NCBI RefSeq assembly: GCF_014243345.1
Contig: NZ_JACLZF010000001.1
Coordinates: 434,001-498,000, forward strand
From: Robiginitalea sp. SC105
Lineage (GTDB): Bacteria; Bacteroidota; Bacteroidia; Flavobacteriales; Flavobacteriaceae
Reading direction: 5' to 3'
DNA: 64,000 nucleotides
In this document: one piece after another, positions 1 to 64,000 of the stretch
Numbering within the stretch: position 1 is the first letter of the stretch
Layout of the letters: each line of letters opens with the position of its first letter
Program-made: the position numbers and the translations under genes
The notes under the pieces: model-generated
Told to the model about the DNA's origin: nothing
Databases searched by the model: none
What the model saw: the letters and a program-made list of their open reading frames with translations, nothing else

Positions 1-201
1 AGCGTTGGAAGCAACGAGCTGAACCAAAAACTGTCAGAGGAGCGCGCGAACTCTGTACGCGACTTCCTGATCAGCGAAGGAATCGATGCCTCCCGCCTGC
101 GGGCCGTGGGTTATGGTGAAGAGCGTCCGATCGCCACCAACAACACCCGTGCCGGTCGTACGCAGAACCGTCGGGTTGAGATCAACCTCGTGAAGAACTA
201 A
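1..201 (+). CDS. OmpA-family protein, C-terminal end (partial)
   Basis: Only the last 66 residues are present; the gene begins before the window. They match the end of an OmpA/MotB C-terminal domain, which binds peptidoglycan and anchors the outer membrane to the wall. The visible block runs through [18 protein letters not shown] and [14 protein letters not shown] and ends with [12 protein letters not shown], the usual R-x-x-NRRVE signature with the conserved Arg. The TAA stop at 199-201 is followed directly by a strong terminator, so this gene ends its transcription unit. What lies N-terminal (barrel, PD40 or TSP3 repeats) cannot be told from here. Confidence 0.93.
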
Positions 202-223
202 GTTCAATAACCGATAATCTTGG

Positions 224-261
224 AAAAGCCCTGGCAGAAATGCCGGGGCTTTTTTATTTTT
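224..261 (+). terminator. Rho-independent terminator of the OmpA gene
   Basis: An 11-bp stem (AAGCCCTGGCA paired with TGCCGGGGCTT, one G-T pair) closed by a GAAA tetraloop is followed by a run of T. It lies 25 bases after the OmpA stop and a few bases before the next start codon. Confidence 0.88.
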
Positions 262-266
262 AGGCT

Positions 267-3002
267 ATGCAGTCATTCCTGGATTCCGTTTTGGACGACC
301 TTCCCGAGTGGCAGGCGGATCCCACTTCCTTTGTGTTTATCCTTCCCAGCAAACGTGCGGGATTTTTCCTGAGAAGCCGGATGGCGCAGCGGGCTCAAAA
401 GACCTTTATTTCCCCCCGTATCTGGAGTATAGAAGACTTTGTAGCCGATATCTCCGGATTGCGGTATGCCGGGCAGCTGCATTTGATTTTTCGTCTCTAC
501 GAGGCCTATCTGGACCAGGATGGGGTGGAAAACGAATCATTTTCCGATTTTGCCAAATGGGCTCCCCTCCTCTTGCAGGATTTCAATGAAATCGACCGGT
601 ATTTGGTCGCTACCGACCGCCTTTTTGAAACCCTCGCCGCGCTGAAGGAAATCCGCAATTGGACCCCGGACGGGACCAGTACCCCGATGATTGACCGGCA
701 GCTGGCCTTCTGGAAAAACCTTCGCCCGGTGTACACGCGCTTTCGCACCCGCCTGGCAGAGGAGGGCCTGGGTTATCAGGGCATGGTCTACCGCAGGGCG
801 GCAGGCAGTCTGCCCGAATACCTGCGGGAACGGGGAGCCGCTAATTATGTCTTTGTCGGATTCAATGCGCTGAATACGGCCGAGAGCCAACTGATCCAGT
901 ATATGCTGGAACATTCCGGGGCACGCATCTATTGGGATGCCGACCCCCATTATATTGAAAACCCCCTCCACGACGCAGGGCATTTTATGCGAAAGCACCT
1001 GAGGGAATGGCCTTCATTAAAAGGCGGTCTCAGGGGGATTCAGCGGCATTTCGGCGAACCAAAAAAGATTGAGTTGACAGGTATCCCCAAATCGGTTACC
1101 CAGGCCAAATTCTGTGGCGAACTACTCGGCAGGCTCCACCGCAAAAACCCGGATACCCTGGACCGGACAGCCCTGGTCCTTGGGGACGAAACCCTGTTAA
1201 ACCCCATCCTGCATGCCCTCCCGGCCGGTTTGCCGGCAGTGAACGTAACCATGAGCTACCCGATCCGTAACAGTCCCCTGGCCCAACTCTTCGATCTGCT
1301 GCTGGATATGCGGATAGAAAAGGGATCATCCGGGTGGAAGGTGCAGCAACTGATGACCCTTCTCGGGCATCCCTTCCTGCAGGGGTGGTTTGCCGGGAAT
1401 GGCTTCGACCCGCGGGCGGCCCGGGCCATGCTGATCCGCGAAAACCTGTTTTTCGCCGATGCGGCCACTATCGGGGCCATGGGATTCCCCAAAGCCATAA
1501 AGGACCTGTTATTGCCCGATGGCCCGCTCGCCCCCTTGCCTACAGCTGAAAACCTCGAAGACATCACCCTGGCCCTGAAACCCATTTACCAGGAAGCTGG
1601 CGACCCGTTGCGCCTGGAATACCTCTTCCATTTCAACAAACTGTTCAACCAGTTAATCCAGCTTACCAGCGCCTATCCATTTATTACGGACCTCAAGTCG
1701 CTCCAGTTGCTCTTCCGGCAATTGCTGGCAGACGAAAAAGTGGATTTCGAGGGCGAACCCCTGGAAGGACTGCAGGTTATGGGGATGCTGGAAAGCCGGA
1801 ACCTGGATTACGAGACCGTCATCATCACCTCGGTGAACGAGGGGATCCTCCCTTCCGGGAAATCCAATGCTTCTTTTATCCCCTTCGATGTGAAAAAGGA
1901 ATTTGGCCTGCCCACCTACAAGGAGAAGGATGCGGTCTACACCTACCACTTCTACCGGCTGTTGCAACGGGCCAGGGAGATCTATATCTGCTACAATACG
2001 GAACCTGATGTGCTGGAAGGCGGGGAGCCCAGCCGGTTTATCAACCAGCTTCGCACCGACCCCCTCCTCGGGAAACAAACCCAAATGAAATTCGCGATCC
2101 CGGATACAGGGGTCCTTCAACCTGGGGGCAGGAGCATTCATAAAGGCCCGGATCTTTTGAAGCGGCTGGGGGAACTCGCAGTGAGTGGTTTCTCGCCAAC
2201 CTCCCTGTCCCGGTACATTTCAGACCCGTTGTTGTTTTACAGGCGGAATGTGCTGGGCATCCCGGAATCCGACCAGCTGGAAGAAACGGTTGCCGCCAAT
2301 ACGTTCGGGACCGTTCTGCACGACGCCCTGGAAACCCTTTACTTACCCCTGGAAGGACAGTTGCTGGACCCTCAGAACCTCAAGGAGCTTGAGGCCAGAT
2401 CCAGCGAGGTGGTGGACCGGGCCTTCAGGAAACACTACCTCAAGGATGGAAAAGCCCGTGGCAGGAACCTCATTGCCCTGCAGGTGCTCAGGCAACATCT
2501 GTCCCTGTTCCTCAAGGGCGAAAGGCTCCGGGCCCGCAGGGAGCAGATCCGCATCATCGGGGTCGAGCGAAAAATAAGGCGTGAGCTGCATGTTCCCGGG
2601 CTGGGATTGCCGGTTTGGCTTAAAGGTACCGTTGACCGTATCGAGGAAGTTGACGGAAGGGTACGGATCATCGACTACAAGACCGGCCAGGTGGACCCCT
2701 CACAACTTCGGATATCTGAATGGGACAGCCTGCGCACGGACCCCGACCAGGCCAAGGCCTTCCAGGTCCTGTGCTATGCGCTGTTGTACCAGGGCGAATC
2801 GGGCATCCAGGAGCTTCAGGCCGGCATCTATTCGTTCAAGAACATGGGTGCCGGGTACCAGTGGTTTGGCGATAAAACGACTTCGTACACGGCAGATGAA
2901 GCGGTGGACGCTGCCAGGCTGGAGGCCTTCCGGGAGGTACTCCACCAGTTGCTGCTGGATGTGTTCAACCCGACGATCCCTTTTGAGGCGGTCCCCAGAT
3001 AG
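267..3002 (+). CDS. AddB-like PD-(D/E)XK nuclease / inactivated helicase
   Basis: A 911-residue protein with the layout of the AddB subunit of the AddAB recombination nuclease, which resects double-strand breaks with an AddA helicase. The N-terminus (FVFILPSKRAGFFLR) takes the place of the helicase ATP-site region but has no intact Walker A. Around residues 506-530 there is the AddB/UvrD-like segment ending ITSVNEGILP. The C-terminal nuclease domain starts near residue 640 (SLSRYISDPLLFY), has GTVLHDALE near 680 and the catalytic IIDYKTG near 800, preceded by DRIE. No Cys cluster for the iron-sulfur staple seen in Firmicutes AddB stands out. The ATG is 6 bases after the preceding terminator. 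The AddA partner is not in the window. Family assignment is firm; the complex is inferred. Confidence 0.85.
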   Translation: MQSFLDSVLDDLPEWQADPTSFVFILPSKRAGFFLRSRMAQRAQKTFISPRIWSIEDFVADISGLRYAGQLHLIFRLYEAYLDQDGVENESFSDFAKWAPLLLQDFNEIDRYLVATDRLFETLAALKEIRNWTPDGTSTPMIDRQLAFWKNLRPVYTRFRTRLAEEGLGYQGMVYRRAAGSLPEYLRERGAANYVFVGFNALNTAESQLIQYMLEHSGARIYWDADPHYIENPLHDAGHFMRKHLREWPSLKGGLRGIQRHFGEPKKIELTGIPKSVTQAKFCGELLGRLHRKNPDTLDRTALVLGDETLLNPILHALPAGLPAVNVTMSYPIRNSPLAQLFDLLLDMRIEKGSSGWKVQQLMTLLGHPFLQGWFAGNGFDPRAARAMLIRENLFFADAATIGAMGFPKAIKDLLLPDGPLAPLPTAENLEDITLALKPIYQEAGDPLRLEYLFHFNKLFNQLIQLTSAYPFITDLKSLQLLFRQLLADEKVDFEGEPLEGLQVMGMLESRNLDYETVIITSVNEGILPSGKSNASFIPFDVKKEFGLPTYKEKDAVYTYHFYRLLQRAREIYICYNTEPDVLEGGEPSRFINQLRTDPLLGKQTQMKFAIPDTGVLQPGGRSIHKGPDLLKRLGELAVSGFSPTSLSRYISDPLLFYRRNVLGIPESDQLEETVAANTFGTVLHDALETLYLPLEGQLLDPQNLKELEARSSEVVDRAFRKHYLKDGKARGRNLIALQVLRQHLSLFLKGERLRARREQIRIIGVERKIRRELHVPGLGLPVWLKGTVDRIEEVDGRVRIIDYKTGQVDPSQLRISEWDSLRTDPDQAKAFQVLCYALLYQGESGIQELQAGIYSFKNMGAGYQWFGDKTTSYTADEAVDAARLEAFREVLHQLLLDVFNPTIPFEAVPR

Positions 3003-3007
3003 TCCGC

Positions 3008-3718
3008 CTATTTCTTGTCGGGCCGCGAGGGCCGGACCTCGATCTTGCTGGGCAGGGTGCGCGGGTGCATTTTAAGCAGGTCCAGGACCAGTTCCCCGAT
3101 GTCCTCTGGCTGGATTTTCCAGGCATCTTTTTCGGAAGGCTCGTTATTGTTGAAATGGGTTGCCACGGAGCCCGGCATGATGGTCGAAACCTTGATGTCG
3201 AACGGCCGCAGATCCAGCATGGCGGCCTGGGTAAAGCCGACTACCCCGAACTTGGTGGCATTATATCCGGCTCCTGAGGCAAAAAAGTTCGTGCCTGCCA
3301 GGCTGGCTACCGTGATATAATACCCATGGGATTCCTTCAGGGCTGGAAGGGCCGCCTTCAGCGTATGGTACACGCCGGTCAGGTTGGTGTCGATCATCTG
3401 TTTCCATTGATCGGGCGAGAGTTCGTCCACCGGGGCAAAATGCCCCAGCCCGGCATTGGCGATTACCGCGTCAAGTTGCCCCCACCGGTAGAGGATGGTC
3501 TTTACTGCCTCCTCCTCATCTTTCAGGTTGGTCACATCGGAGACGATGGGGATAACCCGTTCCCGGTCCAGCGAGGCCGCTGCCTCCCGGAGGACCTTTT
3601 CATGCCTGCCGCTGATTGCAACTTTCATTCCCGCATCGAGCAACGCCTTTGCGATCCCGTATCCGATTCCCTTGGAGCCCCCGGTAATGTAGGCTACCTT
3701 ATCTTTCAATCGTTCCAT
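3008..3718 (-). CDS. SDR-family oxidoreductase
   Basis: A 236-residue classical short-chain dehydrogenase/reductase. The cofactor-binding glycine motif TGGSKGIG is at residues 12-19, NAG near residue 90, and the catalytic Tyr-Lys pair in YNATK near residue 150 with a Ser shortly before it (TVASLAG). Length and motifs suit a soluble NAD(P)H-dependent ketoreductase; the substrate is not predictable. It converges on the AddB-like gene with a 5-base gap and stands alone. The start ATG has GGAGATGG overlapping purine context and follows a stretch of AT-rich leader. Confidence 0.9.
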   Translation of the reverse strand: MERLKDKVAYITGGSKGIGYGIAKALLDAGMKVAISGRHEKVLREAAASLDRERVIPIVSDVTNLKDEEEAVKTILYRWGQLDAVIANAGLGHFAPVDELSPDQWKQMIDTNLTGVYHTLKAALPALKESHGYYITVASLAGTNFFASGAGYNATKFGVVGFTQAAMLDLRPFDIKVSTIMPGSVATHFNNNEPSEKDAWKIQPEDIGELVLDLLKMHPRTLPSKIEVRPSRPDKK

Positions 3719-3804
3719 CTCCTTTTGTGTTTTTGATTCGTAAAACTACAAGATACCAACCTTTGCCCGCCCTGCATATTCCAATCAGAAAAAACAATAA
3801 CATT

Positions 3805-3834
3805 TTTGGAAATTGCATAAAAAGCGTATTTTTG
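3805..3834 (+). promoter_or_regulatory. Bacteroidota-type promoter for tRNA-Ala
   Basis: TTTG at 3805-3808, 18 bases, then TATTTTTG at 3827-3834. This matches the Bacteroidota housekeeping sigma consensus (TTTG, about 19 bases, TAnnTTTG). The tRNA begins 13 bases further on, which fits a start just upstream of it. Confidence 0.75.
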
Positions 3835-3847
3835 CCTCCTAGTTCAC

Positions 3848-3922
<75 letters not shown>

Positions 3923-3931
3923 AGATCAAGC

Positions 3932-4044
3932 GCCATTTACATCGCGCGAATGGACAACAAAAAAACCGCAGAGTTCACTCTAGCGGTTTTTTTATTTGGA
4001 CAGGCGCCTGCGTTTTATAACGCAGCCTGTGCGATGTAAATGGC
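3932..4044. repeat. 14-bp inverted repeat bracketing the tRNA terminator
   Basis: GCCATTTACATCGC at 3932-3945 is the exact reverse complement of GCGATGTAAATGGC at 4031-4044. Between the arms lie the tRNA terminator and a further imperfect stem-loop (CAGGC...CTGCGTT / AACGCAG...CCTG, about 4001-4030). Confidence 0.8.
3959..3993 (+). terminator. Terminator after tRNA-Ala
   Basis: AAAACCGC-AGAG-TTCA-CTCT-A-GCGGTTTT forms a long stem with a TTCA loop followed by seven or more T. It lies 38 bases past the tRNA. Confidence 0.88.
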
Positions 4045-4245
4045 ATTTGCAGGACGGGAGTCCGCCGGAGCTGCGAAGCGACTCCGGTCTTGCCATTTGC
4101 AGGACGGTGCCAACGCTCCATCTGGCTCCTCACTAAAAAGCACCATGTAGCTCACGGATGGTCCGGCGGCGGACGAAAGGGATTCCATATTTAACTACCT
4201 TTAGGCAGCCCGTCACTTCCCTCGGGGAACAACTCGCAATTTGGC
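3994..4245. other. Non-coding, repeat-rich interval between tRNA and next gene
   Basis: No coding region is convincing here. Besides the repeats listed separately, a copy of CGACTCCGGT at 4079-4088 matches ten bases of the tRNA T arm (3904-3913). TACCTTTA near 4196 resembles a -7 element for the following gene. Confidence 0.6.
4044..4107. repeat. 14-bp direct repeat pair, 50-bp period
   Basis: CATTTGCAGGACGG occurs at 4044-4057 and again at 4094-4107. The 36 bases between the copies contain an imperfect hairpin with GGAGTC / GACTCC arms. No gene is associated with it. Confidence 0.75.
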
Positions 4246-5022
4246 ATGTCCGTAGATCTCATAAATCGAGTGTTTACTTTGCTTTCCTGCATGGTAATTC
4301 TATCCACCCGCGCTCAGTTACCCCCAGAACCCCGGCCCCATGTCCCTGGCGTTGCTTATGATTCGGTAATTATCCAATGGCCAAAGTCGGAATGGTTTGG
4401 CAAGGCGCAGGTTACCCTGGAGAATTTTGGAACGGCCAGGTACCGGTCGGGCATAACTTCATCTTCCAATAAGGTTTGGGTGAATGGCCGCAAGGAACTC
4501 ATGCAAAAAATGGGCTTTCGGGTGGAATTGCAGGATTCGAGCCAAACCAAATTTAAAATCCAGGGTAAAAAATACTGGACCTCAGGATATTGGCAGGAAG
4601 ACGGTGGTGGTTCTCAGATCCTGGGAGAAATACTCAACTTGCCCGAAATGCCAGTGACCAGCGAGACCTATGTAGGAGATGAGGTGGATCTCGAGCTCAG
4701 GGATGCCGAAATCCGTCATTCCCTCCATCCTGATGAAATCTGGAACTTTCACCTGAAAAGAAACCCTTCATCCGGGGCGATCCGCAATGAATTGGACGCT
4801 TACATCTCAAATGGTTCGCGCATCATTGTCATTAAAGGCCCCACATATTCTGCTTTTACGGGCGGTAATGGCAGTACGGAATCTTCTTATTATGCGTTTT
4901 TCGAACATGAGATTTTAATCGCGTGGGCCAGCCGGTCGGAACCCCTGGTTTACTTCCCCAATCGTACGCCCTTATTTACCCGGTCACTTTTGTTGACAGT
5001 TATCCTGGCCATGTCCCTGTAG
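4246..5022 (+). CDS. Unrecognised exported protein
   Basis: A 258-residue protein I do not recognise. Residues 1-24 look like a signal peptide (basic start, hydrophobic FTLLSCMVILS, then TRAQ), predicting export. The body is rich in Trp, Tyr, Ser and Gly and has no metal or catalytic motif I can name; YDSVIIQWPKSEWF and KKYWTSGYWQEDGGGS are the most distinctive stretches. The last 14 residues (SLLLTVILAMSL) turn hydrophobic, which could be real or mark a frameshift near 4980: another frame stays open beyond it. Base composition seems more AT-rich than in the neighbours. It stands alone, convergent with the Usp gene. A cell-surface or periplasmic role is inferred from the signal peptide only. 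Confidence 0.6.
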   Translation: MSVDLINRVFTLLSCMVILSTRAQLPPEPRPHVPGVAYDSVIIQWPKSEWFGKAQVTLENFGTARYRSGITSSSNKVWVNGRKELMQKMGFRVELQDSSQTKFKIQGKKYWTSGYWQEDGGGSQILGEILNLPEMPVTSETYVGDEVDLELRDAEIRHSLHPDEIWNFHLKRNPSSGAIRNELDAYISNGSRIIVIKGPTYSAFTGGNGSTESSYYAFFEHEILIAWASRSEPLVYFPNRTPLFTRSLLLTVILAMSL

Positions 5023-5132
5023 GCCTCTCAGCACCCGGTAATTTTGGTTGGCCTATAAAGCTGAGAATCTTCCATGCACTATCCATGCAGGCAGGAAATC
5101 ATTGGAATTCAGTGTACCAATCGGACAGGGGG

Positions 5133-5930
5133 TCAGTCCTTCTTCACGCTCAACACCAGTACCGGGATACGGGCCGAGAATTCGGATTTCAGGATGGTGT
5201 TTTTCTCCCAGAGGTTGCTGAAAAAGCCCCGTTTCCGGCGAAATACGGTAAGCATATCCGGATGCTGGCTTTGCAGGTGCTCCAGCACCCCCAGGTAGGT
5301 ACTCGCATGCTCGGTCATGGTCACCTGGGAGGCGATATCCATGAGGGCCGTATTGATCTTCAGGTCATCGTCCGTGTAGTTGGGCGTTTTAACCAACAGG
5401 AGGTTCACAGTTGCCCCGAATTTCTCCTTGATGGAGATCAGGGGCCGCAGGATGCGCTTCCTTTTCAGTACCCCGGAACGAAAGGCGGTGAGTATCGTTT
5501 TGTATGGCGCAAACGTGCACCCTTTGGGTACAATCAGCGTCGGGATATCGGTTCTTTTGATGATCCGCCCGGTGGTATTCCCGAGGTAGAGCTCCTCATC
5601 GATCTCCACACTGCGCGGGGAAATGATGATCAGGTCGATGTCCAGTTCCTCCGTCAGGTCGTTCATGCCGTCGACCAGATCCCCGGTATAGGTGGCGATT
5701 TTTATCTCGGTGGAGCCGCTGTCGATCTGCCCGATCAGTTCACGCAGCCGTTCCTGGCTGCTTTCCACCATCCTTTCCTTGACATTGGATAAATCCCCGG
5801 CACGGCTGGCTGTGGTCAGCACCTCCATGGCGTAGACCTGGGCTTTGAAGGCCGCACCGAAATCTACGGCATACTGAAGCGTCTCTACTGCACTTTCAGG
5901 ATTTCCTACTGGGACCAGGATTCTTTTCAT
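5133..5930 (-). CDS. Universal stress protein, tandem UspA domains
   Basis: A 265-residue cytoplasmic protein with two Usp folds, the usual Bacteroidota size. Domain 1 starts MKRILVPVGN and ends with the nucleotide-binding-like stretch LGNTTGRIIKRTDIPTLIVP (G-x2-(x)-G pattern); domain 2 starts after residue 140 (YKTILTAFRSG) and ends SARIPVLVLSV. The open frame continues far upstream to 6227, but that part overlaps the divergent acetyltransferase and is low-complexity Gly/Pro/Arg, so the ATG at 5928-5930 is chosen. The short divergent gap contains the palindrome TAAATTTA, which could serve as a -7 element in both directions. Role in stress survival is from the family. Confidence 0.9.
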   Translation of the reverse strand: MKRILVPVGNPESAVETLQYAVDFGAAFKAQVYAMEVLTTASRAGDLSNVKERMVESSQERLRELIGQIDSGSTEIKIATYTGDLVDGMNDLTEELDIDLIIISPRSVEIDEELYLGNTTGRIIKRTDIPTLIVPKGCTFAPYKTILTAFRSGVLKRKRILRPLISIKEKFGATVNLLLVKTPNYTDDDLKINTALMDIASQVTMTEHASTYLGVLEHLQSQHPDMLTVFRRKRGFFSNLWEKNTILKSEFSARIPVLVLSVKKD

Positions 5931-5983
5931 GGGAGGTTGGATATGGTTAATTCCCCTAAATTTACAAAAATGTCGGCTGCGAA

Positions 5984-6496
5984 ATGATCCGCCCTGCAAA
6001 AGTAGTTGAAATCCCCCAAATTCTTGAATTGACCCGGGCCTGCGGCCGGGAGATGTGCGCCCGGGGTATTTTTCAGTGGACCGAAACCTATCCCTCCCGG
6101 GAAGCCTTCCAACAGGATATAGACCGGGGGGAACTCTGGGTGCTCGACCTCGGGCAGGGCCCTGTGGGCACCCTGGTCCTTTCCGAAGTAATGGACGAGG
6201 AATACCGGCAGGTCCTTTGGCTGACACCCAACGACCGGAACCGGTACGTGCATCGCCTGGGCGTCCATCCCGACCTGCAGGGGCGCGGGTACGCCCGGAA
6301 ATTGATGGATTTCGCAGAGGCCCGGGCCGCAGCGGAAGGGGCCGCTTCCATCCGGCTCGATACCTTCAGCCGGAACCCCCGCAACCAGCGGTTCTACGAA
6401 CAACGGGGGTACCAGCGGCTCGGGGCTGTTTATTTCCCCAAACAAAGCGCCTATCCTTTCTATTGTTACGAGCGCATCTTATCTTCGCCCGCGTGA
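5984..6496 (+). CDS. GNAT-family N-acetyltransferase
   Basis: A 170-residue protein of the GCN5-related acetyltransferase family, which moves an acetyl group from acetyl-CoA to an amine. The acetyl-CoA pyrophosphate loop is visible as HPDLQGRGYARKLM (Q/R-x-x-G-x-G/A) near residues 90-103, preceded by the VHRLGV strand, and the C-terminal Tyr block NQRFYEQRGYQRLG is typical. It overlaps the start of the MATE transporter by four bases (GTGA), so the two are probably co-translated. The acceptor is unknown; with an efflux pump behind it, detoxification of a small amine is one possibility. Confidence 0.88.
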   Translation: MIRPAKVVEIPQILELTRACGREMCARGIFQWTETYPSREAFQQDIDRGELWVLDLGQGPVGTLVLSEVMDEEYRQVLWLTPNDRNRYVHRLGVHPDLQGRGYARKLMDFAEARAAAEGAASIRLDTFSRNPRNQRFYEQRGYQRLGAVYFPKQSAYPFYCYERILSSPA

Positions 6497-7827
6497 ATCC
6501 CGCCCTTTCCCGAAAAAACATCAACCGACTCGCTGTGCCGGCCATCTTTGCCGGTATCGCGGAACCCGTGCTGAGTATCACGGACACGGCCATCGTGGGC
6601 AATATCCCGGTCAACGGCCTGGAGTCCCTCGCTGCGGTGGGAATCGTCGGGTCCTTCCTGTCCATGCTCATCTGGATCCTCGGGCAGACCCGGTCGGCCG
6701 TATCGGCCATCGTCGCCCAGTATGTCGGGGGCGATCGCCTGGAGGAAATCAAGACGCTGCCCGCCCAGGCCATCTACCTCAACCTGGCTCTCAGTCTGGT
6801 TATCCTGGGCGTTTCCCTCCCCCTGAGCAGCCAGATATTCGGCTTGCTCAATGCCGACGGGCTGATCCTGGAGTATTGCATCTCCTATTTCGGGATACGG
6901 GTCTGGGGGTTCCCCCTGACGCTCCTGACTTTTGCGATTATGGGGATCTTCCAGGGGCTGCAAAATACCGGATGGCCCATGCTTATTGCCATTACCGGTG
7001 CGGGCCTGAACATCCTGCTGGATTTTGCCCTGGTTTACGGGGTGGGGGACTGGATCCCTGCCATGCAGCTCGAGGGGGCGGCCTGGGCCAGCCTGATCGC
7101 CCAGTTTGTGATGGCCCTGCTTGCCCTGGGCCTGTTGGTTGCACGGACCCCGATCCGGCTCCGGCTGCGCTTTCCCATCCATCCGGAAATGCATCGGCTG
7201 GTCGGCATGGTACTCAACCTCTTTGTCCGGACCCTCGCGCTGAACCTGGCCCTGCTGCTGGCGGTGCGGGAGGCGACGGCCCTGGGCGACCGCTACATCG
7301 GCGCGCATACCATCGCCATCAACCTCTGGCTTTTTGCCGCCTTCTTTATCGACGGATATTCCTCAGCCGGGAAAATACTCGGGGGGCGGTTCCTCGGTGC
7401 CAGGGACTACGACAGCCTTTGGAACCTGGCTAAAAAACTCACCCAGTATGGCCTGGGGGTCTGTCTGCTGCTCATGGCAGCCGGTGCGATAGGCTACCGC
7501 CCCCTGGGACGCCTATTTTCGGAGGATGCCCTGGTATTACAGGCATTTTACAGCTTCTTCTTCATCCTGCTCCTGGGGATGCCCATCAACGGGATCGCCT
7601 TTGTTTTTGACGGGATTTACAAGGGTATGGGCAAGATGCGCTTTTTGCGGAATGTCCTTCTGTTTGCCACCTTTCTGGGTTTTGTCCCCGTACTGTACCT
7701 GGGAAAACTGATGGGCTGGGGGCTGTACGGCATCTGGGCGGCCTTCACGGTCTGGATGCTGTTTCGCGGGGCACCCCTGGTCTGGAACTTCCGCCAAAAA
7801 TTTCGCCCGCTCTTACAAAAGGCATAA
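6493..7827 (+). CDS. MATE-family efflux transporter
   Basis: A 444-residue integral membrane protein with about twelve hydrophobic segments, belonging to the multidrug and toxin extrusion family (DinF-like branch), which exports cationic compounds or metabolites using a Na+ or H+ gradient. The start MNPALSRKNINRLAVPAIFAG..EPVLSITDTAIVG is the conserved first membrane segment. The frame is open upstream, but the GTG at 6493-6495 inside the GTGA overlap with the acetyltransferase stop gives the normal N-terminus and length. No selective clue to the substrate is visible. Confidence 0.9.
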   Translation: MNPALSRKNINRLAVPAIFAGIAEPVLSITDTAIVGNIPVNGLESLAAVGIVGSFLSMLIWILGQTRSAVSAIVAQYVGGDRLEEIKTLPAQAIYLNLALSLVILGVSLPLSSQIFGLLNADGLILEYCISYFGIRVWGFPLTLLTFAIMGIFQGLQNTGWPMLIAITGAGLNILLDFALVYGVGDWIPAMQLEGAAWASLIAQFVMALLALGLLVARTPIRLRLRFPIHPEMHRLVGMVLNLFVRTLALNLALLLAVREATALGDRYIGAHTIAINLWLFAAFFIDGYSSAGKILGGRFLGARDYDSLWNLAKKLTQYGLGVCLLLMAAGAIGYRPLGRLFSEDALVLQAFYSFFFILLLGMPINGIAFVFDGIYKGMGKMRFLRNVLLFATFLGFVPVLYLGKLMGWGLYGIWAAFTVWMLFRGAPLVWNFRQKFRPLLQKA

Positions 7828-7832
7828 ATTTG
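7825..7832 (+). promoter_or_regulatory. -7 element for the enoyl-CoA hydratase gene
   Basis: TAAATTTG, a perfect TAnnTTTG, overlaps the MATE stop codon and lies ten bases before the next ATG. No clear -33 TTTG is seen. Confidence 0.5.
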
Positions 7833-7842
7833 GGTAAAAACC

Positions 7843-8616
7843 ATGAGCACAGCCCGAAAACAAGGCAGCCTGTATACCCAGCGCACCGGGGCACTGGCCC
7901 GTATTGAATTTGGGCACCCCGCCAGCAATTCCTTTACCTCCGACCTGCTGGGCCGTCTCGAAAAGGAACTCGACCGGGCCAGTGACGACCCGGAAGTTGC
8001 CGCGATCCTGCTGCAATCAGAAGGGGACCGCGCCTTCTGCGCAGGCGCCTCCTTCGACGAACTGCTGGAAATCGGCACCGAGGAGGAAGGGGCGGTGTTT
8101 TTCAGTGGTTTTGCCCGGGTGATCAACGCCATGAGGCGCTGCCGCAAACCCATCGTCGCCCGGGTCCATGGCAAAGTGGTGGGCGGGGGGGTCGGCCTGG
8201 TAGCCGCCTGCGATTATGCCTTCGCCTCGGAAGCGGCTTCAGTCCGCTTGTCGGAAATCAGCCTGGGGATCGCCCCCCTGGTCATTGCCCCGGCAGTTGC
8301 CAGGAAAGCCGGGGTGGCCGGACTGGCCGAACTGTCCCTGTCGCCTGACCAGTGGAAAAGCGCCTACTGGGCGCTGGAAAAGGGGTTGTATGCCCGCGTA
8401 TTCGAAACGCGGAAAGAACTGGATGAGGAATCGGAGTTTTTCGCAGCCAAACTGGCATCCTATTCGCCTGCGGCCCTCTCCGCCCTGAAAAATGCCCTTT
8501 GGGAAGGGACCGGTCACTGGCAGGAACTACTGGCCCGTCGCGCCGCCGAAACGGGGAAACTGGCCCTTTCGGAAACCACCCAGGCAACGCTTCGTAAATT
8601 CAAGGAAAAGAAATAG
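7843..8616 (+). CDS. Enoyl-CoA hydratase/isomerase family protein
   Basis: A 257-residue crotonase-fold protein. Key features are the oxyanion-hole strand SEGDRAFCAGASFDEL near residues 62-76 and the second one RVHGKVVGGGVGLVAACDYAFAS near 106-128, which hold the acyl-CoA thioester. The two catalytic Glu of rat enoyl-CoA hydratase are not obvious: the loop after GGGVGL has no Glu there, though SEISLG follows. It might therefore be a methylglutaconyl-CoA-hydratase-like or isomerase member. Probably cytoplasmic fatty-acid or branched-chain amino-acid breakdown; it is not next to other beta-oxidation genes. Confidence 0.87.
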   Translation: MSTARKQGSLYTQRTGALARIEFGHPASNSFTSDLLGRLEKELDRASDDPEVAAILLQSEGDRAFCAGASFDELLEIGTEEEGAVFFSGFARVINAMRRCRKPIVARVHGKVVGGGVGLVAACDYAFASEAASVRLSEISLGIAPLVIAPAVARKAGVAGLAELSLSPDQWKSAYWALEKGLYARVFETRKELDEESEFFAAKLASYSPAALSALKNALWEGTGHWQELLARRAAETGKLALSETTQATLRKFKEKK

Positions 8617-8723
8617 CGGCCTGCACACAATACGCGGCTCCGGCAGGTTTCCGGGACGGAAGCAACCCCTGGGGCCGGTACGTATCTTGAAGAGACCCCG
8701 GTAATTTTTCACCGGCAATTTGT

Positions 8724-9155
8724 ATGAACCTTTACTCCCTGATTATGCGACTCATTTTTTGCCTCCTGATTTTAGCCTACGGTTGCGAGAATTCCGATAA
8801 TGAACCGGATTGTTCCGGGGTCGCCTGCACGCTCGAATTCCGTACCATCGGGGTGTCTGTCAGCGATCCTTCCGGGGTGGCCATTCCCCTTGACGTTTAT
8901 GAGGTGCGGGAGGTATCCGGAGGCGCGAACGTAACGCCCGAATACACGCCCACGGAACTGGAAGGATACAGGGAGTCCAATTCCTATCCGATCCTGACCG
9001 ATTCCCGTCTGGGAGAACTTCGCAATAAGCGCGTATCGCTGGAATTCCGGGGTTTTGCCAACGGCACCCTGGTGGCGAGCCGCATCTTCCTGGCCGGCGC
9101 CGATTGCTGCCACGTGGCCTTGTTCCAGGGAGACCCGGAAATCGTCATCGAATAA
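8724..9155 (+). CDS. Hypothetical lipoprotein
   Basis: A 143-residue protein starting with a lipoprotein signal (IMRLIFCLLILAYGC, lipidation Cys near residue 21), so it should sit in the envelope. The mature part has paired cysteines (DCSGVAC and DCCHVAL) and an immunoglobulin-like, strand-rich composition; VSVSDPSGVAIPLDVYEV suggests a small carboxypeptidase-regulatory-like or Ig-like domain, but this is a guess. An alternative start is the internal Met at residue 8, which gives a more typical signal. It converges with the ABC exporter gene, three bases apart. Confidence 0.72.
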   Translation: MNLYSLIMRLIFCLLILAYGCENSDNEPDCSGVACTLEFRTIGVSVSDPSGVAIPLDVYEVREVSGGANVTPEYTPTELEGYRESNSYPILTDSRLGELRNKRVSLEFRGFANGTLVASRIFLAGADCCHVALFQGDPEIVIE

Positions 9156-9158
9156 ACG

Positions 9159-10994
9159 CTACTGGTACCCTGCGGCCTGCAGGGCAAACAACTCCGCGTA
9201 TAGGCCGCCCTGCTCCATGAGCTCTTCATGGGTCCCCAGGGCCGAGATGACCCCGCCTTCCAGCACGAGGATCCGGTCGGCCATGCGCACCGTGCTGAAG
9301 CGGTGGGAGATGATGATACTGGTGCGGCCTTTGGTCAGCCCGATAAAGCGTTCGAACACCTCATATTCCGCCCGGGCGTCGAGGGAAGCGGTGGGCTCAT
9401 CCAGGATCATGATATCCGCGTCCTTCATATAGGCCCTGGCGAGGGCTACCTTCTGCCACTGCCCCCCGCTGAGTTCCTGCCCCTTGTTAAACCGCCGGCC
9501 CAATTGCTGTTCCAGGCCCCCGGCCATTTCCCCCACCACCTGGTCGGCCAGGCTTTTGCGCGCGGCCTCCCCGATCCTCGCATCGTCCGCCACCGCCCCG
9601 ATATCCCCAACGGCAATATTCTCCCTCAGCGTAAACTCGTAGCGGAAGAAATCCTGGAAGATCACCCCGAAACGCTGGCGGTAGGCCTCCTTGTCGAAGC
9701 GGGTGATGTCTGTGCCGTCCAGGAGGATTTGCCCGGAGGTGGGCTCGTAAAACTGGAGGATCAGCTTGATCAGGGTGGTCTTTCCCGCCCCGTTCTGCCC
9801 CACAAAGGCGAGCTTCTCACCTGCGCGTATCCGGAAGCTCACCCCTTTCAGGACCGGGGTGCTGCTTTCGGGATAGGTAAAGTACACGTCCCGGAATTCA
9901 AAGCCCTCCCGGATCTCATCCGGCAAAGGGACCACCTCCCGGGCGCGGCGCTCGGGTTCCAGGTCGATGAAGTCAAAGTAGTCCTTCAGGTACAGGGCGC
10001 TCTCCGAAATGCGGGTAAAGCGGGAGAAAAATCCCTGCATGTTGCTCTGCAGCCGGTTGAAGGAGCCGGATAGGAAGGTGAGCTCCCCCAGGGTAAGCAG
10101 GCCGCCCAGGGTCCGGAAAATGATGAGTACGTAAGCCCCGTAATAGGCCAGGATCCCCAGGAGGTTGAACAGGCCGCCGAAAAGGCTTTGCCGGATTGCC
10201 AGCCGGCGGGTGAGCCGGTAATATTGGGCCGCCATGTCGCGGAACCGGGCGGCGATGAAACCGGTCAGCCCGAATAGCTTGACTTCCTGGGCGGTCCGGT
10301 TGTTGGCCCCGATATAGCGCAGGTAATCGAGCTCCCGCCGCTCGCTCGTCCAGCTCCGCGCCAGGGAATACCGGTCGGAGGAGAATTTCAGTTCGTTGAT
10401 AAACGAGGGGACGATGCTGATCAGGAGCAACAGGATCAGCCAGGGCTCAAAATAGATGAGCCCGGCAACCAGGGAGGCGATGGACAGGAGGCTTTCCCCC
10501 TGGACCAGGACGTTGCTCATCAGGGACACCCGGCTGTTGGTCTGCATGCGGGCGCGCTCCAGTTTGTCGTAGAAGACCGGGTTTTCCAGTTGCTCCATGG
10601 TCAGGTCACGGGCCTTCCGGATGATGCGTTCCGAAGAGGCATTGGAATACAGGTCCCCGAGCAACCCGTCGGTAAGGGTCACCCACCTGCCGATGAGGTC
10701 CGTCAGCAGGGCGACCCCCAGTTCAAGGCCCACAAAGGTCCACAACCGGGTAAGGTCCGTTTCCGGATTGCCCATCTGCAGGACGATCTCATCGATGATG
10801 ATCTTGCCGATCCAGAGCAACACCACCGGGCTGAACGCCTTGAGGAGCCGGCCGGTCAGGTTCAGGGCAAACAGGCCCGGCCCGGCGGCGTAGATCTCCC
10901 TGAAAAACCTGGGGATGGACTGCCAACCCTTAAAGGAATCCCGGAGGGAAAGCCGCTCCTGGTCGGCAAAGGATTTGAGTCGTTTGGCTGCCAA
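9159..10994 (-). CDS. ABC exporter, fused permease and ATPase
   Basis: A 611-residue half-transporter with an N-terminal six-helix membrane domain (about residues 55-340) and a C-terminal ATPase. Walker A is GQNGAGKTT near residue 400, the signature is LSGGQWQKVALARA near 505, Walker B ends DIMILDEPTAS, and the H-loop is IIISHRFSTV. The domain order fits lipid, peptide or drug exporters that work as dimers; nothing fixes the substrate. It is divergent from queD with about 90 bases between them. Confidence 0.92.
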   Translation of the reverse strand: MAAKRLKSFADQERLSLRDSFKGWQSIPRFFREIYAAGPGLFALNLTGRLLKAFSPVVLLWIGKIIIDEIVLQMGNPETDLTRLWTFVGLELGVALLTDLIGRWVTLTDGLLGDLYSNASSERIIRKARDLTMEQLENPVFYDKLERARMQTNSRVSLMSNVLVQGESLLSIASLVAGLIYFEPWLILLLLISIVPSFINELKFSSDRYSLARSWTSERRELDYLRYIGANNRTAQEVKLFGLTGFIAARFRDMAAQYYRLTRRLAIRQSLFGGLFNLLGILAYYGAYVLIIFRTLGGLLTLGELTFLSGSFNRLQSNMQGFFSRFTRISESALYLKDYFDFIDLEPERRAREVVPLPDEIREGFEFRDVYFTYPESSTPVLKGVSFRIRAGEKLAFVGQNGAGKTTLIKLILQFYEPTSGQILLDGTDITRFDKEAYRQRFGVIFQDFFRYEFTLRENIAVGDIGAVADDARIGEAARKSLADQVVGEMAGGLEQQLGRRFNKGQELSGGQWQKVALARAYMKDADIMILDEPTASLDARAEYEVFERFIGLTKGRTSIIISHRFSTVRMADRILVLEGGVISALGTHEELMEQGGLYAELFALQAAGYQ

Positions 10995-11062
10995 CTTTTT
11001 TTTGGCAAGTTACATAAACGCGCTTACAAGAAATCAATTGGCCCCGGGTCCGGCAGAATTTC

Positions 11063-11070
11063 TACTTTTG
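11063..11070 (+). promoter_or_regulatory. -7 element for queD
   Basis: TACTTTTG lies 17 bases before the queD ATG. A TTG at 11038-11040 is 22 bases upstream, slightly long for the -33 box. Confidence 0.55.
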
Positions 11071-11087
11071 CACATACAGCGTCGAAA

Positions 11088-11543
11088 ATGGCAAAAATCC
11101 GCATCACCAAGGAATTCACTTTCGAAACCGGGCACGCCCTGTACGGGTACGACGGCAAATGCCGCAACGTACACGGCCACAGCTACCACCTGTCGGTTAC
11201 GGTCATCGGCACGCCCATCCGGGAGGCAGGCCATATCAAATTGGGGATGGTCATGGATTTCGGCGACCTGAAGAAGGTGGTCCGGGAGGAAGTGGTGGAC
11301 CCCTTTGACCACGCCACCGTCTTCAATGGAAACACGCCCCATGTGGAGCTCGCCAGGACCCTCGAAAAGGAGGGACATAAGATCATCCTGTGCGATTACC
11401 AGCCCACCAGCGAAAACATGGTCATCGATTTTGCCACCCGCATCGGCAGGCGGCTGCCGCCCCACATCAAATTGTTTTCCCTGCGCCTTCGAGAAACCGG
11501 TACCGCCTATGCGGAGTGGTTTGCGAGTGACAATCCGGCCTAG
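11088..11543 (+). CDS. queD: 6-carboxytetrahydropterin synthase
   Basis: A 151-residue member of the 6-pyruvoyl-tetrahydropterin synthase family, converting 7,8-dihydroneopterin triphosphate to 6-carboxytetrahydropterin, the second step to queuosine. The zinc-binding His are in FETGHAL and in NVHGHSYH, with the catalytic Cys just before (CRNVHGH). The C-terminal RLRETGTAYAEW supplies the conserved Glu. The frame is open far upstream through the ABC exporter antisense; the ATG at 11088 is chosen because it starts the family's usual N-terminus and follows a promoter-like element. Other que genes are not in the window. Confidence 0.93.
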   Translation: MAKIRITKEFTFETGHALYGYDGKCRNVHGHSYHLSVTVIGTPIREAGHIKLGMVMDFGDLKKVVREEVVDPFDHATVFNGNTPHVELARTLEKEGHKIILCDYQPTSENMVIDFATRIGRRLPPHIKLFSLRLRETGTAYAEWFASDNPA

Positions 11544-11568
11544 CCGGTGGCGGACCCGGCGCAAATCG

Positions 11569-11576
11569 TATCTTTG
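11569..11576 (+). promoter_or_regulatory. Possible -7 element before the lpxH-like gene
   Basis: TATCTTTG, a perfect TAnnTTTG, ends six bases before the ATG at 11583. If it is used, the mRNA would be nearly leaderless. There is no good -33 box, so the match may be accidental. Confidence 0.35.
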
Positions 11577-11582
11577 AAGCGG

Positions 11583-12371
11583 ATGCATCAGAACAAATCC
11601 CTAGAGGGCCATATCGAGATCCCGGCCGGTAAAAAGGTCTATTTTGCCAGCGACAACCACCTGGGGGCGCCGACTGCTGCCCAAAGTCTGGCCCGGGAAC
11701 GCCGTTTTGTCCAGTGGCTGGAGGCCGCCCGCGAGGATGCTGCCGCCATTTTCCTGCTCGGGGACCTATTCGACTTCTGGTTCGAATACAGGCGGGTGGT
11801 CCCGAAAGGCTTTACCCGGACGCTGGGGACGCTGGCCTCCCTCACCGACCAGGGGATTCCTGTTTTTTATTTTGTGGGCAACCACGACCTCTGGATGAAC
11901 GGCTACTTCGAGGAAGAATTGAACATCCCGGTGTACCACAGGCCCGCAGTCTTTGAAATCGGGGGCAGGCGCTTTTTCATCGGTCACGGAGACGGCCTGG
12001 GGCCGGGCGACAAAGGGTTCAAGCGGATGAAAAAGGTCTTCACAAACCCGGTTGCCCAATGGGCATTCCGCTGGCTCCACCCCGACCTGGGCGTCCGGAT
12101 GGCCCAGTATTTTTCGATAAAGAACAAACTGATATCGGGAAGCGAGGATGTGACCTTCCGGGGCGAGGACGGGGAGTGGCTGGTACAATACGCCAAACGA
12201 AAACTGCAGGATGCCCACTACGACTTTTTTGTCTTCGGGCACCGCCACCTTCCCCTGGACATCCCCCTTTCAGATTCTTCCCGGTACATCAACCTGGGCG
12301 ACTGGATCAGCCATTACAGCTACGGCGTCTTTGACGGGGACGACCTGCAGCTGGAGTATTTCCGCAAATAA
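11583..12371 (+). CDS. UDP-2,3-diacylglucosamine diphosphatase-like metallophosphatase
   Basis: A 262-residue calcineurin-fold phosphoesterase like the LpxH enzymes that remove UMP from UDP-diacylglucosamine in lipid A synthesis at the inner membrane. All five metal motifs are present: FASDNHLG (D-x-H), GDLFDFWFEY, GNHDLWM, GHGDGLGPG and FGHRHLP. The Leu-Phe-Asp-Phe-Trp loop is typical of LpxH. The frame can also start at GTG 11547, but the ATG at 11583 leads straight into the conserved IEIPAGKKVYFASDNH, and the GTG lies upstream of the promoter-like box. It follows queD closely. Confidence 0.88.
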   Translation: MHQNKSLEGHIEIPAGKKVYFASDNHLGAPTAAQSLARERRFVQWLEAAREDAAAIFLLGDLFDFWFEYRRVVPKGFTRTLGTLASLTDQGIPVFYFVGNHDLWMNGYFEEELNIPVYHRPAVFEIGGRRFFIGHGDGLGPGDKGFKRMKKVFTNPVAQWAFRWLHPDLGVRMAQYFSIKNKLISGSEDVTFRGEDGEWLVQYAKRKLQDAHYDFFVFGHRHLPLDIPLSDSSRYINLGDWISHYSYGVFDGDDLQLEYFRK

Positions 12372-12388
12372 CCAGGACCCCGCGCAAG

Positions 12389-14107
12389 CTATCCCTCCGC
12401 GGGCATCTCGCGGATGTCCCGTATTTTCAGCTGTATACTCATACGCCCCTGCCAGTGGTTTTCCTCAATGGAAAAAACCGCCTGGAAAGGCCTGCCCCCG
12501 CTGATCAGGGGAAGCCGGTCCCCGAGTCCGAACCCTATGGCCCCAAAAGGCCCTGTACCGTCCTGGGTCACCGCGAGCTTCAGGTGCGCCCCGGCCTCCC
12601 CGACCGTCCGTGCGAAGCCGGTGTCCGTTAAGGGCCCGGCAGCAAATAAGGGGGAAGGGTTTCCCGGGCCGAATGGCCCGAACTGGTTCAGGATGCGCAC
12701 CAGTTTGGGATGGACCTGGCTCAGGTGGATCGGAAGGTCCACCTGGATTTCCGGTGTGAGGGATTCCTCGCGGATACGGCCTGCCACCACTTTTTCGAAT
12801 TGTTCCTTGAATTCGCCGAAACGGGACGCCTCCAGGGTCAGCCCGGCCGCATAGGTATGCCCGCCAAACTGGTCGATGCTGTCTGCACAGGCCTCAAGGG
12901 CCTCGTAAAGGTCAAACCCGCGAACCGAACGGGCCGAAGCGGCCAGTTTGTCGCCACTCCGGGTAAAAACCAGGGTGGGCCGGTAATACGTTTCTATCAG
13001 GCGGGAAGCCACGATGCCAATGACCCCCTTGTGCCAGTCTTCCTTATACACCACCGTGCTCATGCGCGATTCCTCCCCCCCTTCCCGGATCATCGAAAGG
13101 GCCTCTTCCGTAATGGACTGCTCGGTTTCCCGTCTCCAGCTGTTCAGGGATTCAATCTCATCGGCCAGTGCCCGGGCCACCTCCGGGTCCTTTTCTGTCA
13201 GTAACCGGACGGCATCCTCCCCGTGCTGCATCCTCCCTGCAGCGTTGATCCTGGGGGCCACCCGGAAAACCAGGTCGGAAACCTGGTAACTTTCCCGTTC
13301 CACTCCCCGCAGCAGCGCCTGGATCCCCGGCCGGGGCCGGTGGTTGATCACGTCAAGCCCGTAGTGTACCAGAACCCGGTTCTCTCCGGTAATGGGCACG
13401 ATATCCGCCCCGATGGCCGTGGCCACCAGGTCCAGGTAGGGCAACAGGTCTTCCAAAGGGAGATTTTTCCTGCCGTGGAGCGCCTGGATGAGCTTAAAGC
13501 CAACCCCGCAGCCACATAGTTCCTTGTAGGGATACCGGCAATCCGCCCGTTTGGGGTCGAGGACGGCCACGGCTTCGGGCAGTTGTTCCCCGGGCCGGTG
13601 GTGGTCGCAGATGATCAGGTCAATGCCCTTTTCCCGCGCATACCGGGCCTGTTCGATCGCCTTTACCCCGCAGTCCAGGGCAATGATCAGGCCTATCCCG
13701 TTGTCGTCTGCAAAGTCGATCCCCTGGAAAGAGAGGCCATAACCTTCGAGGTAGCGGTCCGGGATGTATGTGGCAACGGCATCGGACGTTTCCCGGAGAT
13801 AGGCAGCCATCAGGGAAACCGCCGTGGTACCGTCCACATCGTAATCCCCGTACACCAGGATACGCTCCCCGGATTGCAGCGCCTCTTCCACCCGGGTGAC
13901 GGCCCGGTCCATATCCCGCATCTCCATGGGGTCGTGCAGGTGGGCGAGTTCCGGCCGGAAAAAAAAGCGTGCTTCGTCAAAGGTTGCCACCCCCCGCTGC
14001 ACGAGCAGGCCGGCGAGCAGCGGGTCAATACCCAATTCGCCGGCAAGGGAGCCGGCTGCCCCTGCGTCCGGTTCCGGTTTAAATACCCAGCGCATACTCA
14101 TAGCCAT
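12389..14107 (-). CDS. recJ: Single-stranded-DNA exonuclease RecJ
   Basis: A 572-residue DHH-family 5'-3' exonuclease for recombination and mismatch repair. The DHH motifs are YGDYDVDGTTAVSL near residue 84, LIIALDCGV near 140, IICDHHRPG near 165 and RINAAGRM near 290; the DHHA1 domain has FGGHTYAAGL near 420 and the OB-like C-terminus ends FGPFGPGNP onward. Three Met occur in the first five codons (MAMSM); family starts often read MRWxxKP, so the true start could be up to 12 bases further in. Convergent with the lpxH-like gene. Confidence 0.95.
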   Translation of the reverse strand: MAMSMRWVFKPEPDAGAAGSLAGELGIDPLLAGLLVQRGVATFDEARFFFRPELAHLHDPMEMRDMDRAVTRVEEALQSGERILVYGDYDVDGTTAVSLMAAYLRETSDAVATYIPDRYLEGYGLSFQGIDFADDNGIGLIIALDCGVKAIEQARYAREKGIDLIICDHHRPGEQLPEAVAVLDPKRADCRYPYKELCGCGVGFKLIQALHGRKNLPLEDLLPYLDLVATAIGADIVPITGENRVLVHYGLDVINHRPRPGIQALLRGVERESYQVSDLVFRVAPRINAAGRMQHGEDAVRLLTEKDPEVARALADEIESLNSWRRETEQSITEEALSMIREGGEESRMSTVVYKEDWHKGVIGIVASRLIETYYRPTLVFTRSGDKLAASARSVRGFDLYEALEACADSIDQFGGHTYAAGLTLEASRFGEFKEQFEKVVAGRIREESLTPEIQVDLPIHLSQVHPKLVRILNQFGPFGPGNPSPLFAAGPLTDTGFARTVGEAGAHLKLAVTQDGTGPFGAIGFGLGDRLPLISGGRPFQAVFSIEENHWQGRMSIQLKIRDIREMPAEG

Positions 14108-14168
14108 TGCGTAAAATTATACCCCCGGGGTGAAGGCCGGTTACACCTCCCGGTCACGGTAAATAAGA

Positions 14169-14597
14169 TCAGGAGTCGTGGAATACGGTTTTGAATTCGA
14201 GTTCCGCAAAATTCCGGAACATGGCGATCACCCCGCAGTACTTCTCTACCGACAGGTCCACGGCCCGCTGCAGCTTGGCGTGCGCCAGCTGGTCGCCGTG
14301 GAAGTGGAACTCCACCCGAACGGACACATAGGTCTGGGGGTGTTCTTCACTGAGGGTGGCAATGGTCTCGATTTGGAACCCGGAAACCTGTAGTTTCATT
14401 TTGCGGATCATCCCGGCAACATCCAGGCCGGAACACCCGGCGAGGGAGCTGAGCATGAGTGCTTTCGGCCGCAACCCGGAGCCCTCCCCCCCGTCTTCCG
14501 GGCTTGCATCGATCCGGAAAGTCAGGCCGGAGGGATTGTTGCTCTCAAATGCCATATCGCCGAGCCAGCGTGTGGTTACGTGATTGGTGGAAGCCAT
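14169..14597 (-). CDS. OsmC/Ohr-family protein
   Basis: A 142-residue OsmC-like protein. The family reduces organic hydroperoxides with two cysteines; here the first Cys is in SSLAGCSGLDVAGMIRKM near residue 55 and the second in VEKYCGVIAMF near residue 122, both in the normal places. The open frame runs to 14900 but that part is antisense to the next gene, and ATG 14595-14597 gives the family N-terminus (HVTTRWLGDMAFE). It is divergently paired with the AhpD-like gene across a 46-base gap. Confidence 0.9.
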   Translation of the reverse strand: MASTNHVTTRWLGDMAFESNNPSGLTFRIDASPEDGGEGSGLRPKALMLSSLAGCSGLDVAGMIRKMKLQVSGFQIETIATLSEEHPQTYVSVRVEFHFHGDQLAHAKLQRAVDLSVEKYCGVIAMFRNFAELEFKTVFHDS

Positions 14598-14618
14598 AAT
14601 TTTTTCGTTTCTTGTCCC

Positions 14619-14626
14619 CAAAAGTA
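14619..14626 (-). promoter_or_regulatory. -7 element for the OsmC gene
   Basis: On the minus strand this reads TACTTTTG (TAnnTTTG), 21 bases upstream of the OsmC ATG. The gap is only 46 bases, so the divergent AhpD-like gene must be controlled from the same stretch. Confidence 0.6.
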
Positions 14627-14643
14627 CAATAAAAACGCACCAT

Positions 14644-15234
14644 ATGCCCCTTGTGACCCCCCTGGACCCCGATGCCGATCCCGAAACCCGGAAGCTGGCG
14701 GAATTCTTCAATGAAACCCTGGGCTTCTGCCCCAATTCGGTGCTGACCATGCAGCGGCGGCCCGCCATTTCCAAGGCCTTTATCCAACTGAACATGGCGG
14801 TTATGGAAAACCGGGGCCGGGTAACCTCGGCCCTGAAGCGGATGATCGCCTGGGTAAGCAGCAACGCGGCCGGGTGCCGGTACTGCCAGGCACATGCCAT
14901 CCGGGCTGCAGAGCGCTACGGGGCAGAGGCGGAACAATTGGAGAACATCTGGGAATACCGGACCCACAAAGCCTTTTCCGAAGCCGAACGGGCAGCCCTG
15001 GATTTTGCGCTGGCGGCCTCCCAGGTCCCCAATACCGTATCGCCCGAACTTGAAGTGCGGCTTCACAAACATTGGGACGAAGGGGAAATCGTCGAAATCC
15101 TCGGGGTGATCTCCCTCTTCGGATACCTCAACCGCTGGAACGATTCCATGGGGACCTCCATCGAGGCGGGTGCCGTGGAAAGCGGGGAAAAATACCTGTC
15201 GGGGTATGGATGGGAAAAGGGAAAGCACGGGTAA
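14644..15234 (+). CDS. AhpD-like carboxymuconolactone decarboxylase family protein
   Basis: A 196-residue all-helical protein of the AhpD/CMD family (peroxidase-related). The active-site block is AAGCRYCQAHAI near residues 78-89, with the CxxC pair and following His used in peroxide and peroxynitrite reduction. Start at 14644 is chosen because the preceding 20 codons overlap the divergent OsmC gene and are not family-like. Sharing a promoter region with OsmC suggests a joint thiol-peroxide defence role, which is inference. Confidence 0.87.
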   Translation: MPLVTPLDPDADPETRKLAEFFNETLGFCPNSVLTMQRRPAISKAFIQLNMAVMENRGRVTSALKRMIAWVSSNAAGCRYCQAHAIRAAERYGAEAEQLENIWEYRTHKAFSEAERAALDFALAASQVPNTVSPELEVRLHKHWDEGEIVEILGVISLFGYLNRWNDSMGTSIEAGAVESGEKYLSGYGWEKGKHG

Positions 15235-15245
15235 GCGGGAATCGC

Positions 15246-15929
15246 TCATGCCCCGGCAGCCCCACGGACGACCAGTACAAACTCCCCTTTAGGGGGATGC
15301 TCCCTGAAGTGGGCTGCCATTTCCTCCAGGCTGCCCCGCAGGGTTTCCTCATAGAGCTTTGTCAGCTCCCGGCATACCGCTATTTCCCGACCGGGTCCGA
15401 AATGTTCCGCCAACTGGTCCAGGGTTTTGAGCAACTTATGTGGGGATTCGTAGAACACCATGGTCCGGGTTTCCTCCGCCAGCTCCCCAAGGCGGGTCTG
15501 CCTACCCTTTTTAGGGGGCAGGAAGCCTTCAAAGACAAAGCGGTCCGTCGGGAACCCGCTGTTGACCAGGGCCGGCACAAAAGCCGTAGGCCCCGGAAGG
15601 CATTCCACCCGATGCCCCGCCTGTATACAGGCCCGCACCAGCAGAAAGCCCGGGTCGGAAATCCCCGGGGTGCCGGCATCCGAGATCAGGGCGAGTTTCC
15701 GGCCGGAGCCGACTTCGGCAACCAGGCCGTCCACCAACCGGTGTTCGTTATGCATGTGGTAGGAACGCTGGGGGGTATCCACTTGGAAGTGCTTCAACAG
15801 TTTCCCGCTGGTACGGGTATCCTCGGAGAGGATCAGGTCGGCATCCCGCAGCACCTCCACGGCGCGCAGGGTCATGTCGCCGAGGTTGCCTATGGGTGTG
15901 GGGACGATATACAAGGTGCCGGTCTGCAT
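15246..15929 (-). CDS. rsmI: 16S rRNA (cytidine1402-2'-O)-methyltransferase
   Basis: A 227-residue SAM-dependent methyltransferase of the tetrapyrrole-methylase fold, acting on C1402 of 16S rRNA. The signature LYIVPTPIGNLGDMTLRAVEVL opens the protein, followed by SEDTRTSGKLL, the glycine-rich SDAGTPGISDPG near residue 82 and the family GPTAFVPALVNSGFP. It lacks the extra C-terminal domain of the 286-residue E. coli enzyme, normal for this phylum. Alternative starts are three (15938) or fifteen codons upstream; those overlap a terminator. Confidence 0.95.
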   Translation of the reverse strand: MQTGTLYIVPTPIGNLGDMTLRAVEVLRDADLILSEDTRTSGKLLKHFQVDTPQRSYHMHNEHRLVDGLVAEVGSGRKLALISDAGTPGISDPGFLLVRACIQAGHRVECLPGPTAFVPALVNSGFPTDRFVFEGFLPPKKGRQTRLGELAEETRTMVFYESPHKLLKTLDQLAEHFGPGREIAVCRELTKLYEETLRGSLEEMAAHFREHPPKGEFVLVVRGAAGA

Positions 15930-15938
15930 AGGGGGCAT

Positions 15939-15972
15939 AAAAAAGGCCGGGCGGCAATGCGCGCGTCCGGCC
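15939..15972 (-). terminator. Terminator of the gene at 15999-16685
   Basis: On the minus strand GGCCGG and CCGGCC arms (15967-15972 and 15945-15950) with a GC-rich loop are followed by six T. It sits between the hypothetical gene and rsmI, ten bases before the rsmI start. Confidence 0.72.
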
Positions 15973-15998
15973 ACAGATATCTTTCCGTTCGCTGTTCT

Positions 15999-16685
15999 TT
16001 AGTTAAAACGCCTTTCGATCAGCGCCATAAACCGCGCCTCGTATTCGTCCTTTCCTTCCCAGTGGTTAAACCCGGGCTTGACTTTCTCCTGGATATAGGC
16101 AATGGAGCGTTCCTCCGATTCCAGCTCGTTCAGCTGGGAGAGGATCCGGTTAAATGCCTCCATGTCGTCGTTGAACAAATGTTTCACGAAGGCCAGCCGG
16201 TCGTTGAGGCCTACGGAAATCTTTTTGGCCGTCAGCGTGTCGTTCAGCGATTTCGCATGACCCGCTTTAGGTGGCTCCGGCAGGTCCGGGGCCGTGTGCT
16301 GCTTGTCGTTCTTGACAAAGTCGTTTTTGGCGATCAACCGTTCGAGGACTTCCTCGAGTTCCTCCCCGCCCGGCATCTCGGAGACCATGTGCTTGATGGT
16401 ATCGATCCCGGGGATGATGATATCCTCTTCGTGCGGGTTGGATTCCGGCACGGACTTGTTCTCATTCAAAACGGAGGACGCAATCGATTCGAACTTGGAG
16501 GCCACTTCGCTCTTGCTGACGTCTATCTCCACATCGTCCAGTTTCTCTTCGATGAACTTCAGAACGGCAAGCTTTTCGTACAACAGCCGGGCACGCTCGT
16601 AAAGCTCCGGCAAATCCTTCATCCCACGGCTCGTAATGATGTCCGTGGAGAGTTTCAGCAACTCTTCTTTCAATTTTCGTTTCAT
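15999..16685 (-). CDS. Conserved-looking hypothetical cytoplasmic protein
   Basis: A 228-residue soluble protein with no signal peptide or membrane span. It is highly charged and mostly helical: an N-terminal helical third (MKRKLKEELLKLSTDII to FIEEKLDDVEIDV), an acidic linker (PHEEDIIIPGIDTIKHM), a Pro-rich spacer near residue 135 and a C-terminal helical part (DRLAFVKHLFNDDMEAFNRIL) ending in a compact EGKDEYEARFMALIERRF. I recall similar proteins beside tdk in flavobacteria but know no function. The coiled-coil-like ends suggest a protein-binding role; this is inference. Confidence 0.75.
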   Translation of the reverse strand: MKRKLKEELLKLSTDIITSRGMKDLPELYERARLLYEKLAVLKFIEEKLDDVEIDVSKSEVASKFESIASSVLNENKSVPESNPHEEDIIIPGIDTIKHMVSEMPGGEELEEVLERLIAKNDFVKNDKQHTAPDLPEPPKAGHAKSLNDTLTAKKISVGLNDRLAFVKHLFNDDMEAFNRILSQLNELESEERSIAYIQEKVKPGFNHWEGKDEYEARFMALIERRFN

Positions 16686-16797
16686 AGCTAGATTATACGG
16701 GTACCTTTCTGTGAAGGTGTTTCTTTTTTAATACTTTTATGCAACCGCTATCATCTGATAAACGGCTACAGCCGGTACTTTCGTCTAAAATTACAAA

Positions 16798-17451
16798 ATG
16801 TTTCTCGAAAACACTGTTAACCCCAAGGAACAATTCGGATGGATTGAAGTCATCTGCGGGTCCATGTTTTCGGGCAAGACGGAAGAACTGATCCGCCGGT
16901 TGAGACGGGCTCAGTTTGCCCGGCAGAAGGTGGAGATCTTCAAACCGATCGTCGATACCCGGTACCACGAGGAAATGGTGGTCTCCCACGACGAGAACGA
17001 GATCCGGTCCACCCCGGTGCCGGCGGCCGCGAACATCCGCCTGCTGGCCGATAACTGCGATGTGGTGGGCATCGACGAGGCCCAGTTTTTCGACGATGAG
17101 ATCGTCACGGTATGCAACGACCTGGCCAACAAGGGCATCCGGGTGGTGGTTGCGGGGCTCGACATGGATTTCAAAGGCAATCCCTTTGGGCCGATGCCTG
17201 CCCTGATGGCTACAGCGGAATACGTCACCAAGGTGCACGCCATCTGCACCCGGACCGGTAACCTGGCCAACTACAGCTACCGGAAATCCATGAATGACCG
17301 GTTGGTGCTCCTCGGGGAGACCGAGGAATATGAGCCCCTTAGCAGGGGTGCTTTTTACAAGGCGATGCTGACCGAGAAAATCAGCAAACTGGAAGTCAAC
17401 CAACCGGAGATCCTCCCTTCGAAAAAATCCGAGAATGCCTCAAAGCCATGA
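16798..17451 (+). CDS. tdk: Thymidine kinase (type II)
   Basis: A 217-residue P-loop enzyme phosphorylating thymidine in nucleotide salvage. Walker A is [12 protein letters not shown] near residues 21-32, Walker B is [11 protein letters not shown] near 90-100, and the lasso-loop zinc motif is [16 protein letters not shown] near 145, in which only one Cys of the usual C-x2-C remains, so zinc binding may be weakened. TACTTTCG at 16776-16783 is a one-mismatch -7 element. The last 17 bases overlap the alr start, indicating co-translation. Confidence 0.95.
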
Positions 17452-18547
17452 CACCGTCCTGGAAGTAGACCTGGGCGCCCTGGCGCACAATTACCGGCTG
17501 CTGCGCTCCAGGCTGTTGCCGGAAACCCGTTTCCTTGGAGTGGTCAAAGCCTATGCCTATGGGAGCGACTCCCTGGCAATCGCCAAAAAGCTCGAATCCC
17601 TGGGAGCCGATTACCTGGCCGTGGCCTTTACCGACGAGGGGGTATTCCTGCGGGAGGGGGGCATCCGTCTGCCCATCCTTGTGTTGCACCCCCAGCCTTC
17701 CGGGCTCGGCGACCTGATAACCCATTGCCTGGAGCCCAGCCTGTACAGCCCCCGCATCCTGCGCCTTTTCCTGCAGGAGGCCAAAGCCCGGAAACAAAAG
17801 GATTTCCCCGTCCACCTCAAGTTCAATACCGGCCTGAACCGTTTGGGGTTCTGGGAAAACGACGTCGATTGGATCCAGGGGCAGCTCGATACCGGCAACA
17901 CCCTCTCGATCCGTTCGGTCCTCTCTCACCTCGCTGCCTCGGACGACCTGGGCGAAGCCGAATTCACACGCCGGCAGATCGATGGGTTTACACGGATCGT
18001 TGGCGAGGTAAGGGAAAAATTGCCGGGCAGCCCTTTTTTCCACCTGCTGAACACCTCCGGCATCTTCAATTACCCGGATGCCCAGTGGGACATGGTGCGG
18101 AGCGGCATTGGCCTCTATGGATACGGAAACGACCAGGAATACGACAAATTGCTGCGCCCGGTGGCCCGGCTGAGGACCCGCATCTCCCAGTTGCACAAGA
18201 TTGAACCAGGGGAATGGGTGGGCTACAACAAGGGCTTTGAGTCCCCCGGTTACCGGACCACGGCCACCCTGCCCATCGGGCATGCGGATGGCATCGGGAG
18301 GATATACGGGAAAGGGAGGGGCATTTTCCACCTGCACGGGAAGCCCGCCCCCATTATTGGCAACGTATGTATGGATATGACCATGATAGACGTCACGGAC
18401 ATACCATGCCGGGAGGGGGACGAAGTGGTAGTATACGGCGGCCCCCATTCGGCCGAAGTGCTGGCCCGCGGGGCAGGCACCATTTCCTATGAACTGCTGA
18501 CGGGGATCTCCCGCAGGGTTGCCAGGGAAATCCGGGACGAAAGCTGA
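17435..18547 (+). CDS. alr: Alanine racemase
   Basis: A 370-residue fold-III PLP enzyme making D-alanine for peptidoglycan. The PLP lysine is in [11 protein letters not shown] near residue 35, the N-terminal barrel carries RLGFWENDV and SHLAASDD, and the C-terminal domain has [13 protein letters not shown] near residue 310. At the position where most alanine racemases have the catalytic Tyr (PIG-Y-ADG), this protein reads [11 protein letters not shown] recall the same His in relatives from this phylum, so it is probably a lineage trait, not damage. Overlaps tdk by 17 bases. Confidence 0.93.
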
Positions 18548-18664
18548 AGGACCCCAACATATTCCCCCGAAGGAACAAAAGGCCTGCCCCCTCCCGGACA
18601 AAGGACCTGTTTGTAGGAATTTTTATTACATTGGTGGCATATGGACAACTAAACACGAAAAACC

Positions 18665-19075
18665 ATGTTCAAAGAATTCAAGAATTTTATCATGACCGGC
18701 AACGTCATCGACCTGGCCGTTGCTGTTTTGCTCGCCGGTGCCGTGGGAATGGTGGTCAATGGCTTTGTCAATGACATCATGATGCCCATTGTGGGGTATT
18801 TTACGGGCGGGGTTGACTTTTCGGATATGAAGATCATCCTTTCCGAAGCCGTCATGGCCGAGGACGGATCCGTGGCTACGCCGGAAAGTGCCATCCGCTA
18901 CGGGGCCTGGATCAATTCGATCATCAACCTGGTCATTGTGGGCTTTGTCCTCTTTATGATCGTAAAGTCCTACAACAAGGTCCGTAAGAAGGAAGAGCCG
19001 AAACCCGAAGCCCCGAAGGGACCCACCCAGGAAGAATTGCTGGCGGAGATCCGCGACCTGCTGAAAAAGAATTAA
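18665..19075 (+). CDS. mscL: Large-conductance mechanosensitive channel
   Basis: A 136-residue inner-membrane channel that opens on hypo-osmotic shock. The amphipathic N-terminal helix MFKEFKNFIMTGN, the pore helix VIDLAVAVLLAGAVGMVVNGFVND and the second membrane segment INSIINLVIVGFVLFMIVKSYN are all typical, with the charged C-terminal bundle EELLAEIRDLLKK. Followed by a clear terminator. Confidence 0.96.
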   Translation: MFKEFKNFIMTGNVIDLAVAVLLAGAVGMVVNGFVNDIMMPIVGYFTGGVDFSDMKIILSEAVMAEDGSVATPESAIRYGAWINSIINLVIVGFVLFMIVKSYNKVRKKEEPKPEAPKGPTQEELLAEIRDLLKKN

Positions 19076-19129
19076 GATTGCTTCCCGGCTTGTGGCGGGA
19101 ACCGCTACACCACAAGTAATAGGAACCCT

Positions 19130-19163
19130 AAACCGCCCCGGCACGCCGGAGGCGGTTTTTTTC
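19130..19163 (+). terminator. Terminator after mscL
   Basis: AAACCGCC-CCGGC-ACG-CCGG-A-GGCGGTTT hairpin followed by seven T, 55 bases after the mscL stop. It looks strong. Confidence 0.88.
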
Positions 19164-19363
19164 TGTGCTCCGCGGCGGATGCTACTGCCATCCCCAACCG
19201 GGCACCTCTTCGGACCAGCACCCAGGCAGCTACGCCAGCACCTTCACCGATCAACACCAACCACCTTCTCCAGTAAACGCCGGGGGCTCGCCACCAAACA
19301 CATTGACAGGATTGTGATTTTTGCAACATTTTGTTTTATTTTTAAATTTCTTTTCGGGTGGAC

Positions 19364-19394
19364 TTGCCGGAAACGGGCATCCGGCGTACTTTTG
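19364..19394 (+). promoter_or_regulatory. Promoter of asd
   Basis: TTG at 19364-19366, 20 bases, TACTTTTG at 19387-19394, then 19 bases to the asd ATG. Matches the Bacteroidota consensus in both boxes. The stretch 19164-19363 otherwise holds nothing I can name. Confidence 0.72.
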
Positions 19395-19413
19395 GCCCAC
19401 AAATCAGAAAGAC

Positions 19414-20403
19414 ATGAAAGTTGCAGTTGTAGGAGCCACAGGCATGGTCGGGGAGGTAATGCTCCGGGTACTCGACGAACGCGATTTCCCGATGACCGAA
19501 TTGCTGCTGGTGGCCTCGGAGCGATCCGTGGGGCGGAAAATCCCGTTCCGCAACCGGGATTTGACGGTTATCGGGCTGGAAGAAGCGGTGGCCGCCAAAC
19601 CGGATATCGCCATTTTTTCTGCAGGGGGCGACACCTCCCTCGAATGGGCACCCCGCTTTGCCGGGGCCGGCACCACGGTCATCGACAATTCCTCTGCCTG
19701 GCGGATGGACCCGGACAAGAAGCTGGTCGTCCCTGAAATCAATGCAGACCTCCTGGAAAAAAGCGACAAGATCATCGCAAACCCCAACTGCTCCACGATA
19801 CAGCTGGTGATGGTGCTGGCGCCCCTGCACGAAAGGTACCGGATGAAACGGGTAGTGGTTTCCACCTACCAGTCCGTCTCGGGCACGGGGGTCAGGGCCG
19901 TGCAGCAACTGGAAGATGAGATCGCCGGGGTCCAGGGCGAAAAGGCGTACCCCCACCCGATCAACCGGAACGCGCTGCCGCATTGTGACGTATTCCTGGA
20001 AAACGGATACACCAAGGAGGAGATGAAACTGGCCCGCGAACCCCAGAAAATATTAGACGACCGCACCTTTTCCGTGACCGCAACAGCCGTGCGCATCCCG
20101 ACTGCCGGCGGGCACTCCGAATCGGTGAACATTGAATTCCGGGAAGATTTTGACCTGGATGAAGTGCGGCGGATCCTGGGTAACACCCCCGGGGTGGTCC
20201 TGCAGGACGACCCGCAGAGCAATACCTACCCCATGCCCGTACTGGCCCACGGCCGGGATGAGGTATTTGTGGGGCGCATCCGGCGGGACGAGAGCCAGGC
20301 CAACACCCTGAACCTCTGGATCGTCGCGGACAACCTGCGCAAAGGGGCAGCTACCAATGCCGTCCAGATTGCGGAACACCTGGTGGCCAAGGGCCTGGTC
20401 TGA
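19414..20403 (+). CDS. asd: Aspartate-semialdehyde dehydrogenase
   Basis: A 329-residue enzyme reducing aspartyl phosphate to aspartate semialdehyde, the branch point to lysine, diaminopimelate, threonine and methionine. NADP-binding VVGATGMVGEVMLR is at the start, catalytic Cys in NPNCSTIQL near residue 128, and the substrate-binding IPTAGGHSESVNI with the conserved His near 230. The frame extends 31 codons upstream, but the ATG at 19414 gives the family start (MKVAVVGATG) and lies behind a promoter. Confidence 0.96.
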   Translation: MKVAVVGATGMVGEVMLRVLDERDFPMTELLLVASERSVGRKIPFRNRDLTVIGLEEAVAAKPDIAIFSAGGDTSLEWAPRFAGAGTTVIDNSSAWRMDPDKKLVVPEINADLLEKSDKIIANPNCSTIQLVMVLAPLHERYRMKRVVVSTYQSVSGTGVRAVQQLEDEIAGVQGEKAYPHPINRNALPHCDVFLENGYTKEEMKLAREPQKILDDRTFSVTATAVRIPTAGGHSESVNIEFREDFDLDEVRRILGNTPGVVLQDDPQSNTYPMPVLAHGRDEVFVGRIRRDESQANTLNLWIVADNLRKGAATNAVQIAEHLVAKGLV

Positions 20404-20508
20404 GCCAGGCTCCGGCCCGCCGCATTAAAATACTGTTAAACGGCCTCCGGCGACTTCGGATGGCCGGTATTTTATGGTATTTTAGTTCAGTTCAAAGAAA
20501 ATCAACCC

Positions 20509-22662
20509 ATGAAACCCAGCTACTGCATCCTGGCCCTGGGCATCCTGCTTGCGGCCTGTCAGAACAAAAAATCCAATCCGATGTCCCTGAATTACCCGGA
20601 AACCGCCAAAGTCGACACCGTGGACACGTATTTCGGCAACGAGGTCCCGGACCCTTACCGCTGGCTCGAAGATGACCGCAGCCCGGAAACCGAGGACTGG
20701 GTGAAACGCCAGAACGCCGTCACCTTTGACTACCTCAATGGCATCCCCTACCGGGAAGCCCTGAAAAACAGGCTGGAAAAACTGTGGGATTACGAGAAGC
20801 TGGGCACCCCCTTCAAGGAAGGCGGAAAGACCTATTTCTACAAGAACGACGGGTTGCAGGACCAATATGTCCTCTACCGGGAATCGGAAGGGGGCGACCC
20901 GGAGGTCTTCCTTGACCCGAACACCTTTTCCGAAGACGGGACCACCTCCCTGGCGGGCCTCAGCTTCACCAAAGACGGCTCCCGGGCAGCCTATTCCATT
21001 TCCGAGGGCGGCAGCGACTGGCGCAAGGTGATCGTCATGGATGCCTCCAGCCGGGAGATCATTGAGGATACGCTGGTAGACGTCAAATTCAGCGGTGTTT
21101 CCTGGAGGGGCAACGAGGGCTTCTACTACTCCAGCTATGACAAGCCGGAAGGCAGCGAGCTTTCTGCCAAAACGGACCAGCACAAGGTCTATTTCCACTT
21201 GCTGGGGCAACCCCAAAGTGAGGATGAACTCATATTCGGGGGCACGCCCGAAGAAAAACACCGCTATATTGGCGCATCGGTCTCCGAGGATCAGCGCTAC
21301 CTGATCATTTCGGCGGCGAACACCACCTCGGGCAACAAGCTTTTTATCCGCGACCTGGAGCAACCCGGGTCGGAAATAAAGACTATTGTGGGGGATGAAA
21401 CCTCGGAAAGCTACGTCATCGACAATGAGGGCTCCAGGCTCTTTATCGTCACCGACCGGGAAGCTCCGAACAAACGGATCGTAACGGTGGATGCATCAGA
21501 TCCGGGCCCGGAAAACTGGGAGGATTTCATCCCTGAAACCGAAAACGTCCTGAGCCCCAATACGGGAGGCGGCTACTTTTTTGCAGAGTACATGGTGGAT
21601 GCGATTTCACGGGTCCTGCAATACGATTACCAGGGGAACCTGGTCCGGGAGGTGCCGCTACCCGGCCTGGGCAGCGCCAGCGGCTTCGGCGGAAAAAAGG
21701 AGGAGAAGGAGTTTTATTTCAACTTCACCAACTACAACACCCCCGGGTCTTCCTACAAATACAATGTGGAGACCGGGGAATACGAACTCTACTGGAAGCC
21801 GGACATCGATTTCAACCCGGACGACTACGTTTCCTCCCAGGTGTTCTACACCTCGGCAGACGGCACGCGCATCCCGATGATCATCACCCATAAAAAAGGC
21901 ATCGAAAAAAACGGGGAAAACCCCACCATCCTGTACGGCTACGGCGGCTTCAACATCAGCCTCACGCCGGGCTTCAGCACCTCCAACGCCGTATGGCTGG
22001 AACAGGGCGGTATCTATGCGGTCCCCAACATCCGGGGGGGCGGGGAATACGGGAAGGAGTGGCATGACGCCGGCACCAAGACCCGGAAGCAAAATGTGTT
22101 CGACGATTTTATCGCCGCGGCAGAATACCTGATATCCGAAGGATACACCTCTTCCAAAAAACTGGCCATCCGCGGCGGCTCCAACGGCGGCCTGCTGGTG
22201 GGGGCCGTGATGACACAACGTCCGGACCTGATGCAGGTGGCCCTGCCCGCAGTTGGCGTCCTGGATATGCTGCGCTACCACACCTTTACGGCCGGGGCGG
22301 GTTGGTCCTACGATTACGGGACTTCCGAGGACAGCGAAGAGATGTTTGAATACCTGAAGGGGTATTCGCCCCTACACAACATCCGCGAGGGGGTCTCTTA
22401 CCCGGCTACCCTGGTCACCACGGCCGACCACGACGACCGGGTGGTCCCAGCCCACAGTTTTAAATTCGCGGCTACCCTGCAGGAAAAACACGCCGGGGAG
22501 AACCCGGTGCTGATCCGCATCGAGACCAATGCAGGCCACGGGGCCGGAACCCCCATCAGCAAAACCATCGAGCAATACGCCGACCTGTTCGGGTTCACGT
22601 TTTACAACATGGGATATGAGGCACTGCCCAACCGGGCCGCTCTGAAAGAATTCAAGGAATAA
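20509..22662 (+). CDS. Prolyl oligopeptidase (S9A), lipoprotein
   Basis: A 717-residue serine peptidase that cuts short peptides after proline. The N-terminus is a lipoprotein signal ([13 protein letters not shown], Cys near residue 18), so it should be envelope-bound. A beta-propeller (residues about 80-440) with repeated WR/DxxR elements precedes the hydrolase domain: nucleophile GGSNGGLL near residue 565, Asp in [10 protein letters not shown] near 643, His in NAGHGAG near 680. A second S9 enzyme lies at 52806. A strong terminator follows. Confidence 0.93.
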
Positions 22663-22681
22663 AAATCAATAATCCCCCTGG

Positions 22682-22713
22682 AAATCCGTTTCTTAGAAGC
22701 GGATTTTTTGTTT
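22682..22713 (+). terminator. Terminator abutting the next start codon
   Basis: AAATCCGTTTC-TTA-GAAGCGGATTT forms an 11-bp stem (one T-G pair) with a 3-base loop, then T-rich sequence up to 22713. The ATG of the ABC ATPase is the very next base. Confidence 0.78.
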
Positions 22714-23691
22714 ATGCTGACAGTAAGTTCACTTAGTTTCGGATACGAGTCGGAAACCGTCCTGGAGGATATCAGTTTTAGGCTGGACCCGGGGGAGCTC
22801 ATCGCGGTCATGGGCGAGAGCGGCTGCGGGAAAAGTACCCTGCTCAAGCTCATCTACGGGGAACTCCCCTTTGAGCAGGGCAGCATCCAATGGAAGGACC
22901 ACCCGATCAAGGGCCCTGCCTACCAGTTGCTGCCCGGTGCCCCCTTTATGAAATACCTTGCACAGGACTTTGACCTGATGCCTTTTATCAGCGTGGAGGA
23001 AAATATCGCCAAGTTCCTGTCGGTGCACTACCCGGAGGAAACTGCCCGGCGCACCGAAGAATTGCTCGATTCCATGGAACTCGCCCCCTACCGTTCCAAA
23101 CAGGTCCGCTTCCTGAGCGGGGGCCAGCAGCAGCGGGTCGCCCTGGCCCGGGTGCTCGCCCAGAAGCCTGAACTCCTGTTGTTGGACGAACCCTTTGGCC
23201 ATATCGACCATTTCCGGCGGAACAAGCTCAGGCGAAACCTGTTCGAATACCTGAAACGCGAAGGGATCAGCTGCCTTTGTGCCACCCACGACTACAACGA
23301 CGTCCTGCCCTTTGCGGACCGCGTGATGGTTCTCCGGGAAAAGGGCATCCTGGACCTGCGTCCGACTCAGGAGATCTATGAGCAACCCGCCCGACTCTAT
23401 ACGGCGTACCTCCTGGGAGAAGCCAACCTCATCCCGATTGACGTCCTGAAATCCTATGCACAGACTACCCGGAAAATCATTGTCTATGCGCATGAGCTCC
23501 GGGTATCCCACAAATCGGGCCTGGAAGTGGACGTACAGCTTTCCTATTATATGGGAAGTTATTACCGGGTATACGGGAAGATGGAAGGGGAGAAAGGGGT
23601 TTATTTCAATTCCGAAAAACCCCTGGCCGCCGGGGAAAAAGTGTTCCTGAACGTGTCCCTGGAGACCATCAACAAGCGCCTTCCGATCTGA
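22714..23691 (+). CDS. ABC transporter ATP-binding protein (orphan)
   Basis: A 325-residue ATPase resembling the PotA/MalK/FbpC importers. Walker A GESGCGKSTLL near residue 35, signature LSGGQQQRVALARV near 133, Walker B ELLLLDEPFGHID near 155 and H-loop CATHDYNDVL near 190. After residue 230 there is a TOBE-like C-terminal domain. No permease or binding protein is adjacent, so its partner is elsewhere. The start ATG follows a terminator directly and has no visible ribosome site; a TTG two codons upstream is an alternative. It converges with gntP: the stops TGA and TCA are contiguous. Confidence 0.87.
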   Translation: MLTVSSLSFGYESETVLEDISFRLDPGELIAVMGESGCGKSTLLKLIYGELPFEQGSIQWKDHPIKGPAYQLLPGAPFMKYLAQDFDLMPFISVEENIAKFLSVHYPEETARRTEELLDSMELAPYRSKQVRFLSGGQQQRVALARVLAQKPELLLLDEPFGHIDHFRRNKLRRNLFEYLKREGISCLCATHDYNDVLPFADRVMVLREKGILDLRPTQEIYEQPARLYTAYLLGEANLIPIDVLKSYAQTTRKIIVYAHELRVSHKSGLEVDVQLSYYMGSYYRVYGKMEGEKGVYFNSEKPLAAGEKVFLNVSLETINKRLPI

Positions 23692-25050
23692 TCAGGCGAA
23701 AAACAGGGAGCAAAGGTACACCCCAAGGTCTGCGGTACACCCCAGCACCAGGGTCCCTCCGGAAAAAAGCCGGTATCCCGTCTTGACATCCATCCCGCTC
23801 ATCTGAGTTACCACCCAGAAAAAACTGTCATTGGCATGCGACACTACCGAAGACCCGGCTCCCAGCGCCACAACTGCCAGGGCCTTTTCGGCTTCGCTTT
23901 CCAGTCCGAGGGAAGGCATCATGGGTAGCAGGATGGAGGCCGCGGTGATCAGGGCCACCGTGGAAGATCCCTGGGCGGTTTTCAGGGCAGCTGCCAGGAC
24001 AAAGGGCAACAAAACGCCAAACTGGTAATCCACCAACAGGGTCCCCAGGGATTCGGCAATCCCGGAACGCTGGAGGATGGTGCCGAAGATCCCCCCGGCC
24101 CCGGTAATCAAGAGGATGGTGGCCGAATCTCGCATGGCCTTCCCCACCCATCCGGAGGCGGAGAGCATGGAGGCTTCAAACCGGGCCGGGAGCAAAAGGG
24201 AAAGGAAAAACCCGATCAGCAGGGCGATAAACGGCTCCCCCAGGAAGCCTACCAGCGCATAGGTCGTCCCTTCCCCCCCGCCCATCACGGACTTCAGGAC
24301 GATGAGCAGGATCGGGACCAGGATGGGCAGGGAAGCCTTGAAGAAACCAGGAGCCTGCTTCCCCCTGTTGTCCCCGGTAACCGGTTTGCCGGGATCCGGA
24401 GCATCATCCGATGCGACAGCCACTACTTCGGCCTCTCCCGGATCGATATAGGTTTTGGCCGCATACCGGCTGGCAAAGAGGATGGATACGGCCAGGGCCA
24501 GCAGGCTGACCGGCAGGCCGAACAGGATGACCAGGCCGAGGTCGGCGTCCAGGATGCCGGCAGCGGCAATCGGGCCGGGTGTTGGCGGGACCAGGGTATG
24601 CGACACCATCAGGCCCAGGCCCAGTGCAATGGCCGCCCCGGCCAGGGAGATCTTTGCCCCCCGGCTCAGACTTTTGGCGAGGGGGTCCAGCAGCATAAAG
24701 CCACTGTCGCAAAACACGGGGATGGATACCACGTACCCCAACAAGCCCATGGCCAGGGGGATCCGCCGGCGGCCAATCCAGCCAAGCACCTTTTCTGCGA
24801 GGGTCTGGGCGCCGCCGCTGTGTTCCAGGAAGGCCCCGATCATAATCCCCAACACGATGATCAGGCCGATTTTACCCAGGGTATTCCCAAACCCGTCATT
24901 GACCGCAGTGATCAGTTCATCCCCGGTCATGCCGGCAGCCAGTCCATAGACCAGGGAAACCAGTAGGAGGGCGAGGAAAGGGTGCCATTTGAGGCGGGCC
25001 GTCATCAGGATAATGGCCAGCACGGCCAGGAGGAGGTACGCTAATTCCAT
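23692..25050 (-). CDS. GntP-family gluconate/organic-acid permease
   Basis: A 452-residue integral membrane protein with about 12 hydrophobic segments, of the gluconate:H+ symporter family. Typical blocks are GFGNTLGKIGLIIVLG near residue 50, the family HTLVPPTPGPIAAAGIL near 150, and the C-terminal GSSVVSHANDSFFWVV near 400 with the conserved His-Ala-Asn-Asp. Substrate may be gluconate or a related hydroxy acid; no catabolic enzyme lies beside it. Confidence 0.92.
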   Translation of the reverse strand: MELAYLLLAVLAIILMTARLKWHPFLALLLVSLVYGLAAGMTGDELITAVNDGFGNTLGKIGLIIVLGIMIGAFLEHSGGAQTLAEKVLGWIGRRRIPLAMGLLGYVVSIPVFCDSGFMLLDPLAKSLSRGAKISLAGAAIALGLGLMVSHTLVPPTPGPIAAAGILDADLGLVILFGLPVSLLALAVSILFASRYAAKTYIDPGEAEVVAVASDDAPDPGKPVTGDNRGKQAPGFFKASLPILVPILLIVLKSVMGGGEGTTYALVGFLGEPFIALLIGFFLSLLLPARFEASMLSASGWVGKAMRDSATILLITGAGGIFGTILQRSGIAESLGTLLVDYQFGVLLPFVLAAALKTAQGSSTVALITAASILLPMMPSLGLESEAEKALAVVALGAGSSVVSHANDSFFWVVTQMSGMDVKTGYRLFSGGTLVLGCTADLGVYLCSLFFA

Positions 25051-25136
25051 ATCGCGGGGGACCGGGCGGTTTGTTGGCCGGTCGGTTATTCCCCCTTAAT
25101 ATCCGTTAAAATCGCGAACTATGGAAATCCGGGGCC

Positions 25137-25592
25137 TCAGTGATGGGCTTCGATCCGGAATGTCCCCGAGGGCAGGGTCACCGAATCCCCGGGTTGTTTG
25201 CCCATAAATTGCATCCCGGCAGGGCTGGCAGGGGAGATACAGAAATAGCGCGTCCCGTCCACCTCGGTGGCGCCTGCCCCGATCCCGATATAATACCATT
25301 GGCCTGCACAGCGGACCAGGCTGCCAGGCCCCAGGGGGCCGGTGGCGATGGCCGGCCTGGGCAGCCGCTGCGCATCGCTCTCGAGCCGCTCCGCTTCCCG
25401 GAGGGCCTGTGCCAGGCGTTCCTGTTCGAGTTGGATCATGGCCCGCCCGGTTTCGTGCTTGTCGCCGGAGGAGTTCTTGTCCTCAGCATCCAGGGATTCC
25501 CTGAGGTCCGCAAGCTGCCGCCTCAGGCGGGCAGTGCGCTCCTGCACATAGTGCTGGCAGAACTGGTAAAGCTGTTGTTTGATTCCCGTCAT
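25137..25592 (-). CDS. GreA/GreB C-terminal-domain-like protein
   Basis: A 151-residue protein with a helical coiled N-terminal half (residues 1-75, with many Arg, Glu and Gln) and a C-terminal half like the FKBP-type domain of the GreA/GreB transcript-cleavage factors: YYIGIGAG near residue 100, then FCISPASPAGMQFMGKQPGDSVTLP, the counterpart of the Gre SPLGKALLGKxxGD motif. Whether the coiled coil reaches the RNA polymerase channel with acidic tip residues is not clear; a DAEDKNSSGDKHE stretch near residue 36 could be the tip. Related proteins are often mislabelled as acyl-carrier synthases. Four bases from the upstream oxidase gene, so probably cotranscribed. Confidence 0.65.
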   Translation of the reverse strand: MTGIKQQLYQFCQHYVQERTARLRRQLADLRESLDAEDKNSSGDKHETGRAMIQLEQERLAQALREAERLESDAQRLPRPAIATGPLGPGSLVRCAGQWYYIGIGAGATEVDGTRYFCISPASPAGMQFMGKQPGDSVTLPSGTFRIEAHH

Positions 25593-25596
25593 GTCT

Positions 25597-26715
25597 TCAG
25601 GTATTGACCAACCGGGCCAGGCTTTCGCCTACATGGCTCCCGATGGCTACCCCCATCCCCCCGAGGCGGACCCCGCAGGCAACGTTGGTCGATAATTTCT
25701 TCACGATGGGTTTCTTCTGGGAACCCACCCCCATGATCCCGCTCCACCGGTGCGCTATGGCCACGGACTTCCCGGGGAGGATGACCTGCCCGAGCAGATC
25801 TTCCAGCGCCTGCTGGATCCCGGGCGTCTGCCCGAGGTCCGTGGTGGTCTCGCCGGCCTTGTCCAGGTGGCGCCCGCCGCCGAGCAAAATGCGCTCCCCC
25901 ACATTCCGGAAATAAAAGTACCCTTCCTGCAGGTGAAAGCTCCCCCGGAGTTTCAGCCCCGGCACGGGCTGGGTAACCAGCACCTGCCCCCGGGCCGGGG
26001 ATATCTCCAGGCCGGTAAGCGGCCCTGCAAAACCGTTGGTGGCCAGCAGCAGGTGCCGGACGGCAAATTCAAAATCCCGGGTGCCGATGACCACGCGGTC
26101 GCCCTGGTCTTCAAAACCGGTGACTTCCACCCCGTTCAGGATGGTGATCCCCGCCTCAGTGGTTTTGGCGATCAGCGCCTGCATCATCCGGCCCGTGTCG
26201 AGCTGTCCTTCCAGCCGGTTGCAGATCAGGTCGGGCAATATCCCTTGCATTCCGAAGCCTTCCCGGCGGATCTCGAAGGCCGGACGGCCAAATACGGGAC
26301 TGAGCAGGTCATTGATGCGGTCCATGGAATCCAGGGCGGCTTCAAACCTGCCCGCTTCCCTATCCAGGAATACTTCGTATCCGCCGTAGGGCCGGTAATC
26401 GATTGCCTGGTCCCCGAGCCGTTCCCGCAGCCTTTGGATGCCCAGGTAGCGGTCCGAAACCAGGGCGGCGATTTCCGCGTCGCTGTGGCTGGCCTGGTCG
26501 TCAAGGATCTCGGTGAGGCTCCCGAAGCAGGCAAAGCCCGCATTCCGGGTGCTCGCGCCGCTGGGGAGGACCCCCCGCTCCAGGACCAGGATCCGCGCCC
26601 CCGGGTGGAGGGCCCGGAGCTCCAGGGCACAGGTCAGGCCGGTGATGCCGCTGCCCACCACACAATAATCCACATCGGATAGCCAGGATTCGATTTCCCA
26701 GTAGCTGAGGCTCAT
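25597..26715 (-). CDS. FAD-dependent oxidoreductase (DAO family)
   Basis: A 372-residue flavoprotein of the D-amino-acid-oxidase-like family, which oxidises amines or amino acids. The FAD motif is VVGSGITGLTCALEL near residue 20, with the ribose-binding Glu at the end of the second strand (ILVLERGVLPSGAS), followed by the STRNAGFACFG start of the family. The C-terminal second glycine region reads HRWSGIMGVGSQKKPIV. The substrate is unknown. It lies 44 bases downstream of accC on the same strand. Confidence 0.87.
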   Translation of the reverse strand: MSLSYWEIESWLSDVDYCVVGSGITGLTCALELRALHPGARILVLERGVLPSGASTRNAGFACFGSLTEILDDQASHSDAEIAALVSDRYLGIQRLRERLGDQAIDYRPYGGYEVFLDREAGRFEAALDSMDRINDLLSPVFGRPAFEIRREGFGMQGILPDLICNRLEGQLDTGRMMQALIAKTTEAGITILNGVEVTGFEDQGDRVVIGTRDFEFAVRHLLLATNGFAGPLTGLEISPARGQVLVTQPVPGLKLRGSFHLQEGYFYFRNVGERILLGGGRHLDKAGETTTDLGQTPGIQQALEDLLGQVILPGKSVAIAHRWSGIMGVGSQKKPIVKKLSTNVACGVRLGGMGVAIGSHVGESLARLVNT

Positions 26716-26758
26716 AGCAGGGGCGTTAATACGTTGCCGGGCTTGCGCCCGGGAAGGG

Positions 26759-28114
26759 TCAGTCTTCCTTGGGCTCCGGTTTCATCTCGAAGTCCTCCAT
26801 GAATTTGGTGGTGTAGTTCCCAGCCAGGTAGTCCGGGTGGTCCATGAGCTGCCGGTGGAACGGGATGGTTGTCTTTATCCCTTCGATCACAAATTCGTCC
26901 AGGGCACGCTTCATTTTGTTGATCGCTTCTTCACGGGTCTGGGCCGTGGTAATCAGCTTGGCGATCATGGAATCGTAGTTCGGCGGGATGGTGTAGCCGC
27001 TGTATACGTGGGTATCCAATCGGATACCGTGACCGCCGGGGGTATGCAGCGTGGTGATGCGTCCCGGGGAAGGCCGGAAGCCGTTGTAGGGGTCCTCCGC
27101 ATTGATCCGGCATTCGATGGAATGCAGGTTGGGGGTGTAGTTTTTCCCGGAAATTGGCACCCCGCCCGCCACGAGGATCTGCTCCCGGATCAGGTCGTAA
27201 TCGATCACCTGTTCGGTGATGGGGTGTTCCACCTGGATCCGCGTATTCATCTCCATAAAATAGAAATTCCGGTGCTTGTCCACGAGGAATTCAACCGTCC
27301 CCGCACCTTCGTATTTGATGAATTCCGCGGCCTTTACGGCTGCTTTACCCATGGCATCGCGCAGCTTGTCGGTCATAAAGGGCGATGGGGTTTCTTCCGT
27401 AAGTTTCTGGTGGCGGCGCTGGATGGAACAATCCCGTTCCGAGAGGTGGCATGCTTTTCCATACTGGTCACCGATTACCTGGATTTCAATATGGCGGGGC
27501 TCCTCAATGAGTTTCTCCATATACATCCCTCCGTTGCCGAAGGCTGCTTCTGCCTCCTTGACAGCGCTTTCGAATTGCTTCTCCAGCTCTTCTTCCTTCC
27601 AGATAGCCCGCATACCCTTGCCGCCGCCGCCCGCAGTGGCCTTGATCATGACCGGATAGCCCATTTTCTTGGCAACCTTCCGGGCGTGTTCCGCGTCTTT
27701 CAGCAGGCCGTCCGAACCGGGGATGGTGGGCACCCCGGCCTCCTTCATGGTTTGTTTGGCGGATGCCTTGTCTCCCATCCGGTCGATCTGGTCGCCCGTG
27801 GCCCCGATAAACTTGATCTGGTGCTCGGCGCAGATCCTGGAAAACTTGGAGTTTTCCGATAGAAACCCGTAGCCCGGGTGGATAGCGTCCGCATTGGTAA
27901 TCTCGGCAGCTGCAATAATGTTCGGGATCTTCAGGTAGGATTGGCTGCTCGGGGCGGGGCCGATACAAACCGCCTCGTCCGCGAAACGGACATGGAGGCT
28001 TTCCTCATCGGCTTTGGAATAAACGGCCACGGTTTTTATGCCCATCTCCTTGCAGGTACGGATAATACGCAGGGCGATTTCTCCGCGGTTGGCGATCAGA
28101 ATCTTTTTAAACAT
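26759..28114 (-). CDS. accC: Acetyl-CoA carboxylase, biotin carboxylase subunit
   Basis: A 451-residue ATP-grasp enzyme that carboxylates biotin on AccB, the first half of malonyl-CoA synthesis. It opens [17 protein letters not shown], has the ATP-binding [12 protein letters not shown] near residue 160, the [10 protein letters not shown] block near 206, the catalytic [13 protein letters not shown] near 230 and the [14 protein letters not shown] near 288. Length matches E. coli AccC. Part of the minus-strand series yceD-rpmF-fabH-accB-accC. Confidence 0.97.
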
Positions 28115-28156
28115 AGTGCGCTTGTTGACTGTTAGTTAATACAGGTCGCCGCCGGT

Positions 28157-28651
28157 CTATGACGGGTCGATCAGGAACAAGGGCTGGTCGAATTCCACCG
28201 GGGAGGAGTCGTCTACCAAAACCTTGACGACTTTCCCGGACACTTCCGATTCAATATCGTTGAAGAGTTTCATGGCCTCGATCACGCAGAGAACGTCCCC
28301 TTTGGATATCGTGGCACCCACCTCCACAAACGGGGGTTTGTCCGGGGAAGGCTTCCGGTAAAAGGTACCGATAATGGGCGATTTAATGGTGATGTACTTG
28401 GAGTCTTCGCTCTTTTTCTCTGCTTCTGCATCGCCGGCAGGAGCCGCGGGGGCCGCTGGCGCAGGGGCCGGGGCTGCCTGGGGCATGGCGGGTGCCGCCA
28501 TTGGGATCTGCTGGACATAGGTAGTTTCCCCTTCTTTGCCGGCAGCCCCGGTCCGGATCGTGATCTTGATGTCGTCCGTTTCCAGTTTGACTTCGCTGGC
28601 TCCGGATTTTGCCACGAATTTGATCAGGCTCTGAATTTCTTTGATATCCAT
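28157..28651 (-). CDS. accB: Biotin carboxyl carrier protein
   Basis: A 164-residue carrier. The C-terminal biotinyl domain (about residues 85-162) has the biotinylated Lys in VIEAMKLFNDIE; an N-terminal region (IQSLIKFVAKSGASEVKLE) is joined by an Ala/Pro-rich flexible linker near residues 50-75. Works with AccC in the carboxylase complex; the accC start lies 42 bases downstream. Confidence 0.97.
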   Translation of the reverse strand: MDIKEIQSLIKFVAKSGASEVKLETDDIKITIRTGAAGKEGETTYVQQIPMAAPAMPQAAPAPAPAAPAAPAGDAEAEKKSEDSKYITIKSPIIGTFYRKPSPDKPPFVEVGATISKGDVLCVIEAMKLFNDIESEVSGKVVKVLVDDSSPVEFDQPLFLIDPS

Positions 28652-28677
28652 GGTGTTCGGTTTAGTGGTGTTCGGTT

Positions 28678-29673
28678 TTATGAATCGTAAGCCCAGGTCA
28701 GGTAAATTGCCCCCCAGGTGAATCCTCCTCCAAATGCAGCAAAAATCAGGTCATCCCCCTTCTTCAATTGCTTTTCGTAGTCGCTGAGCAACAGCGGCAG
28801 TGTCGCCGAGGTGGTGTTCCCGTACCGCTCGATGTTCATCATGACCTTGGAATCCTCAAGGCCCATGCGGTTTGCGGTCGCATCGATGATGCGCTTGTTG
28901 GCCTGGTGGGGAACCAGCCAGTCCACATCCTCATGCGTCAGTTTGTTCCGCTCCATGACCAGGGCCGAGACTTCTGCCATGTTGGAAACGGCAAATTTGA
29001 ATACGGATTTGCCGTCCTGGCGGACGAAATGCTTTTTGTCCCTGACGGTTTCAATCGTCGGGGGCATCAGGGACCCCCCTGCCTCGATCTTGAGGAATTG
29101 GCGGCCGGTGCCGTCGCTGCGGAGGTATTCGTCCTGCAGCCCGTAACCTTCCTCCGAGGGTTCGAACAACACGGCTCCCGCGCCGTCCCCGAAAATGATG
29201 CAAGTGGTCCGGTCTTCGTAATCGATGATGGAAGACATCTTGTCCGCCCCGATGAGCAATACTTTTTTATACCGGCCCGATTCAATATAGCGGGCTGCCG
29301 TGGACATCCCGTAGAGGAAATTCGAGCAGGCCGCCTGCAGGTCGTAGCCAAAGGCGTTGACTGCCCCGATCTCGGAGGCCACATATACGGCCGTGGAGGC
29401 CACCGGCATATCCGGGGTGGCAGTACCTACGATGACCAGTTCGATTTCGGCAGGGTCCAGGTTGCGTTTGCGGAGCAGGTCCTCTGCTGCCTTGATGGCG
29501 AGGAAGGAAGTCCCCTTGTCGGGGTCCTTGAGAATCCGCCGTTCTTTGATACCGGTCCGGGAGGTAATCCACTCGTCGTTGGTGTCTACCAGGGTTTCCA
29601 GAATGGCGTTGGTCAATCTGTATTCCGGCACATATGCACCCACAGCGGTGATCGCTGCTGTAATACTGCTCAT
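28678..29673 (-). CDS. fabH: 3-oxoacyl-ACP synthase III
   Basis: A 331-residue condensing enzyme that starts fatty-acid synthesis from acyl-CoA and malonyl-ACP. The catalytic Cys is in LQAACSNFLYG near residue 115, His in VPHQANKRII near 258 and Asn in ERYGNTTSATLPLLL near 288; the N-terminal TNDEWITSRTGIKERR is diagnostic. It is separated from rpmF by a terminator; TAATTTTC (minus strand, around 29725-29740) could be its own weak -7 box. Confidence 0.96.
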   Translation of the reverse strand: MSSITAAITAVGAYVPEYRLTNAILETLVDTNDEWITSRTGIKERRILKDPDKGTSFLAIKAAEDLLRKRNLDPAEIELVIVGTATPDMPVASTAVYVASEIGAVNAFGYDLQAACSNFLYGMSTAARYIESGRYKKVLLIGADKMSSIIDYEDRTTCIIFGDGAGAVLFEPSEEGYGLQDEYLRSDGTGRQFLKIEAGGSLMPPTIETVRDKKHFVRQDGKSVFKFAVSNMAEVSALVMERNKLTHEDVDWLVPHQANKRIIDATANRMGLEDSKVMMNIERYGNTTSATLPLLLSDYEKQLKKGDDLIFAAFGGGFTWGAIYLTWAYDS

Positions 29674-29787
29674 TTATTGCTGTTTTTACAAGAGGAACCC
29701 TCGAAAACGGTTCAAAATTGGTGAAAATTAAGGATAATTTGGAACTTTTGCCGTATAAACTCCCTTTTTCAGGCCCTTTTCGGACAT

Positions 29788-29817
29788 AAAAAAACTCCCA
29801 CCTCAAAAAGTGGGAGT
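29788..29817 (-). terminator. Terminator between rpmF and fabH
   Basis: On the minus strand ACTCCCAC, an 8-base loop and GTGGGAGT are followed by seven T. It lies just after rpmF and should separate ribosomal from lipid transcription at least in part. Confidence 0.82.
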
Positions 29818-29838
29818 CCGAATATGATCAAACCCGAT

Positions 29839-30036
29839 TTAAACGGCGCCTTCTTCGGTCTTGTCAACCAGGACCTGGCCGCGATAGTACAGTTTGCCTT
29901 CGTGCCAGTGGGCCCTGTGGTACAGGTGTACTTCACCGGTTGTCGGATCCTTGGCCAGCGTCGGGTTGGTTGCCTTGTAGTGCGTACGCCGCTTATCCCT
30001 TCTGGTCTTTGAGATCTTTCTCTTAGGATGTGCCAT
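29839..30036 (-). CDS. rpmF: 50S ribosomal protein L32
   Basis: A 65-residue basic ribosomal protein starting [19 protein letters not shown]. The zinc-ribbon cysteines found in many L32 proteins are absent throughout, so this is the Cys-free form usual in the group. It follows the yceD-type gene by four bases, the widely conserved yceD-rpmF pair. Confidence 0.97.
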
Positions 30037-30040
30037 GCTG

Positions 30041-30574
30041 TTATTTTTTGTCCGTTAATAAATTTCGTAATGCATCCCACCTGGGATCCGTATCATCCTT
30101 TTTGTTCTTTTGTTCTTTTGGTTGCAACTCCTCGAGCTTCCGAAGGACCTCCGAATCGAGCGTCCCGTCTTCCACCCCCGGATGGATCCGTTTGGATGGC
30201 ACGGACAGGACCAGCATTTCGTAAACATACTGGGCGATGTTAAACTGGTGTTCGCCATGGGGCAAGACCAGGATCTCATCGTCTTCGTCGTTGTAGGCAT
30301 CCCCGAATTTTATCACCAGTGTCAGCATGCCTTCCACGGTCTGGTCGTAGGGCTCGTTGGTGATGTCGCAGGCGACATTCACAAACCCGGTTGCCCGCAT
30401 CGTGAGCTCCATCATGTTGCTCATCTTCTCCAGGACTGCGCCGACCTCTATATCCGCGGAATAGAATTCGTCGTAGTCAAAAGAATCAAAGAACGTATTA
30501 TCAATTTGATACTCAAAATGATGTTTCCCCTGTTTCAGACCCGAAAAAGGAATGTCGAATTCCTTGTTCTTCAT
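30041..30574 (-). CDS. YceD/DUF177-family protein
   Basis: A 177-residue soluble protein of the DUF177 family, paired with rpmF in most bacteria and linked to 23S rRNA maturation in plants and some bacteria. Seen here: an acidic body with [19 protein letters not shown], the family C-x-R-like core replaced by [19 protein letters not shown], and the end GALRNLL-type motif present as [14 protein letters not shown] Met four codons upstream is possible, but the ATG at 30572-30574 has the better ribosome site (GGAGAGAACG). Confidence 0.87.
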
Positions 30575-30600
30575 CGTTCTCTCCATTCAATTAGGGCGTG

Positions 30601-30630
30601 CAAAGATATCCTTTTTTTGCTAAAACCCAA
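30601..30630 (-). promoter_or_regulatory. Promoter of the yceD-rpmF unit
   Basis: Minus strand: TTG at 30630-30628, exactly 19 bases, then TATCTTTG at 30608-30601. This fits the Bacteroidota consensus well and lies 26 bases upstream of the start. Confidence 0.75.
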
Positions 30631-30648
30631 TTATTCAATAAACTATTT

Positions 30649-31719
30649 CTACCGCTCCCTGCCCTTGCCCTGGCGTTTTAATTTGTGTTTTTGAAGCGGG
30701 TTGCTGGTGAGCTGCTCATACTCGCGCCGGTTCCTGAAAATCCGGATCCCGGTAAAAACGGCTTCCGCAAAGGAAGCGGGGTCCGCCTTCCCCTTCCCGG
30801 CAATATCATAGGCCGTGCCGTGGTCCGGGGAGGTCCTGACGCGGGACAGCCCGGCCGTGAAGTTTACGCCTTTCCCAAAGGCCAGTGTCTTGAAAGGGAT
30901 GAGCCCCTGGTCGTGGTATCCTGCCAGGATGCCGTCGAACTCCCGGTAATTGTCCGAAGCAAAGAAGGTGTCTGCGGCGTATGGCCCGAATACCAGGTGG
31001 TTTTGGTCCCTGAGCTTTTTCAGGGCGGGTTTGAGGACCTCATCATCCTCCCTGCCGATAACCCCCTCGTCCCCGCTGTGGGGGTTGATCCCCAGGACGG
31101 CGATCCGGGGCATGCGGACCGCAAAATCCCGGATAAGGGAATCCTCCATGGCCTGGACTTTGGAGAAGATCAGTTTCTGGGTGATCAGGGCAGGGGCTTG
31201 GGCCACGGGTACGTGGTCCGTCATCAGGCCCACCTTCAGACCGTCGGTCACCATGAACATCAGGCTTTCCCCCCCGAGCTCCCCGGCGAGGTAATCCGTA
31301 TGCCCCGGGAATTTAAACGCATCGCTCTGGACGGTTTTCTTGTTGATCGGAGCCGTGACCAGCAGGTCGATGTCTCCATTTTTGAGCGCTCCCACGGCGG
31401 CCTTCAGGGAGCGGATGGCGTACTCCCCCCCTTCCTTGCTGGGGTTGCCAAAAGCCACTTCCGGGTTGTCCTTCCAGACATTGACCACGTTGATCTTCCC
31501 GCTGATCGCCTCCCCGGCCTCCTGTATTCCCTGGAAACTCAGGTCCAGGCCAAAATGCGCCTTCTGGTGGGAAACCGTTTTGGCGGAAGCAAAAAATACC
31601 GGGGTACAGAAGTCGAGCATCCGGTCATCCTCGAATGTTTTCAGGGCCACCTCGCAACCGATCCCGCCCAGATCGCCGATTGATATGCCCACCTTGATAT
31701 TTTGCCCGTCTTCCTCCAT
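30649..31719 (-). CDS. pdxA: 4-hydroxythreonine-4-phosphate dehydrogenase
   Basis: A 356-residue NAD-dependent enzyme of pyridoxal phosphate synthesis. Family blocks are VGISIGDLGGIGCEV at the N-terminus, LLVTAPINKKTVQSDAFKFPGHTDYLA near residue 130, the metal His in GLMTDHVPVAQ and the C-terminal GYHDQGLIPFKTL and SPDHGTAYDIAGKG. The open frame reaches 31755, but ATG 31717-31719 leads directly into the conserved start. Divergent from ribE with about 58 bases between. Confidence 0.95.
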   Translation of the reverse strand: MEEDGQNIKVGISIGDLGGIGCEVALKTFEDDRMLDFCTPVFFASAKTVSHQKAHFGLDLSFQGIQEAGEAISGKINVVNVWKDNPEVAFGNPSKEGGEYAIRSLKAAVGALKNGDIDLLVTAPINKKTVQSDAFKFPGHTDYLAGELGGESLMFMVTDGLKVGLMTDHVPVAQAPALITQKLIFSKVQAMEDSLIRDFAVRMPRIAVLGINPHSGDEGVIGREDDEVLKPALKKLRDQNHLVFGPYAADTFFASDNYREFDGILAGYHDQGLIPFKTLAFGKGVNFTAGLSRVRTSPDHGTAYDIAGKGKADPASFAEAVFTGIRIFRNRREYEQLTSNPLQKHKLKRQGKGRER

Positions 31720-31727
31720 GAATAATG

Positions 31728-31735
31728 TACCTTTG
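31728..31735 (+). promoter_or_regulatory. -7 element for ribE
   Basis: TACCTTTG 42 bases upstream of the ribE ATG, with TTTG at 31701-31704 at a rather long 23-base spacing. Confidence 0.5.
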
Positions 31736-31777
31736 TGCTGCTCAGAGCTGAGCAAAATTACTCAATTTAGCTGTACC

Positions 31778-32377
31778 ATGTTTACCGGAATCATCGAAAC
31801 CCTGGCCACTGTTTCCCACATACGGAAAGACCGCTCCAACCTGGATATCACCCTGGAATCACCCCTGGCCCGGGAATTAAAGATAGACCAGAGCCTCGCC
31901 CACAACGGGGTCTGCCTCACGGTGGTGGCCGTCGGGGAGGATAACTATACGGTGACCGCCGTGCAGGAAACCCTCAACCGAAGCAACCTGGGGAGCCTCC
32001 GGGAGGGCGACCGGGTCAACCTGGAGCGCGCCATGGTCCTGGGAGCCCGCCTGGACGGGCATATCGTACAGGGGCATGTGGACCAGGTGGGACATTGCAC
32101 CCATATCGACCAGAAGGACGGCAGTTGGCTGTTTGGTTTCGAGTACGAGCCGGGGCCTGGTCGGATCACCATTGAAAAGGGTTCCATTACCGTCGACGGG
32201 GTCAGCCTCACCGTGGTAGACTCCGCCCCGGGGCATTTCAGCGTGGCCATCATCCCCTATACCTACGAGCACACCCGTTTCCGGGAATACCGGCCGGGAA
32301 GCCCCGTGAACCTGGAATTCGACATGATCGGCAAATACGTCGCCCGCCTGGTGGCGCCCCACCAGCCGGCAGACTGA
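31778..32377 (+). CDS. ribE: Riboflavin synthase, alpha subunit
   Basis: A 199-residue enzyme with two tandem lumazine-binding repeats, dismutating two 6,7-dimethyl-8-ribityllumazine into riboflavin. It starts with the invariant MFTGIIE; repeat 1 has HNGVCLTVV and GHIVQGHVDQ, repeat 2 has VDGVSLTVV and PYTYEHTRF. The frame extends far upstream antisense to pdxA, but the start at 31778 is unmistakable. Other rib genes are not here. Confidence 0.96.
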   Translation: MFTGIIETLATVSHIRKDRSNLDITLESPLARELKIDQSLAHNGVCLTVVAVGEDNYTVTAVQETLNRSNLGSLREGDRVNLERAMVLGARLDGHIVQGHVDQVGHCTHIDQKDGSWLFGFEYEPGPGRITIEKGSITVDGVSLTVVDSAPGHFSVAIIPYTYEHTRFREYRPGSPVNLEFDMIGKYVARLVAPHQPAD

Positions 32378-32415
32378 CGTTGCTTTCCTCCTGGCTTACA
32401 CCCCTTTGAACCGTA

Positions 32416-33504
32416 CTACACCTTGAAGAAGATCTTTTTCCGGTAGAGCCACCAACCCAGCAGCAGGTAGAAGCCCATGACGGTCAGGCCGTAGAGCAGG
32501 GACGACAGGGCCAGCGGGAGGAAGTCGTGCACATAGATATTCTGGAAAAGCCAGCCGTGTATGCCCTGGTCCCCGTCCACCTTGATCTGGTAAAACAGGC
32601 TGGACACAAAACTCGAGAGGAAATACACGGTGATGGCGTTGGCCCCCGCATACCGGAAGATACTGCCAAATTGCATTTTCTTCACGTCGGTCAGGTAATA
32701 GATCAGCGCCAGCAGCAGGTTGGCCCAGCCCGCGGTTACCAGCACGAAGCTGCTGGTCCAGAGCGCCTTGTTGATCGGGAATACCAGGCCCCAGATGGAG
32801 CCGGCCGCCAGCAGCGCCGCCCCGGCAAGGAGCATCCACTGTACCTTGTTGGCCCGGTCTGAAACCAGCACCCTTCCGGTAAATATCCCGAGCAGGGCGG
32901 AGGCGATGGCAGGCAGGGTACTCAATAGCCCCTCCGGGTCGTAATCCGGCTTATAGGTATGGCTCCCGAAGAGATGTACATCGATGTAATTGGCCCAGTT
33001 GTTGGGCACCCGCTCCAGGGAAGGCGGCTCCCCGCCCAGCGGGACAAAGGCCATCCAGACCCAGTAGCCCAGGAGGATGGCCACGGTGATGAAGACCAGG
33101 GTTTTTGGTTTGGTATGCAGGAATAAGAGGGACGCGGCCAGGAAGACCACCCCGATGCGCTGCAGGACTCCCGGGAACCGGATTTCGCTGAAGGGTTCAA
33201 AGAAGGGGGGCGAAACAATGAAGGCCCCCAGGAAAATCCCAAGCAGGATCAGTTTAAGGGTCCGTACCAGGATTTTTCGATAGGTGGCGGCGTCCGGCTG
33301 CTTATTGCGGTAGGCAAAGACAATGGAGGTCCCGACGATGAAGAGGAAAAAGGGGAATACCAGGTCGGTGGGCGTATACCCGTGCCATTCGGCATGGCGG
33401 AAAGGCGGGTAGACCGCCTGCCAGGTGCCGGGGGTGTTTACCAGGATCATCAGGGCAATGGTCAGCCCCCTGAAAATGTCTACAGATACGATGCGTTGTT
33501 TCAT
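32416..33504 (-). CDS. NagX-like transmembrane amino-sugar acetyltransferase (DUF5009)
   Basis: A 362-residue membrane protein with about ten hydrophobic segments, of the heparan-alpha-glucosaminide N-acetyltransferase-like family. It opens with the signature RIVSVDIFRGLTIALMILVN and has the conserved EWHGYTPTDLVFPFFLFIVG near residue 40 and an NP-type central segment. Family members acetylate amino sugars across the membrane or act in N-acetylglucosamine use. It begins three bases after the SSS symporter stops, so both are one operon. Confidence 0.88.
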   Translation of the reverse strand: MKQRIVSVDIFRGLTIALMILVNTPGTWQAVYPPFRHAEWHGYTPTDLVFPFFLFIVGTSIVFAYRNKQPDAATYRKILVRTLKLILLGIFLGAFIVSPPFFEPFSEIRFPGVLQRIGVVFLAASLLFLHTKPKTLVFITVAILLGYWVWMAFVPLGGEPPSLERVPNNWANYIDVHLFGSHTYKPDYDPEGLLSTLPAIASALLGIFTGRVLVSDRANKVQWMLLAGAALLAAGSIWGLVFPINKALWTSSFVLVTAGWANLLLALIYYLTDVKKMQFGSIFRYAGANAITVYFLSSFVSSLFYQIKVDGDQGIHGWLFQNIYVHDFLPLALSSLLYGLTVMGFYLLLGWWLYRKKIFFKV

Positions 33505-33507
33505 AAG

Positions 33508-35340
33508 CTATAGGATATCACCTTTGAGTTGTTGCCAGACCTTTGCCAGAAGCAGGCCGGCCACCACCACGGCAGCCGACAGGCCTGTCGCCAGTCCATA
33601 ATTGCCATAAATCCAGTTGCCGGTTGCGAACATGCACCCGTACACCAGCACACACCCCAGCAGCATAGCCAGGATGCCCGCGGGGACGGTCCACTTCTTG
33701 CCGCCGTCCACGATGTTTTTGTCTTCTGCCCGCGCCTGGTTCAGGATCTTCCGCCATCCGGGACCCCCCGGCTGTGTCTTTTTGTAAAAGCTATAGAGGA
33801 CCTCCTTTTTTTCCGGGGGTGTCAGCAGGGTGACCACCAGCCAGATGATTGTTACCACCAGGACGATGACGATAAACCGGGACCAGGAGGGCAGGGCGCC
33901 GGGCACGAATACCCCGGCCATGTCCGTATACCCGAACAGGGACTCCGACATATCCGAAAATGTCAGGTAGAGGCTGACAAAGGCCGCCGCAAACATGACG
34001 GAAATCTCGCTCCAGGCGTTGATCCGCCACCAGAACCACCTCAGGATATAAACCAGCCCGGTGCCCGCCCCGAACATGAGCAGGATCTCAAAAAGCTGGA
34101 TGGCGTTGTTCAGCAGCAGGGCCAGGATGGCGCTGGCCACCATCAGGATGACCGTGGAGAGCCGGCCTATATTCACCAGTTCCCGTTCAGACGCATTTTT
34201 GCGGACGGTCTGTTTGTAAAAATCGTTGACCAGGTAGGAAGACCCCCAGTTGAGCTGTGTGGAAATCGTACTCATATACGCTGCCCCCAGGGAGGCCAGG
34301 ACAAGGCCCAACAGGCCGCTGGGCAGCTTGGTAAGCATGGCAGAATACGCCAGGTCATTGCCGAGTTTGCTCTCTTCGATGTGGGGGAATGCCTCGTGGA
34401 TGGAAGCCACGTCCGGGAAGACCACCAGGGAAGCCAGGGCAACCAGGATCCAGGGCCAGGGCCTTAGCGCATAGTGCATGATGTTAAAAAAGAAGGTGGA
34501 TGCCACTGCGTGGTTTTCGTTTTTGGCTGCCAGCATCCGCTGGGCAATGTAGCCGCCCCCTCCAGGCTCGGCACCCGGATACCAGGAGCTCCACCACTGC
34601 ACGGCCAGCGGGATGACCAGGATGGATATCAGGGCTTCGGTATCCGAAAAATCGGGCAGGATGGAGAGTTTCCCCTGGACGTTTTCGTGGTTGATCAGTT
34701 GGGTGATACCCCCCACTTCCGGCAGGTTCACCAAGTAGATGGAGGCCCAGATGGCACCGATCATGGCGGCAAAAAACAAGACAAAATCCGTATAGACCAC
34801 CCCGCGGAAACCGCCAATGGCACTGAAGGTAACCGTGATGACCCCCCCGATGAGCAGCGTCTGTACGGAGGAAAGCCCCAGCATGATCCCGCCGATCTTG
34901 ATGGCAGCCAGGTGGACGGCAGCCAGGGTGATGATGTTAAAAAACAGGCCCAGGTAGATGGACCGGAAACCCCTGAGGAAATGGGCGGGTTTCCCGCCAT
35001 ACCTCAGGTCGTAGAATTCCATATCGGTCAGCACCTCGGATTTGCGCCAGAGTTTTGCATATACAAATACGGTCAGCAGCCCCGTAAGCAGGAAGGCCCA
35101 CCAGACCCAGTTGCCGGACACGCCGTTGTTCCGCACGATATCGGTGACCAGGTTGGGCGTATCGGTGGAAAAGGTGGTGGCGACCATCGAAAAGCCCAGC
35201 AGCCACCAGGGCATGCTCCTCCCGGAAAGGAAGTACTCCGTGGTGTTTTTCCCGGAGCGTTTGGAGACAATGATCCCGATGGTAAGGACAATGGTGAAGA
35301 ACCCTATGATCAGGGCGTAGTCAAGGGTGCTGAGTTGCAT
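33508..35340 (-). CDS. Sodium:solute symporter family protein
   Basis: A 610-residue SSS-family symporter with about 14 membrane segments. Typical features: ALIIGFFTIVLTIGIIVSKRSG start, the FLSGRSMPWWLLGFSMVATTFSTDTPNLVTD block (Na+ site region) near residue 45, and the WWSSWYPGAEPGGGGYIAQRML block near 245. Long charged C-terminal linker and two last helices. Because it is cotranscribed with the NagX-like protein, an amino sugar such as N-acetylglucosamine or a related sugar is the likely substrate; this is inference. Confidence 0.9.
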   Translation of the reverse strand: MQLSTLDYALIIGFFTIVLTIGIIVSKRSGKNTTEYFLSGRSMPWWLLGFSMVATTFSTDTPNLVTDIVRNNGVSGNWVWWAFLLTGLLTVFVYAKLWRKSEVLTDMEFYDLRYGGKPAHFLRGFRSIYLGLFFNIITLAAVHLAAIKIGGIMLGLSSVQTLLIGGVITVTFSAIGGFRGVVYTDFVLFFAAMIGAIWASIYLVNLPEVGGITQLINHENVQGKLSILPDFSDTEALISILVIPLAVQWWSSWYPGAEPGGGGYIAQRMLAAKNENHAVASTFFFNIMHYALRPWPWILVALASLVVFPDVASIHEAFPHIEESKLGNDLAYSAMLTKLPSGLLGLVLASLGAAYMSTISTQLNWGSSYLVNDFYKQTVRKNASERELVNIGRLSTVILMVASAILALLLNNAIQLFEILLMFGAGTGLVYILRWFWWRINAWSEISVMFAAAFVSLYLTFSDMSESLFGYTDMAGVFVPGALPSWSRFIVIVLVVTIIWLVVTLLTPPEKKEVLYSFYKKTQPGGPGWRKILNQARAEDKNIVDGGKKWTVPAGILAMLLGCVLVYGCMFATGNWIYGNYGLATGLSAAVVVAGLLLAKVWQQLKGDIL

Positions 35341-35407
35341 AGTTTGGTCTAGGTTAGGGCTAAATATATTATTTTTTGGGATACCTTTAACCGACTTTCT
35401 TCAGCCC

Positions 35408-36166
35408 ATGCCCCAGGACCTCCTCTTTTCAGAGCTTACCGCGACCGCCTGGATTCTGGCATTGCTGGCGACCTTCGTACAGGGTTTTTCAAAGGCGGGG
35501 ATCAAGGGGACGGCCGTGCTTTCGGTCACCCTGCTCGCCCTCGCGCTGGGCGCCCGTCAATCTACCGGACTGCTGGTCCCCATCCTGATCGTGGGCGATA
35601 TTTTTGCCGTCATCTACTACCACCGCCATGCCCGCTGGGAGTACATCGGCAAATTCCTTCCATGGATGATCGCCGGCATCCTGATCGGTGTCTGGACCGG
35701 GAAGGACCTGCCGGAAAACCTTTTCAAATGGGCCATGGCCGCTATCATCGTGGGGAGTGTGGCCGTGATGGCCTGGTGGGACCTGAGAAAATCGGAACGC
35801 GTACCCACGCACTGGGCGTTCGGGGGCTTTGTGGGTGTCCTGGCGGGTTTTACCACCATGGTGGGCAACCTGGCCGGCGCCTTCTCGAACATCTACTTCC
35901 TGGCCATGCGGCTGCCCAAGAACGCCTTTATCGGCACGGCGGCCTGGCTGTTCCTGATCATCAATGTTTTCAAATTGCCCTTCCACATCTTCGTCTGGAA
36001 GACCATCGACGCAGAGGTGTTGAAAATCAGCCTGGGGCTGCTCCCCGGCCTTGCCCTGGGATTGCTGTGCGGCATCTGGCTGGTGCGCCGCATCCGGGAG
36101 GGGTTCTTCCGGCGGCTCATCCTGATCCTGACAGCCCTCGGCGCCGTGCTCATCCTGCTGCGTTGA
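35408..36166 (+). CDS. TSUP (TauE/SafE) family anion permease
   Basis: A 252-residue membrane protein with eight hydrophobic segments, of the family that exports sulfite, sulfoacetate or related anions. The two repeat signatures appear as GFSKAGIKGTAVLSV near residue 20 and GFTTMVGNLAGAFSNIYFL near 150. The frame opens upstream at 35327, but that part is antisense to the symporter start; the ATG at 35408 is behind TACCTTTA, a near -7 box. A TauE is part of the Staphylococcus cst sulfide operon, so a link to the sulfur island 2 kb further on is possible. Confidence 0.87.
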   Translation: MPQDLLFSELTATAWILALLATFVQGFSKAGIKGTAVLSVTLLALALGARQSTGLLVPILIVGDIFAVIYYHRHARWEYIGKFLPWMIAGILIGVWTGKDLPENLFKWAMAAIIVGSVAVMAWWDLRKSERVPTHWAFGGFVGVLAGFTTMVGNLAGAFSNIYFLAMRLPKNAFIGTAAWLFLIINVFKLPFHIFVWKTIDAEVLKISLGLLPGLALGLLCGIWLVRRIREGFFRRLILILTALGAVLILLR

Positions 36167-36270
36167 GGGTCGGGACGATGCGCGGGAAAAACGCCAGGCC
36201 GGGCACCCCCGGAAAGCCTCCGACCTGGACCCCTTTGTAAAGCGTCCCCTGGTGCAGCTGGTTCTCCCTG

Positions 36271-37116
36271 TTATTCCCCGGCAAAAGCCAGTCGCGCCAG
36301 CACCGGGAAATGGTCGGAGGGGAAGCCGGTGCCCGTAAATTCTGAAAGGACGGCGTTTCCGAGTACCCGGAAGTCCCCGGGGCCGGTAAAAATATAGTCG
36401 ATCCGCCGGGTGGGTTCCCGGGTGCAGTCAAACCCGTTGAAGGTTCCCGCCGGCCCGTAGGTTAGCGCTCCCGCCAGGGTGTGGGTATCCGCCATGGAAG
36501 AAGCGAGCAGCCGGATGGGGGCCGATTCCGGTTCAAGGTTCAGGTCGCCGCAAAGCACCTGGGGAAGCCCTGCCGTATTCAAAGCCGCCATTTGCCGGAG
36601 GATGAGGTTCACGCTCTCCCGGCGTGCCACTTCGCCCACATGGTCAAAGTGGGTGTTGAACACGTAAAACTCCCGGCCCGTCTGCCGCTCCCGGAACAAC
36701 CCGTAGGTGCAGACCCGATTCAGGGCCGCATCCCAGCCCTTCGACGGGACATCCGGGGTTAACGAGAGCCAGAAAGTCCCTTCCTTCAGGAGTTCCAGGC
36801 GGTCCTGCCGGTAAAATATCGCTGCGTGTTCCCCGGCCTCATCCACCTGGTCCCGTCCCCTGCCAAAGAAGGCGTAGTCCCCGAGGCCTGCGTCCATGTC
36901 CCGAAGCTGGTGGATCAGCCCCTCCTGGGTACCCACCACATCGGGGGCGTGCCAGGCGATCTGCGAGATGAGGAAGTCCTTGCGGTTCTCCCAGTTGTTC
37001 GGGGCGTCCCCCGGGTTGTCATACCGGATATTGTAGGACATTACGGAGAGTTGCTGGCTTGCAGCAGTGCCCCCTGCAAGGAGCATCAGGGTCATTACAA
37101 TTCCTGCTTTATTCAT
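36271..37116 (-). CDS. Secreted endonuclease/exonuclease/phosphatase family protein
   Basis: A 281-residue metal-dependent phosphoesterase with a signal peptide (AGIVMTLMLLAGGTAAS). Catalytic motifs of the DNase I-like fold are all present: MSYNIRYDN, the Glu in VVGTQEGL, FNTHFDHVG, the CGDLNLEPES pair, RRIDYIF and the C-terminal SDHFPVLA. Members act on nucleic acids, sphingomyelin or phosphoinositides; the substrate is open. An alternative Met five codons upstream exists. It lies downstream of the esterase on the same strand, 73 bases apart. Confidence 0.88.
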   Translation of the reverse strand: MNKAGIVMTLMLLAGGTAASQQLSVMSYNIRYDNPGDAPNNWENRKDFLISQIAWHAPDVVGTQEGLIHQLRDMDAGLGDYAFFGRGRDQVDEAGEHAAIFYRQDRLELLKEGTFWLSLTPDVPSKGWDAALNRVCTYGLFRERQTGREFYVFNTHFDHVGEVARRESVNLILRQMAALNTAGLPQVLCGDLNLEPESAPIRLLASSMADTHTLAGALTYGPAGTFNGFDCTREPTRRIDYIFTGPGDFRVLGNAVLSEFTGTGFPSDHFPVLARLAFAGE

Positions 37117-37189
37117 TTTCGAAAGGATCATTAATTAGAAGGCGCCTGTGGCAGGCGGGGAACATTTTCCGGTCCCGCGTGAAAAGACT

Positions 37190-37984
37190 TTATCGGTCCG
37201 CCTTGCGGTGTGAAAACAACCAGGGGAGGAGTTCCGGTTCCGCAAAGGCGTAATCCCAGCTGTTGTGGTTGACCCTGTCGTACAGGGTGAACCCGGGCCG
37301 GGCCCCGGCGTCGAAAAGGGCCTGCACCATATCCAGGGAATGTTCCGGGGCGATCACCTGGTCTACCGCCCCGTGGAAGATCCAGAGTGGGATCTTCCCG
37401 GCGTAACCACCGACAGTTTCCGGCACACCCGCCCCGCAGATGGGGATGGCTGCCGCAAAAACACCGGGCAGGCGGTGCAATAGTTCAAAGGTGCCCATCC
37501 CCCCCATCGAAAGCCCCATCACATAGATACGGTCCGCATCCACATAGGGGGCCTTCCGGTATTGTTCCAGTAGGTCCATCACCAGGCCCAGGGAGCGTGT
37601 GGGGCCCTTTTCGTAGTGGAATTCCAACCCGATTGGGTAGGAGGACCGGTCGAGGTCCACCTGGGCCCAGTAATCGCTTGCTGCGCACTGGGGGGCCAGT
37701 ACGATGGCCGGGAATGCACCGCGGTTGACCGGGGAGGTGAACAGGCCGCTCCCATGGGTGAGTTGCTTTTCGTTGTCCGATCCGCGTTCCCCTCCTCCGT
37801 GGAGGAACAGGATCAGCGGGTATTTCCGGGTGGCATCAAACCCCTCCGGCAGCAATTTACGGTAGGGAAGGGTGTCGGTCCCCTGGACAAAGGCCTCCCG
37901 GGAATAGGGGGAGGGCATCTGCGCCACCCCCTGGAAAGGGGCCGCCGCAAGGAGGATCAGGAAAAGGCATAGGCATCTCATCAT
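37190..37984 (-). CDS. Secreted alpha/beta-hydrolase (esterase/peptidase-like)
   Basis: A 264-residue exported hydrolase with a signal peptide (MRCLCLFLILLAAAPFQGVAQ). It has the oxyanion strand PLILFLHGGGERGSDN, nucleophile elbow GLSMGGMGTFEL near residue 165, Asp in IFHGAVDQVI near 215 and His in VNHNSWDYAF near 248. This resembles phospholipase/carboxylesterases and polyhydroxybutyrate-depolymerase-like proteins often found among polysaccharide-use genes. Two Met start the frame; the long upstream extension of the frame is not coding-like. Confidence 0.86.
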   Translation of the reverse strand: MMRCLCLFLILLAAAPFQGVAQMPSPYSREAFVQGTDTLPYRKLLPEGFDATRKYPLILFLHGGGERGSDNEKQLTHGSGLFTSPVNRGAFPAIVLAPQCAASDYWAQVDLDRSSYPIGLEFHYEKGPTRSLGLVMDLLEQYRKAPYVDADRIYVMGLSMGGMGTFELLHRLPGVFAAAIPICGAGVPETVGGYAGKIPLWIFHGAVDQVIAPEHSLDMVQALFDAGARPGFTLYDRVNHNSWDYAFAEPELLPWLFSHRKADR

Positions 37985-38066
37985 GTCAAAGGTGTTGGTG
38001 TACCCCTCCAAGATAAGGAAATACCCGCATATCGATCTGAATCGGGGTAGTGCCCGGGCCGGGCCG

Positions 38067-38480
38067 CTAGTGGGGGAGCTTGTCGCGTAACAACCCGTAG
38101 AACCAGGTGCCCAGCAGGGAGCCGGCAATCACCACCAGGATGGGCAGGAAGCCCGCCCCGACAAGCGTGAACATCGGGCCGGGACACGCCCCCGCAAGGG
38201 CCCACCCCAGACCGAAGATAAAGCCCCCGATCAGGTAGCGCGGGACGCTTTTCTCCTTGGGTTGGAAAATAATGGACTCCCCGTACACGGATTTGATCCG
38301 GAACCTTTTGATGGCCCAGACGATCAGGACGCCCAGCACCACGGCCGTGCCGATAATCCCGTACATATGGAAGGCGTCGAATTTGAACATTTCGTAGATC
38401 CGGAACCAGGAGGCGGCTTCGGATTTAAACATGGTGATCCCGAAGAACACCCCGATCAGCAAATAGATGAAACTGCGCAT
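38067..38480 (-). CDS. YeeE/YedE-type sulfur transporter, second half
   Basis: A 137-residue membrane protein (about four segments) matching the C-terminal half of YeeE/YedE (TsuA-like) transporters, which take up thiosulfate or other sulfane sulfur through a line of cysteines. The signature WALAGACPGPMFTLVGAG near residue 95 carries the conserved Cys. It starts two bases after the partner gene ends, so the two halves form one operon and presumably one transporter. Confidence 0.88.
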   Translation of the reverse strand: MRSFIYLLIGVFFGITMFKSEAASWFRIYEMFKFDAFHMYGIIGTAVVLGVLIVWAIKRFRIKSVYGESIIFQPKEKSVPRYLIGGFIFGLGWALAGACPGPMFTLVGAGFLPILVVIAGSLLGTWFYGLLRDKLPH

Positions 38481-38482
38481 GG

Positions 38483-39040
38483 TTAAAATATTAAGGGGAA
38501 GAGGAAATAAATCATGAGCATCCCGCCGGCAAAGAACCCGATAACGGCCAGCAGGGAGGGCCACTGCAGGTTGCTGAGGCCGGAAATGGCGTGCCCGGAG
38601 GTACACCCCCCCGCATACCGGGCCCCGAAGCCAACCATCAGCCCGCCAAGGGCCAGCAGGATCAGTGATTTGGGGTTGGTGAACTGTTCCATGGAATAGA
38701 GCTCATCGGGCAGGTAGGCCCCGCCGGCACTTTCAAACCCGAGCGATTGCAATTCCGCAACCGTATCCGGGTTGATCTGCACGGCCGCATCCGCGGTCAG
38801 GAAATTCGCCGCTATAAAACCGCCGATCACGGCCCCTAGCATTACCAGGAGGTTCCATTTCTGGGCAGCCCAGTCGAAGCGGAAAAATTCCGAACTGCGG
38901 TCGGCTCCGCACATGGTGCATAGTGTCCGCAGGTTGGAGGACATCCCGAAGTTTTTGCCAACCAGCAGCAATACCAGCATGACCAGGGCAATTGCAGCCC
39001 CGGAAACGTACCAGGGCCAGGGTTCATAGATCCATTCCAT
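38483..39040 (-). CDS. YeeE/YedE-type sulfur transporter, first half
   Basis: A 185-residue membrane protein with about five segments, the N-terminal half of a split YeeE/YedE. The conserved [16 protein letters not shown] near residue 145 contains the transport Cys. An extra cytoplasmic or periplasmic [13 protein letters not shown] near residue 42 has a CxxC pair that could carry sulfane sulfur (inference). Upstream lie a -7 box and a Crp-type palindrome at activating distance, so the pair is probably induced with the rest of the sulfur island. Confidence 0.9.
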
Positions 39041-39085
39041 TCGTATGTGTTTTTGGTTTCAATTTTTTTCTTGTTTCAAACGGGG

Positions 39086-39093
39086 CAAAAGTA
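39086..39093 (-). promoter_or_regulatory. -7 element of the yeeE pair
   Basis: Minus strand TACTTTTG. Its TA is 29.5 bp from the centre of the palindrome at 39114-39131. There is no good -33 box, as expected if an activator sits there. Confidence 0.68.
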
Positions 39094-39113
39094 CGCTGCC
39101 GGGACCGGCTATG

Positions 39114-39131
39114 CGGTAACCCAGGTTACAC
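39114..39131. promoter_or_regulatory. Crp/Fnr-type palindrome before the yeeE pair
   Basis: GTAAC-CCAG-GTTAC core (39116-39129) within an 18-bp frame that matches ATGTAAC-N4-GTTACAT at 11 of 14 arm positions. It lies between the sqr stop and the yeeE promoter. The proposed binder is the regulator at 47047-47679. Confidence 0.65.
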
Positions 39132-39149
39132 TCTTGCAGGGCCAGGGAT

Positions 39150-40397
39150 TCAGACTTCCTTGCCTTTCATCATTTTGTTCCAGTAAAGGTAGGGAAGCCC
39201 ATACTTTTTCAGCATCCAGAGCCTCCATGATTCTTTGGAGGAGTCCGTAATGAACATTTGTTTCAGTTTCGGGTCCGGGGTAAAGTTGTTGTCGTAGTCA
39301 AATTCGGCCAGGACCATTTTCCCGTAATCGGTGACCAGCGGACAGGAGGAGTACCCGTTGTAGGTCTTGTAGCCCAGGCCCTGCTGGGCCATCAGCCGAT
39401 TGATGTTTTCGATCACCACGGGTACCTGTTTGCGGACCGCTGCCCCGGTCTTCGCAGTCGGCAGGCCGGCCACATCGCCCAGGCTGAAAACATTCGGGTA
39501 CTTCTTGTGTTGCAGGGTATGCGCATCCACATCCACCCATCCGGACTCGTTGACCAGCGGGGAGTTCCGGACACAGTCCGGTGCCACCGACGGGGGTGCC
39601 GTATGCAGCATATCGTAATGGATGCCGGTCAGGTTGCCATCCGTCTCCGTTTTGATATCCTTGTGGTTGTATTCCTTCATGTGGTCCGCGAACTCATACC
39701 AGGCAATCCGGTTGGCCCCATCGATCCTGACGAGCTTGTAACCAAAACGCAGGTTGATATCTTTGCGGTCCACGACTTCCATCAGGGTCTTTTTGATTTC
39801 AGGGACCCCGAAAATGACCGTCCCCGGTGTCGCAAATACCACCTGGGTCTTGTCGCGGACCCCGGCTTTCCGGAAATAACTCTCGGCCAGGTACATGATT
39901 TTCTGAGGGGCCCCGCCGCATTTGATGGGCGTGGTGGGCTGGGTGAACAGGGCAGTACCGCCCTTGAAATTCTTCAGGACTTCCCAGGTGTGCTCCGGGT
40001 CCGTATAGTTGCTGCAGACCACATCCTTGTCGAGGATTTCTGCCAGGCCCGGCGTCAGGCTCAGGTCGTAGACCAGGCCGGGTGCGACCACCAGGTAATC
40101 ATAGGTGTATTTGGCGCCGGAATCCGTCTTGACGGAATTGTTGGCCGGGTCAAAAGATGCCGCCGGTTCCTGTATCCAGGTTACCCCTTTGGGCATAACC
40201 GATGCCATGGGGCGGGCCGTCTTCTCGTAGGAATAGGTGCCAGCCCCGACCAGCGTCCAGGCTGGTTGGTAATAGTGGGTTTTGGCGGGTTCCACCAGGC
40301 CGATTTTCAGTTTTTTATCGGATCGCAGAAGGGTTGCTGCCGTCATGATCCCTGCGGTACCTCCCCCGATGATCAGAATTTCAAAATGCGTGTCCAT
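39150..40397 (-). CDS. sqr: Sulfide:quinone oxidoreductase, type II-like
   Basis: A 415-residue flavoprotein that oxidises sulfide to sulfane sulfur and passes electrons to quinone at the membrane. FAD motif IIGGGTAGIMTAATLL at the N-terminus, then HYYQPAWTLVGAG, the first redox Cys in TTPIKCGGAPQK near residue 160 and the second in YSSCPLVTDYGKMVLAEFDY near 350, as in the human SQOR group. The amphipathic C-terminus (SWRLWMLKKYGLPYLYWNKM) fits a membrane anchor. The frame is open upstream, but ATG 40395-40397 gives the FAD motif its normal distance. A Crp-type palindrome lies 47-64 bases upstream. Confidence 0.93.
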   Translation of the reverse strand: MDTHFEILIIGGGTAGIMTAATLLRSDKKLKIGLVEPAKTHYYQPAWTLVGAGTYSYEKTARPMASVMPKGVTWIQEPAASFDPANNSVKTDSGAKYTYDYLVVAPGLVYDLSLTPGLAEILDKDVVCSNYTDPEHTWEVLKNFKGGTALFTQPTTPIKCGGAPQKIMYLAESYFRKAGVRDKTQVVFATPGTVIFGVPEIKKTLMEVVDRKDINLRFGYKLVRIDGANRIAWYEFADHMKEYNHKDIKTETDGNLTGIHYDMLHTAPPSVAPDCVRNSPLVNESGWVDVDAHTLQHKKYPNVFSLGDVAGLPTAKTGAAVRKQVPVVIENINRLMAQQGLGYKTYNGYSSCPLVTDYGKMVLAEFDYDNNFTPDPKLKQMFITDSSKESWRLWMLKKYGLPYLYWNKMMKGKEV

Positions 40398-40443
40398 ATC
40401 GAACGGTTTTATACTGCAAGTTACCGTTTTATCGGGCAGGGTT

Positions 40444-40461
40444 ATGTAACCCCTGTTACAT
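40444..40461. promoter_or_regulatory. Crp/Fnr-type palindrome between sqr and sorA
   Basis: ATGTAAC-CCCT-GTTACAT, a perfect 7-bp-arm palindrome and the best of the four copies. On the sqr side a weak -7 element TAACTTGC (minus strand, 40423-40416) lies at 29.5 bp from its centre. On the sorA side it would be near -70. Confidence 0.75.
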
Positions 40462-40509
40462 TCTCTTTCAAATCCATGGCCCCGTATCACAGGGTCCCGG
40501 ATACTATTG

Positions 40510-40517
40510 TAACTTTG
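40510..40517 (+). promoter_or_regulatory. -7 element for the sorA-sorB unit
   Basis: TAACTTTG, a perfect TAnnTTTG, 57 bases before the sorA ATG. It overlaps a degenerate half-palindrome GTAAC-TTTG-GTTGC (40509-40522), which might be a second, weaker binding site. Confidence 0.6.
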
Positions 40518-40574
40518 GTTGCGGTCCCTGTTTCCTTAAAAGTGTAAGTTTAGGGGCTGAACAAATGCACGCAC

Positions 40575-41795
40575 ATGGAAAGACGAAAATTCGTGGGCCG
40601 TTCGGCCCTGCTTTCTCTGGGCAGTTTGCTGGGTGCAGAAATCGTATTCGGTAACCGGCTGCCGGAAGGGCTTTCGCTGCTGGGGCTCCAGGATCCCGAC
40701 CCTTTTGCCCTCTTCGACAAGGACCCCGAGATGGTGGTCCTCAACAGCAGGCCCTGGAACATGGAAGCACAGGCGCACCTGCTGGACGACCCCGTCACCC
40801 CCAATAAATACATGTTTATCCGGAACAACGGCCTGATCCCCGAAAAGCCCGACCCCACCAAATGGCAGCTCACCATCGACGGGGAGGCGGCCCGACAGGT
40901 GAAATCCTACAGCCTGGAAGACCTGAAAAAGAAATTCCGCCCACACACCTACCGGCTTACCCTGGAATGCGGGGGCAACGGACGGAGCGAATTCAACCCG
41001 CCGGCGTCGGGGAACCAGTGGACCGTCGGGGCGGTGTCCTGCGCGTCCTGGACCGGGGTCCGGCTCAGGGACCTGCTGGAAGATGCCGGCTACACCACAA
41101 ACGCGGTGTACATCGGTTACCACGCAGCGGACCGCCACCTCAGCGGGGACCCCGGCAAGGAACCCATTTCCCGTGGGGTCCCCATGGAAAAGGCCCTGCA
41201 GGATGAAACCCTGGTCGCCTACCAGATGAACGGGAAAGACATCCCCATGGCCCACGGGTACCCCTTGCGGCTGGTGGCCGGCGGCTGGCCGGCCTCCGCC
41301 TCCGGAAAATGGATCACCCGGCTGAGTATCCGCGACCGGGTACACGACGGGGCCAAGATGACCGGCGACTCCTACCGGGTACCCTGCGAACCGGTAGCCC
41401 CGGGGACCAAGGTGGCCGATTCGGACATGTGCATCATCGAATCCATGCCGGTAAAATCCCTGATCACCTACCCGAAGACCGGGGCCACCCTGCCCCTGGG
41501 CAGCAGCCTGCCGTTCCGGGGCCATGCATGGGCCGGGGAACTCCGGGTGGCCCGGGTGAAGTATTCCATAGACTTTGGCAGTACCTGGGAGGACTGCTCC
41601 CTGGAGGCCCCCGCCAACCGGCTTGCCTGGCAGCGGTTCAGCGGGGAGGTGAGGTTCCCGCAAAAAGGGTATTACGAACTCTGGGCCCGTGCCGAAGACA
41701 GTGAGGGAAAGGCCCAGCCCATGGTGCTCCCGGGCTGGAACCCCAAAGGGTACCTGAACAATGCCTGCCACCGCATCGCCCTAAAAATCACCTGA
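40575..41795 (+). CDS. Sulfite dehydrogenase, molybdopterin subunit (SorA-like)
   Basis: A 406-residue sulfite-oxidase-family protein that oxidises sulfite to sulfate. The N-terminus MERRKFVGRSALLSLGSLLG is a Tat-like signal, predicting periplasmic export of the folded molybdoenzyme. The Mo-binding Cys is in LTLECGGNGRSEF near residue 136, followed by SWTGVRLRDLLE; substrate Arg candidates are RLVAGGWPASAS. The C-terminal dimerisation domain (PKTGATLPLGSSLPFRGHAWAG to GYYELWARAED) is complete. It overlaps the cytochrome gene by one base (TGATG), as in sorAB-type pairs. Confidence 0.9.
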   Translation: MERRKFVGRSALLSLGSLLGAEIVFGNRLPEGLSLLGLQDPDPFALFDKDPEMVVLNSRPWNMEAQAHLLDDPVTPNKYMFIRNNGLIPEKPDPTKWQLTIDGEAARQVKSYSLEDLKKKFRPHTYRLTLECGGNGRSEFNPPASGNQWTVGAVSCASWTGVRLRDLLEDAGYTTNAVYIGYHAADRHLSGDPGKEPISRGVPMEKALQDETLVAYQMNGKDIPMAHGYPLRLVAGGWPASASGKWITRLSIRDRVHDGAKMTGDSYRVPCEPVAPGTKVADSDMCIIESMPVKSLITYPKTGATLPLGSSLPFRGHAWAGELRVARVKYSIDFGSTWEDCSLEAPANRLAWQRFSGEVRFPQKGYYELWARAEDSEGKAQPMVLPGWNPKGYLNNACHRIALKIT

Positions 41796-42256
41796 TGGAA
41801 GGGAAGGGAAAAACCGGGAAATGGGGCAGCCTTTGGAAAGGGTTGCTTGGGGTTGGGTTGGTGCTAGCCCTGGCGGCTTTCATCTGGTACCGCAGCGGTT
41901 TGCCGGTCCAGGATTCGGGGGACCCGTTGCCGGTACCTGCGGATTCCGTACAGGCGTCCCCTGAGGGAATTTCGGGCGGGATCCACGTGCAGACCGGCTT
42001 CAGGGCGGGGGAAGGACTCCCGGTGGTCATCAGCAACTGCACCCCCTGCCATTCGGCCGAACTGGTCACCCAGAACCGGATGACCCGGGAGGGGTGGGAA
42101 AGCACCATCCGCTGGATGCAGGAAACCCAGAACCTTTGGGAACTGGGCGATAACGAGGCAGTCATCCTGGATTACCTGGCAACCTATTACGCCCCGGAAG
42201 AGAAGGGACGCAGGCAAAACCTGGAAAACATCGAATGGTATGAACTTGAACCCTGA
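41795..42256 (+). CDS. Membrane-anchored cytochrome c subunit (SorB-like)
   Basis: A 153-residue protein with one N-terminal membrane segment (LLGVGLVLALAAFIWY) and a single haem c site NCTPCHSAEL near residues 80-89. Downstream Met candidates for the sixth ligand are in NRMTREGW and IRWMQET; the latter spacing is the commoner one in such small cytochromes. Beginning inside the stop of the molybdopterin subunit, it is the likely electron acceptor for sulfite oxidation. Related small cytochromes accompany sulfite-oxidase-like genes in many proteobacteria. Confidence 0.87.
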   Translation: MEGKGKTGKWGSLWKGLLGVGLVLALAAFIWYRSGLPVQDSGDPLPVPADSVQASPEGISGGIHVQTGFRAGEGLPVVISNCTPCHSAELVTQNRMTREGWESTIRWMQETQNLWELGDNEAVILDYLATYYAPEEKGRRQNLENIEWYELEP

Positions 42257-42259
42257 ACC

Positions 42260-43162
42260 ATGGAGGCGTACGTAGAGGCTTTCTGGAATGCCCTGACCGG
42301 GACCGTGAACTGGACCTGGAAATCCATCCTGTTCCAGGTGCCCTGGTACACGAATTATTTCTGGGGGCTCATTGCCATATCCCTGGTGGTCTGGCTGTTG
42401 GAAATCCTGTTCCCCTGGCGGCGGGAACAGGGCATCTTCCGCAAGGATTTCTGGCTGGATGTCGGCTATATGTTCTTCAACTTCTTCCTGTTCGCCATCG
42501 CCATCAGCGGGTTCTACCGCCTCCTGCAGGTCCTGTTCACGGATCTGGGAATCCGGCCGGACAGCCTGGCGCTGATCGATATGGGCGGCTGGCCCGGGTG
42601 GTTGCAGCTCCTGGTGTTTTTCGTCATCCTGGATTTCGTGCAGTGGTTCACCCACATCCTGCTCCACAAGTACCCCGTATTCTGGCAATACCACAAGGTG
42701 CACCACAGCGTCAAGGAAATGGGGTTTGCCGCCCACCTGCGGTACCACTGGATGGAAAACATCCTTTATAAGCCCCTGAAAACCTTCGGGGTGATGCTCA
42801 TCGGGGGCTTTGAACCCGAACAGGCGTATATCGTTCATTTTGCGGCCATCGCCATCGGCCACCTGAACCACGCAAACATCAAACTCACCTGGGGGCCGCT
42901 GAAATACCTGCTCAACAACCCGGTGATGCACCTCTACCACCATGCCTACCGCCTGCCCGAGGGGCGGTACGGGGTGAATTTCGGCATCAGCCTGAGCCTG
43001 TGGGATTACCTCTTCGGCACCAATTATATCCCGGAGGAAAGCGGCACCATACAACTTGGCTTTGAGGGTGACGAGGACTTCCCGAAAGACTTTATCCACC
43101 AGAACCTCTACGGGTTCGGGCGCAGGCGGGAAAAAGGAGAAAAAGGAAGGATGCAGCCCTAG
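42260..43162 (+). CDS. Sterol desaturase / fatty-acid hydroxylase family protein
   Basis: A 300-residue membrane di-iron protein. The His-box set of the family is complete: HILLH near residue 130, HKVHHS near 145, and HLYHHAYR near 225, with an HANIK stretch between. Hydrophobic segments lie at about 30-50, 70-95, 115-135 and 180-205. Such enzymes hydroxylate or desaturate lipids with O2. It starts three bases after the cytochrome stop, so it is cotranscribed with the sulfite dehydrogenase, an unexpected partner. Substrate unknown. Confidence 0.88.
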   Translation: MEAYVEAFWNALTGTVNWTWKSILFQVPWYTNYFWGLIAISLVVWLLEILFPWRREQGIFRKDFWLDVGYMFFNFFLFAIAISGFYRLLQVLFTDLGIRPDSLALIDMGGWPGWLQLLVFFVILDFVQWFTHILLHKYPVFWQYHKVHHSVKEMGFAAHLRYHWMENILYKPLKTFGVMLIGGFEPEQAYIVHFAAIAIGHLNHANIKLTWGPLKYLLNNPVMHLYHHAYRLPEGRYGVNFGISLSLWDYLFGTNYIPEESGTIQLGFEGDEDFPKDFIHQNLYGFGRRREKGEKGRMQP

Positions 43163-43166
43163 GTTT

Positions 43167-43661
43167 TCAGTAGACTTTTTCACCCCGCTTTAACCAGCGG
43201 CCCCAGGACTTGTTGAAGGCATGGATACGGTCCGTGGGCCCGTCCCTGTCCACAAGGGGCCCGCCCTGGTTCACCCATTCAAATATGCCCCCGTAAAGGT
43301 TGGACACCCGGGTGAAACCGGCCTCCAAAAGCGCTTCGGATACTTTTTCGCTCCGGTAGCCCACCGAACAGTATACCACCACCGGCCGGTCCTTTGGGAT
43401 GGAGGAGACCCGTTCCAGGCTGAAATCGTCGTACCCTACCCAATAAGCCCCGGGTACGTGGCTTACCGAGAATTCCTCCAGGCTGCGGGCATCCAGGAAA
43501 ACCGCGGAATCCATTGCCCGGGCCTCCGGCACCGTGGCTTCCGGCACCGAATGAGACAGCAACCCTTCCAGCCGGTCGTCATAGGCGGCACTCCCGACCC
43601 GTTGCTGGGATACAGCCGAAGTCAGGATGATCAGGAACGCCAGGAAGACCCCTAAGCGCAT
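43167..43661 (-). CDS. Exported single-domain rhodanese
   Basis: A 164-residue sulfurtransferase with a signal peptide (MRLGVFLAFLIILTSAVSQ). The rhodanese domain covers about residues 40-140: VFLDARSLEEFSVSHVPGA and the active loop VYCSVGYRSEKVS with the persulfide-forming Cys in a six-residue loop. So it should act in the periplasm on thiosulfate or persulfides. An alternative Met lies ten codons upstream. It lies 172 bases downstream of the CstB-like gene and probably belongs to its unit; it converges with the sterol-desaturase gene four bases apart. Confidence 0.88.
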   Translation of the reverse strand: MRLGVFLAFLIILTSAVSQQRVGSAAYDDRLEGLLSHSVPEATVPEARAMDSAVFLDARSLEEFSVSHVPGAYWVGYDDFSLERVSSIPKDRPVVVYCSVGYRSEKVSEALLEAGFTRVSNLYGGIFEWVNQGGPLVDRDGPTDRIHAFNKSWGRWLKRGEKVY

Positions 43662-43727
43662 GATACGTGTTGAACGGTATTTCTGGTACATATCGATTGG
43701 GTTGCCCGCTGCAGCCGGGCCGCTGCC

Positions 43728-43752
43728 GGGCCCCGGTTAGTACCCGGGGCCC
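43728..43752. repeat. GC-rich intercistronic hairpin between cstB-like and rhodanese genes
   Basis: GGGCCCCGG (43728-43736), a seven-base loop, CCGGGGCCC (43744-43752): perfect 9-bp arms of only G and C. No T run follows on either strand, so it is not a classic terminator; it may stall polymerase, protect mRNA or lower rhodanese expression. Confidence 0.7.
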
Positions 43753-43833
43753 TGCGCCCTCTGCGGGGTCTCCGCCGGAGCCAACCGGGGAGCCGCAGAT
43801 CGGGAACCGGACTTGCGCCCGGGGCTCCGTTTG

Positions 43834-45252
43834 TTACAGCAGTGTCGTAGGGCAAATATATTCAGTCTTTGGGAGGGAACTTTCCTTTAAGGCGTCAAAT
43901 CCGCCCACGACATCCGTAAAATTGTTCCACCCCCGCTGTTTCAGGATGGAGGAAGCAATCATGCTGCGGTATCCCCCAGCGCAATGCAGCACAAAGGGTT
44001 TGTCTTTGGGGAATTCTGCCAGGTGGTCATTGATTCCTTTCAAAGGGATATTCACTGCATCCACCAGGTGCTCCGAATCGTATTCGCTCTGTTTGCGCAC
44101 GTCGATGATCAGGGGGGTATCCCCCTTGTCCACCAGGTCTTCCAGTTCCTTGACCGTTATCCGCCCCGTGGTTTCTACCTCTCGGCCGGCCTGCTTCCAG
44201 GCTTCAAACCCGCCTTTGAGGTATCCCAACGTGTTGTCATAGCCCACCCGGGAGAGGCGGGTAACCGCTTCCTCTTCCTTCCCGGGTTCCGCAACCAGGA
44301 GGATGGGGTGCTTCACATCCGGGATGAGCTCGCCCACCCAGGGCGCAAAATCCCCACCAAGCCCGATATTGATGCTGTTCGGGATAAACCCTTTTGCAAA
44401 AACCGCTGCATCCCGGGTATCCAGGACCAGGGCCCCGGTTTCATTCGCCGCCGCTTCAAAGGCTTCCGGGCCAAGTGCCCGCGTACCCCGCTCCATCACC
44501 TGGTCCAGGGACTCGTACCCCCGGATGTTCATCAGTACATTCTGCGGGAAATACCCGGGGGGCGCGGTGAGACCGGTGAGCAACTCCTCGATGAATTCCT
44601 CCCGGGTCATATCGGCACGGAGTGCATAGTTGACCTCCTTCTGGTGGCCCAGGGTGTCCGTGGTTTCCTTGCTCATCATTTTCCCGCAGGCCGATCCCGC
44701 CCCGTGGTTCGGGTAAACGATCAGGTGGTCCGGGAGCGGCATGATCTTGTTCCGGAGCGAATCATACAGGTGGGAGGCCAGTTTTTCCTCGGTCAGTTCC
44801 GACACGACGTGCTGCGCCAGGTCGGGGCGCCCCACGTCCCCTATAAACAGGGTGTCCCCGGTAATGATGCCGTGTTCCCTCCCCTTCTCGTCGATCAGGA
44901 GGTAGGTGGTGCTTTCCATGGTATGGCCGGGGGTATGGATGACCTTCACCTTGTAATCCCCGATTTCAAATACCTGTCCGTCTGCTGCCACCAGGGCTTC
45001 GTATCCCGGTTTTGCATTCGGGCCAAAAACAATTTCGGCCCCTGTTTTCTTGCGCAGGTCCAGGTGCCCGCTGACAAAGTCGGCATGGAAGTGGGTTTCA
45101 AAGACGTATTTGATCCTGGCGTGGTCCTTTTTGGCCCGGTCGATGTAGGGCTGTACCTCCCGCAGCGGGTCAAAGACGGCCGCCTCGCCCCTGCTTTCGA
45201 TGTAGTAGGCTGCATGCGCCAGGCAGCCGGTATAAATTTGTTCAACTTTCAT
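43834..45252 (-). CDS. CstB-like persulfide dioxygenase-sulfurtransferase
   Basis: A 472-residue three-domain fusion. Residues 1-245 are a metallo-beta-lactamase fold of the ETHE1/CstB type, with metal ligands in ETHFHADFVSGH near residue 57, VIHTPGHTMEST near 115 and the Asp in GDTLFIGDVGRPD near 140. Residues 265-360 are a rhodanese domain lacking the catalytic Cys (the loop reads LLVAEPGKEE), residues 370-465 an active one with LHCAGGYRSM. This is the layout of Staphylococcus CstB, which oxidises persulfides to sulfite or thiosulfate. The ATG at 45250-45252 starts the family block MKVEQIYTGCLAHAAYYI; the longer frame upstream is antisense-like. A Crp-type palindrome lies upstream. Confidence 0.9.
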   Translation of the reverse strand: MKVEQIYTGCLAHAAYYIESRGEAAVFDPLREVQPYIDRAKKDHARIKYVFETHFHADFVSGHLDLRKKTGAEIVFGPNAKPGYEALVAADGQVFEIGDYKVKVIHTPGHTMESTTYLLIDEKGREHGIITGDTLFIGDVGRPDLAQHVVSELTEEKLASHLYDSLRNKIMPLPDHLIVYPNHGAGSACGKMMSKETTDTLGHQKEVNYALRADMTREEFIEELLTGLTAPPGYFPQNVLMNIRGYESLDQVMERGTRALGPEAFEAAANETGALVLDTRDAAVFAKGFIPNSINIGLGGDFAPWVGELIPDVKHPILLVAEPGKEEEAVTRLSRVGYDNTLGYLKGGFEAWKQAGREVETTGRITVKELEDLVDKGDTPLIIDVRKQSEYDSEHLVDAVNIPLKGINDHLAEFPKDKPFVLHCAGGYRSMIASSILKQRGWNNFTDVVGGFDALKESSLPKTEYICPTTLL

Positions 45253-45279
45253 GGCTAATCCCGATTTTAGGTTTAACAC

Positions 45280-45287
45280 GAAAGATA
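45280..45287 (-). promoter_or_regulatory. -7 element of the cstB-like gene
   Basis: Minus strand TATCTTTC, one mismatch from TAnnTTTG. Its TA is 29.5 bp from the centre of the palindrome at 45308-45325. Confidence 0.6.
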
Positions 45288-45307
45288 AAAAACGCGTGCC
45301 GGAAGTA

Positions 45308-45325
45308 CAGTTACCTTTGTTACAT
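45308..45325. promoter_or_regulatory. Crp/Fnr-type palindrome before the cstB-like gene
   Basis: CAGTTAC-CTTT-GTTACAT. The right arm is perfect, the left arm matches at four of seven positions. It overlaps the stop codon of the upstream SulP gene, showing the cstB-like gene can be controlled separately from it. Confidence 0.6.
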
Positions 45326-47050
45326 AAGGCGCCGGGCCGTCTGGGTGGACACCTTGTGCTCCATGTCGGATTTCCCGGTGGCTTCCATACAGTGCTGCAA
45401 CGCCTCGAAGGTCCGGACAAACTGGTTCTCCCGCCCAATCTCTTCGGCGAGCCCGCTGCTGAAGAGGATGTCGCGGGTTGGCCCGGTGGCCCCGGCGAGC
45501 AGGAATCTGATCCCGTCACGCCTGAGGTCGCGGATAAAGGCGCGCAGCATGAATACGGCCGAGCTGTCGATATAGCTGATGGCCTCTGCGTTCAGGATGA
45601 TGTATTTAAGTTGCGGCCCTTTTAGCCGGATATGCTTTTCGAGTTCCTTCCGGAAATAGTCCTTGTTGCCAAAGAACAGCTGCCCGTCAAAACGGAGGAT
45701 CAGGAACTCGGGGAACTCTTCGATATCCTCTGAGAACCGGTTGATGTTCTTGAAGTAGTCCGTACCCAGGATACGCCCAAGGATGGCGATATGCGGCATG
45801 GAAATCCGGTAGACCAGCAAGAGGAGCGAAAACAGCACCCCGAGCAGGATGCCTTCTTTGATCCCAAGCCCCAGGGTGAGCCCGAAGGTCACCAGCAGGA
45901 GGGCAAATTCGTCCTTCCGGTTTTTCCAGAGTTCCCGGGGGTACTTCAGGTCGATCAGCCCGAAAACCGCAACCATGATGATGGCCGCCAGGACGGCATT
46001 GGGCAGGAAATGGAAAAGCGGGGTCAGGAACAGCAGGGTCAGCCCCACCACCAGGCTGCTGACCAGCGCGGCCATCCCGGTTTTGGCGCCGGCCTGGTCA
46101 TTCACCGCCGTACGCGAAAACCCCCCGGTTGTGGGGTAAGACTGGAAAAGGGAACCCAGGATATTCGATATCCCCAGGGCCCGCAGTTCCTGGTTGGGGT
46201 CCAGGCGGTTTTCCCCGTGTTTTTCCTCCACCGCCTTGGCCACTGAAATGGCCTCCATAAAGGCTATCAGCGAAAGCGCCAGGGCAATGGGGAACAATTC
46301 GCTGACCCGGTCCGCCCGGATTTCGGGAAATTCCAGCAGGGGCAGCCCGCCCGGTACTTCCCCGACAATCCGGACCCCCTGTTGGTCCCATCCGAGCAGG
46401 TAAACTGCCAGCGTCCCCAGCACCACCGCGGCTAGTGCCCCCGGGATGCGGGGTGCCAGCCGCTTGAGCCCGAGGATCAGGGCCACCCCGACCAGGCCGA
46501 GCCCAAGGGTAAGCCAATGGGTTCCGGGCAGGGCGGCAGCAGCCCCGGCGAGCAGGACCTGTATCTTGTTGCTTCCGGCTATCTCGGTGCCCAGAAGGTG
46601 CTTGAGCTGGCTCAGGCCGATGATGATCGCGGCCGCCGAGGTAAAGCCGCTGATGACGGGCCGGGACAGGAAGTTCACCAGGAAGCCCATCCGCAGCAGG
46701 CCAAAGGCCAGCTGGAGCACCCCCATGAAGAGGGCCAGGAAGATGGCCATGGCGATGTATTCCTCGATCCCGGAAAGGGCGAGGGCCCCCAATCCGCTGG
46801 CCACCAGCAGGGAATCCATGGCCACGGGTCCCACGGATAACTGGCGGGAGGTGCCCGTGAGGGCATAAATTACCTGGGGGACCAGGGAGGCATACAGGCC
46901 AAACACGGGGGGCAGCCCCGCGATCATCGCATAGGCCATCCCCTGGGGGATCAGCATGATGCCCACCGTCAGCCCTGCCGACAGGTCGCCGGAAAGGTAG
47001 GCCTTCCGATAGGCCGGCAGCCATTCCAGTATGGGGAAAAACCGTTTCAG
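45320..47050 (-). CDS. SulP-family anion transporter
   Basis: A 576-residue membrane protein with a C-terminal STAS domain, of the SLC26/SulP family that moves sulfate, bicarbonate or other anions. The signature GIMLIPQGMAYAMIAGLPPVFGLYAS follows the N-terminus, and the STAS domain (about residues 460-570) has the phosphorylation-type NAEAISYIDSSAVFML. The conserved N-terminal part FFPILEWLPAYRKAYLSGDLSAGL lies before the first usable GTG (46966), and no ATG, GTG or TTG precedes it in frame. The CTG at 47050-47048 overlaps the regulator's TGA as CTGA, so I take it as the start. In this setting the anion is probably sulfate or sulfite. Confidence 0.85.
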   Translation of the reverse strand: MKRFFPILEWLPAYRKAYLSGDLSAGLTVGIMLIPQGMAYAMIAGLPPVFGLYASLVPQVIYALTGTSRQLSVGPVAMDSLLVASGLGALALSGIEEYIAMAIFLALFMGVLQLAFGLLRMGFLVNFLSRPVISGFTSAAAIIIGLSQLKHLLGTEIAGSNKIQVLLAGAAAALPGTHWLTLGLGLVGVALILGLKRLAPRIPGALAAVVLGTLAVYLLGWDQQGVRIVGEVPGGLPLLEFPEIRADRVSELFPIALALSLIAFMEAISVAKAVEEKHGENRLDPNQELRALGISNILGSLFQSYPTTGGFSRTAVNDQAGAKTGMAALVSSLVVGLTLLFLTPLFHFLPNAVLAAIIMVAVFGLIDLKYPRELWKNRKDEFALLLVTFGLTLGLGIKEGILLGVLFSLLLLVYRISMPHIAILGRILGTDYFKNINRFSEDIEEFPEFLILRFDGQLFFGNKDYFRKELEKHIRLKGPQLKYIILNAEAISYIDSSAVFMLRAFIRDLRRDGIRFLLAGATGPTRDILFSSGLAEEIGRENQFVRTFEALQHCMEATGKSDMEHKVSTQTARRLM

Positions 47051-47679
47051 AGGTCGATAATTTTAATGTGGTTGCGGTGGAGTTCTATCTTTCCCATTTG
47101 CTCCAGCTTCTTCAGCAACCTGGAAATCACCACGCGGGAACTATGGAGGTCGTAGGCAATCTCCTGGTGCGTATTCCGGATGATGGGTTCGCCGGCGATG
47201 CGCGCTTTTTCCCTGAGGTAGTTGACCAGCCGCTCATCCATGTTCATGAAGGCAATGCTGTCGATGGCCTGGAACAATTTGTTCAGGCGGTTGTTGTAGC
47301 TTTCAAACACGAAACTGCGCCACGTGGGGTATTTGGCCACCCATTCCTCCATCTTCCGGACGGGCACCATGATGAGTGTCGCGTCGGTCTCGGCCACGGC
47401 CCGGATTTCACTTCGGGCCTGGCCCATGCAGCAACTCATGGTCATGGAACAGGTATCCCCCTGTTCCAGGTAGTACAGCAGGAGCTCATCACCGTCCCGG
47501 TCTTCGCGCAGGATCTTGATCACCCCGGAAATGAGCAGGGGCATCCCTTTGATATACTCGCCGATCTCCAGCAGCTTGCTGCCGGCAGGCACTTCCTTAA
47601 CGACGCCTACAGCGGCGATTTCCTCGAGCAGCGGCTCTTCGAACTGGTTTCCGTAACGCTCCCTGAGTCCTTGTATCAT
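47047..47679 (-). CDS. Crp/Fnr-family transcriptional regulator
   Basis: A 210-residue regulator with an N-terminal cyclic-nucleotide-binding-like domain (about 15-120), a dimer helix (130-150) and a C-terminal winged helix. The recognition helix region reads HSSRVVISRLLKKLEQ near residue 180, close to NtcA's RVTVTRLL, and NtcA-type proteins bind GTA-N8-TAC, which is the core of the four palindromes in this island. Three cysteines at positions 77, 83 and 84 (GDTCSMTMSCCMG) lie where Crp proteins bind their ligand and could sense persulfide (inference). The cAMP-binding RxS motif is not intact. It follows the DUF983 gene by five bases and overlaps SulP by four. Confidence 0.92.
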   Translation of the reverse strand: MIQGLRERYGNQFEEPLLEEIAAVGVVKEVPAGSKLLEIGEYIKGMPLLISGVIKILREDRDGDELLLYYLEQGDTCSMTMSCCMGQARSEIRAVAETDATLIMVPVRKMEEWVAKYPTWRSFVFESYNNRLNKLFQAIDSIAFMNMDERLVNYLREKARIAGEPIIRNTHQEIAYDLHSSRVVISRLLKKLEQMGKIELHRNHIKIIDL

Positions 47680-47684
47680 GCTGG

Positions 47685-48074
47685 TTATTTTACGTCCCGG
47701 GCAATTTCCCGGTCGAACTTAAAAAAGAAGTTGGCCCATATAGATTTGGAAACGGCGCCGATCCAGGGCATCAGCAGTACCAGGACCGCCACGATGACCC
47801 CGAAAATCCCGCCAACCCCCAATTCGAGGCCGGTGAGGAGGATGATCACGAACACGGCGATGGCAACTGCCACGCCCACGCCGTAGGACACGTACATGGA
47901 GCCGTAATAAAAACTCGGTTCTATGCGGTATTTCAACTGGCATTTCGGGCAGGTTTCCCGGACCCGGTTCATACTGGCGAGGTCATAGGGATGGCTTTGG
48001 AGGAATGCCCCCTGATGACAACGCGGACATTTGAGGAATACAATGCTGTAGAGCTTACTTCCTTTTCCGAACAT
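47685..48074 (-). CDS. DUF983-family membrane protein
   Basis: A 129-residue protein with a zinc-ribbon-like start, FLKCPRCHQGAF and ETCPKCQLKY (two CxxC pairs), followed by two membrane segments (GVGVAVAIAVFVIILLTGL and GIFGVIVAVLVLLMPWIG). The function of the family is unknown. It is the first gene of the unit with the regulator and SulP, so the palindrome at 48120-48137 would control all three. Confidence 0.87.
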   Translation of the reverse strand: MFGKGSKLYSIVFLKCPRCHQGAFLQSHPYDLASMNRVRETCPKCQLKYRIEPSFYYGSMYVSYGVGVAVAIAVFVIILLTGLELGVGGIFGVIVAVLVLLMPWIGAVSKSIWANFFFKFDREIARDVK

Positions 48075-48091
48075 GCTTGAATGGTTTGGTC

Positions 48092-48099
48092 CAAAGGTA
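48092..48099 (-). promoter_or_regulatory. -7 element of the DUF983-regulator-SulP unit
   Basis: Minus strand TACCTTTG, a perfect TAnnTTTG, 18 bases before the ATG. Its TA is 29.5 bp from the centre of the palindrome at 48120-48137. A -33 box is lacking. Confidence 0.7.
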
Positions 48100-48119
48100 T
48101 CAATTGCCCCCTGGGAGTT

Positions 48120-48137
48120 ATGTGACCGCGGTTACAT
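48120..48137. promoter_or_regulatory. Crp/Fnr-type palindrome before the regulator operon
   Basis: ATGTGAC-CGCG-GTTACAT, one mismatch from the perfect copy at 40444. It implies that the regulator activates its own operon. Confidence 0.68.
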
Positions 48138-48267
48138 ACCAAAGATACCGAATGCGCTGCAAACGGGGCGTTCGAATACGTGGAATCCGGACAACTTCAT
48201 TATATTAAGCCTGGGCTAAGAATGGCATTGGGAATTACCCTTTGAAAAACCTGTGCCCCTTATCCGT

Positions 48268-49914
48268 ATGAAGACCCAATTCAGGAAACCCTTCCTCCTC
48301 GCACTGGTCGCTTTACTGGCCATTTCCCCTGCTTTCTGGCTCAACCCTGTGCTGGAAGGAGTACTCGACCGGTATGTAAAGCAGGAAATCGTCCTGCACA
48401 GTGCCAAATCCAGATTTTCCCTGGATTACGAAGCCCTGGAACTCGATATATTCTCAGAAGAATTACACCTGAGGCAGGTCCGGGCCCGCGTTGCGGGTGA
48501 TAAATTGAGAGGCACCGGAGAGGGGCTTGGGTCGCTCCGCGTAGGTAGAATTACCCTGGAAGGGATCAGCCTTTCCAATTTCCTCTGGAATAAATCCCTT
48601 ATGATACGGTCAATCCGCTTGGATACGCTGCAGCTGGACCTCCAGCCGGGCACCAAAGACCCGGCCGGCCCGAATGACACGGGTACAGCAGCAGGGCGGA
48701 CGGGGATCGATTCCGTCCGCCTGCCAGGGATCGGCCAGGCGCGACTCAGCCTTCTGGAACTGGACCATTTCCGGATGAACCTGATGGGTTCAGCTCCGGG
48801 GGACACGGTAGCTTCCTTTTACGGAGATAGACTTCGCGTAAACGGGATTGCCCTATCATCGGACACGATGGAATCCGGGGAGACCCTGGTCCCCGACCTC
48901 GACAGGCTCGAACTGCAGCTCAGCCGACAAACCTATACCCTTACGGATGCTTCCTATGAAGTGTATTTTGACCGTTTCCACTACCGCCACCAGGACCAGC
49001 AGGTCCGGGTAGACAGCCTGCTATTCCGCCCCCTGTTGGATGCGGATGCCTATGCGCGGAATCAGGTCCACAGCTATGAAACCTACGACATCCGGTTTTC
49101 CAGCCTTCAGATCGCTGAATTCGACCTGGACCGGCTCCTGGGGGAAGGGAGCCTGCACATGCGATCCGTCCATGTGGAACGCCTCAAGGCGAGCATTTTC
49201 CGGGACAAGACAAAACCCCATGATCTATCCCGGAGGGTACCATTGCCCGATGATGCACTGACCCGCCTGAATTTCCCTATTCGGATCGATTCGGTTTTAC
49301 TGGCAAATGCCAGCCTGGAATACCGGGAGAAACTGCGGCAAAATGGGCAGGAAATACTGGTGGAATTCCCTGAACTCAACGGACAAATCCTCCATCTCCT
49401 TTCGGGGGCCGAAGGCAGGGCAAGCCGGGATACCCTGAAAATTGACCTGCGTGGGAACCTGCTGGGTACGCTACCCGTGGAAGTTGCGCTGCAAATGCCT
49501 TACGCCACGGATGATTTTCACATGCGAGGCGCCACGAAAGGCAGTTCCGGCCTGCACGAACTCAACCCCACCATATACCCGGCCATCGGAATGCGCTTTA
49601 CAAGGGGTAGGCTGGAAGGCATGTACTTCCATGCCTCCGGATCCTCCCGGCGGATGGCCGGGGAACTGACGATGTTGTATGATGACCTGGAGGTAGCCTT
49701 TATCAAGGGTGACGGGAACCGGAAAGCAACGCTCTCCTGGCTGGCGAACAACCTGGTCAGGAATTCCAATCCGAACCGGGGGGGGAAAACGGTGATCGGG
49801 GCCATCGCTTTTGAACGGGTTCCGAACAAGGGCTTATGGAACTATGTCTGGAAAGGAATCCAGTCCGGCGTGGAAAATTCCCTGAACCCCCTGGGGGACC
49901 GGAGGACGCAATGA
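48268..49914 (+). CDS. Exported, AsmA-like large protein
   Basis: A 548-residue protein with an N-terminal membrane anchor or signal (FRKPFLLALVALLAISPAFWL). The body consists of repeated strand-rich segments alternating short hydrophobic and polar residues, with phrases such as IRSIRLDTLQLDL, VDSLLFRPLL and MRSVHVERLKASIF that are typical of AsmA/TamB-like lipid-transfer or DUF748 proteins. I do not recognise a specific family and no catalytic motif is visible. An upstream ATG five codons earlier is possible. Probably inner-membrane anchored and periplasmic; function inferred only from style. Confidence 0.6.
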   Translation: MKTQFRKPFLLALVALLAISPAFWLNPVLEGVLDRYVKQEIVLHSAKSRFSLDYEALELDIFSEELHLRQVRARVAGDKLRGTGEGLGSLRVGRITLEGISLSNFLWNKSLMIRSIRLDTLQLDLQPGTKDPAGPNDTGTAAGRTGIDSVRLPGIGQARLSLLELDHFRMNLMGSAPGDTVASFYGDRLRVNGIALSSDTMESGETLVPDLDRLELQLSRQTYTLTDASYEVYFDRFHYRHQDQQVRVDSLLFRPLLDADAYARNQVHSYETYDIRFSSLQIAEFDLDRLLGEGSLHMRSVHVERLKASIFRDKTKPHDLSRRVPLPDDALTRLNFPIRIDSVLLANASLEYREKLRQNGQEILVEFPELNGQILHLLSGAEGRASRDTLKIDLRGNLLGTLPVEVALQMPYATDDFHMRGATKGSSGLHELNPTIYPAIGMRFTRGRLEGMYFHASGSSRRMAGELTMLYDDLEVAFIKGDGNRKATLSWLANNLVRNSNPNRGGKTVIGAIAFERVPNKGLWNYVWKGIQSGVENSLNPLGDRRTQ

Positions 49915-49977
49915 AGCGAGGCATCTCAACAAATCTTTCCATTCAGGTACTCCGACGGAAAAATCAATTCTTAATTT

Positions 49978-50009
49978 TTTGTTAAATTCATCTTAATTTC
50001 TTAACTTCG
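49978..50009 (+). promoter_or_regulatory. Promoter of the small membrane peptide gene
   Basis: TTTG at 49978-49981, 20 bases, then TAACTTCG at 50002-50009, a one-mismatch -7 element, in an AT-rich stretch 27 bases upstream of the ATG. Confidence 0.5.
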
Positions 50010-50035
50010 GGCTGTAACCCAACCAATTACGCGAC

Positions 50036-50212
50036 ATGTCCCACTCAGAGAAATTATACTTCGCCCGCCTTGGCTCGGCACTCCTTTTGATTGCCATTGC
50101 CACCGTCACGCTCATGTATTACGAGCAAATCAGCGAGATGATCCTGCGGGAAAGCACCGAGCGCCTGGCGTCTTCCCTCAATGCCCTGGACGCCTCCGTC
50201 GCCAACCGGTAA
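50036..50212 (+). CDS. Small single-span membrane protein (58 residues)
   Basis: A short frame starting MSHSEKLYFARLGSALLLIA, with one membrane segment (residues 12-27) and a polar C-terminal helix (EMILRESTERLASSLNALDA). It has its own promoter-like sequence and in-frame codon choice like the neighbours. I do not recognise a family. Its topology suggests a small membrane regulator or stability factor. It is followed after 81 bases by the transglycosylase gene. Confidence 0.62.
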   Translation: MSHSEKLYFARLGSALLLIAIATVTLMYYEQISEMILRESTERLASSLNALDASVANR

Positions 50213-50293
50213 ATCTTCCCCAATCCGGGTTAAACGGAACCCCTCACCGGGCGGTTTCCCTGTGTTTTGTATCTTAAGCAGGTGTTCAGACCA

Positions 50294-51760
50294 ATGTTAT
50301 CCCTGCGTTTCCCCTGCCTGATTATCCTGATGTTGCTGCTTTGCAGTTGCCATCCGGGTTCTGACAGCTCCCGGAATTCCGATCCCGACACTGCCCGTGC
50401 TTCGAGGAGCCTGGACGCCATCCGCGCCAGCGGCAAGCTGCGGGCGCTCATCGCTTATAGTGCTACCAGTTATTTCCTCTACCGGGGACAGCCAATGGGA
50501 TATGAGTACGAATTGGTGCAGCGGCTGGCGGAAAACCTGGGGGTGGAACTCGACCTCCGCATTGCGGCCGACCTGGACGAAATGCTGGAGATCCTGGAAC
50601 GGGGCGAGGTAGACCTCGTGGCACATGGCCTGGCCATTACCCAGGAACGGAAAAAGAAAGTGGCCTTTGCCGATTACCTGTACCTGACCAAACAGGTGCT
50701 GGTACAGCGCAAGCCAGAAAACTGGCGCAGCCTCACCCGCGACCAGACCCTGGAACGCCTGGTGCTGGACCCCGTGGAACTGATCGGGGACACGGTCAGC
50801 CTCCGGAAAAATTCCTCCTACCTGGAGCGGGTCAACAACCTCTCCCACGAGATCGGCGGCACCATTGTGGTGGATACCCTCGAGGGCAGCGTGGCCACGG
50901 ATGAAATCATCCGGATGGTGGTCAACAGGGACATCAAATACACCATTGCCGACCAGAACCTGGCCCGGATCAACGCCTCCCACTACCCCATTCTGGATGT
51001 GAGTGTCCCCGTCAGTTTTTCCCAGCGGATTGCCTGGGCAGTATCCAGGAATTCCCCCGACCTGCTCAAAGCCATCAACCACTGGCTGGCCCAGGAAAAA
51101 AAGCAGACGGATTACTACGTGATCTTCAACAAATATTTCAAGAACCGGCGGAATTTCAGCCGCCGGGTCAACAGCCCCTTTTACAGCCTTAATGAGGGCC
51201 AGATTAGCCCGTTTGACCACCTGATCAAACAGGAGGCCCGCCAAATGGGCTGGGACTGGCGATTGCTCGCTTCCGTGGTGTACCAGGAATCGCGGTTCGA
51301 CGCGGAGGCCACCTCCTGGACCGGGGCTGCCGGGTTGATGCAGCTGATGCCGGAAACCGCCGAAGAACTCGGCGTGGCCGACCTTACGGATGCGGCCCAG
51401 AACCTGGAAGCCGGTACGCGCTACCTGGAAACCTTATACGGACGGTTCCGGACGGTTCCCGATTCGCTCCAGCGCATCAAGTTTGCCCTTGCCTCCTATA
51501 ATTGCGGTTACCAGCACGTGGAAGATGCCCGAAAGCTGGCCGAGGTTAAGGGGTTGGACAAGGATTGCTGGGACCGGAACGTGGACCGGATGATCCTTGC
51601 GCTCAGCGCCCCCGACAACTATTTGCACGAAGTGGTCGATTACGGGTACGTGCGGGGGGAGGAACCCTACCAGTACGTAAAGCAGGTCTTTGACCGGTTC
51701 ACCCATTACCGTTCCTTCCTGCAGGACGAGGTCCCGGGAACCACGCTTACCGGCATCTGA
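50294..51760 (+). CDS. MltF-like membrane-bound lytic transglycosylase
   Basis: A 488-residue lipoprotein (LIILMLLLCSC, Cys near residue 18) with two domains: a solute-binding-protein-like domain of the SBP type 3 family (residues about 40-280) and a C-terminal SLT lysozyme-like domain (about 310-470). The catalytic Glu is in VVYQESRFD, followed by AAGLMQLMPETAEELG and the family YNCGYQHVEDA. It cleaves peptidoglycan at the periplasmic face of the outer membrane. A TTG start at 50267 is possible, but the ATG at 50294 gives a clean lipoprotein signal. Confidence 0.92.
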   Translation: MLSLRFPCLIILMLLLCSCHPGSDSSRNSDPDTARASRSLDAIRASGKLRALIAYSATSYFLYRGQPMGYEYELVQRLAENLGVELDLRIAADLDEMLEILERGEVDLVAHGLAITQERKKKVAFADYLYLTKQVLVQRKPENWRSLTRDQTLERLVLDPVELIGDTVSLRKNSSYLERVNNLSHEIGGTIVVDTLEGSVATDEIIRMVVNRDIKYTIADQNLARINASHYPILDVSVPVSFSQRIAWAVSRNSPDLLKAINHWLAQEKKQTDYYVIFNKYFKNRRNFSRRVNSPFYSLNEGQISPFDHLIKQEARQMGWDWRLLASVVYQESRFDAEATSWTGAAGLMQLMPETAEELGVADLTDAAQNLEAGTRYLETLYGRFRTVPDSLQRIKFALASYNCGYQHVEDARKLAEVKGLDKDCWDRNVDRMILALSAPDNYLHEVVDYGYVRGEEPYQYVKQVFDRFTHYRSFLQDEVPGTTLTGI

Positions 51761-51819
51761 GCTGGTAACCTGACGCCTCCGGCCCTTACAGGCCTGCAGA
51801 GGCAGAGGCCGGCCCCGGA

Positions 51820-52599
51820 CTACTTCCCGCCATTTGCCCTTAAATCCTGGATGCAGGCAGCGTCCAGGGAGGGAATCGTCCCCCCCGAAATCCTGTTGAG
51901 AAGGCCTTCCCCCGTCTCTGCGGTCCAGTACATCAGGCAATCCTCCGATGTGCAGTGGCGCCCGTGCTCCGTGTCCTGGTGGGCATCCTGCATGGGCGTC
52001 CCCCCGTTGACAAGCCCCAGGAGGTGCCCGAATTCGTGGTTGAGCACCGTCGACTCCAAAACCGCTGTTGAAGGGGCCAGAGGTTGTCCGCTGAACTCCC
52101 GCAGGGTTTCCCCGAAGATTACAAAGGAGGTATTCCGATAGGCGATGCCCAGGACGGAGCCGTTTTCCGTATTGCCTTCAAAGGAGCCGTCCAGGAAAAT
52201 CCCGCAAACCACCAGGTTCCCTTCGGTCGTAAAGAGCGTCCGGACTGTGTCCTCCAGGTCCCGGACATCCTGGGTGGAGTACACCTCCTGGCCCGGGGAT
52301 CCGATTTCCTGGATCGTAAGGGTGATCCCGTCTGGTTTGTTGAGCCTGTCCAGCAGGAAGGCCTGGAAATTCTGGATGGTTTGGTCCGAAGGCCGGAGGC
52401 CCGGGGTGTACAGCAGTTGCAGGGTCAGTCCGCCAAAGGCATCGCCCCTGAGGAGGTCTGCGGCCGACTCGCCCACCTCGCCCCGGTAGCCGGGAAGTTC
52501 CCCGGCAGCCTCGGCAAGTGAATTGTCATTCATGGCATCCGTAGAACAGGAGGCGGCAAAAAGTGTCAGGAATGCGAAAACTATGAAAAGATGGCGCAT
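51820..52599 (-). CDS. Lipoprotein zinc metallopeptidase, archaemetzincin-like
   Basis: A 259-residue protein with a lipoprotein signal (FAFLTLFAASCST). Near residues 190-225 it has LNHEFGHLLGLV, an HExxHxxG zinc site, and 18 residues later HCTSEDCLMYW, which reproduces the HC-x4-C-x-M motif of archaemetzincins apart from an inserted stretch. One late Cys (DAACIQDL) may stand in for the second zinc pair. The N-terminal half has no motif I know. An earlier Met (52623) is possible. Extracellular or envelope protease is inferred; related lipoproteins occur in marine Bacteroidota. Confidence 0.75.
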   Translation of the reverse strand: MRHLFIVFAFLTLFAASCSTDAMNDNSLAEAAGELPGYRGEVGESAADLLRGDAFGGLTLQLLYTPGLRPSDQTIQNFQAFLLDRLNKPDGITLTIQEIGSPGQEVYSTQDVRDLEDTVRTLFTTEGNLVVCGIFLDGSFEGNTENGSVLGIAYRNTSFVIFGETLREFSGQPLAPSTAVLESTVLNHEFGHLLGLVNGGTPMQDAHQDTEHGRHCTSEDCLMYWTAETGEGLLNRISGGTIPSLDAACIQDLRANGGK

Positions 52600-52805
52600 G
52601 GGGGGAATTTGCAGGGTTTTCATGCTATTCTAACGGATGCCGCGCCCCCCTTAGTATGCCCGGTTCCGGACACCAGCAAATTTTGACCGGAATTTCCGTA
52701 CCTTCTGTCCCGCTCCGGCAGTGCCCATGTACCCCTGCACCCCGGGGGGAAGCCCCCGTATTGGGATCCCGGTAAACCAAAAAAATAACTCATACAATCC
52801 ATCGA

Positions 52806-54953
52806 ATGAAGCGATTCCTGATTCCCGCGCTGTTCCTGTTTCTGGCAGCCTGCGCCACCGACCAGGGTGGCCCCCAACCCCCCGTAGCCGAAAAATCCCC
52901 GGAAAAACTGGAAATCCATGGGGATGTCCGAACCGATGATTATTTCTGGATGCGCCTGAGCAACGCACAGAAAAACGCCGACAGCCCGGATGAACAGACC
53001 CGCCGGGTCCTGGATTACCTCGAGGCCGAAAACAACTACCTGCAAGCCGTGATGGAACCTACCGGGGCACTGCAGGACAGCCTGTACGAAGAAATTGTGG
53101 GAAGGATGCCCCGGGAGGACGTCTCGGTGCCGGTCTCCCTCAATGGCTATAGCTATTATACCCGCTATGAAGAAGGAAACCAGTACCCGCTGTACTGCCG
53201 GAAACCCCTGGAAGAAGATGCCGAAGAGGAAATCATGCTGGACGGGCCCGAGATGGCCAGAGGCAAGGCGTATTTCAGTATTGGGGAAAGGGAGGTCAGC
53301 GAGGACAACCAGTGGCTGGCCTTTACCATGGACACGGTCTCCCGGAGGCAGTATACCGTGTACTTCAAAAACCTCAGCAGCGGGGAATTGCTGCCGGAGC
53401 GTATTGACAATGCCCAGGGAATTACCTGGGCCAATGACAACCAAACGGTTTTCTATAGCAAAAAAGACCCGGAAACCCTCCGGATCTACCAGATTTACAA
53501 GCACGTCCTGGGCAGCGATCCCGCCACGGACGAACTCGTGTATGAGGAAACGGACACCACCTTCAACTGTTATGTGCAGAAGAGCCGGTCGCGCGATTAT
53601 CTGATGCTCGTTTCCGCCCATTCGGAATGGACGGAATACCGGTACCTGGACGCGGACACCCCCGGGGGGGAATGGACCCTGTTCCAGCCCCGGGAAAAAG
53701 GCCTGATCCATTACGTGGACCACATCGATGACTATTTTGTGATCCGCACCAACCTGGACGCCAAGAACTACCGGCTGATGAAATGCCCGGAAAACGCAAC
53801 CTCAAAATCGGATTGGGTGGATTTTATCCCCTACAACCCGGAGGTGCTCTTCGAGGACATGGACCACTTCGAGAATTTTTCCGTCCTGGGCGAGCGCAAG
53901 GACGGCCTGGTGCAATTGCATGTCATTGACCGGCGGGATATGTCGGAGTACTATATTGGGTTCGACGATGCCGCCTACAATGCCTACACCACCGGGAACC
54001 CCGAATACCGCACCAATGCGCTGCGGTACGAGTACTCCTCTTTTGCCAGGCCGTCCACCGTCTATGCCTACAACATGGATAGCCGGGAGCGCACCCTGCT
54101 GAAACAGGATGAGGTGCTGGGAGGGGATTTTGATCCCGACAACTACCAGGTGGAACGGATCATGGCCACGGCGCGCGACGGTGCCAGCGTACCCGTCTCC
54201 ATCGTCTACCACCGGGATACAGAGCGCAGCCCGGAAACACCCCTGTTGCTGTACGGGTACGGGTCCTATGGTTCCAACGTAGACCCCTCCTTCAGCTATT
54301 CGCGCCTGAGTTTGCTCGACCGCGGGTTTATCTTTGCCATTGCCCATATCCGCGGCAGCCAGACCCTGGGGCGGGCGTGGTACGAAGACGGAAAGCTGCT
54401 GAATAAAAAGAACACCTTCTACGACTTTATTGACGCCGGTAAATACCTGGTGGACGCGGGCTATACCTCCCCGGGACACCTCTATGCCATGGGGGGCAGC
54501 GCCGGGGGGCTGCTCATGGGGGCCGTGGTGAACATGGAACCCGGGCTGTGGAACGGGGTGATCGCGGCCGTCCCTTTTGTGGACGTGATCTCCACCATGC
54601 TGGATGAATCCATCCCGCTCACCACCTTTGAATTCGACGAGTGGGGGAACCCCACGGACCCGGAATACTATACGTATATGCTCTCCTATTCCCCCTACGA
54701 CAACGTGGAAAAGAAGGGCTATCCGAACATGCTGGTCACCACCGGGTACTGGGACAGCCAGGTGCAGTACTGGGAGCCCGCCAAATGGGTGGCCAAGCTG
54801 CGCGACTACAAGACAGACGACCATATCCTGTTGCTGGACACCAACATGGACGTGGGACACGGCGGGGCCTCGGGGCGGTTTGAGCGCTATCGGCGCACTG
54901 CACTGGAGTACGCCTTCCTGCTGCAACTGGAGCGGGGCGGTTTCGGGGAATAG
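52806..54953 (+). CDS. S9 family oligopeptidase (oligopeptidase B-like), lipoprotein
   Basis: A 715-residue serine peptidase. The lipoprotein signal is LFLFLAACATD. A beta-propeller domain (residues about 80-440) precedes the hydrolase domain with nucleophile GGSAGGLLMG near residue 563, Asp in the VTTGYWDSQVQYWE block near 648, and His in MDVGHGGASGRF near 685. GSYGSNVDPSFSYSRLSLLDRGF is the family N-lobe. Oligopeptidase B cuts after Arg or Lys; specificity here is from family only. It lies away from the other S9 gene at 20509, and the two differ clearly in sequence. Confidence 0.92.
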   Translation: MKRFLIPALFLFLAACATDQGGPQPPVAEKSPEKLEIHGDVRTDDYFWMRLSNAQKNADSPDEQTRRVLDYLEAENNYLQAVMEPTGALQDSLYEEIVGRMPREDVSVPVSLNGYSYYTRYEEGNQYPLYCRKPLEEDAEEEIMLDGPEMARGKAYFSIGEREVSEDNQWLAFTMDTVSRRQYTVYFKNLSSGELLPERIDNAQGITWANDNQTVFYSKKDPETLRIYQIYKHVLGSDPATDELVYEETDTTFNCYVQKSRSRDYLMLVSAHSEWTEYRYLDADTPGGEWTLFQPREKGLIHYVDHIDDYFVIRTNLDAKNYRLMKCPENATSKSDWVDFIPYNPEVLFEDMDHFENFSVLGERKDGLVQLHVIDRRDMSEYYIGFDDAAYNAYTTGNPEYRTNALRYEYSSFARPSTVYAYNMDSRERTLLKQDEVLGGDFDPDNYQVERIMATARDGASVPVSIVYHRDTERSPETPLLLYGYGSYGSNVDPSFSYSRLSLLDRGFIFAIAHIRGSQTLGRAWYEDGKLLNKKNTFYDFIDAGKYLVDAGYTSPGHLYAMGGSAGGLLMGAVVNMEPGLWNGVIAAVPFVDVISTMLDESIPLTTFEFDEWGNPTDPEYYTYMLSYSPYDNVEKKGYPNMLVTTGYWDSQVQYWEPAKWVAKLRDYKTDDHILLLDTNMDVGHGGASGRFERYRRTALEYAFLLQLERGGFGE

Positions 54954-54983
54954 CCTTTTCCGGTCCCTGACTGCTGTCCCCGG

Positions 54984-56612
54984 TTATTTGGGGACCTGTG
55001 TTTTGGGGATTGCCATGGTCTGCAGGGGCGTGTTAAGCCAGTAGTCCGAAACCGGCCGGTTACTGGCCTGCACCGCACTCATAAAGAGGGGGCGGTCCGG
55101 GTTTGCGAAAGCAGCATTAGCCGGGCTTCTCCGCCCCACATGCAATTGCTGTGTGAAGAATTCCCGGAACTGGACATAAGGCCGCCGCTCCTGGTAACCC
55201 AGGAGGTTCCCGCGAAAATCCACCAGTTTCCCGAGCTCAAATTCCATGAGGTCCCGGGGTTCTCCGATTTTAGGGTTGTCCAGGATGTCAGCGGCCCGCA
55301 TGGTCCGCAGGAGTTCGTCCAGGGCAAGCTCTTGCAGGGCCGGGATCAGGTACACAGATTCCTTTTTGCGGATAATCTCCTTGAATTTCAAAGGCTTGCC
55401 TTTATACCGGAAATTAAACGCCCGCGGCCGCTGTATGCTGGCCAGGTCCGGGGGGACGTTGAAGGTAACCACAATACACCGGCAATCCAGGTCCACTACG
55501 GTCTCAACCAGTTTAAATTCAGGGGGCAGCGCTACCTCAAAGGTGTTTCGGAAGGAGATGTAGTTCAGGAACATCTGGCCTTCCTGCTCCCTGTATTCGA
55601 GCGACAGGTTGAATACGAGGTCCCGGAAGTCCTGGGGTTTCCAGCTTCGGGCACCACCTTCCGGGTCCCTGAGGTTGGTATGAATGGTGTATTCCAACTT
55701 GTGGATGGCAAAATTTCCCCGGGAGATGTATATGTTTCCCGAGGCGAGGTAGCCGGGGTCCCTACGCACAAAATTTATCCGGTAGAGGAGCTTGTCCCCA
55801 AGATATACCGGATCTTCCAGATGGAAGGAATGGTGGGACAGGAAGTCATCCTCAAGCACATTGACAAAATCAAAGGAATTGATTCGGTAATTCCGGATGG
55901 GGTCGTGCACCCGGAGTATCCGGAATTCATTACCGCCATATCCGGCCAGGTAGGCGCGGCGAATGACCTTACGCCTGGTGATATAGTCATAGGCCTGCAG
56001 GGCCAGTGTGTCCCGCCGGAAATCCCTGTTTTCCTCCAGGGCGTAAACCAGTTCCCTGGTAGTGGCGCTGTCTGTCTGGCCAAAACCCAGATCGAAGACT
56101 TCAAGTATCGCCTCGTTCAGGTTGAGATACCCCACGGAATCCCGTTGGTAGTCGCGGTAGTAGCCGATAAGGGAATACGGTTCTTGCGGGTAATTACGGG
56201 GGATTGCCCGAATGGCCCTGCGCACGATCGCCCTGGCAGACAGGCGTTTCCGGTCTGCAGAGACCACGGCCTCCGTCAGCGCGAATACCCGCGACCGCAT
56301 ACGTATCGGAAGGATATGTCCCTCCGTATAGCGGTATACATCCAGCCTCAGGGATTCATAGCCCATGGAGGAGATTTCCAGTACCGCATTCGCTGGGAGC
56401 AGGCGGTAGGGGATCCTGAAATCTCCATCCGCATTGGAAATCACCCCCTTATTGAGGCCTGCGATTCGCACTGTGGCAAACACGACGGGTTCTCCTGTTT
56501 CCCTATCTGTAAGCCTTCCCCGGAAATACCCGGTCTCCTGTGCGAACAACCCACTGGCTGTCAGCATCAGGAAAATGGTGAATATATACAGGATACCTGC
56601 TCTTCGGGACAT
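54984..56612 (-). CDS. Carboxypeptidase-regulatory-like protein (CarboxypepD_reg-like)
   Basis: A 542-residue exported protein. The signal peptide (ILYIFTIFLMLTASGLFAQ) is followed by a CarboxypepD_reg-like domain (residues about 25-110: YFRGRLTDRETGEPVVFATVRIAGLNKGVISNADGDF, a segment common in SusC and DUF5686 proteins) and a long C-terminal region (NLNEAILEVFDLGF, GRITKLE-type strands). The rest is strand-rich and resembles DUF5686 proteins but lacks a beta-barrel repeat I can see. Function unknown; envelope role likely. An earlier Met (56642) is possible. Confidence 0.72.
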   Translation of the reverse strand: MSRRAGILYIFTIFLMLTASGLFAQETGYFRGRLTDRETGEPVVFATVRIAGLNKGVISNADGDFRIPYRLLPANAVLEISSMGYESLRLDVYRYTEGHILPIRMRSRVFALTEAVVSADRKRLSARAIVRRAIRAIPRNYPQEPYSLIGYYRDYQRDSVGYLNLNEAILEVFDLGFGQTDSATTRELVYALEENRDFRRDTLALQAYDYITRRKVIRRAYLAGYGGNEFRILRVHDPIRNYRINSFDFVNVLEDDFLSHHSFHLEDPVYLGDKLLYRINFVRRDPGYLASGNIYISRGNFAIHKLEYTIHTNLRDPEGGARSWKPQDFRDLVFNLSLEYREQEGQMFLNYISFRNTFEVALPPEFKLVETVVDLDCRCIVVTFNVPPDLASIQRPRAFNFRYKGKPLKFKEIIRKKESVYLIPALQELALDELLRTMRAADILDNPKIGEPRDLMEFELGKLVDFRGNLLGYQERRPYVQFREFFTQQLHVGRRSPANAAFANPDRPLFMSAVQASNRPVSDYWLNTPLQTMAIPKTQVPK

Positions 56613-56766
56613 GGGACTAATCCGTAAAAGTTTGCCTACCAAAAAGATAGTGATTTTTTACCCCCCGGAATCCGGATTGTACCCTCCCGGGTCGTAAAAT
56701 AATCGTGCACCCGGTAAAAAAACCACCCGAATTTCGTATCTTTTTAAGCCTTAACCAATTAACATC

Positions 56767-57309
56767 ATGAAAAAGTGGATTTTTGCGCTGGGCCTGTTAC
56801 TGGCCTCAGGGCCCCTGTCCGCCCAGGACCCCGTCGGGGACTACGGGGAGGTCCCGGCCTTTGTTCTCAACGACCTGAACGGGCAGGCTGTGGACATTGA
56901 GGGCTATGACGGAAGTTATGTGGTGATCCACATAGCTGCCACCTGGTGCCCGTTCTGCAACGCCGAGGCGCCATACCTGCAACAACTCAGTCAGGAGTAT
57001 GCGGAAAAGAACGTAAAGGTCCTGCTTATCGACGTCAAGGAGCCCCCGGAGCTGGTCCGTGAAAAGCTTCAGGACAAATTCGGGTTTACCTTCCCGGTCC
57101 TGCTGGACCGGGACGGAACGGTCGCGGCCAGCTTCGCCCCTGAGGACGTGCTCCCGGACCTTGCCAGGGATGAGGTAATGCTTGCTTCCAACCTCCTGGT
57201 AGATCCGGAAGGCAGGATCCGGTTTATGTCTTTGCTGGACAGCCGGAACTTCGATGCAAAACTGATTGCCCTAAAGGCAAGGCTCGATGAACTCCTCGCT
57301 TCAAATTAG
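56767..57309 (+). CDS. Exported thioredoxin-like / TlpA-family protein
   Basis: A 180-residue protein with a signal peptide (WIFALGLLLASGPLSAQ). The thioredoxin fold has the redox motif ATWCPFCNAEAPYLQQL near residues 59-75, the cis-Pro region FTFPVLLDRDG near 115 and a C-terminal helix. It is the TlpA/ResA type, reducing or oxidising periplasmic disulfides such as those of apocytochromes. TATCTTTT at 56737-56744 is a near -7 box. It overlaps the next gene by 23 bases, so the two are translationally linked. Confidence 0.9.
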   Translation: MKKWIFALGLLLASGPLSAQDPVGDYGEVPAFVLNDLNGQAVDIEGYDGSYVVIHIAATWCPFCNAEAPYLQQLSQEYAEKNVKVLLIDVKEPPELVREKLQDKFGFTFPVLLDRDGTVAASFAPEDVLPDLARDEVMLASNLLVDPEGRIRFMSLLDSRNFDAKLIALKARLDELLASN

Positions 57310-57772
57310 CAGGGTACTGCTGTTTTTGCTTGTTTCCACCTCATTGCTCCGGGCACAAACCCGGCAATGGGTCCGGGTAATAGATGCTTCCCGGGAAATA
57401 AATCGCGCCAAAGCGGAAATCCTGCTGGAGTTCGAAGTGGAAGCCGGTTACCATATACAGTCGCACAGGCCCGAAGACCCATTGCTCATTCCTACGGAAC
57501 TTATCTTCCAATGGCCTGAGGGCATAGCAAACAGTCCCCCTGTTTTCCCGCCTGCAGAACCTTTCCCCCTGCTAGGAACGGAAACGGTCCTGCAGGTGTA
57601 TTCCGGTTTGTTGCCGGTCCGGGTCCCCCTGCAAATCGAGGCTGGCGTCATTGCCGGAGAATATGCAGTATCCGGCATTCTGACCTACCAGGCCTGTGAT
57701 GACTGGAAATGCTACTTTCCCAGGGAGCTGCCGTTTACCATGGGAATCCGGTTAAAAGCGGATATCCCGTAG
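57287..57772 (+). CDS. Free-standing DsbD-alpha-like periplasmic domain
   Basis: A 161-residue exported protein (signal VLLFLLVSTSLLRAQ) with the immunoglobulin-like fold of the N-terminal DsbD domain: FEVEAGYHIQSHRPEDPLLIPTEL and the redox pair in LTYQACDDWKCYFPRELPF near residues 140-150 (C-x4-C; E. coli DsbD has C-x5-C). It has none of the membrane part or the C-terminal thioredoxin of DsbD. Being overlapped with a TlpA gene suggests that it relays electrons to that thioredoxin; this is inference. Confidence 0.8.
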   Translation: MNSSLQISRVLLFLLVSTSLLRAQTRQWVRVIDASREINRAKAEILLEFEVEAGYHIQSHRPEDPLLIPTELIFQWPEGIANSPPVFPPAEPFPLLGTETVLQVYSGLLPVRVPLQIEAGVIAGEYAVSGILTYQACDDWKCYFPRELPFTMGIRLKADIP

Positions 57773-57896
57773 TAACCAAAGATTGAGTATCTTACTGACG
57801 GCAGTACTTCCCCGGCTCCCTGTTGCGCCACCCTTTTGTGGTCCTTTTATATAATGATTGTTGCCGAATGGGCAGCATTAAACCAAACCTTCTGGC

Positions 57897-59708
57897 ATGA
57901 CTTCCGGTTATCTCGACATGCGAACGCTTAAATACCTGTTATACGAAGTGCACGGCCTGGAGGAAGTGCTTCGCCAACCGGGTTATGACCAATTCGACCG
58001 GGCCAGCATGGAGCTGTTTCTGGATGCGGTCAGGGATTTTTCGGACAAGGAGCTCTATCCGTATTTCAGGGAAACGGACGCCGAACCGGCCCATTACGCG
58101 GACGGGGAGATCCGCGTCCACCCGCAGGTGGGGACCTATGTCCGTAAAGGGGCCGAATTGGGCTTGCTGTCGGCCCATCTGGATGAAGCGGAAGGGGGCA
58201 TGCAACTGCCCGGGATGGTGGTGACGGCTTCCAATTATATCCAGGATGCCGCCAACAATCACCTGATGGGATACATCGGCCTCATACAGGGTTGTACAGA
58301 ACTCCTGGCAACCTATGCGAGCAGCCCGTTGAAAGCAACCTACATCCCCCCGATGATCGCCGGAAACTGGGGGGGTACCATGTGCCTGACAGAACCGCAG
58401 GCCGGGAGTTCCCTTTCGGATATCACGACTGCCGCGGAACCCTCCGGGGATTATTACGCCATCTCCGGGCAGAAAATCTTTATCTCAGGCGGCGATTACC
58501 AGGGAGTCGAAAATATCGTGCACCTGGTACTGGCAAGGATCAAGGGGGCGCCGGCCGGCACCAAAGGCATCTCCCTCTTTGTGGTCCCCAAGAAGCGGCC
58601 CGGGCCTGACGGAAAGCTGCAGGCCAACGATGTTACCACGGTGGGGGATTTTCAGAAAATGGGCCAGAAAGGCTTTTCCACTGCCCACCTGTCCTTCGGG
58701 GATGAAGGGGATTGCCGGGGCTGGCTGGTGGGGGACCCCAACAAAGGGCTGGCTTACATGTTCCAGATGATGAATGGCGCCCGTATCGGCGTGGGTCGCG
58801 GTGCGGCGGCAATCACCATGGCTGCCTACCAGGCTTCCCTCGCCTATGCCGGGGAACGGCCTCAGGGCAGGCGCCTAACCAGGGACGGCAAAAAAGATCT
58901 CTCCCAGGAGCAGACTCTGATCATTAACCATCCGGATGTCAAACGCATGCTGCTGCTTCAAAAATCGGTGGCCGAAGGGTCGCTGAGCCTCGTATTGCTG
59001 GCCGCCAGGTACCAGGACCTCGCCAGGTCGCACCCGGATGAAGCCCTGAGGCAGAATTACCAAACACTGTTGGACGTATTGACGCCCATCGCCAAGACCT
59101 ACCCCTCCGAGATGGGTGTGGTTGCCGTCAGCAATGGCTTACAGGTGCTTGGCGGCTATGGGTTTTGCTCGGATTTTGTCCTGCAGCAATACTACCGGGA
59201 CATCCGCATCTACCCGATTTATGAGGGAACCACCGGAATCCAGGCCCAGGACCTGCTGGGCCGGAAACTGGCCCAGGACCAGGGCAGGGCCATGGACGTA
59301 TTGTCCGGGGAAATTTCCAGGAGTATCGCACTGGCGTCGGAGGTTCCCTCCCTGAAAACCTTCGCCGCCCAGCTGAAAGCTACCCTGGAGGATGCGCAAG
59401 GCGTGGTAAAACACCTGCTGGCCATTGCCCGGAAAGGCGATTTTGAGCGATTTCTCGCAGATGCCTCAATTTTCATGGAGTACATGGGCAATATGGCAGT
59501 TGGCTGGATGTGGCTGGACATGGCCCGGGAAGCACGCCTGGCACTGGACCGCGAAGCCCCCGGCTATCCGGGAGGCTTCCTGGAGGGCAAAATACACACC
59601 ATGGAATATTATTTCACCTATGAATTACCGCGCACTTCAGGCCTGCGCGAGGTATTGATGAACAACCTGGACATCACCCTGAAACCCCCGGGAACCTTAT
59701 TCGCCTGA
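57897..59708 (+). CDS. Acyl-CoA dehydrogenase (large form)
   Basis: A 603-residue flavoprotein that introduces the first double bond in acyl-CoA. The middle FAD block MCLTEPQAGSSLSDITTAA is near residue 160, the ISGQKIFISGGDY stretch near 190 and the C-terminal FAD-binding block LGGYGFCSDFVLQQYYRDIRIYPIYEGTTGIQAQDLLGRK near 425, with the catalytic Glu in IYEGTTG. The long C-terminus is usual for the class with an extra domain (over 590 residues). First gene of a co-directional fatty-acid oxidation cluster. Confidence 0.93.
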   Translation: MTSGYLDMRTLKYLLYEVHGLEEVLRQPGYDQFDRASMELFLDAVRDFSDKELYPYFRETDAEPAHYADGEIRVHPQVGTYVRKGAELGLLSAHLDEAEGGMQLPGMVVTASNYIQDAANNHLMGYIGLIQGCTELLATYASSPLKATYIPPMIAGNWGGTMCLTEPQAGSSLSDITTAAEPSGDYYAISGQKIFISGGDYQGVENIVHLVLARIKGAPAGTKGISLFVVPKKRPGPDGKLQANDVTTVGDFQKMGQKGFSTAHLSFGDEGDCRGWLVGDPNKGLAYMFQMMNGARIGVGRGAAAITMAAYQASLAYAGERPQGRRLTRDGKKDLSQEQTLIINHPDVKRMLLLQKSVAEGSLSLVLLAARYQDLARSHPDEALRQNYQTLLDVLTPIAKTYPSEMGVVAVSNGLQVLGGYGFCSDFVLQQYYRDIRIYPIYEGTTGIQAQDLLGRKLAQDQGRAMDVLSGEISRSIALASEVPSLKTFAAQLKATLEDAQGVVKHLLAIARKGDFERFLADASIFMEYMGNMAVGWMWLDMAREARLALDREAPGYPGGFLEGKIHTMEYYFTYELPRTSGLREVLMNNLDITLKPPGTLFA

Positions 59709-59740
59709 AGCCCGATGAAAAAACCGCAAACCGCATTACC

Positions 59741-60526
59741 ATGAACAAAGAAAACCCCGATGCAAACCCATTCGGCCTGAACGGAAAAGTGGCCATAGTC
59801 ACCGGCTCCAGCAAGGGCATCGGCAGGTCCATTGCTCTGGGGCTGGCCCGGCAGGGGGCCCGGGTAGTAGTCAGCAGCCGGGACCAGGCGGCCGTGGATA
59901 CCGTGGCCGAAGATTTCCACGGGCAGGGGCTGGAAGCCCTGGCGGTGGCCTGCCATGTGGCAGATGCGGGGCAGCGGGAAAATCTCGTGCGGAAAACCCT
60001 GGACGCCTTCGGCCGGATCGACATCCTGGTGAACAACGCCGGCATCAACCCGGCTTTCGGGCCCCTTGAAGGGTCGGAGGAGGCGGTATTCGACAAAGTC
60101 ATGGCCGTGAATACCAAAGCGCCCTGGCTGCTTTGCAACCTGGTGCTGCCCCACCTGAAAAAGCAGGGAAAAGGCAGCATCATCAACGTTTCCTCCGTGG
60201 GAGGGATCCGGCCGGGCACCGGCCTGGGGCTGTACTGTATGTCCAAGGCGGCCCTGATCATGCTGACCAAAAGCCAGGCGCGTGAATGGGGCCCGTACGG
60301 GATCCGGGCCAATGTACTTTGCCCGGGACTGGTGCGCACCAAGATCAGCGAAGGCCTCTGGTCCGATGAAAAAACGGTTAAAGGCTACAACCGCTCCGTC
60401 CCCCTGGGCCGGATTGCGGAACCCGATGAAATGGCAGGGGCCGCCGTATTGCTCGCTTCCGATGCCGGGTCGTACATGACCGGGGGCGTCTATACCGCCG
60501 ACGGAGGTTTCCTGGTTTCCGGATAA
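59741..60526 (+). CDS. SDR-family oxidoreductase, beta-oxidation cluster
   Basis: A 261-residue short-chain dehydrogenase. Cofactor motif VTGSSKGIGRSIAL near residue 17, NNAGINP near 95, catalytic Ser in NVSSVGG and the pair in YCMSK near 165. The C-terminal SYMTGGVYTADGGFLVSG is typical. Spacing to the acyl-CoA dehydrogenase is 32 bases, so it likely supplies the 3-hydroxyacyl or 3-ketoacyl step, or serves an alcohol substrate; unproven. Confidence 0.9.
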   Translation: MNKENPDANPFGLNGKVAIVTGSSKGIGRSIALGLARQGARVVVSSRDQAAVDTVAEDFHGQGLEALAVACHVADAGQRENLVRKTLDAFGRIDILVNNAGINPAFGPLEGSEEAVFDKVMAVNTKAPWLLCNLVLPHLKKQGKGSIINVSSVGGIRPGTGLGLYCMSKAALIMLTKSQAREWGPYGIRANVLCPGLVRTKISEGLWSDEKTVKGYNRSVPLGRIAEPDEMAGAAVLLASDAGSYMTGGVYTADGGFLVSG

Positions 60527-60552
60527 CAAAAACTAATGAGAAAAGACACACC

Positions 60553-61557
60553 ATGAACAAACAACTGATTTTCGCCAGGCGGCCCGAAGGGCGCGCCGGA
60601 GCAGATACCTGGAAACTGGAACAGCACCCCGTACCCCCCCTGGAGGAAGGCCAGATCCTGGTGCAACAGCACTATGTCTCCCTGGATCCTGCCATGAGGG
60701 GATGGATGAACGCGGGGAAATCCTATATCGAACCCATGGAGCCCGGCACCGTGATGCGGGCACTCACCGTGGGCCGGGTGATCGATGCCCGGAACCACCC
60801 GGAATTCGCCACCGGGGATTATGTGGCCGGTACCGGGGGCGTACAGTTGTACACCATTACCGACGGCAAGGGTTACCGCAAAGTCGACCCGGATCTGGCC
60901 CCCCTGACCGCCTACCTGGGTGCACTCGGCATGACCGGGATGACCGCCTATTTCGGGCTGCTGGATGTGGGGAAAGCCCGGGAGGGGGATACCGTCCTGA
61001 TATCCGGAGCGGCCGGGGCCGTCGGAAGCGTCGCAGGCCAGATTGCCAAAATCAAAGGCTGCCGGGCAATCGGCATTGCCGGGGGCGCCGACAAATGCGA
61101 CTACATCACCAGGGAACTGGGTTTTGACGCAGCCATCGACTATAAGAACGAGTCTGTGGCGGGACGCCTGAAGGAATTATGCCCCAAGGGGCTGGATGTC
61201 TATTTTGACAATGTGGGCGGGGAAATCCTGGATACGGCATTGCTGTTCCTGAGGCGCCATGCCCGGGTGGTCATCTGCGGCGCCATCTCCCAGTACAACA
61301 ACCGGGAAAATGTCCGGGGGCCCAAAAATTACCTCTCCCTGCTGGTCAACCGGGCCAGCATGCAGGGGATGGTGGTCTTCGACTGGGAGGATCGCTACCC
61401 GGAGGCGGCCCGGGCCCTGGGGGGCTGGATGGCCGAGGGAAAACTCAAAAGCCGGGAAACCGTGTACGAAGGCATCCAGAATTTCCCGGAAACCTTTGAC
61501 CGCTTGTTTACGGGGGATAAAATCGGGAAACTGGTTTTAAAGGTGCTGGAAGCATGA
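60553..61557 (+). CDS. MDR-family NADP-dependent oxidoreductase
   Basis: A 334-residue zinc-independent medium-chain reductase of the leukotriene B4 dehydrogenase / curcumin-reductase type, which reduces alpha,beta double bonds of enones or enals with NADPH. Typical blocks: DPAMRGWMN, the Rossmann motif ISGAAGAVGSVAGQIAKI near residue 153, and the KGLDVYFDNVGGEILD stretch near 220. Placed 26 bases after the SDR, so in the same operon. Its partner in fatty-acid oxidation could be a detour for unsaturated or branched acyl groups. Confidence 0.9.
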   Translation: MNKQLIFARRPEGRAGADTWKLEQHPVPPLEEGQILVQQHYVSLDPAMRGWMNAGKSYIEPMEPGTVMRALTVGRVIDARNHPEFATGDYVAGTGGVQLYTITDGKGYRKVDPDLAPLTAYLGALGMTGMTAYFGLLDVGKAREGDTVLISGAAGAVGSVAGQIAKIKGCRAIGIAGGADKCDYITRELGFDAAIDYKNESVAGRLKELCPKGLDVYFDNVGGEILDTALLFLRRHARVVICGAISQYNNRENVRGPKNYLSLLVNRASMQGMVVFDWEDRYPEAARALGGWMAEGKLKSRETVYEGIQNFPETFDRLFTGDKIGKLVLKVLEA

Positions 61558-61630
61558 TGGCCGGGAAAGGGGCCGGGTACTACAACCCCGCCTGCAAGGC
61601 AGGAAAACGCAACCGCTTATTCGTATACCC

Positions 61631-62368
61631 ATGAGGCTTAAAAACAAGATTGCATTAGTGACAGGCGGCGCCCGGGGGATCGGGCAGGCCGTTTCGGAGC
61701 TTTTTGCCGGGGAGGGGGCCACCGTGGTGATCCTGGATGTATTGCCGGCCGGGAAGCAGGTTGCACGGGCCATTACCGAAGGGGGCGGGCAGGCCGAATT
61801 CCTGGAAGTATCGGTAACGGATAAAACTGCCCTGACCAAACTCATGGCAGGGGTGCACGAAAAATACGGCCGCATCGACATCCTGATCAACAACGCCGGC
61901 ATTACCCGGGACCGGACTGCCGAAAAAATGAGCGAAGCCGAATGGGACGCCGTAGTGGAGGTGAACCTGAAAGGCGTTTTTCTGTGCACCCAGGCCGTGA
62001 TCCCCTACATGAAAGCCCAGGGCTACGGCCGGATAGTCAGTGCCGCATCCAATGTGGGGTTGCGGGGAAATTACGGGCAGACCAATTACGCGGCAACCAA
62101 GGCCGGTGTCATCGCCATGAGCAAAACCTGGGCGCTGGAACTCGGAAAGTACGGCATCACGGCCAATGCGGTGGCACCCGGGTTTACGCGGACCGACATG
62201 ACCGAACAAATCCCCGGGGAGCACCTGGAGGCGATCCTCCAAAGCATCCCGCTCCGGCAGGTGGCAGAACCCCTTGATATCGCGTACGGCTACCTGTACC
62301 TGGCCTCGGATGAAGCCCGCTTTGTGACAGGCACCTGCCTCACCATTGACGGGGGAGCTTCCCGATAA
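61631..62368 (+). CDS. SDR-family oxidoreductase, FabG/PhaB-like
   Basis: A 245-residue acetoacetyl-CoA- or 3-oxoacyl-reductase-like SDR. Cofactor motif VTGGARGIGQAV near residue 12, NNAGITRDRT near 86, SAASNVGL before the YAATK pair near 152 and PGFTRTDMT after it; the C-terminal VTGTCLTIDGGAS is the family end. The NNAGITRD stretch is the FabG/PhaB hallmark. It precedes a MaoC hydratase by 27 bases, a pairing common in (R)-3-hydroxyacyl-CoA use. Confidence 0.92.
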   Translation: MRLKNKIALVTGGARGIGQAVSELFAGEGATVVILDVLPAGKQVARAITEGGGQAEFLEVSVTDKTALTKLMAGVHEKYGRIDILINNAGITRDRTAEKMSEAEWDAVVEVNLKGVFLCTQAVIPYMKAQGYGRIVSAASNVGLRGNYGQTNYAATKAGVIAMSKTWALELGKYGITANAVAPGFTRTDMTEQIPGEHLEAILQSIPLRQVAEPLDIAYGYLYLASDEARFVTGTCLTIDGGASR

Positions 62369-62395
62369 TGCTGTATCCCGATAATCCTAAACGCC

Positions 62396-62860
62396 ATGGC
62401 CCTTTTGGATCTTGACAATCTCGATGACCTCCGAAAACTGGAAGGGCACCCCTTCCCGCCAAGCCCCTGGATGACCCTCACCCAGGAACAGATCGATGAT
62501 TTTGCCCGGGCCACGGGGGATTTCCAGTGGATCCATGTGGACCCGGACCGCGCGGCCCGGGAATCCCCGTATAAAAAACCGATTGCCCATGGCTTCCTGT
62601 CCTTGTCCCTCATCTCCAGGTTGCTGGGGGAATGCATCCGGGTGCGCCAGGCCCGGATGGGCGTCAATTACGGCCTGAACAAGGTGCGCTTTCCCAGCCC
62701 GGTCCCGGTTGGCAGCCGCCTCCGGCTGACTGGCGGGATACAAGAGGTCGAAGACTACGGGGCCGGGGGGGTCCGGATTACCTGGGCATGCACACTTGAA
62801 ATGGAGGGGTCCGAGAAACCCGCCTGCGTGGCCGAATTCATCAGCCTGATGCTGGTATAG
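62396..62860 (+). CDS. MaoC-family (R)-specific enoyl-CoA hydratase
   Basis: A 154-residue hot-dog-fold enzyme. The hydratase-2 motif is complete: FARATGDFQWIHVDPDRAARESPYKKPIAHGFLSLSL near residues 36-72, with the catalytic Asp and His. This enzyme makes (R)-3-hydroxyacyl-CoA, in keeping with the FabG-like reductase upstream. Followed after 68 bases by the acyl-CoA ligase gene. Confidence 0.92.
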   Translation: MALLDLDNLDDLRKLEGHPFPPSPWMTLTQEQIDDFARATGDFQWIHVDPDRAARESPYKKPIAHGFLSLSLISRLLGECIRVRQARMGVNYGLNKVRFPSPVPVGSRLRLTGGIQEVEDYGAGGVRITWACTLEMEGSEKPACVAEFISLMLV

Positions 62861-62928
62861 GGAAATTCCCGGGGTGCCGGACCGATATATTTCGTATATT
62901 CCATTGGTTCCCCGCCAACCAAACGACC

Positions 62929-64000
62929 ATGACCCGACTTTTTGACCTCCTCCAGCACCAGTTGGAACAACACCCGCAGACGGCCTGCGTCAGCGTCCGG
63001 GAAGAATCCGGCAACTGGAAATCGTACAGTACACAGGAAATTGCCGACATGGCCGAAACCGCCGCGGCCGGGCTGCTGAAAATGGGGCTGTCCCCGGGCG
63101 ACAAGGTGGCGCTGGTATCCTATAAAAACCGCCCGGAATGGCTGATAATGGATTTTGCCATCCAGATGGCCGGCATGGTCAGCATCCCCCTGTATCCTAC
63201 GATAAGCATAAGAGAATACACGTACATACTGAATGAGGCCGAGGTGCGGGCCGCCTTTTGCGGGGGCCTGGACCTATACGACAAATTAGACAGTGCCCGT
63301 AAAGAGGTCCCGACCCTCACCCATATCTATACCTTCGACCGACAGGAAGGGCGACCCTACTGGGAAGACATCTTTGACGCGTCCCGAAAGGAGGAGGTGG
63401 CGGAGATCAAAAAGGGCATCGGCCCGGAAGACCTGGTGACCATCATCTATACCTCGGGGACTACCGGGAACCCGAAGGGGGTCATGCTCACCCATGGCAA
63501 TATCATGCACGGGAGGACTTCAACCGGCGACCTGATGGATACCCAACCCGGGGAACGCGTGCTGAGTTTCCTGCCCATGTGCCATATCTATGAAAGGGCC
63601 GTGACGTTCATGTACATTTACAAAGGGGCGTCCATTTACCATTGTGGCACGGACAACCTCCCCGGGCCGGCTGGTGACCTCGCTTCGGTCCAACCGGTCG
63701 GGTTTACTTCGGTCCCCCGGCTGCTCGAAAAAATATACGAAGCCATCTTCAACAAGGGGCTGGCCCTGAAAGGGGTCAAAAAGAAGCTGTTTTTCTGGGC
63801 GCTCGGCCTGGCAGACAACTACGACCCCCAGGCAAAACGGACATTTGCGGACCACCTGAAATGGGGGCTTGCGGACCGGCTGGTTTTTAGTAAGTGGCGG
63901 GCCGCCCTCGGGGGGAACATCCGCGTTGTCTATACGGGGTCTGCCCCCTGCCCGGTCAAGATCCTGCGGGCCTTCTGTGCGGCCGGGATCCAATTACGGG
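62929..64000 (+). CDS. Long-chain acyl-CoA ligase (partial)
   Basis: The first 357 residues of an AMP-forming ligase; the frame is open at the window end. The nucleotide-binding P-loop is IIYTSGTTGNPKGVMLTHGN near residue 168 and FLPMCHIYERA follows near 205; the YTGSAP motif appears just before the end (VVYTGSAPCPVKIL). The N-terminal part DLLQHQLEQHPQTACVSVRE matches eukaryotic-type long-chain ligases (FAA/ACSL-like) common in Bacteroidota. It activates fatty acids for the cluster upstream. TATATTTC near 62886 is a possible -7 element. Confidence 0.92.
   Translation, partial: MTRLFDLLQHQLEQHPQTACVSVREESGNWKSYSTQEIADMAETAAAGLLKMGLSPGDKVALVSYKNRPEWLIMDFAIQMAGMVSIPLYPTISIREYTYILNEAEVRAAFCGGLDLYDKLDSARKEVPTLTHIYTFDRQEGRPYWEDIFDASRKEEVAEIKKGIGPEDLVTIIYTSGTTGNPKGVMLTHGNIMHGRTSTGDLMDTQPGERVLSFLPMCHIYERAVTFMYIYKGASIYHCGTDNLPGPAGDLASVQPVGFTSVPRLLEKIYEAIFNKGLALKGVKKKLFFWALGLADNYDPQAKRTFADHLKWGLADRLVFSKWRAALGGNIRVVYTGSAPCPVKILRAFCAAGIQLR

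Follow-up and report, generated by a model that had tools for sequence, protein, structure and literature searches.

Within the window, a stretch of 64,000 nucleotides from Robiginitalea sp. SC105, we analyzed an island around a Crp/Fnr-family regulator (47047–47679, minus strand). PF00027, PF13545, and PF00325 all scored above their cut-offs for this protein, which contains Cys77, Cys83, and Cys84 and the recognition helix SSRVVISR. Its operon, on the minus strand, begins with a DUF983 protein (47685–48074) and includes a SulP-family anion permease carrying a STAS domain (45320–47050), for which we propose a CTG start codon at 47050, overlapping the regulator stop (CTGA). The minus strand also encodes a persulfide-dioxygenase-like protein of the MBL fold (43834–45252), which includes two rhodanese stretches, and, downstream of it, a rhodanese-domain protein (43167–43691). 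An SQR-like flavoprotein (39150–40397, minus strand) had type III sulfide:quinone reductase as its closest NCBIfam family, below the cut-off (NF049943: E 1.2e-70, 238/525 bits). It is followed on the same strand by yeeE1, one half of a YeeE/YedE-type sulfur transporter (38483–39040; Sulf_transp, PF04143), and its DUF6691/Sulf_transp partner yeeE2 (38067–38480), which was searched as 38067–38522 and whose start was placed at the ATG right behind the yeeE1 stop. The plus strand encodes a sorA-like molybdopterin sulfite dehydrogenase (40575–41795; under the curated NCBIfam cut-offs), a sorB-like c-type cytochrome (41795–42256; NF052246, 27.8/93 bits), and directly after it a fatty-acid hydroxylase family protein (42260–43162).

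Palindrome–box geometry

Four ATGTAAC-N4-GTTACAT-like palindromes had been predicted in this region, each with the TA of a minus-strand TAnnTTTG-like box exactly 29.5 bp from its center. Direct reading and a script recovered all four base for base (centers 39122.5, 40452.5, 45316.5, and 48128.5), and the first T of a minus-strand TAnnTT-type −7 box was located at 39093, 40423, 45287, and 48099, exactly 29.5 bp from the center in 4/4 cases. When the entire window was scanned with relaxed criteria, these four places and a fifth emerged, so the original prediction was correct in its sites and short in their number. The fifth site (40509–40522), on the plus strand before sorA, had been missed.

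E. coli CRP and FNR dimers are centered at −41.5 when they act at class II promoters. In PMC9723704, mapped starts of Flavobacterium psychrophilum have the −7 box at −12 to −5, in agreement with the earlier placement of the T of TAnnTTTG near −12. Combined with the 29.5-bp spacing, this box position centers all predicted operators at −41.5, the class II distance from a start taken from the F. psychrophilum box.

On the minus strand, predicted operator 1 (39114–39131; core GTAACCTGGGTTAC, 39116–39129) precedes yeeE1–yeeE2, with the box TACTTTTG at 39086–39093 and a predicted +1 at 39081. Operator 2 (40444–40461), a perfect ATGTAAC-N4-GTTACAT, precedes sqr (box TAACTTGC, 40416–40423; predicted +1 at 40411); its box matches the TAnnTTGY variant, named SM5 in F. 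psychrophilum. Operator 4 (45308–45325; core GTAACAAAGGTAAC, 45310–45323) lies before the persulfide-dioxygenase-like gene (box TATCTTTC, 45280–45287; predicted +1 at 45275). It overlaps the SulP stop, and in plus-strand writing its left half reads GTTAC, not GTAAC. Operator 5 (48120–48137; core GTAACCGCGGTCAC, 48122–48135; box TACCTTTG, 48092–48099; predicted +1 at 48087) heads the DUF983–regulator–SulP operon and would thus provide autoregulation. Operator 3, the plus-strand site before sorA (40507–40524; core GTAACTTTGGTTGC, 40509–40522), has the box TAAGTTTA at 40545–40552, 29.5 bp from its center, and a predicted +1 at 40557.

Chance expectation and genome-wide search

When the window was simulated 300 times with a first-order Markov model, GTNAC-N4-GTNAC palindromes occurred 0.29 times per copy on average (maximum 3; observed 4), and the composite of palindrome, 22 bp, and TAnnTT never appeared (observed 4). 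The whole genome (3,575,612 bases) holds 30 such palindromes, four of them within a 9-kb stretch, while a control pattern with the palindrome letters reversed occurs 62 times. We inspected the flanks of all 26 other genomic palindromes for boxes. With repeated sequence contexts counted once, TAnnTT stood at 29.5 bp in 5/60 oriented palindromes, as compared with 27 occurrences at the other 105 offsets together (7.5 to 112.5 bp; ~0.26 per offset), giving a Poisson P of ~8e-6 before allowing for the choice of offset. Control palindromes in the home genome had a box at 29.5 bp in 0/20, 0/2, and 0/20 cases.

The search also extended the four-site regulon of the original prediction. One more exact site lies elsewhere in the genome, before a second persulfide-dioxygenase-like gene, and a tsdA-like gene has a weak candidate site at 30.5 bp, off by 1 bp; in the two genus relatives with this gene, it has a site at 28.5 bp in one and none in the other. 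No 29.5-bp site was found for the genome's third persulfide-dioxygenase homologue (L215, L308) or its second tsdA-like gene (L203, L307). A perfect 16-mer at C1:1800885 is without a box at 29.5 bp; ~20 bp downstream of it comes the first start codon of a multihaem cytochrome gene that shares its operon with an NrfD gene.

Conservation of the sites

Within the genus, the sorA site at 29.5 bp and the regulator-operon site (operator 5) were present in 10/10 genomes examined, the home genome included, and sites at 29.5 bp preceded SQR and the persulfide-dioxygenase homologue in 9/9 other genomes each. In the SQR–yeeE1 gap, one relative (G002) has a site with the box TAGATTTG, and four (G006, G005, G008, and G001) have TTnnTTTG-type boxes at the identical spacing, as read off the sequences; 4/9 relatives (G003, G004, G007, and G009) showed no clear counterpart of the yeeE site in this gap. 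Both yeeE and sorA are among the predicted targets within the genus.

Beyond the genus, we examined 78 regulator-bearing loci, i.e., the best 80 of at least 589 relatives minus two from Robiginitalea (L100, L101). Sites near a locus end (30–100 bp) were skipped, and repeated contexts were again counted once. TAnnTT was found at 29.5 bp on at least one side of 191/217 palindromes, and 73/78 loci had at least one such palindrome. Counted by orientation, it occupied this offset in 200/437 cases, while none of 85 other offsets exceeded 15; for TAnnTTTG, the numbers were 114 versus at most 1. Control palindromes had the box at 29.5 bp in 1/49, 0/32, and 0/18 cases. The 29.5-bp spacing therefore stands out in the home genome and in these loci, and the motif is not equally frequent or spaced at random, bearing out the original claim that the spacing is unlikely to be accidental. 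We also searched 207 loci from the box alone, taking any dyad 29.5 bp upstream of TAnnTTTG, which yielded 77 dyads versus 5–11 at 16 shifted centers. This set includes 80 loci from the class-level matches listed (the first in order, then a thinned selection) and at least one repeat (L224 and L143 are apparently the same contig); 206 regulator proteins are distinct.

All these loci were selected because they carry the regulator, and they share ancestry; their counts are therefore not independent events, and the sites of the genus relatives are homologous. Even so, the Markov copies, offset counts, control palindromes, and shifted dyad centers led us to reject chance as the origin of the pattern. 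Shared ancestry of one DNA segment would not account for a spacer that is largely unconserved in its base frequencies between an operator and a box conserved at constant distance, or for sites before different genes on both strands; controls and shifted centers gave only background. We consider coincidence or common descent in place of functional constraint to have a negligible probability.

Among 247 genomes of the window's class, which we take to be Bacteroidia, at least 149 have a regulator homologue at E 1e-20 or better, and the motif accompanies the island regulator in many Flavobacteriales. The exact 16-mer was present in 28/48 relatives with a homologue versus 3/12 without (60 genomes), a modest difference for which genome size was uncontrolled.

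Genes behind the sites

The 310 distinct sites, with repeated contexts counted once, precede persulfide-dioxygenase homologues (94), DUF983 (25), SQR (16), the regulator (14), SulP (12), sorA (9), rhodanese (8), fatty-acid hydroxylase (6), yeeE1 (4), and PDO2 (3) genes. Another 106 lie before genes that do not resemble the reference set, and for 13 there is no ORF. The largest cluster among the 106 comprises 44 loci and is TauE/SafE according to the Pfam match of one member, leaving 62 sites outside it. Predicted targets across loci include persulfide-dioxygenase–rhodanese, SQR, TauE, SulP, and the operon of the regulator itself. For 297 site–ORF pairs, the predicted leader had a median length of 19 nt (quartiles 14–29).

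The candidate regulator and predicted operators

The AlphaFold2 model of the regulator (pLDDT 85.8, pTM 0.61) matched CRP/FNR structures in Foldseek (best E 6.5e-15). Since TM-scores reached only 0.5–0.66 and the rmsd exceeded 9 in most rows, the model suggests a domain arrangement different from that of the matched structures. The best solved-structure match in both sequence and fold was PDB 3dv8, a putative Crp/Fnr-type regulator from Eubacterium rectale, which has cysteines aligned with Cys77 and Cys83 but shares only 25% identity and carries an HREVITR helix (Glu, not Val).

Taking the best regulator match per locus, we found Val at the CRP-181 position in 159/207 homologues and Glu in 48/207. 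A GTNAC site at 29.5 bp accompanied 117/159 Val-type but only 8/48 Glu-type loci. For the latter, a relaxed unbiased dyad search gave no clear peak (9 versus 3–7 at eight shifted centers); even so, a GTAAC site accompanies one Glu-type regulator, L145. As a possible sign of covariation between recognition residue and operator, a GTGAC-type sequence formed one or both halves of 7/9 Glu-type and 39/283 Val-type sites (Fisher P 4e-5, the sites not being independent and 40/48 Glu-type loci having no such site).

A PF13545 (HTH_Crp_2) search of the genome found three proteins, the island regulator included. Another Crp/Fnr protein of the cell, an HcpR- or FNR-like factor answering to nitric oxide or oxygen, might use the sites while the island regulator acts elsewhere. 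HcpR2, a Crp/Fnr protein of Bacteroides, Clostridium, and Thermotogales, has the identical predicted core GTAACnnnnGTTAC (PMC1274295; Rodionov 2005). The GTAAC-N4-GTTAC core is therefore not new, and of the "new-looking Crp/Fnr regulon" originally proposed, it is the regulon that looks new. According to the same paper, HcpR2 is also without the FNR-type Fe–S cysteine motif, but it has Pro at position 181, where the island regulator has Val and the 207 homologues Val or Glu, and it goes with hcp, whereas sulfur genes predominate among the predicted targets here. No hcp was found in the genome (0 matches to TIGR01703, with matches in 5/14 control genomes); this and the Val in place of Pro at 181 led us to reject an HcpR-type NO regulon. 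The other two HTH_Crp_2 proteins have the recognition helices TATETTIR and TATESCIR, with Thr instead of Arg at the CRP-180 position by eye, and in many genera the sites adjoin the island regulator. Among the proteins found by PF13545, a different binder is very improbable. The differing helices and the co-occurrence of motif and regulator across Flavobacteriales support the island regulator as the best candidate for the protein that would use the predicted operators.

When centered at −41.5, Crp/Fnr proteins generally activate transcription. The fixed spacing fits activation, although spacing alone is also compatible with a regulator that blocks the polymerase from about −50 to −33 and is released by sulfur. 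Among known sulfide sensors, SqrR, BigR, and CstR act as repressors, as do most of those named in two reviews, in which FisR is described as an activator. A repressor would not need an invariant center, since its operators may overlap the promoter in many places, and one base-exact position is shared by 200 of the 437 oriented palindromes, the next best by 15. Repression therefore seems unlikely, and the sequence evidence points strongly to activation by the island regulator.

Cys77 is present in 207/207 homologues, Cys83 in 182, and Cys84 in 162; the model is least confident around Cys83 and Cys84 (pLDDT 66). The FNR oxygen sensor has an N-terminal Fe–S cysteine motif, whereas the regulator sequence contains no cysteine ahead of Cys77. 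The invariant Cys77 and the many sulfur genes under predicted control favor (per)sulfide sensing through Cys77 as a working hypothesis. It is quite conceivable, however, that the regulon is right and the signal is another one: a bound small molecule (thiosulfate or sulfite), haem/NO as reported for HcpR, or general redox stress. Haem binding is reported for B. thetaiotaomicron HcpR, and two homologues without Cys83 and Cys84 still adjoin sulfur genes, L084 beside yeeE, persulfide-dioxygenase, and SulP (site at 29.5 bp), and L090 beside yeeE (site at 28.5 bp).

Relation to known systems and proposed mechanism

When solved structures were searched by profile, the match following 3dv8 was NtcA of cyanobacteria, and its recognition helix TRVTV aligns with SRVVV, so that the Val at the CRP-181 position has a counterpart there. 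NtcA recognizes GTA-N8-TAC, a pattern that GTAAC-N4-GTTAC also fits, and works as an activator at about −41.5 in response to 2-oxoglutarate and nitrogen. It differs in phylum and regulon and lacks the Cys triad in the aligned stretch. The NCBIfam equivalog scores of the island regulator were below threshold for both NtcA (45.4/244.95 bits) and CRP (59.4/266 bits). As compared with E. coli CRP and FNR, the promoters here have the flavobacterial −7 box TAnnTTTG instead of a −10 element, and the half-site is another; the alignment suggests that the cAMP pocket of CRP is replaced by a Cys-containing loop.

Named sensors regulate sulfide oxidation in Proteobacteria and Firmicutes. SqrR/BigR (ArsR), CstR (CsoR-type), and FisR (Fis family) are described as cysteine-based (per)sulfide sensors that control sqr and/or persulfide-dioxygenase genes. 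The conserved Cys77 would suit a thiol-based sensor of this kind, but the protein is a Crp/Fnr member in Bacteroidota. Among the mostly top-ranked matches of our literature searches, no sulfide or sulfane-sulfur sensor was named for Bacteroidota or for the Crp/Fnr family.

We consider it highly probable that the palindromes are operators of the Crp/Fnr activator at 47047–47679, which would drive class II activation of a sulfide-oxidation and detoxification regulon, its own operon included, in response to a sulfur signal. A regulator dimer would bind GTAAC-N4-GTTAC centered at −41.5 and recruit RNA polymerase to promoters that have a −7 box but whose spacer shows no further conservation. From sulfide, SQR would produce sulfane sulfur, which the MBL-fold persulfide-dioxygenase–rhodanese proteins would oxidize to sulfite, to be oxidized in turn by SorAB or, in many other species, exported by TauE; YeeE and SulP would move sulfur anions. 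As its own operon is a target, the regulator would form a self-amplifying loop. The signal would most likely be reduced or sulfane sulfur acting on Cys77, together with Cys83/Cys84, where CRP binds cAMP. More tentatively, a Crp/Fnr activator lineage widespread in the class could use an invariant cysteine, located in what was once the cAMP pocket, to sense reactive sulfur and switch on sulfide oxidation. If true, this would be a sulfide-sensing Crp/Fnr branch working by activation, possibly in other phyla too, because 3dv8, from a Firmicute, keeps two of the cysteines.

With their base-exact spacing, these sites also form a natural data set on how class II activation works at Bacteroidota promoters with their unusual −7 element. 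This marine flavobacterium appears to switch on its sulfide-oxidizing genes as one set through one regulator. If the model is right, the regulator, operator, promoter geometry, and regulon would be defined together for many Flavobacteriales, and sequence alone would predict which genes are turned on when sulfide appears.

Architecture of the Predicted Promoters

The original prediction described four palindromes with TAnnTTTG-like boxes on the minus strand as the operators of one Crp/Fnr regulon. Within the home genome, the 64-kb window spans C1:434001-498000. Direct reading of the sequence and a scripted search showed both palindromes and boxes to be correct to the base. All four sites were retained, but one place had been overlooked. 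A relaxed palindrome-plus-box scan of the whole window returned five places, the fifth being the sorA promoter on the plus strand (palindrome 40509-40522, box TAAGTTTA at 40545-40552).

The palindrome centres lie 29.5 bp from the first T of the box. According to a study of mapped transcription starts in F. psychrophilum, the –7 box spans –12 to –5, with the consensus TAnnTTTG and a variant TAnnTTGY (PMC9723704). This geometry would therefore place the palindrome centres at –41.5. The sqr box, TAACTTGC, matches the TAnnTTGY variant. The leaders predicted from the coordinates are 41 nt for yeeE1, 14 nt for sqr, 18 nt for sorA, 23 nt for the persulfide dioxygenase gene and 13 nt for DUF983; over 297 site–ORF pairs from the window and the fetched loci, the median was 19 nt.

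None of 300 copies of the window simulated with a first-order Markov model contained the composite of palindrome and box, which was observed four times in the window itself. The home genome (3,575,612 bases) holds 30 GTNAC-N4-GTNAC palindromes, all of which were checked in both orientations. The sorA site falls outside the GTNAC pattern and was left out of both counts. Genome-wide, the spacing proposed in the original prediction was not random: TAnnTT stood at 29.5 bp in 5 of the 60 oriented palindromes, against 27 occurrences over the 105 other offsets combined. The fifth genomic GTNAC palindrome with a box at this distance (C1:1880460, TATTTTTG) precedes a second MBL-rhodanese gene. At C2:1258749, a box (TACATTTG) was found at 30.5 bp, upstream of a SoxA/TsdA-type cytochrome gene.

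A perfect TGTAAC-N4-GTTACA was also seen at C1:1800885-1800898 of the home genome (3886-3899 of the fetched locus L059), with no –7 box at 29.5 bp. The gene that follows encodes a multihaem cytochrome, its first start codon some 20 bp downstream of the palindrome; one protein each of the 4Fe-4S and NrfD types is encoded in the same operon. This is possibly a repressing or other use of the same operator.

Conservation of the Sites

Across the home genome and nine other genomes of the genus, the sites before the regulator operon, sorA, sqr and the persulfide-dioxygenase homologue were each present at 29.5 bp in 10/10. The yeeE site was more variable. In G002, the gap between SQR and yeeE1 contains a palindrome 29.5 bp from its box, TAGATTTG, with yeeE1 and yeeE2 downstream. 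Reading the same gap in G001, G005, G006 and G008 revealed palindromes at an identical distance from boxes of the TTnnTTTG type, and the gaps of G003, G004, G007 and G009 had no clear counterpart.

Beyond the genus, we took the best 80 named loci of at least 589 relatives and set aside two labelled Robiginitalea. In the remaining 78 loci, TAnnTT occurred at 29.5 bp on at least one side of 191 of 217 palindrome places. Counted by orientation, this amounted to 200/437, with 15 at the next-best offset; for the full TAnnTTTG, the values were 114 and 1. At least one site at 29.5 bp was present in 73 of the 78 loci, the exceptions being L124, L128, L170, L171 and L176. A palindrome-blind search, which accepted any dyad with its centre 29.5 bp upstream of a TAnnTTTG box and was run on 207 loci among the matches listed, yielded 77 dyads at this centre as compared with 5–11 at each of 16 shifted centres.

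The spacer between operator and box was mostly devoid of conservation in the 78 loci. In their 200 sites, the operator flank on the promoter side reads T G at –34/–33 (0.67/0.65), where dyad symmetry predicts A T, and the T of the far flank is kept at 0.92. The asymmetry may be left over from a –33 element recognised by the sigma factor.

The Candidate Regulator and Its Predicted Targets

Pfam, the structure model and a fold search all identified the regulator (47047-47679, minus strand) as a Crp/Fnr protein. A search of the home genome found three HTH_Crp_2 matches, whose recognition helices read SSRVVISR (the regulator), TATETTIR (in a fusion with a response regulator) and TATESCIR (in a protein resembling FNR). 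Rodionov and others correlated operator bases with CRP positions 180 and 181 (PMC1274295). At these positions, the regulator retains the Arg of CRP and carries Val in place of Glu. By profile alignment, the same swap is found in NtcA, whose target is GTA-N8-TAC.

Among the matches listed, 207 homologues comprised 159 with Val and 48 with Glu at this residue; sites were found at 117/159 Val-type and 8/48 Glu-type loci. GTGAC-like sites made up 7/9 for the Glu-type vs 39/283 for the Val-type, the sample being small, and the Glu-type locus L145 has a GTAAC site. In the 73 dyads of Val type from the palindrome-blind search, the half-sites read TGTAAC.

Of 310 distinct sites, 94 lie upstream of persulfide-dioxygenase–rhodanese homologues, followed by DUF983 (25), SQR (16), the regulator (14), SulP (12), sorA (9), rhodanese (8), a fatty-acid-hydroxylase protein (6), yeeE1 (4) and PDO2, a second persulfide-dioxygenase-like gene (3). 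Another 106 lie before other genes, and no ORF follows the remaining 13. Clusters among the 106 were named by the Pfam match of one member each. The largest was the TauE/SafE sulfite-exporter family (44 loci), then cytochrome c/Tll0287-like proteins (15), AhpC/TSA peroxiredoxins (11), YgaP-like transmembrane proteins (10) and outer-membrane efflux proteins (9); cytochrome bd oxidase subunit I accounted for three sites in two loci. The names 'SQR', 'SorA' and 'persulfide dioxygenase' are used at family level, since several window genes score below the curated NCBIfam cut-offs.

Some further features of these genes were observed. A TauE/SafE-family gene in the window (35327-36166) has no operator at 29.5 bp, frequent as this predicted target is elsewhere. 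SulP apparently starts at a CTG overlapping the stop codon of the regulator (CTGA, 47047-47050); its first in-frame ATG, GTG or TTG is a GTG at 46966, which would trim the beginning of the Pfam match. The PDO2 homologues of G009 (L205) and G002 (L206) contain one in-frame TAA within the aligned stretch.

Cysteines, Possible Signal and Known Systems

In the 207 homologues among the matches listed, Cys77 is invariant, and Cys83 and Cys84 are present in 182 and 162, respectively. In the alignment, these residues would fall in the loop that carries the cAMP-binding residues of CRP. Model confidence is lowest in this cysteine loop, with a mean pLDDT of 66 over residues 81–90. Given the predicted sulfur-gene targets and the invariant cysteine, our best guess for the signal is reactive sulfur. 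Homologues lacking Cys83/84 are still found beside sulfur genes (yeeE, persulfide dioxygenase and SulP in L084; yeeE in L090). A Firmicute homologue of known structure, the Crp/Fnr protein of Eubacterium rectale (PDB 3dv8), has cysteines in the Cys77 and Cys83 columns.

The original prediction called the Crp/Fnr regulon new-looking. The palindrome motif itself is not new, because HcpR2 had already been assigned its core, GTAACnnnnGTTAC, in a 2005 prediction (PMC1274295). Among the matches listed from the open-licence literature and in passages of two reviews, we found neither a Crp/Fnr regulator of sulfide oxidation nor a sulfide sensor of Bacteroidota, which does not prove their absence. We class the predicted regulon as a Crp/Fnr class II regulon. 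Cysteine sensing, if true, would represent a new sensory variant.
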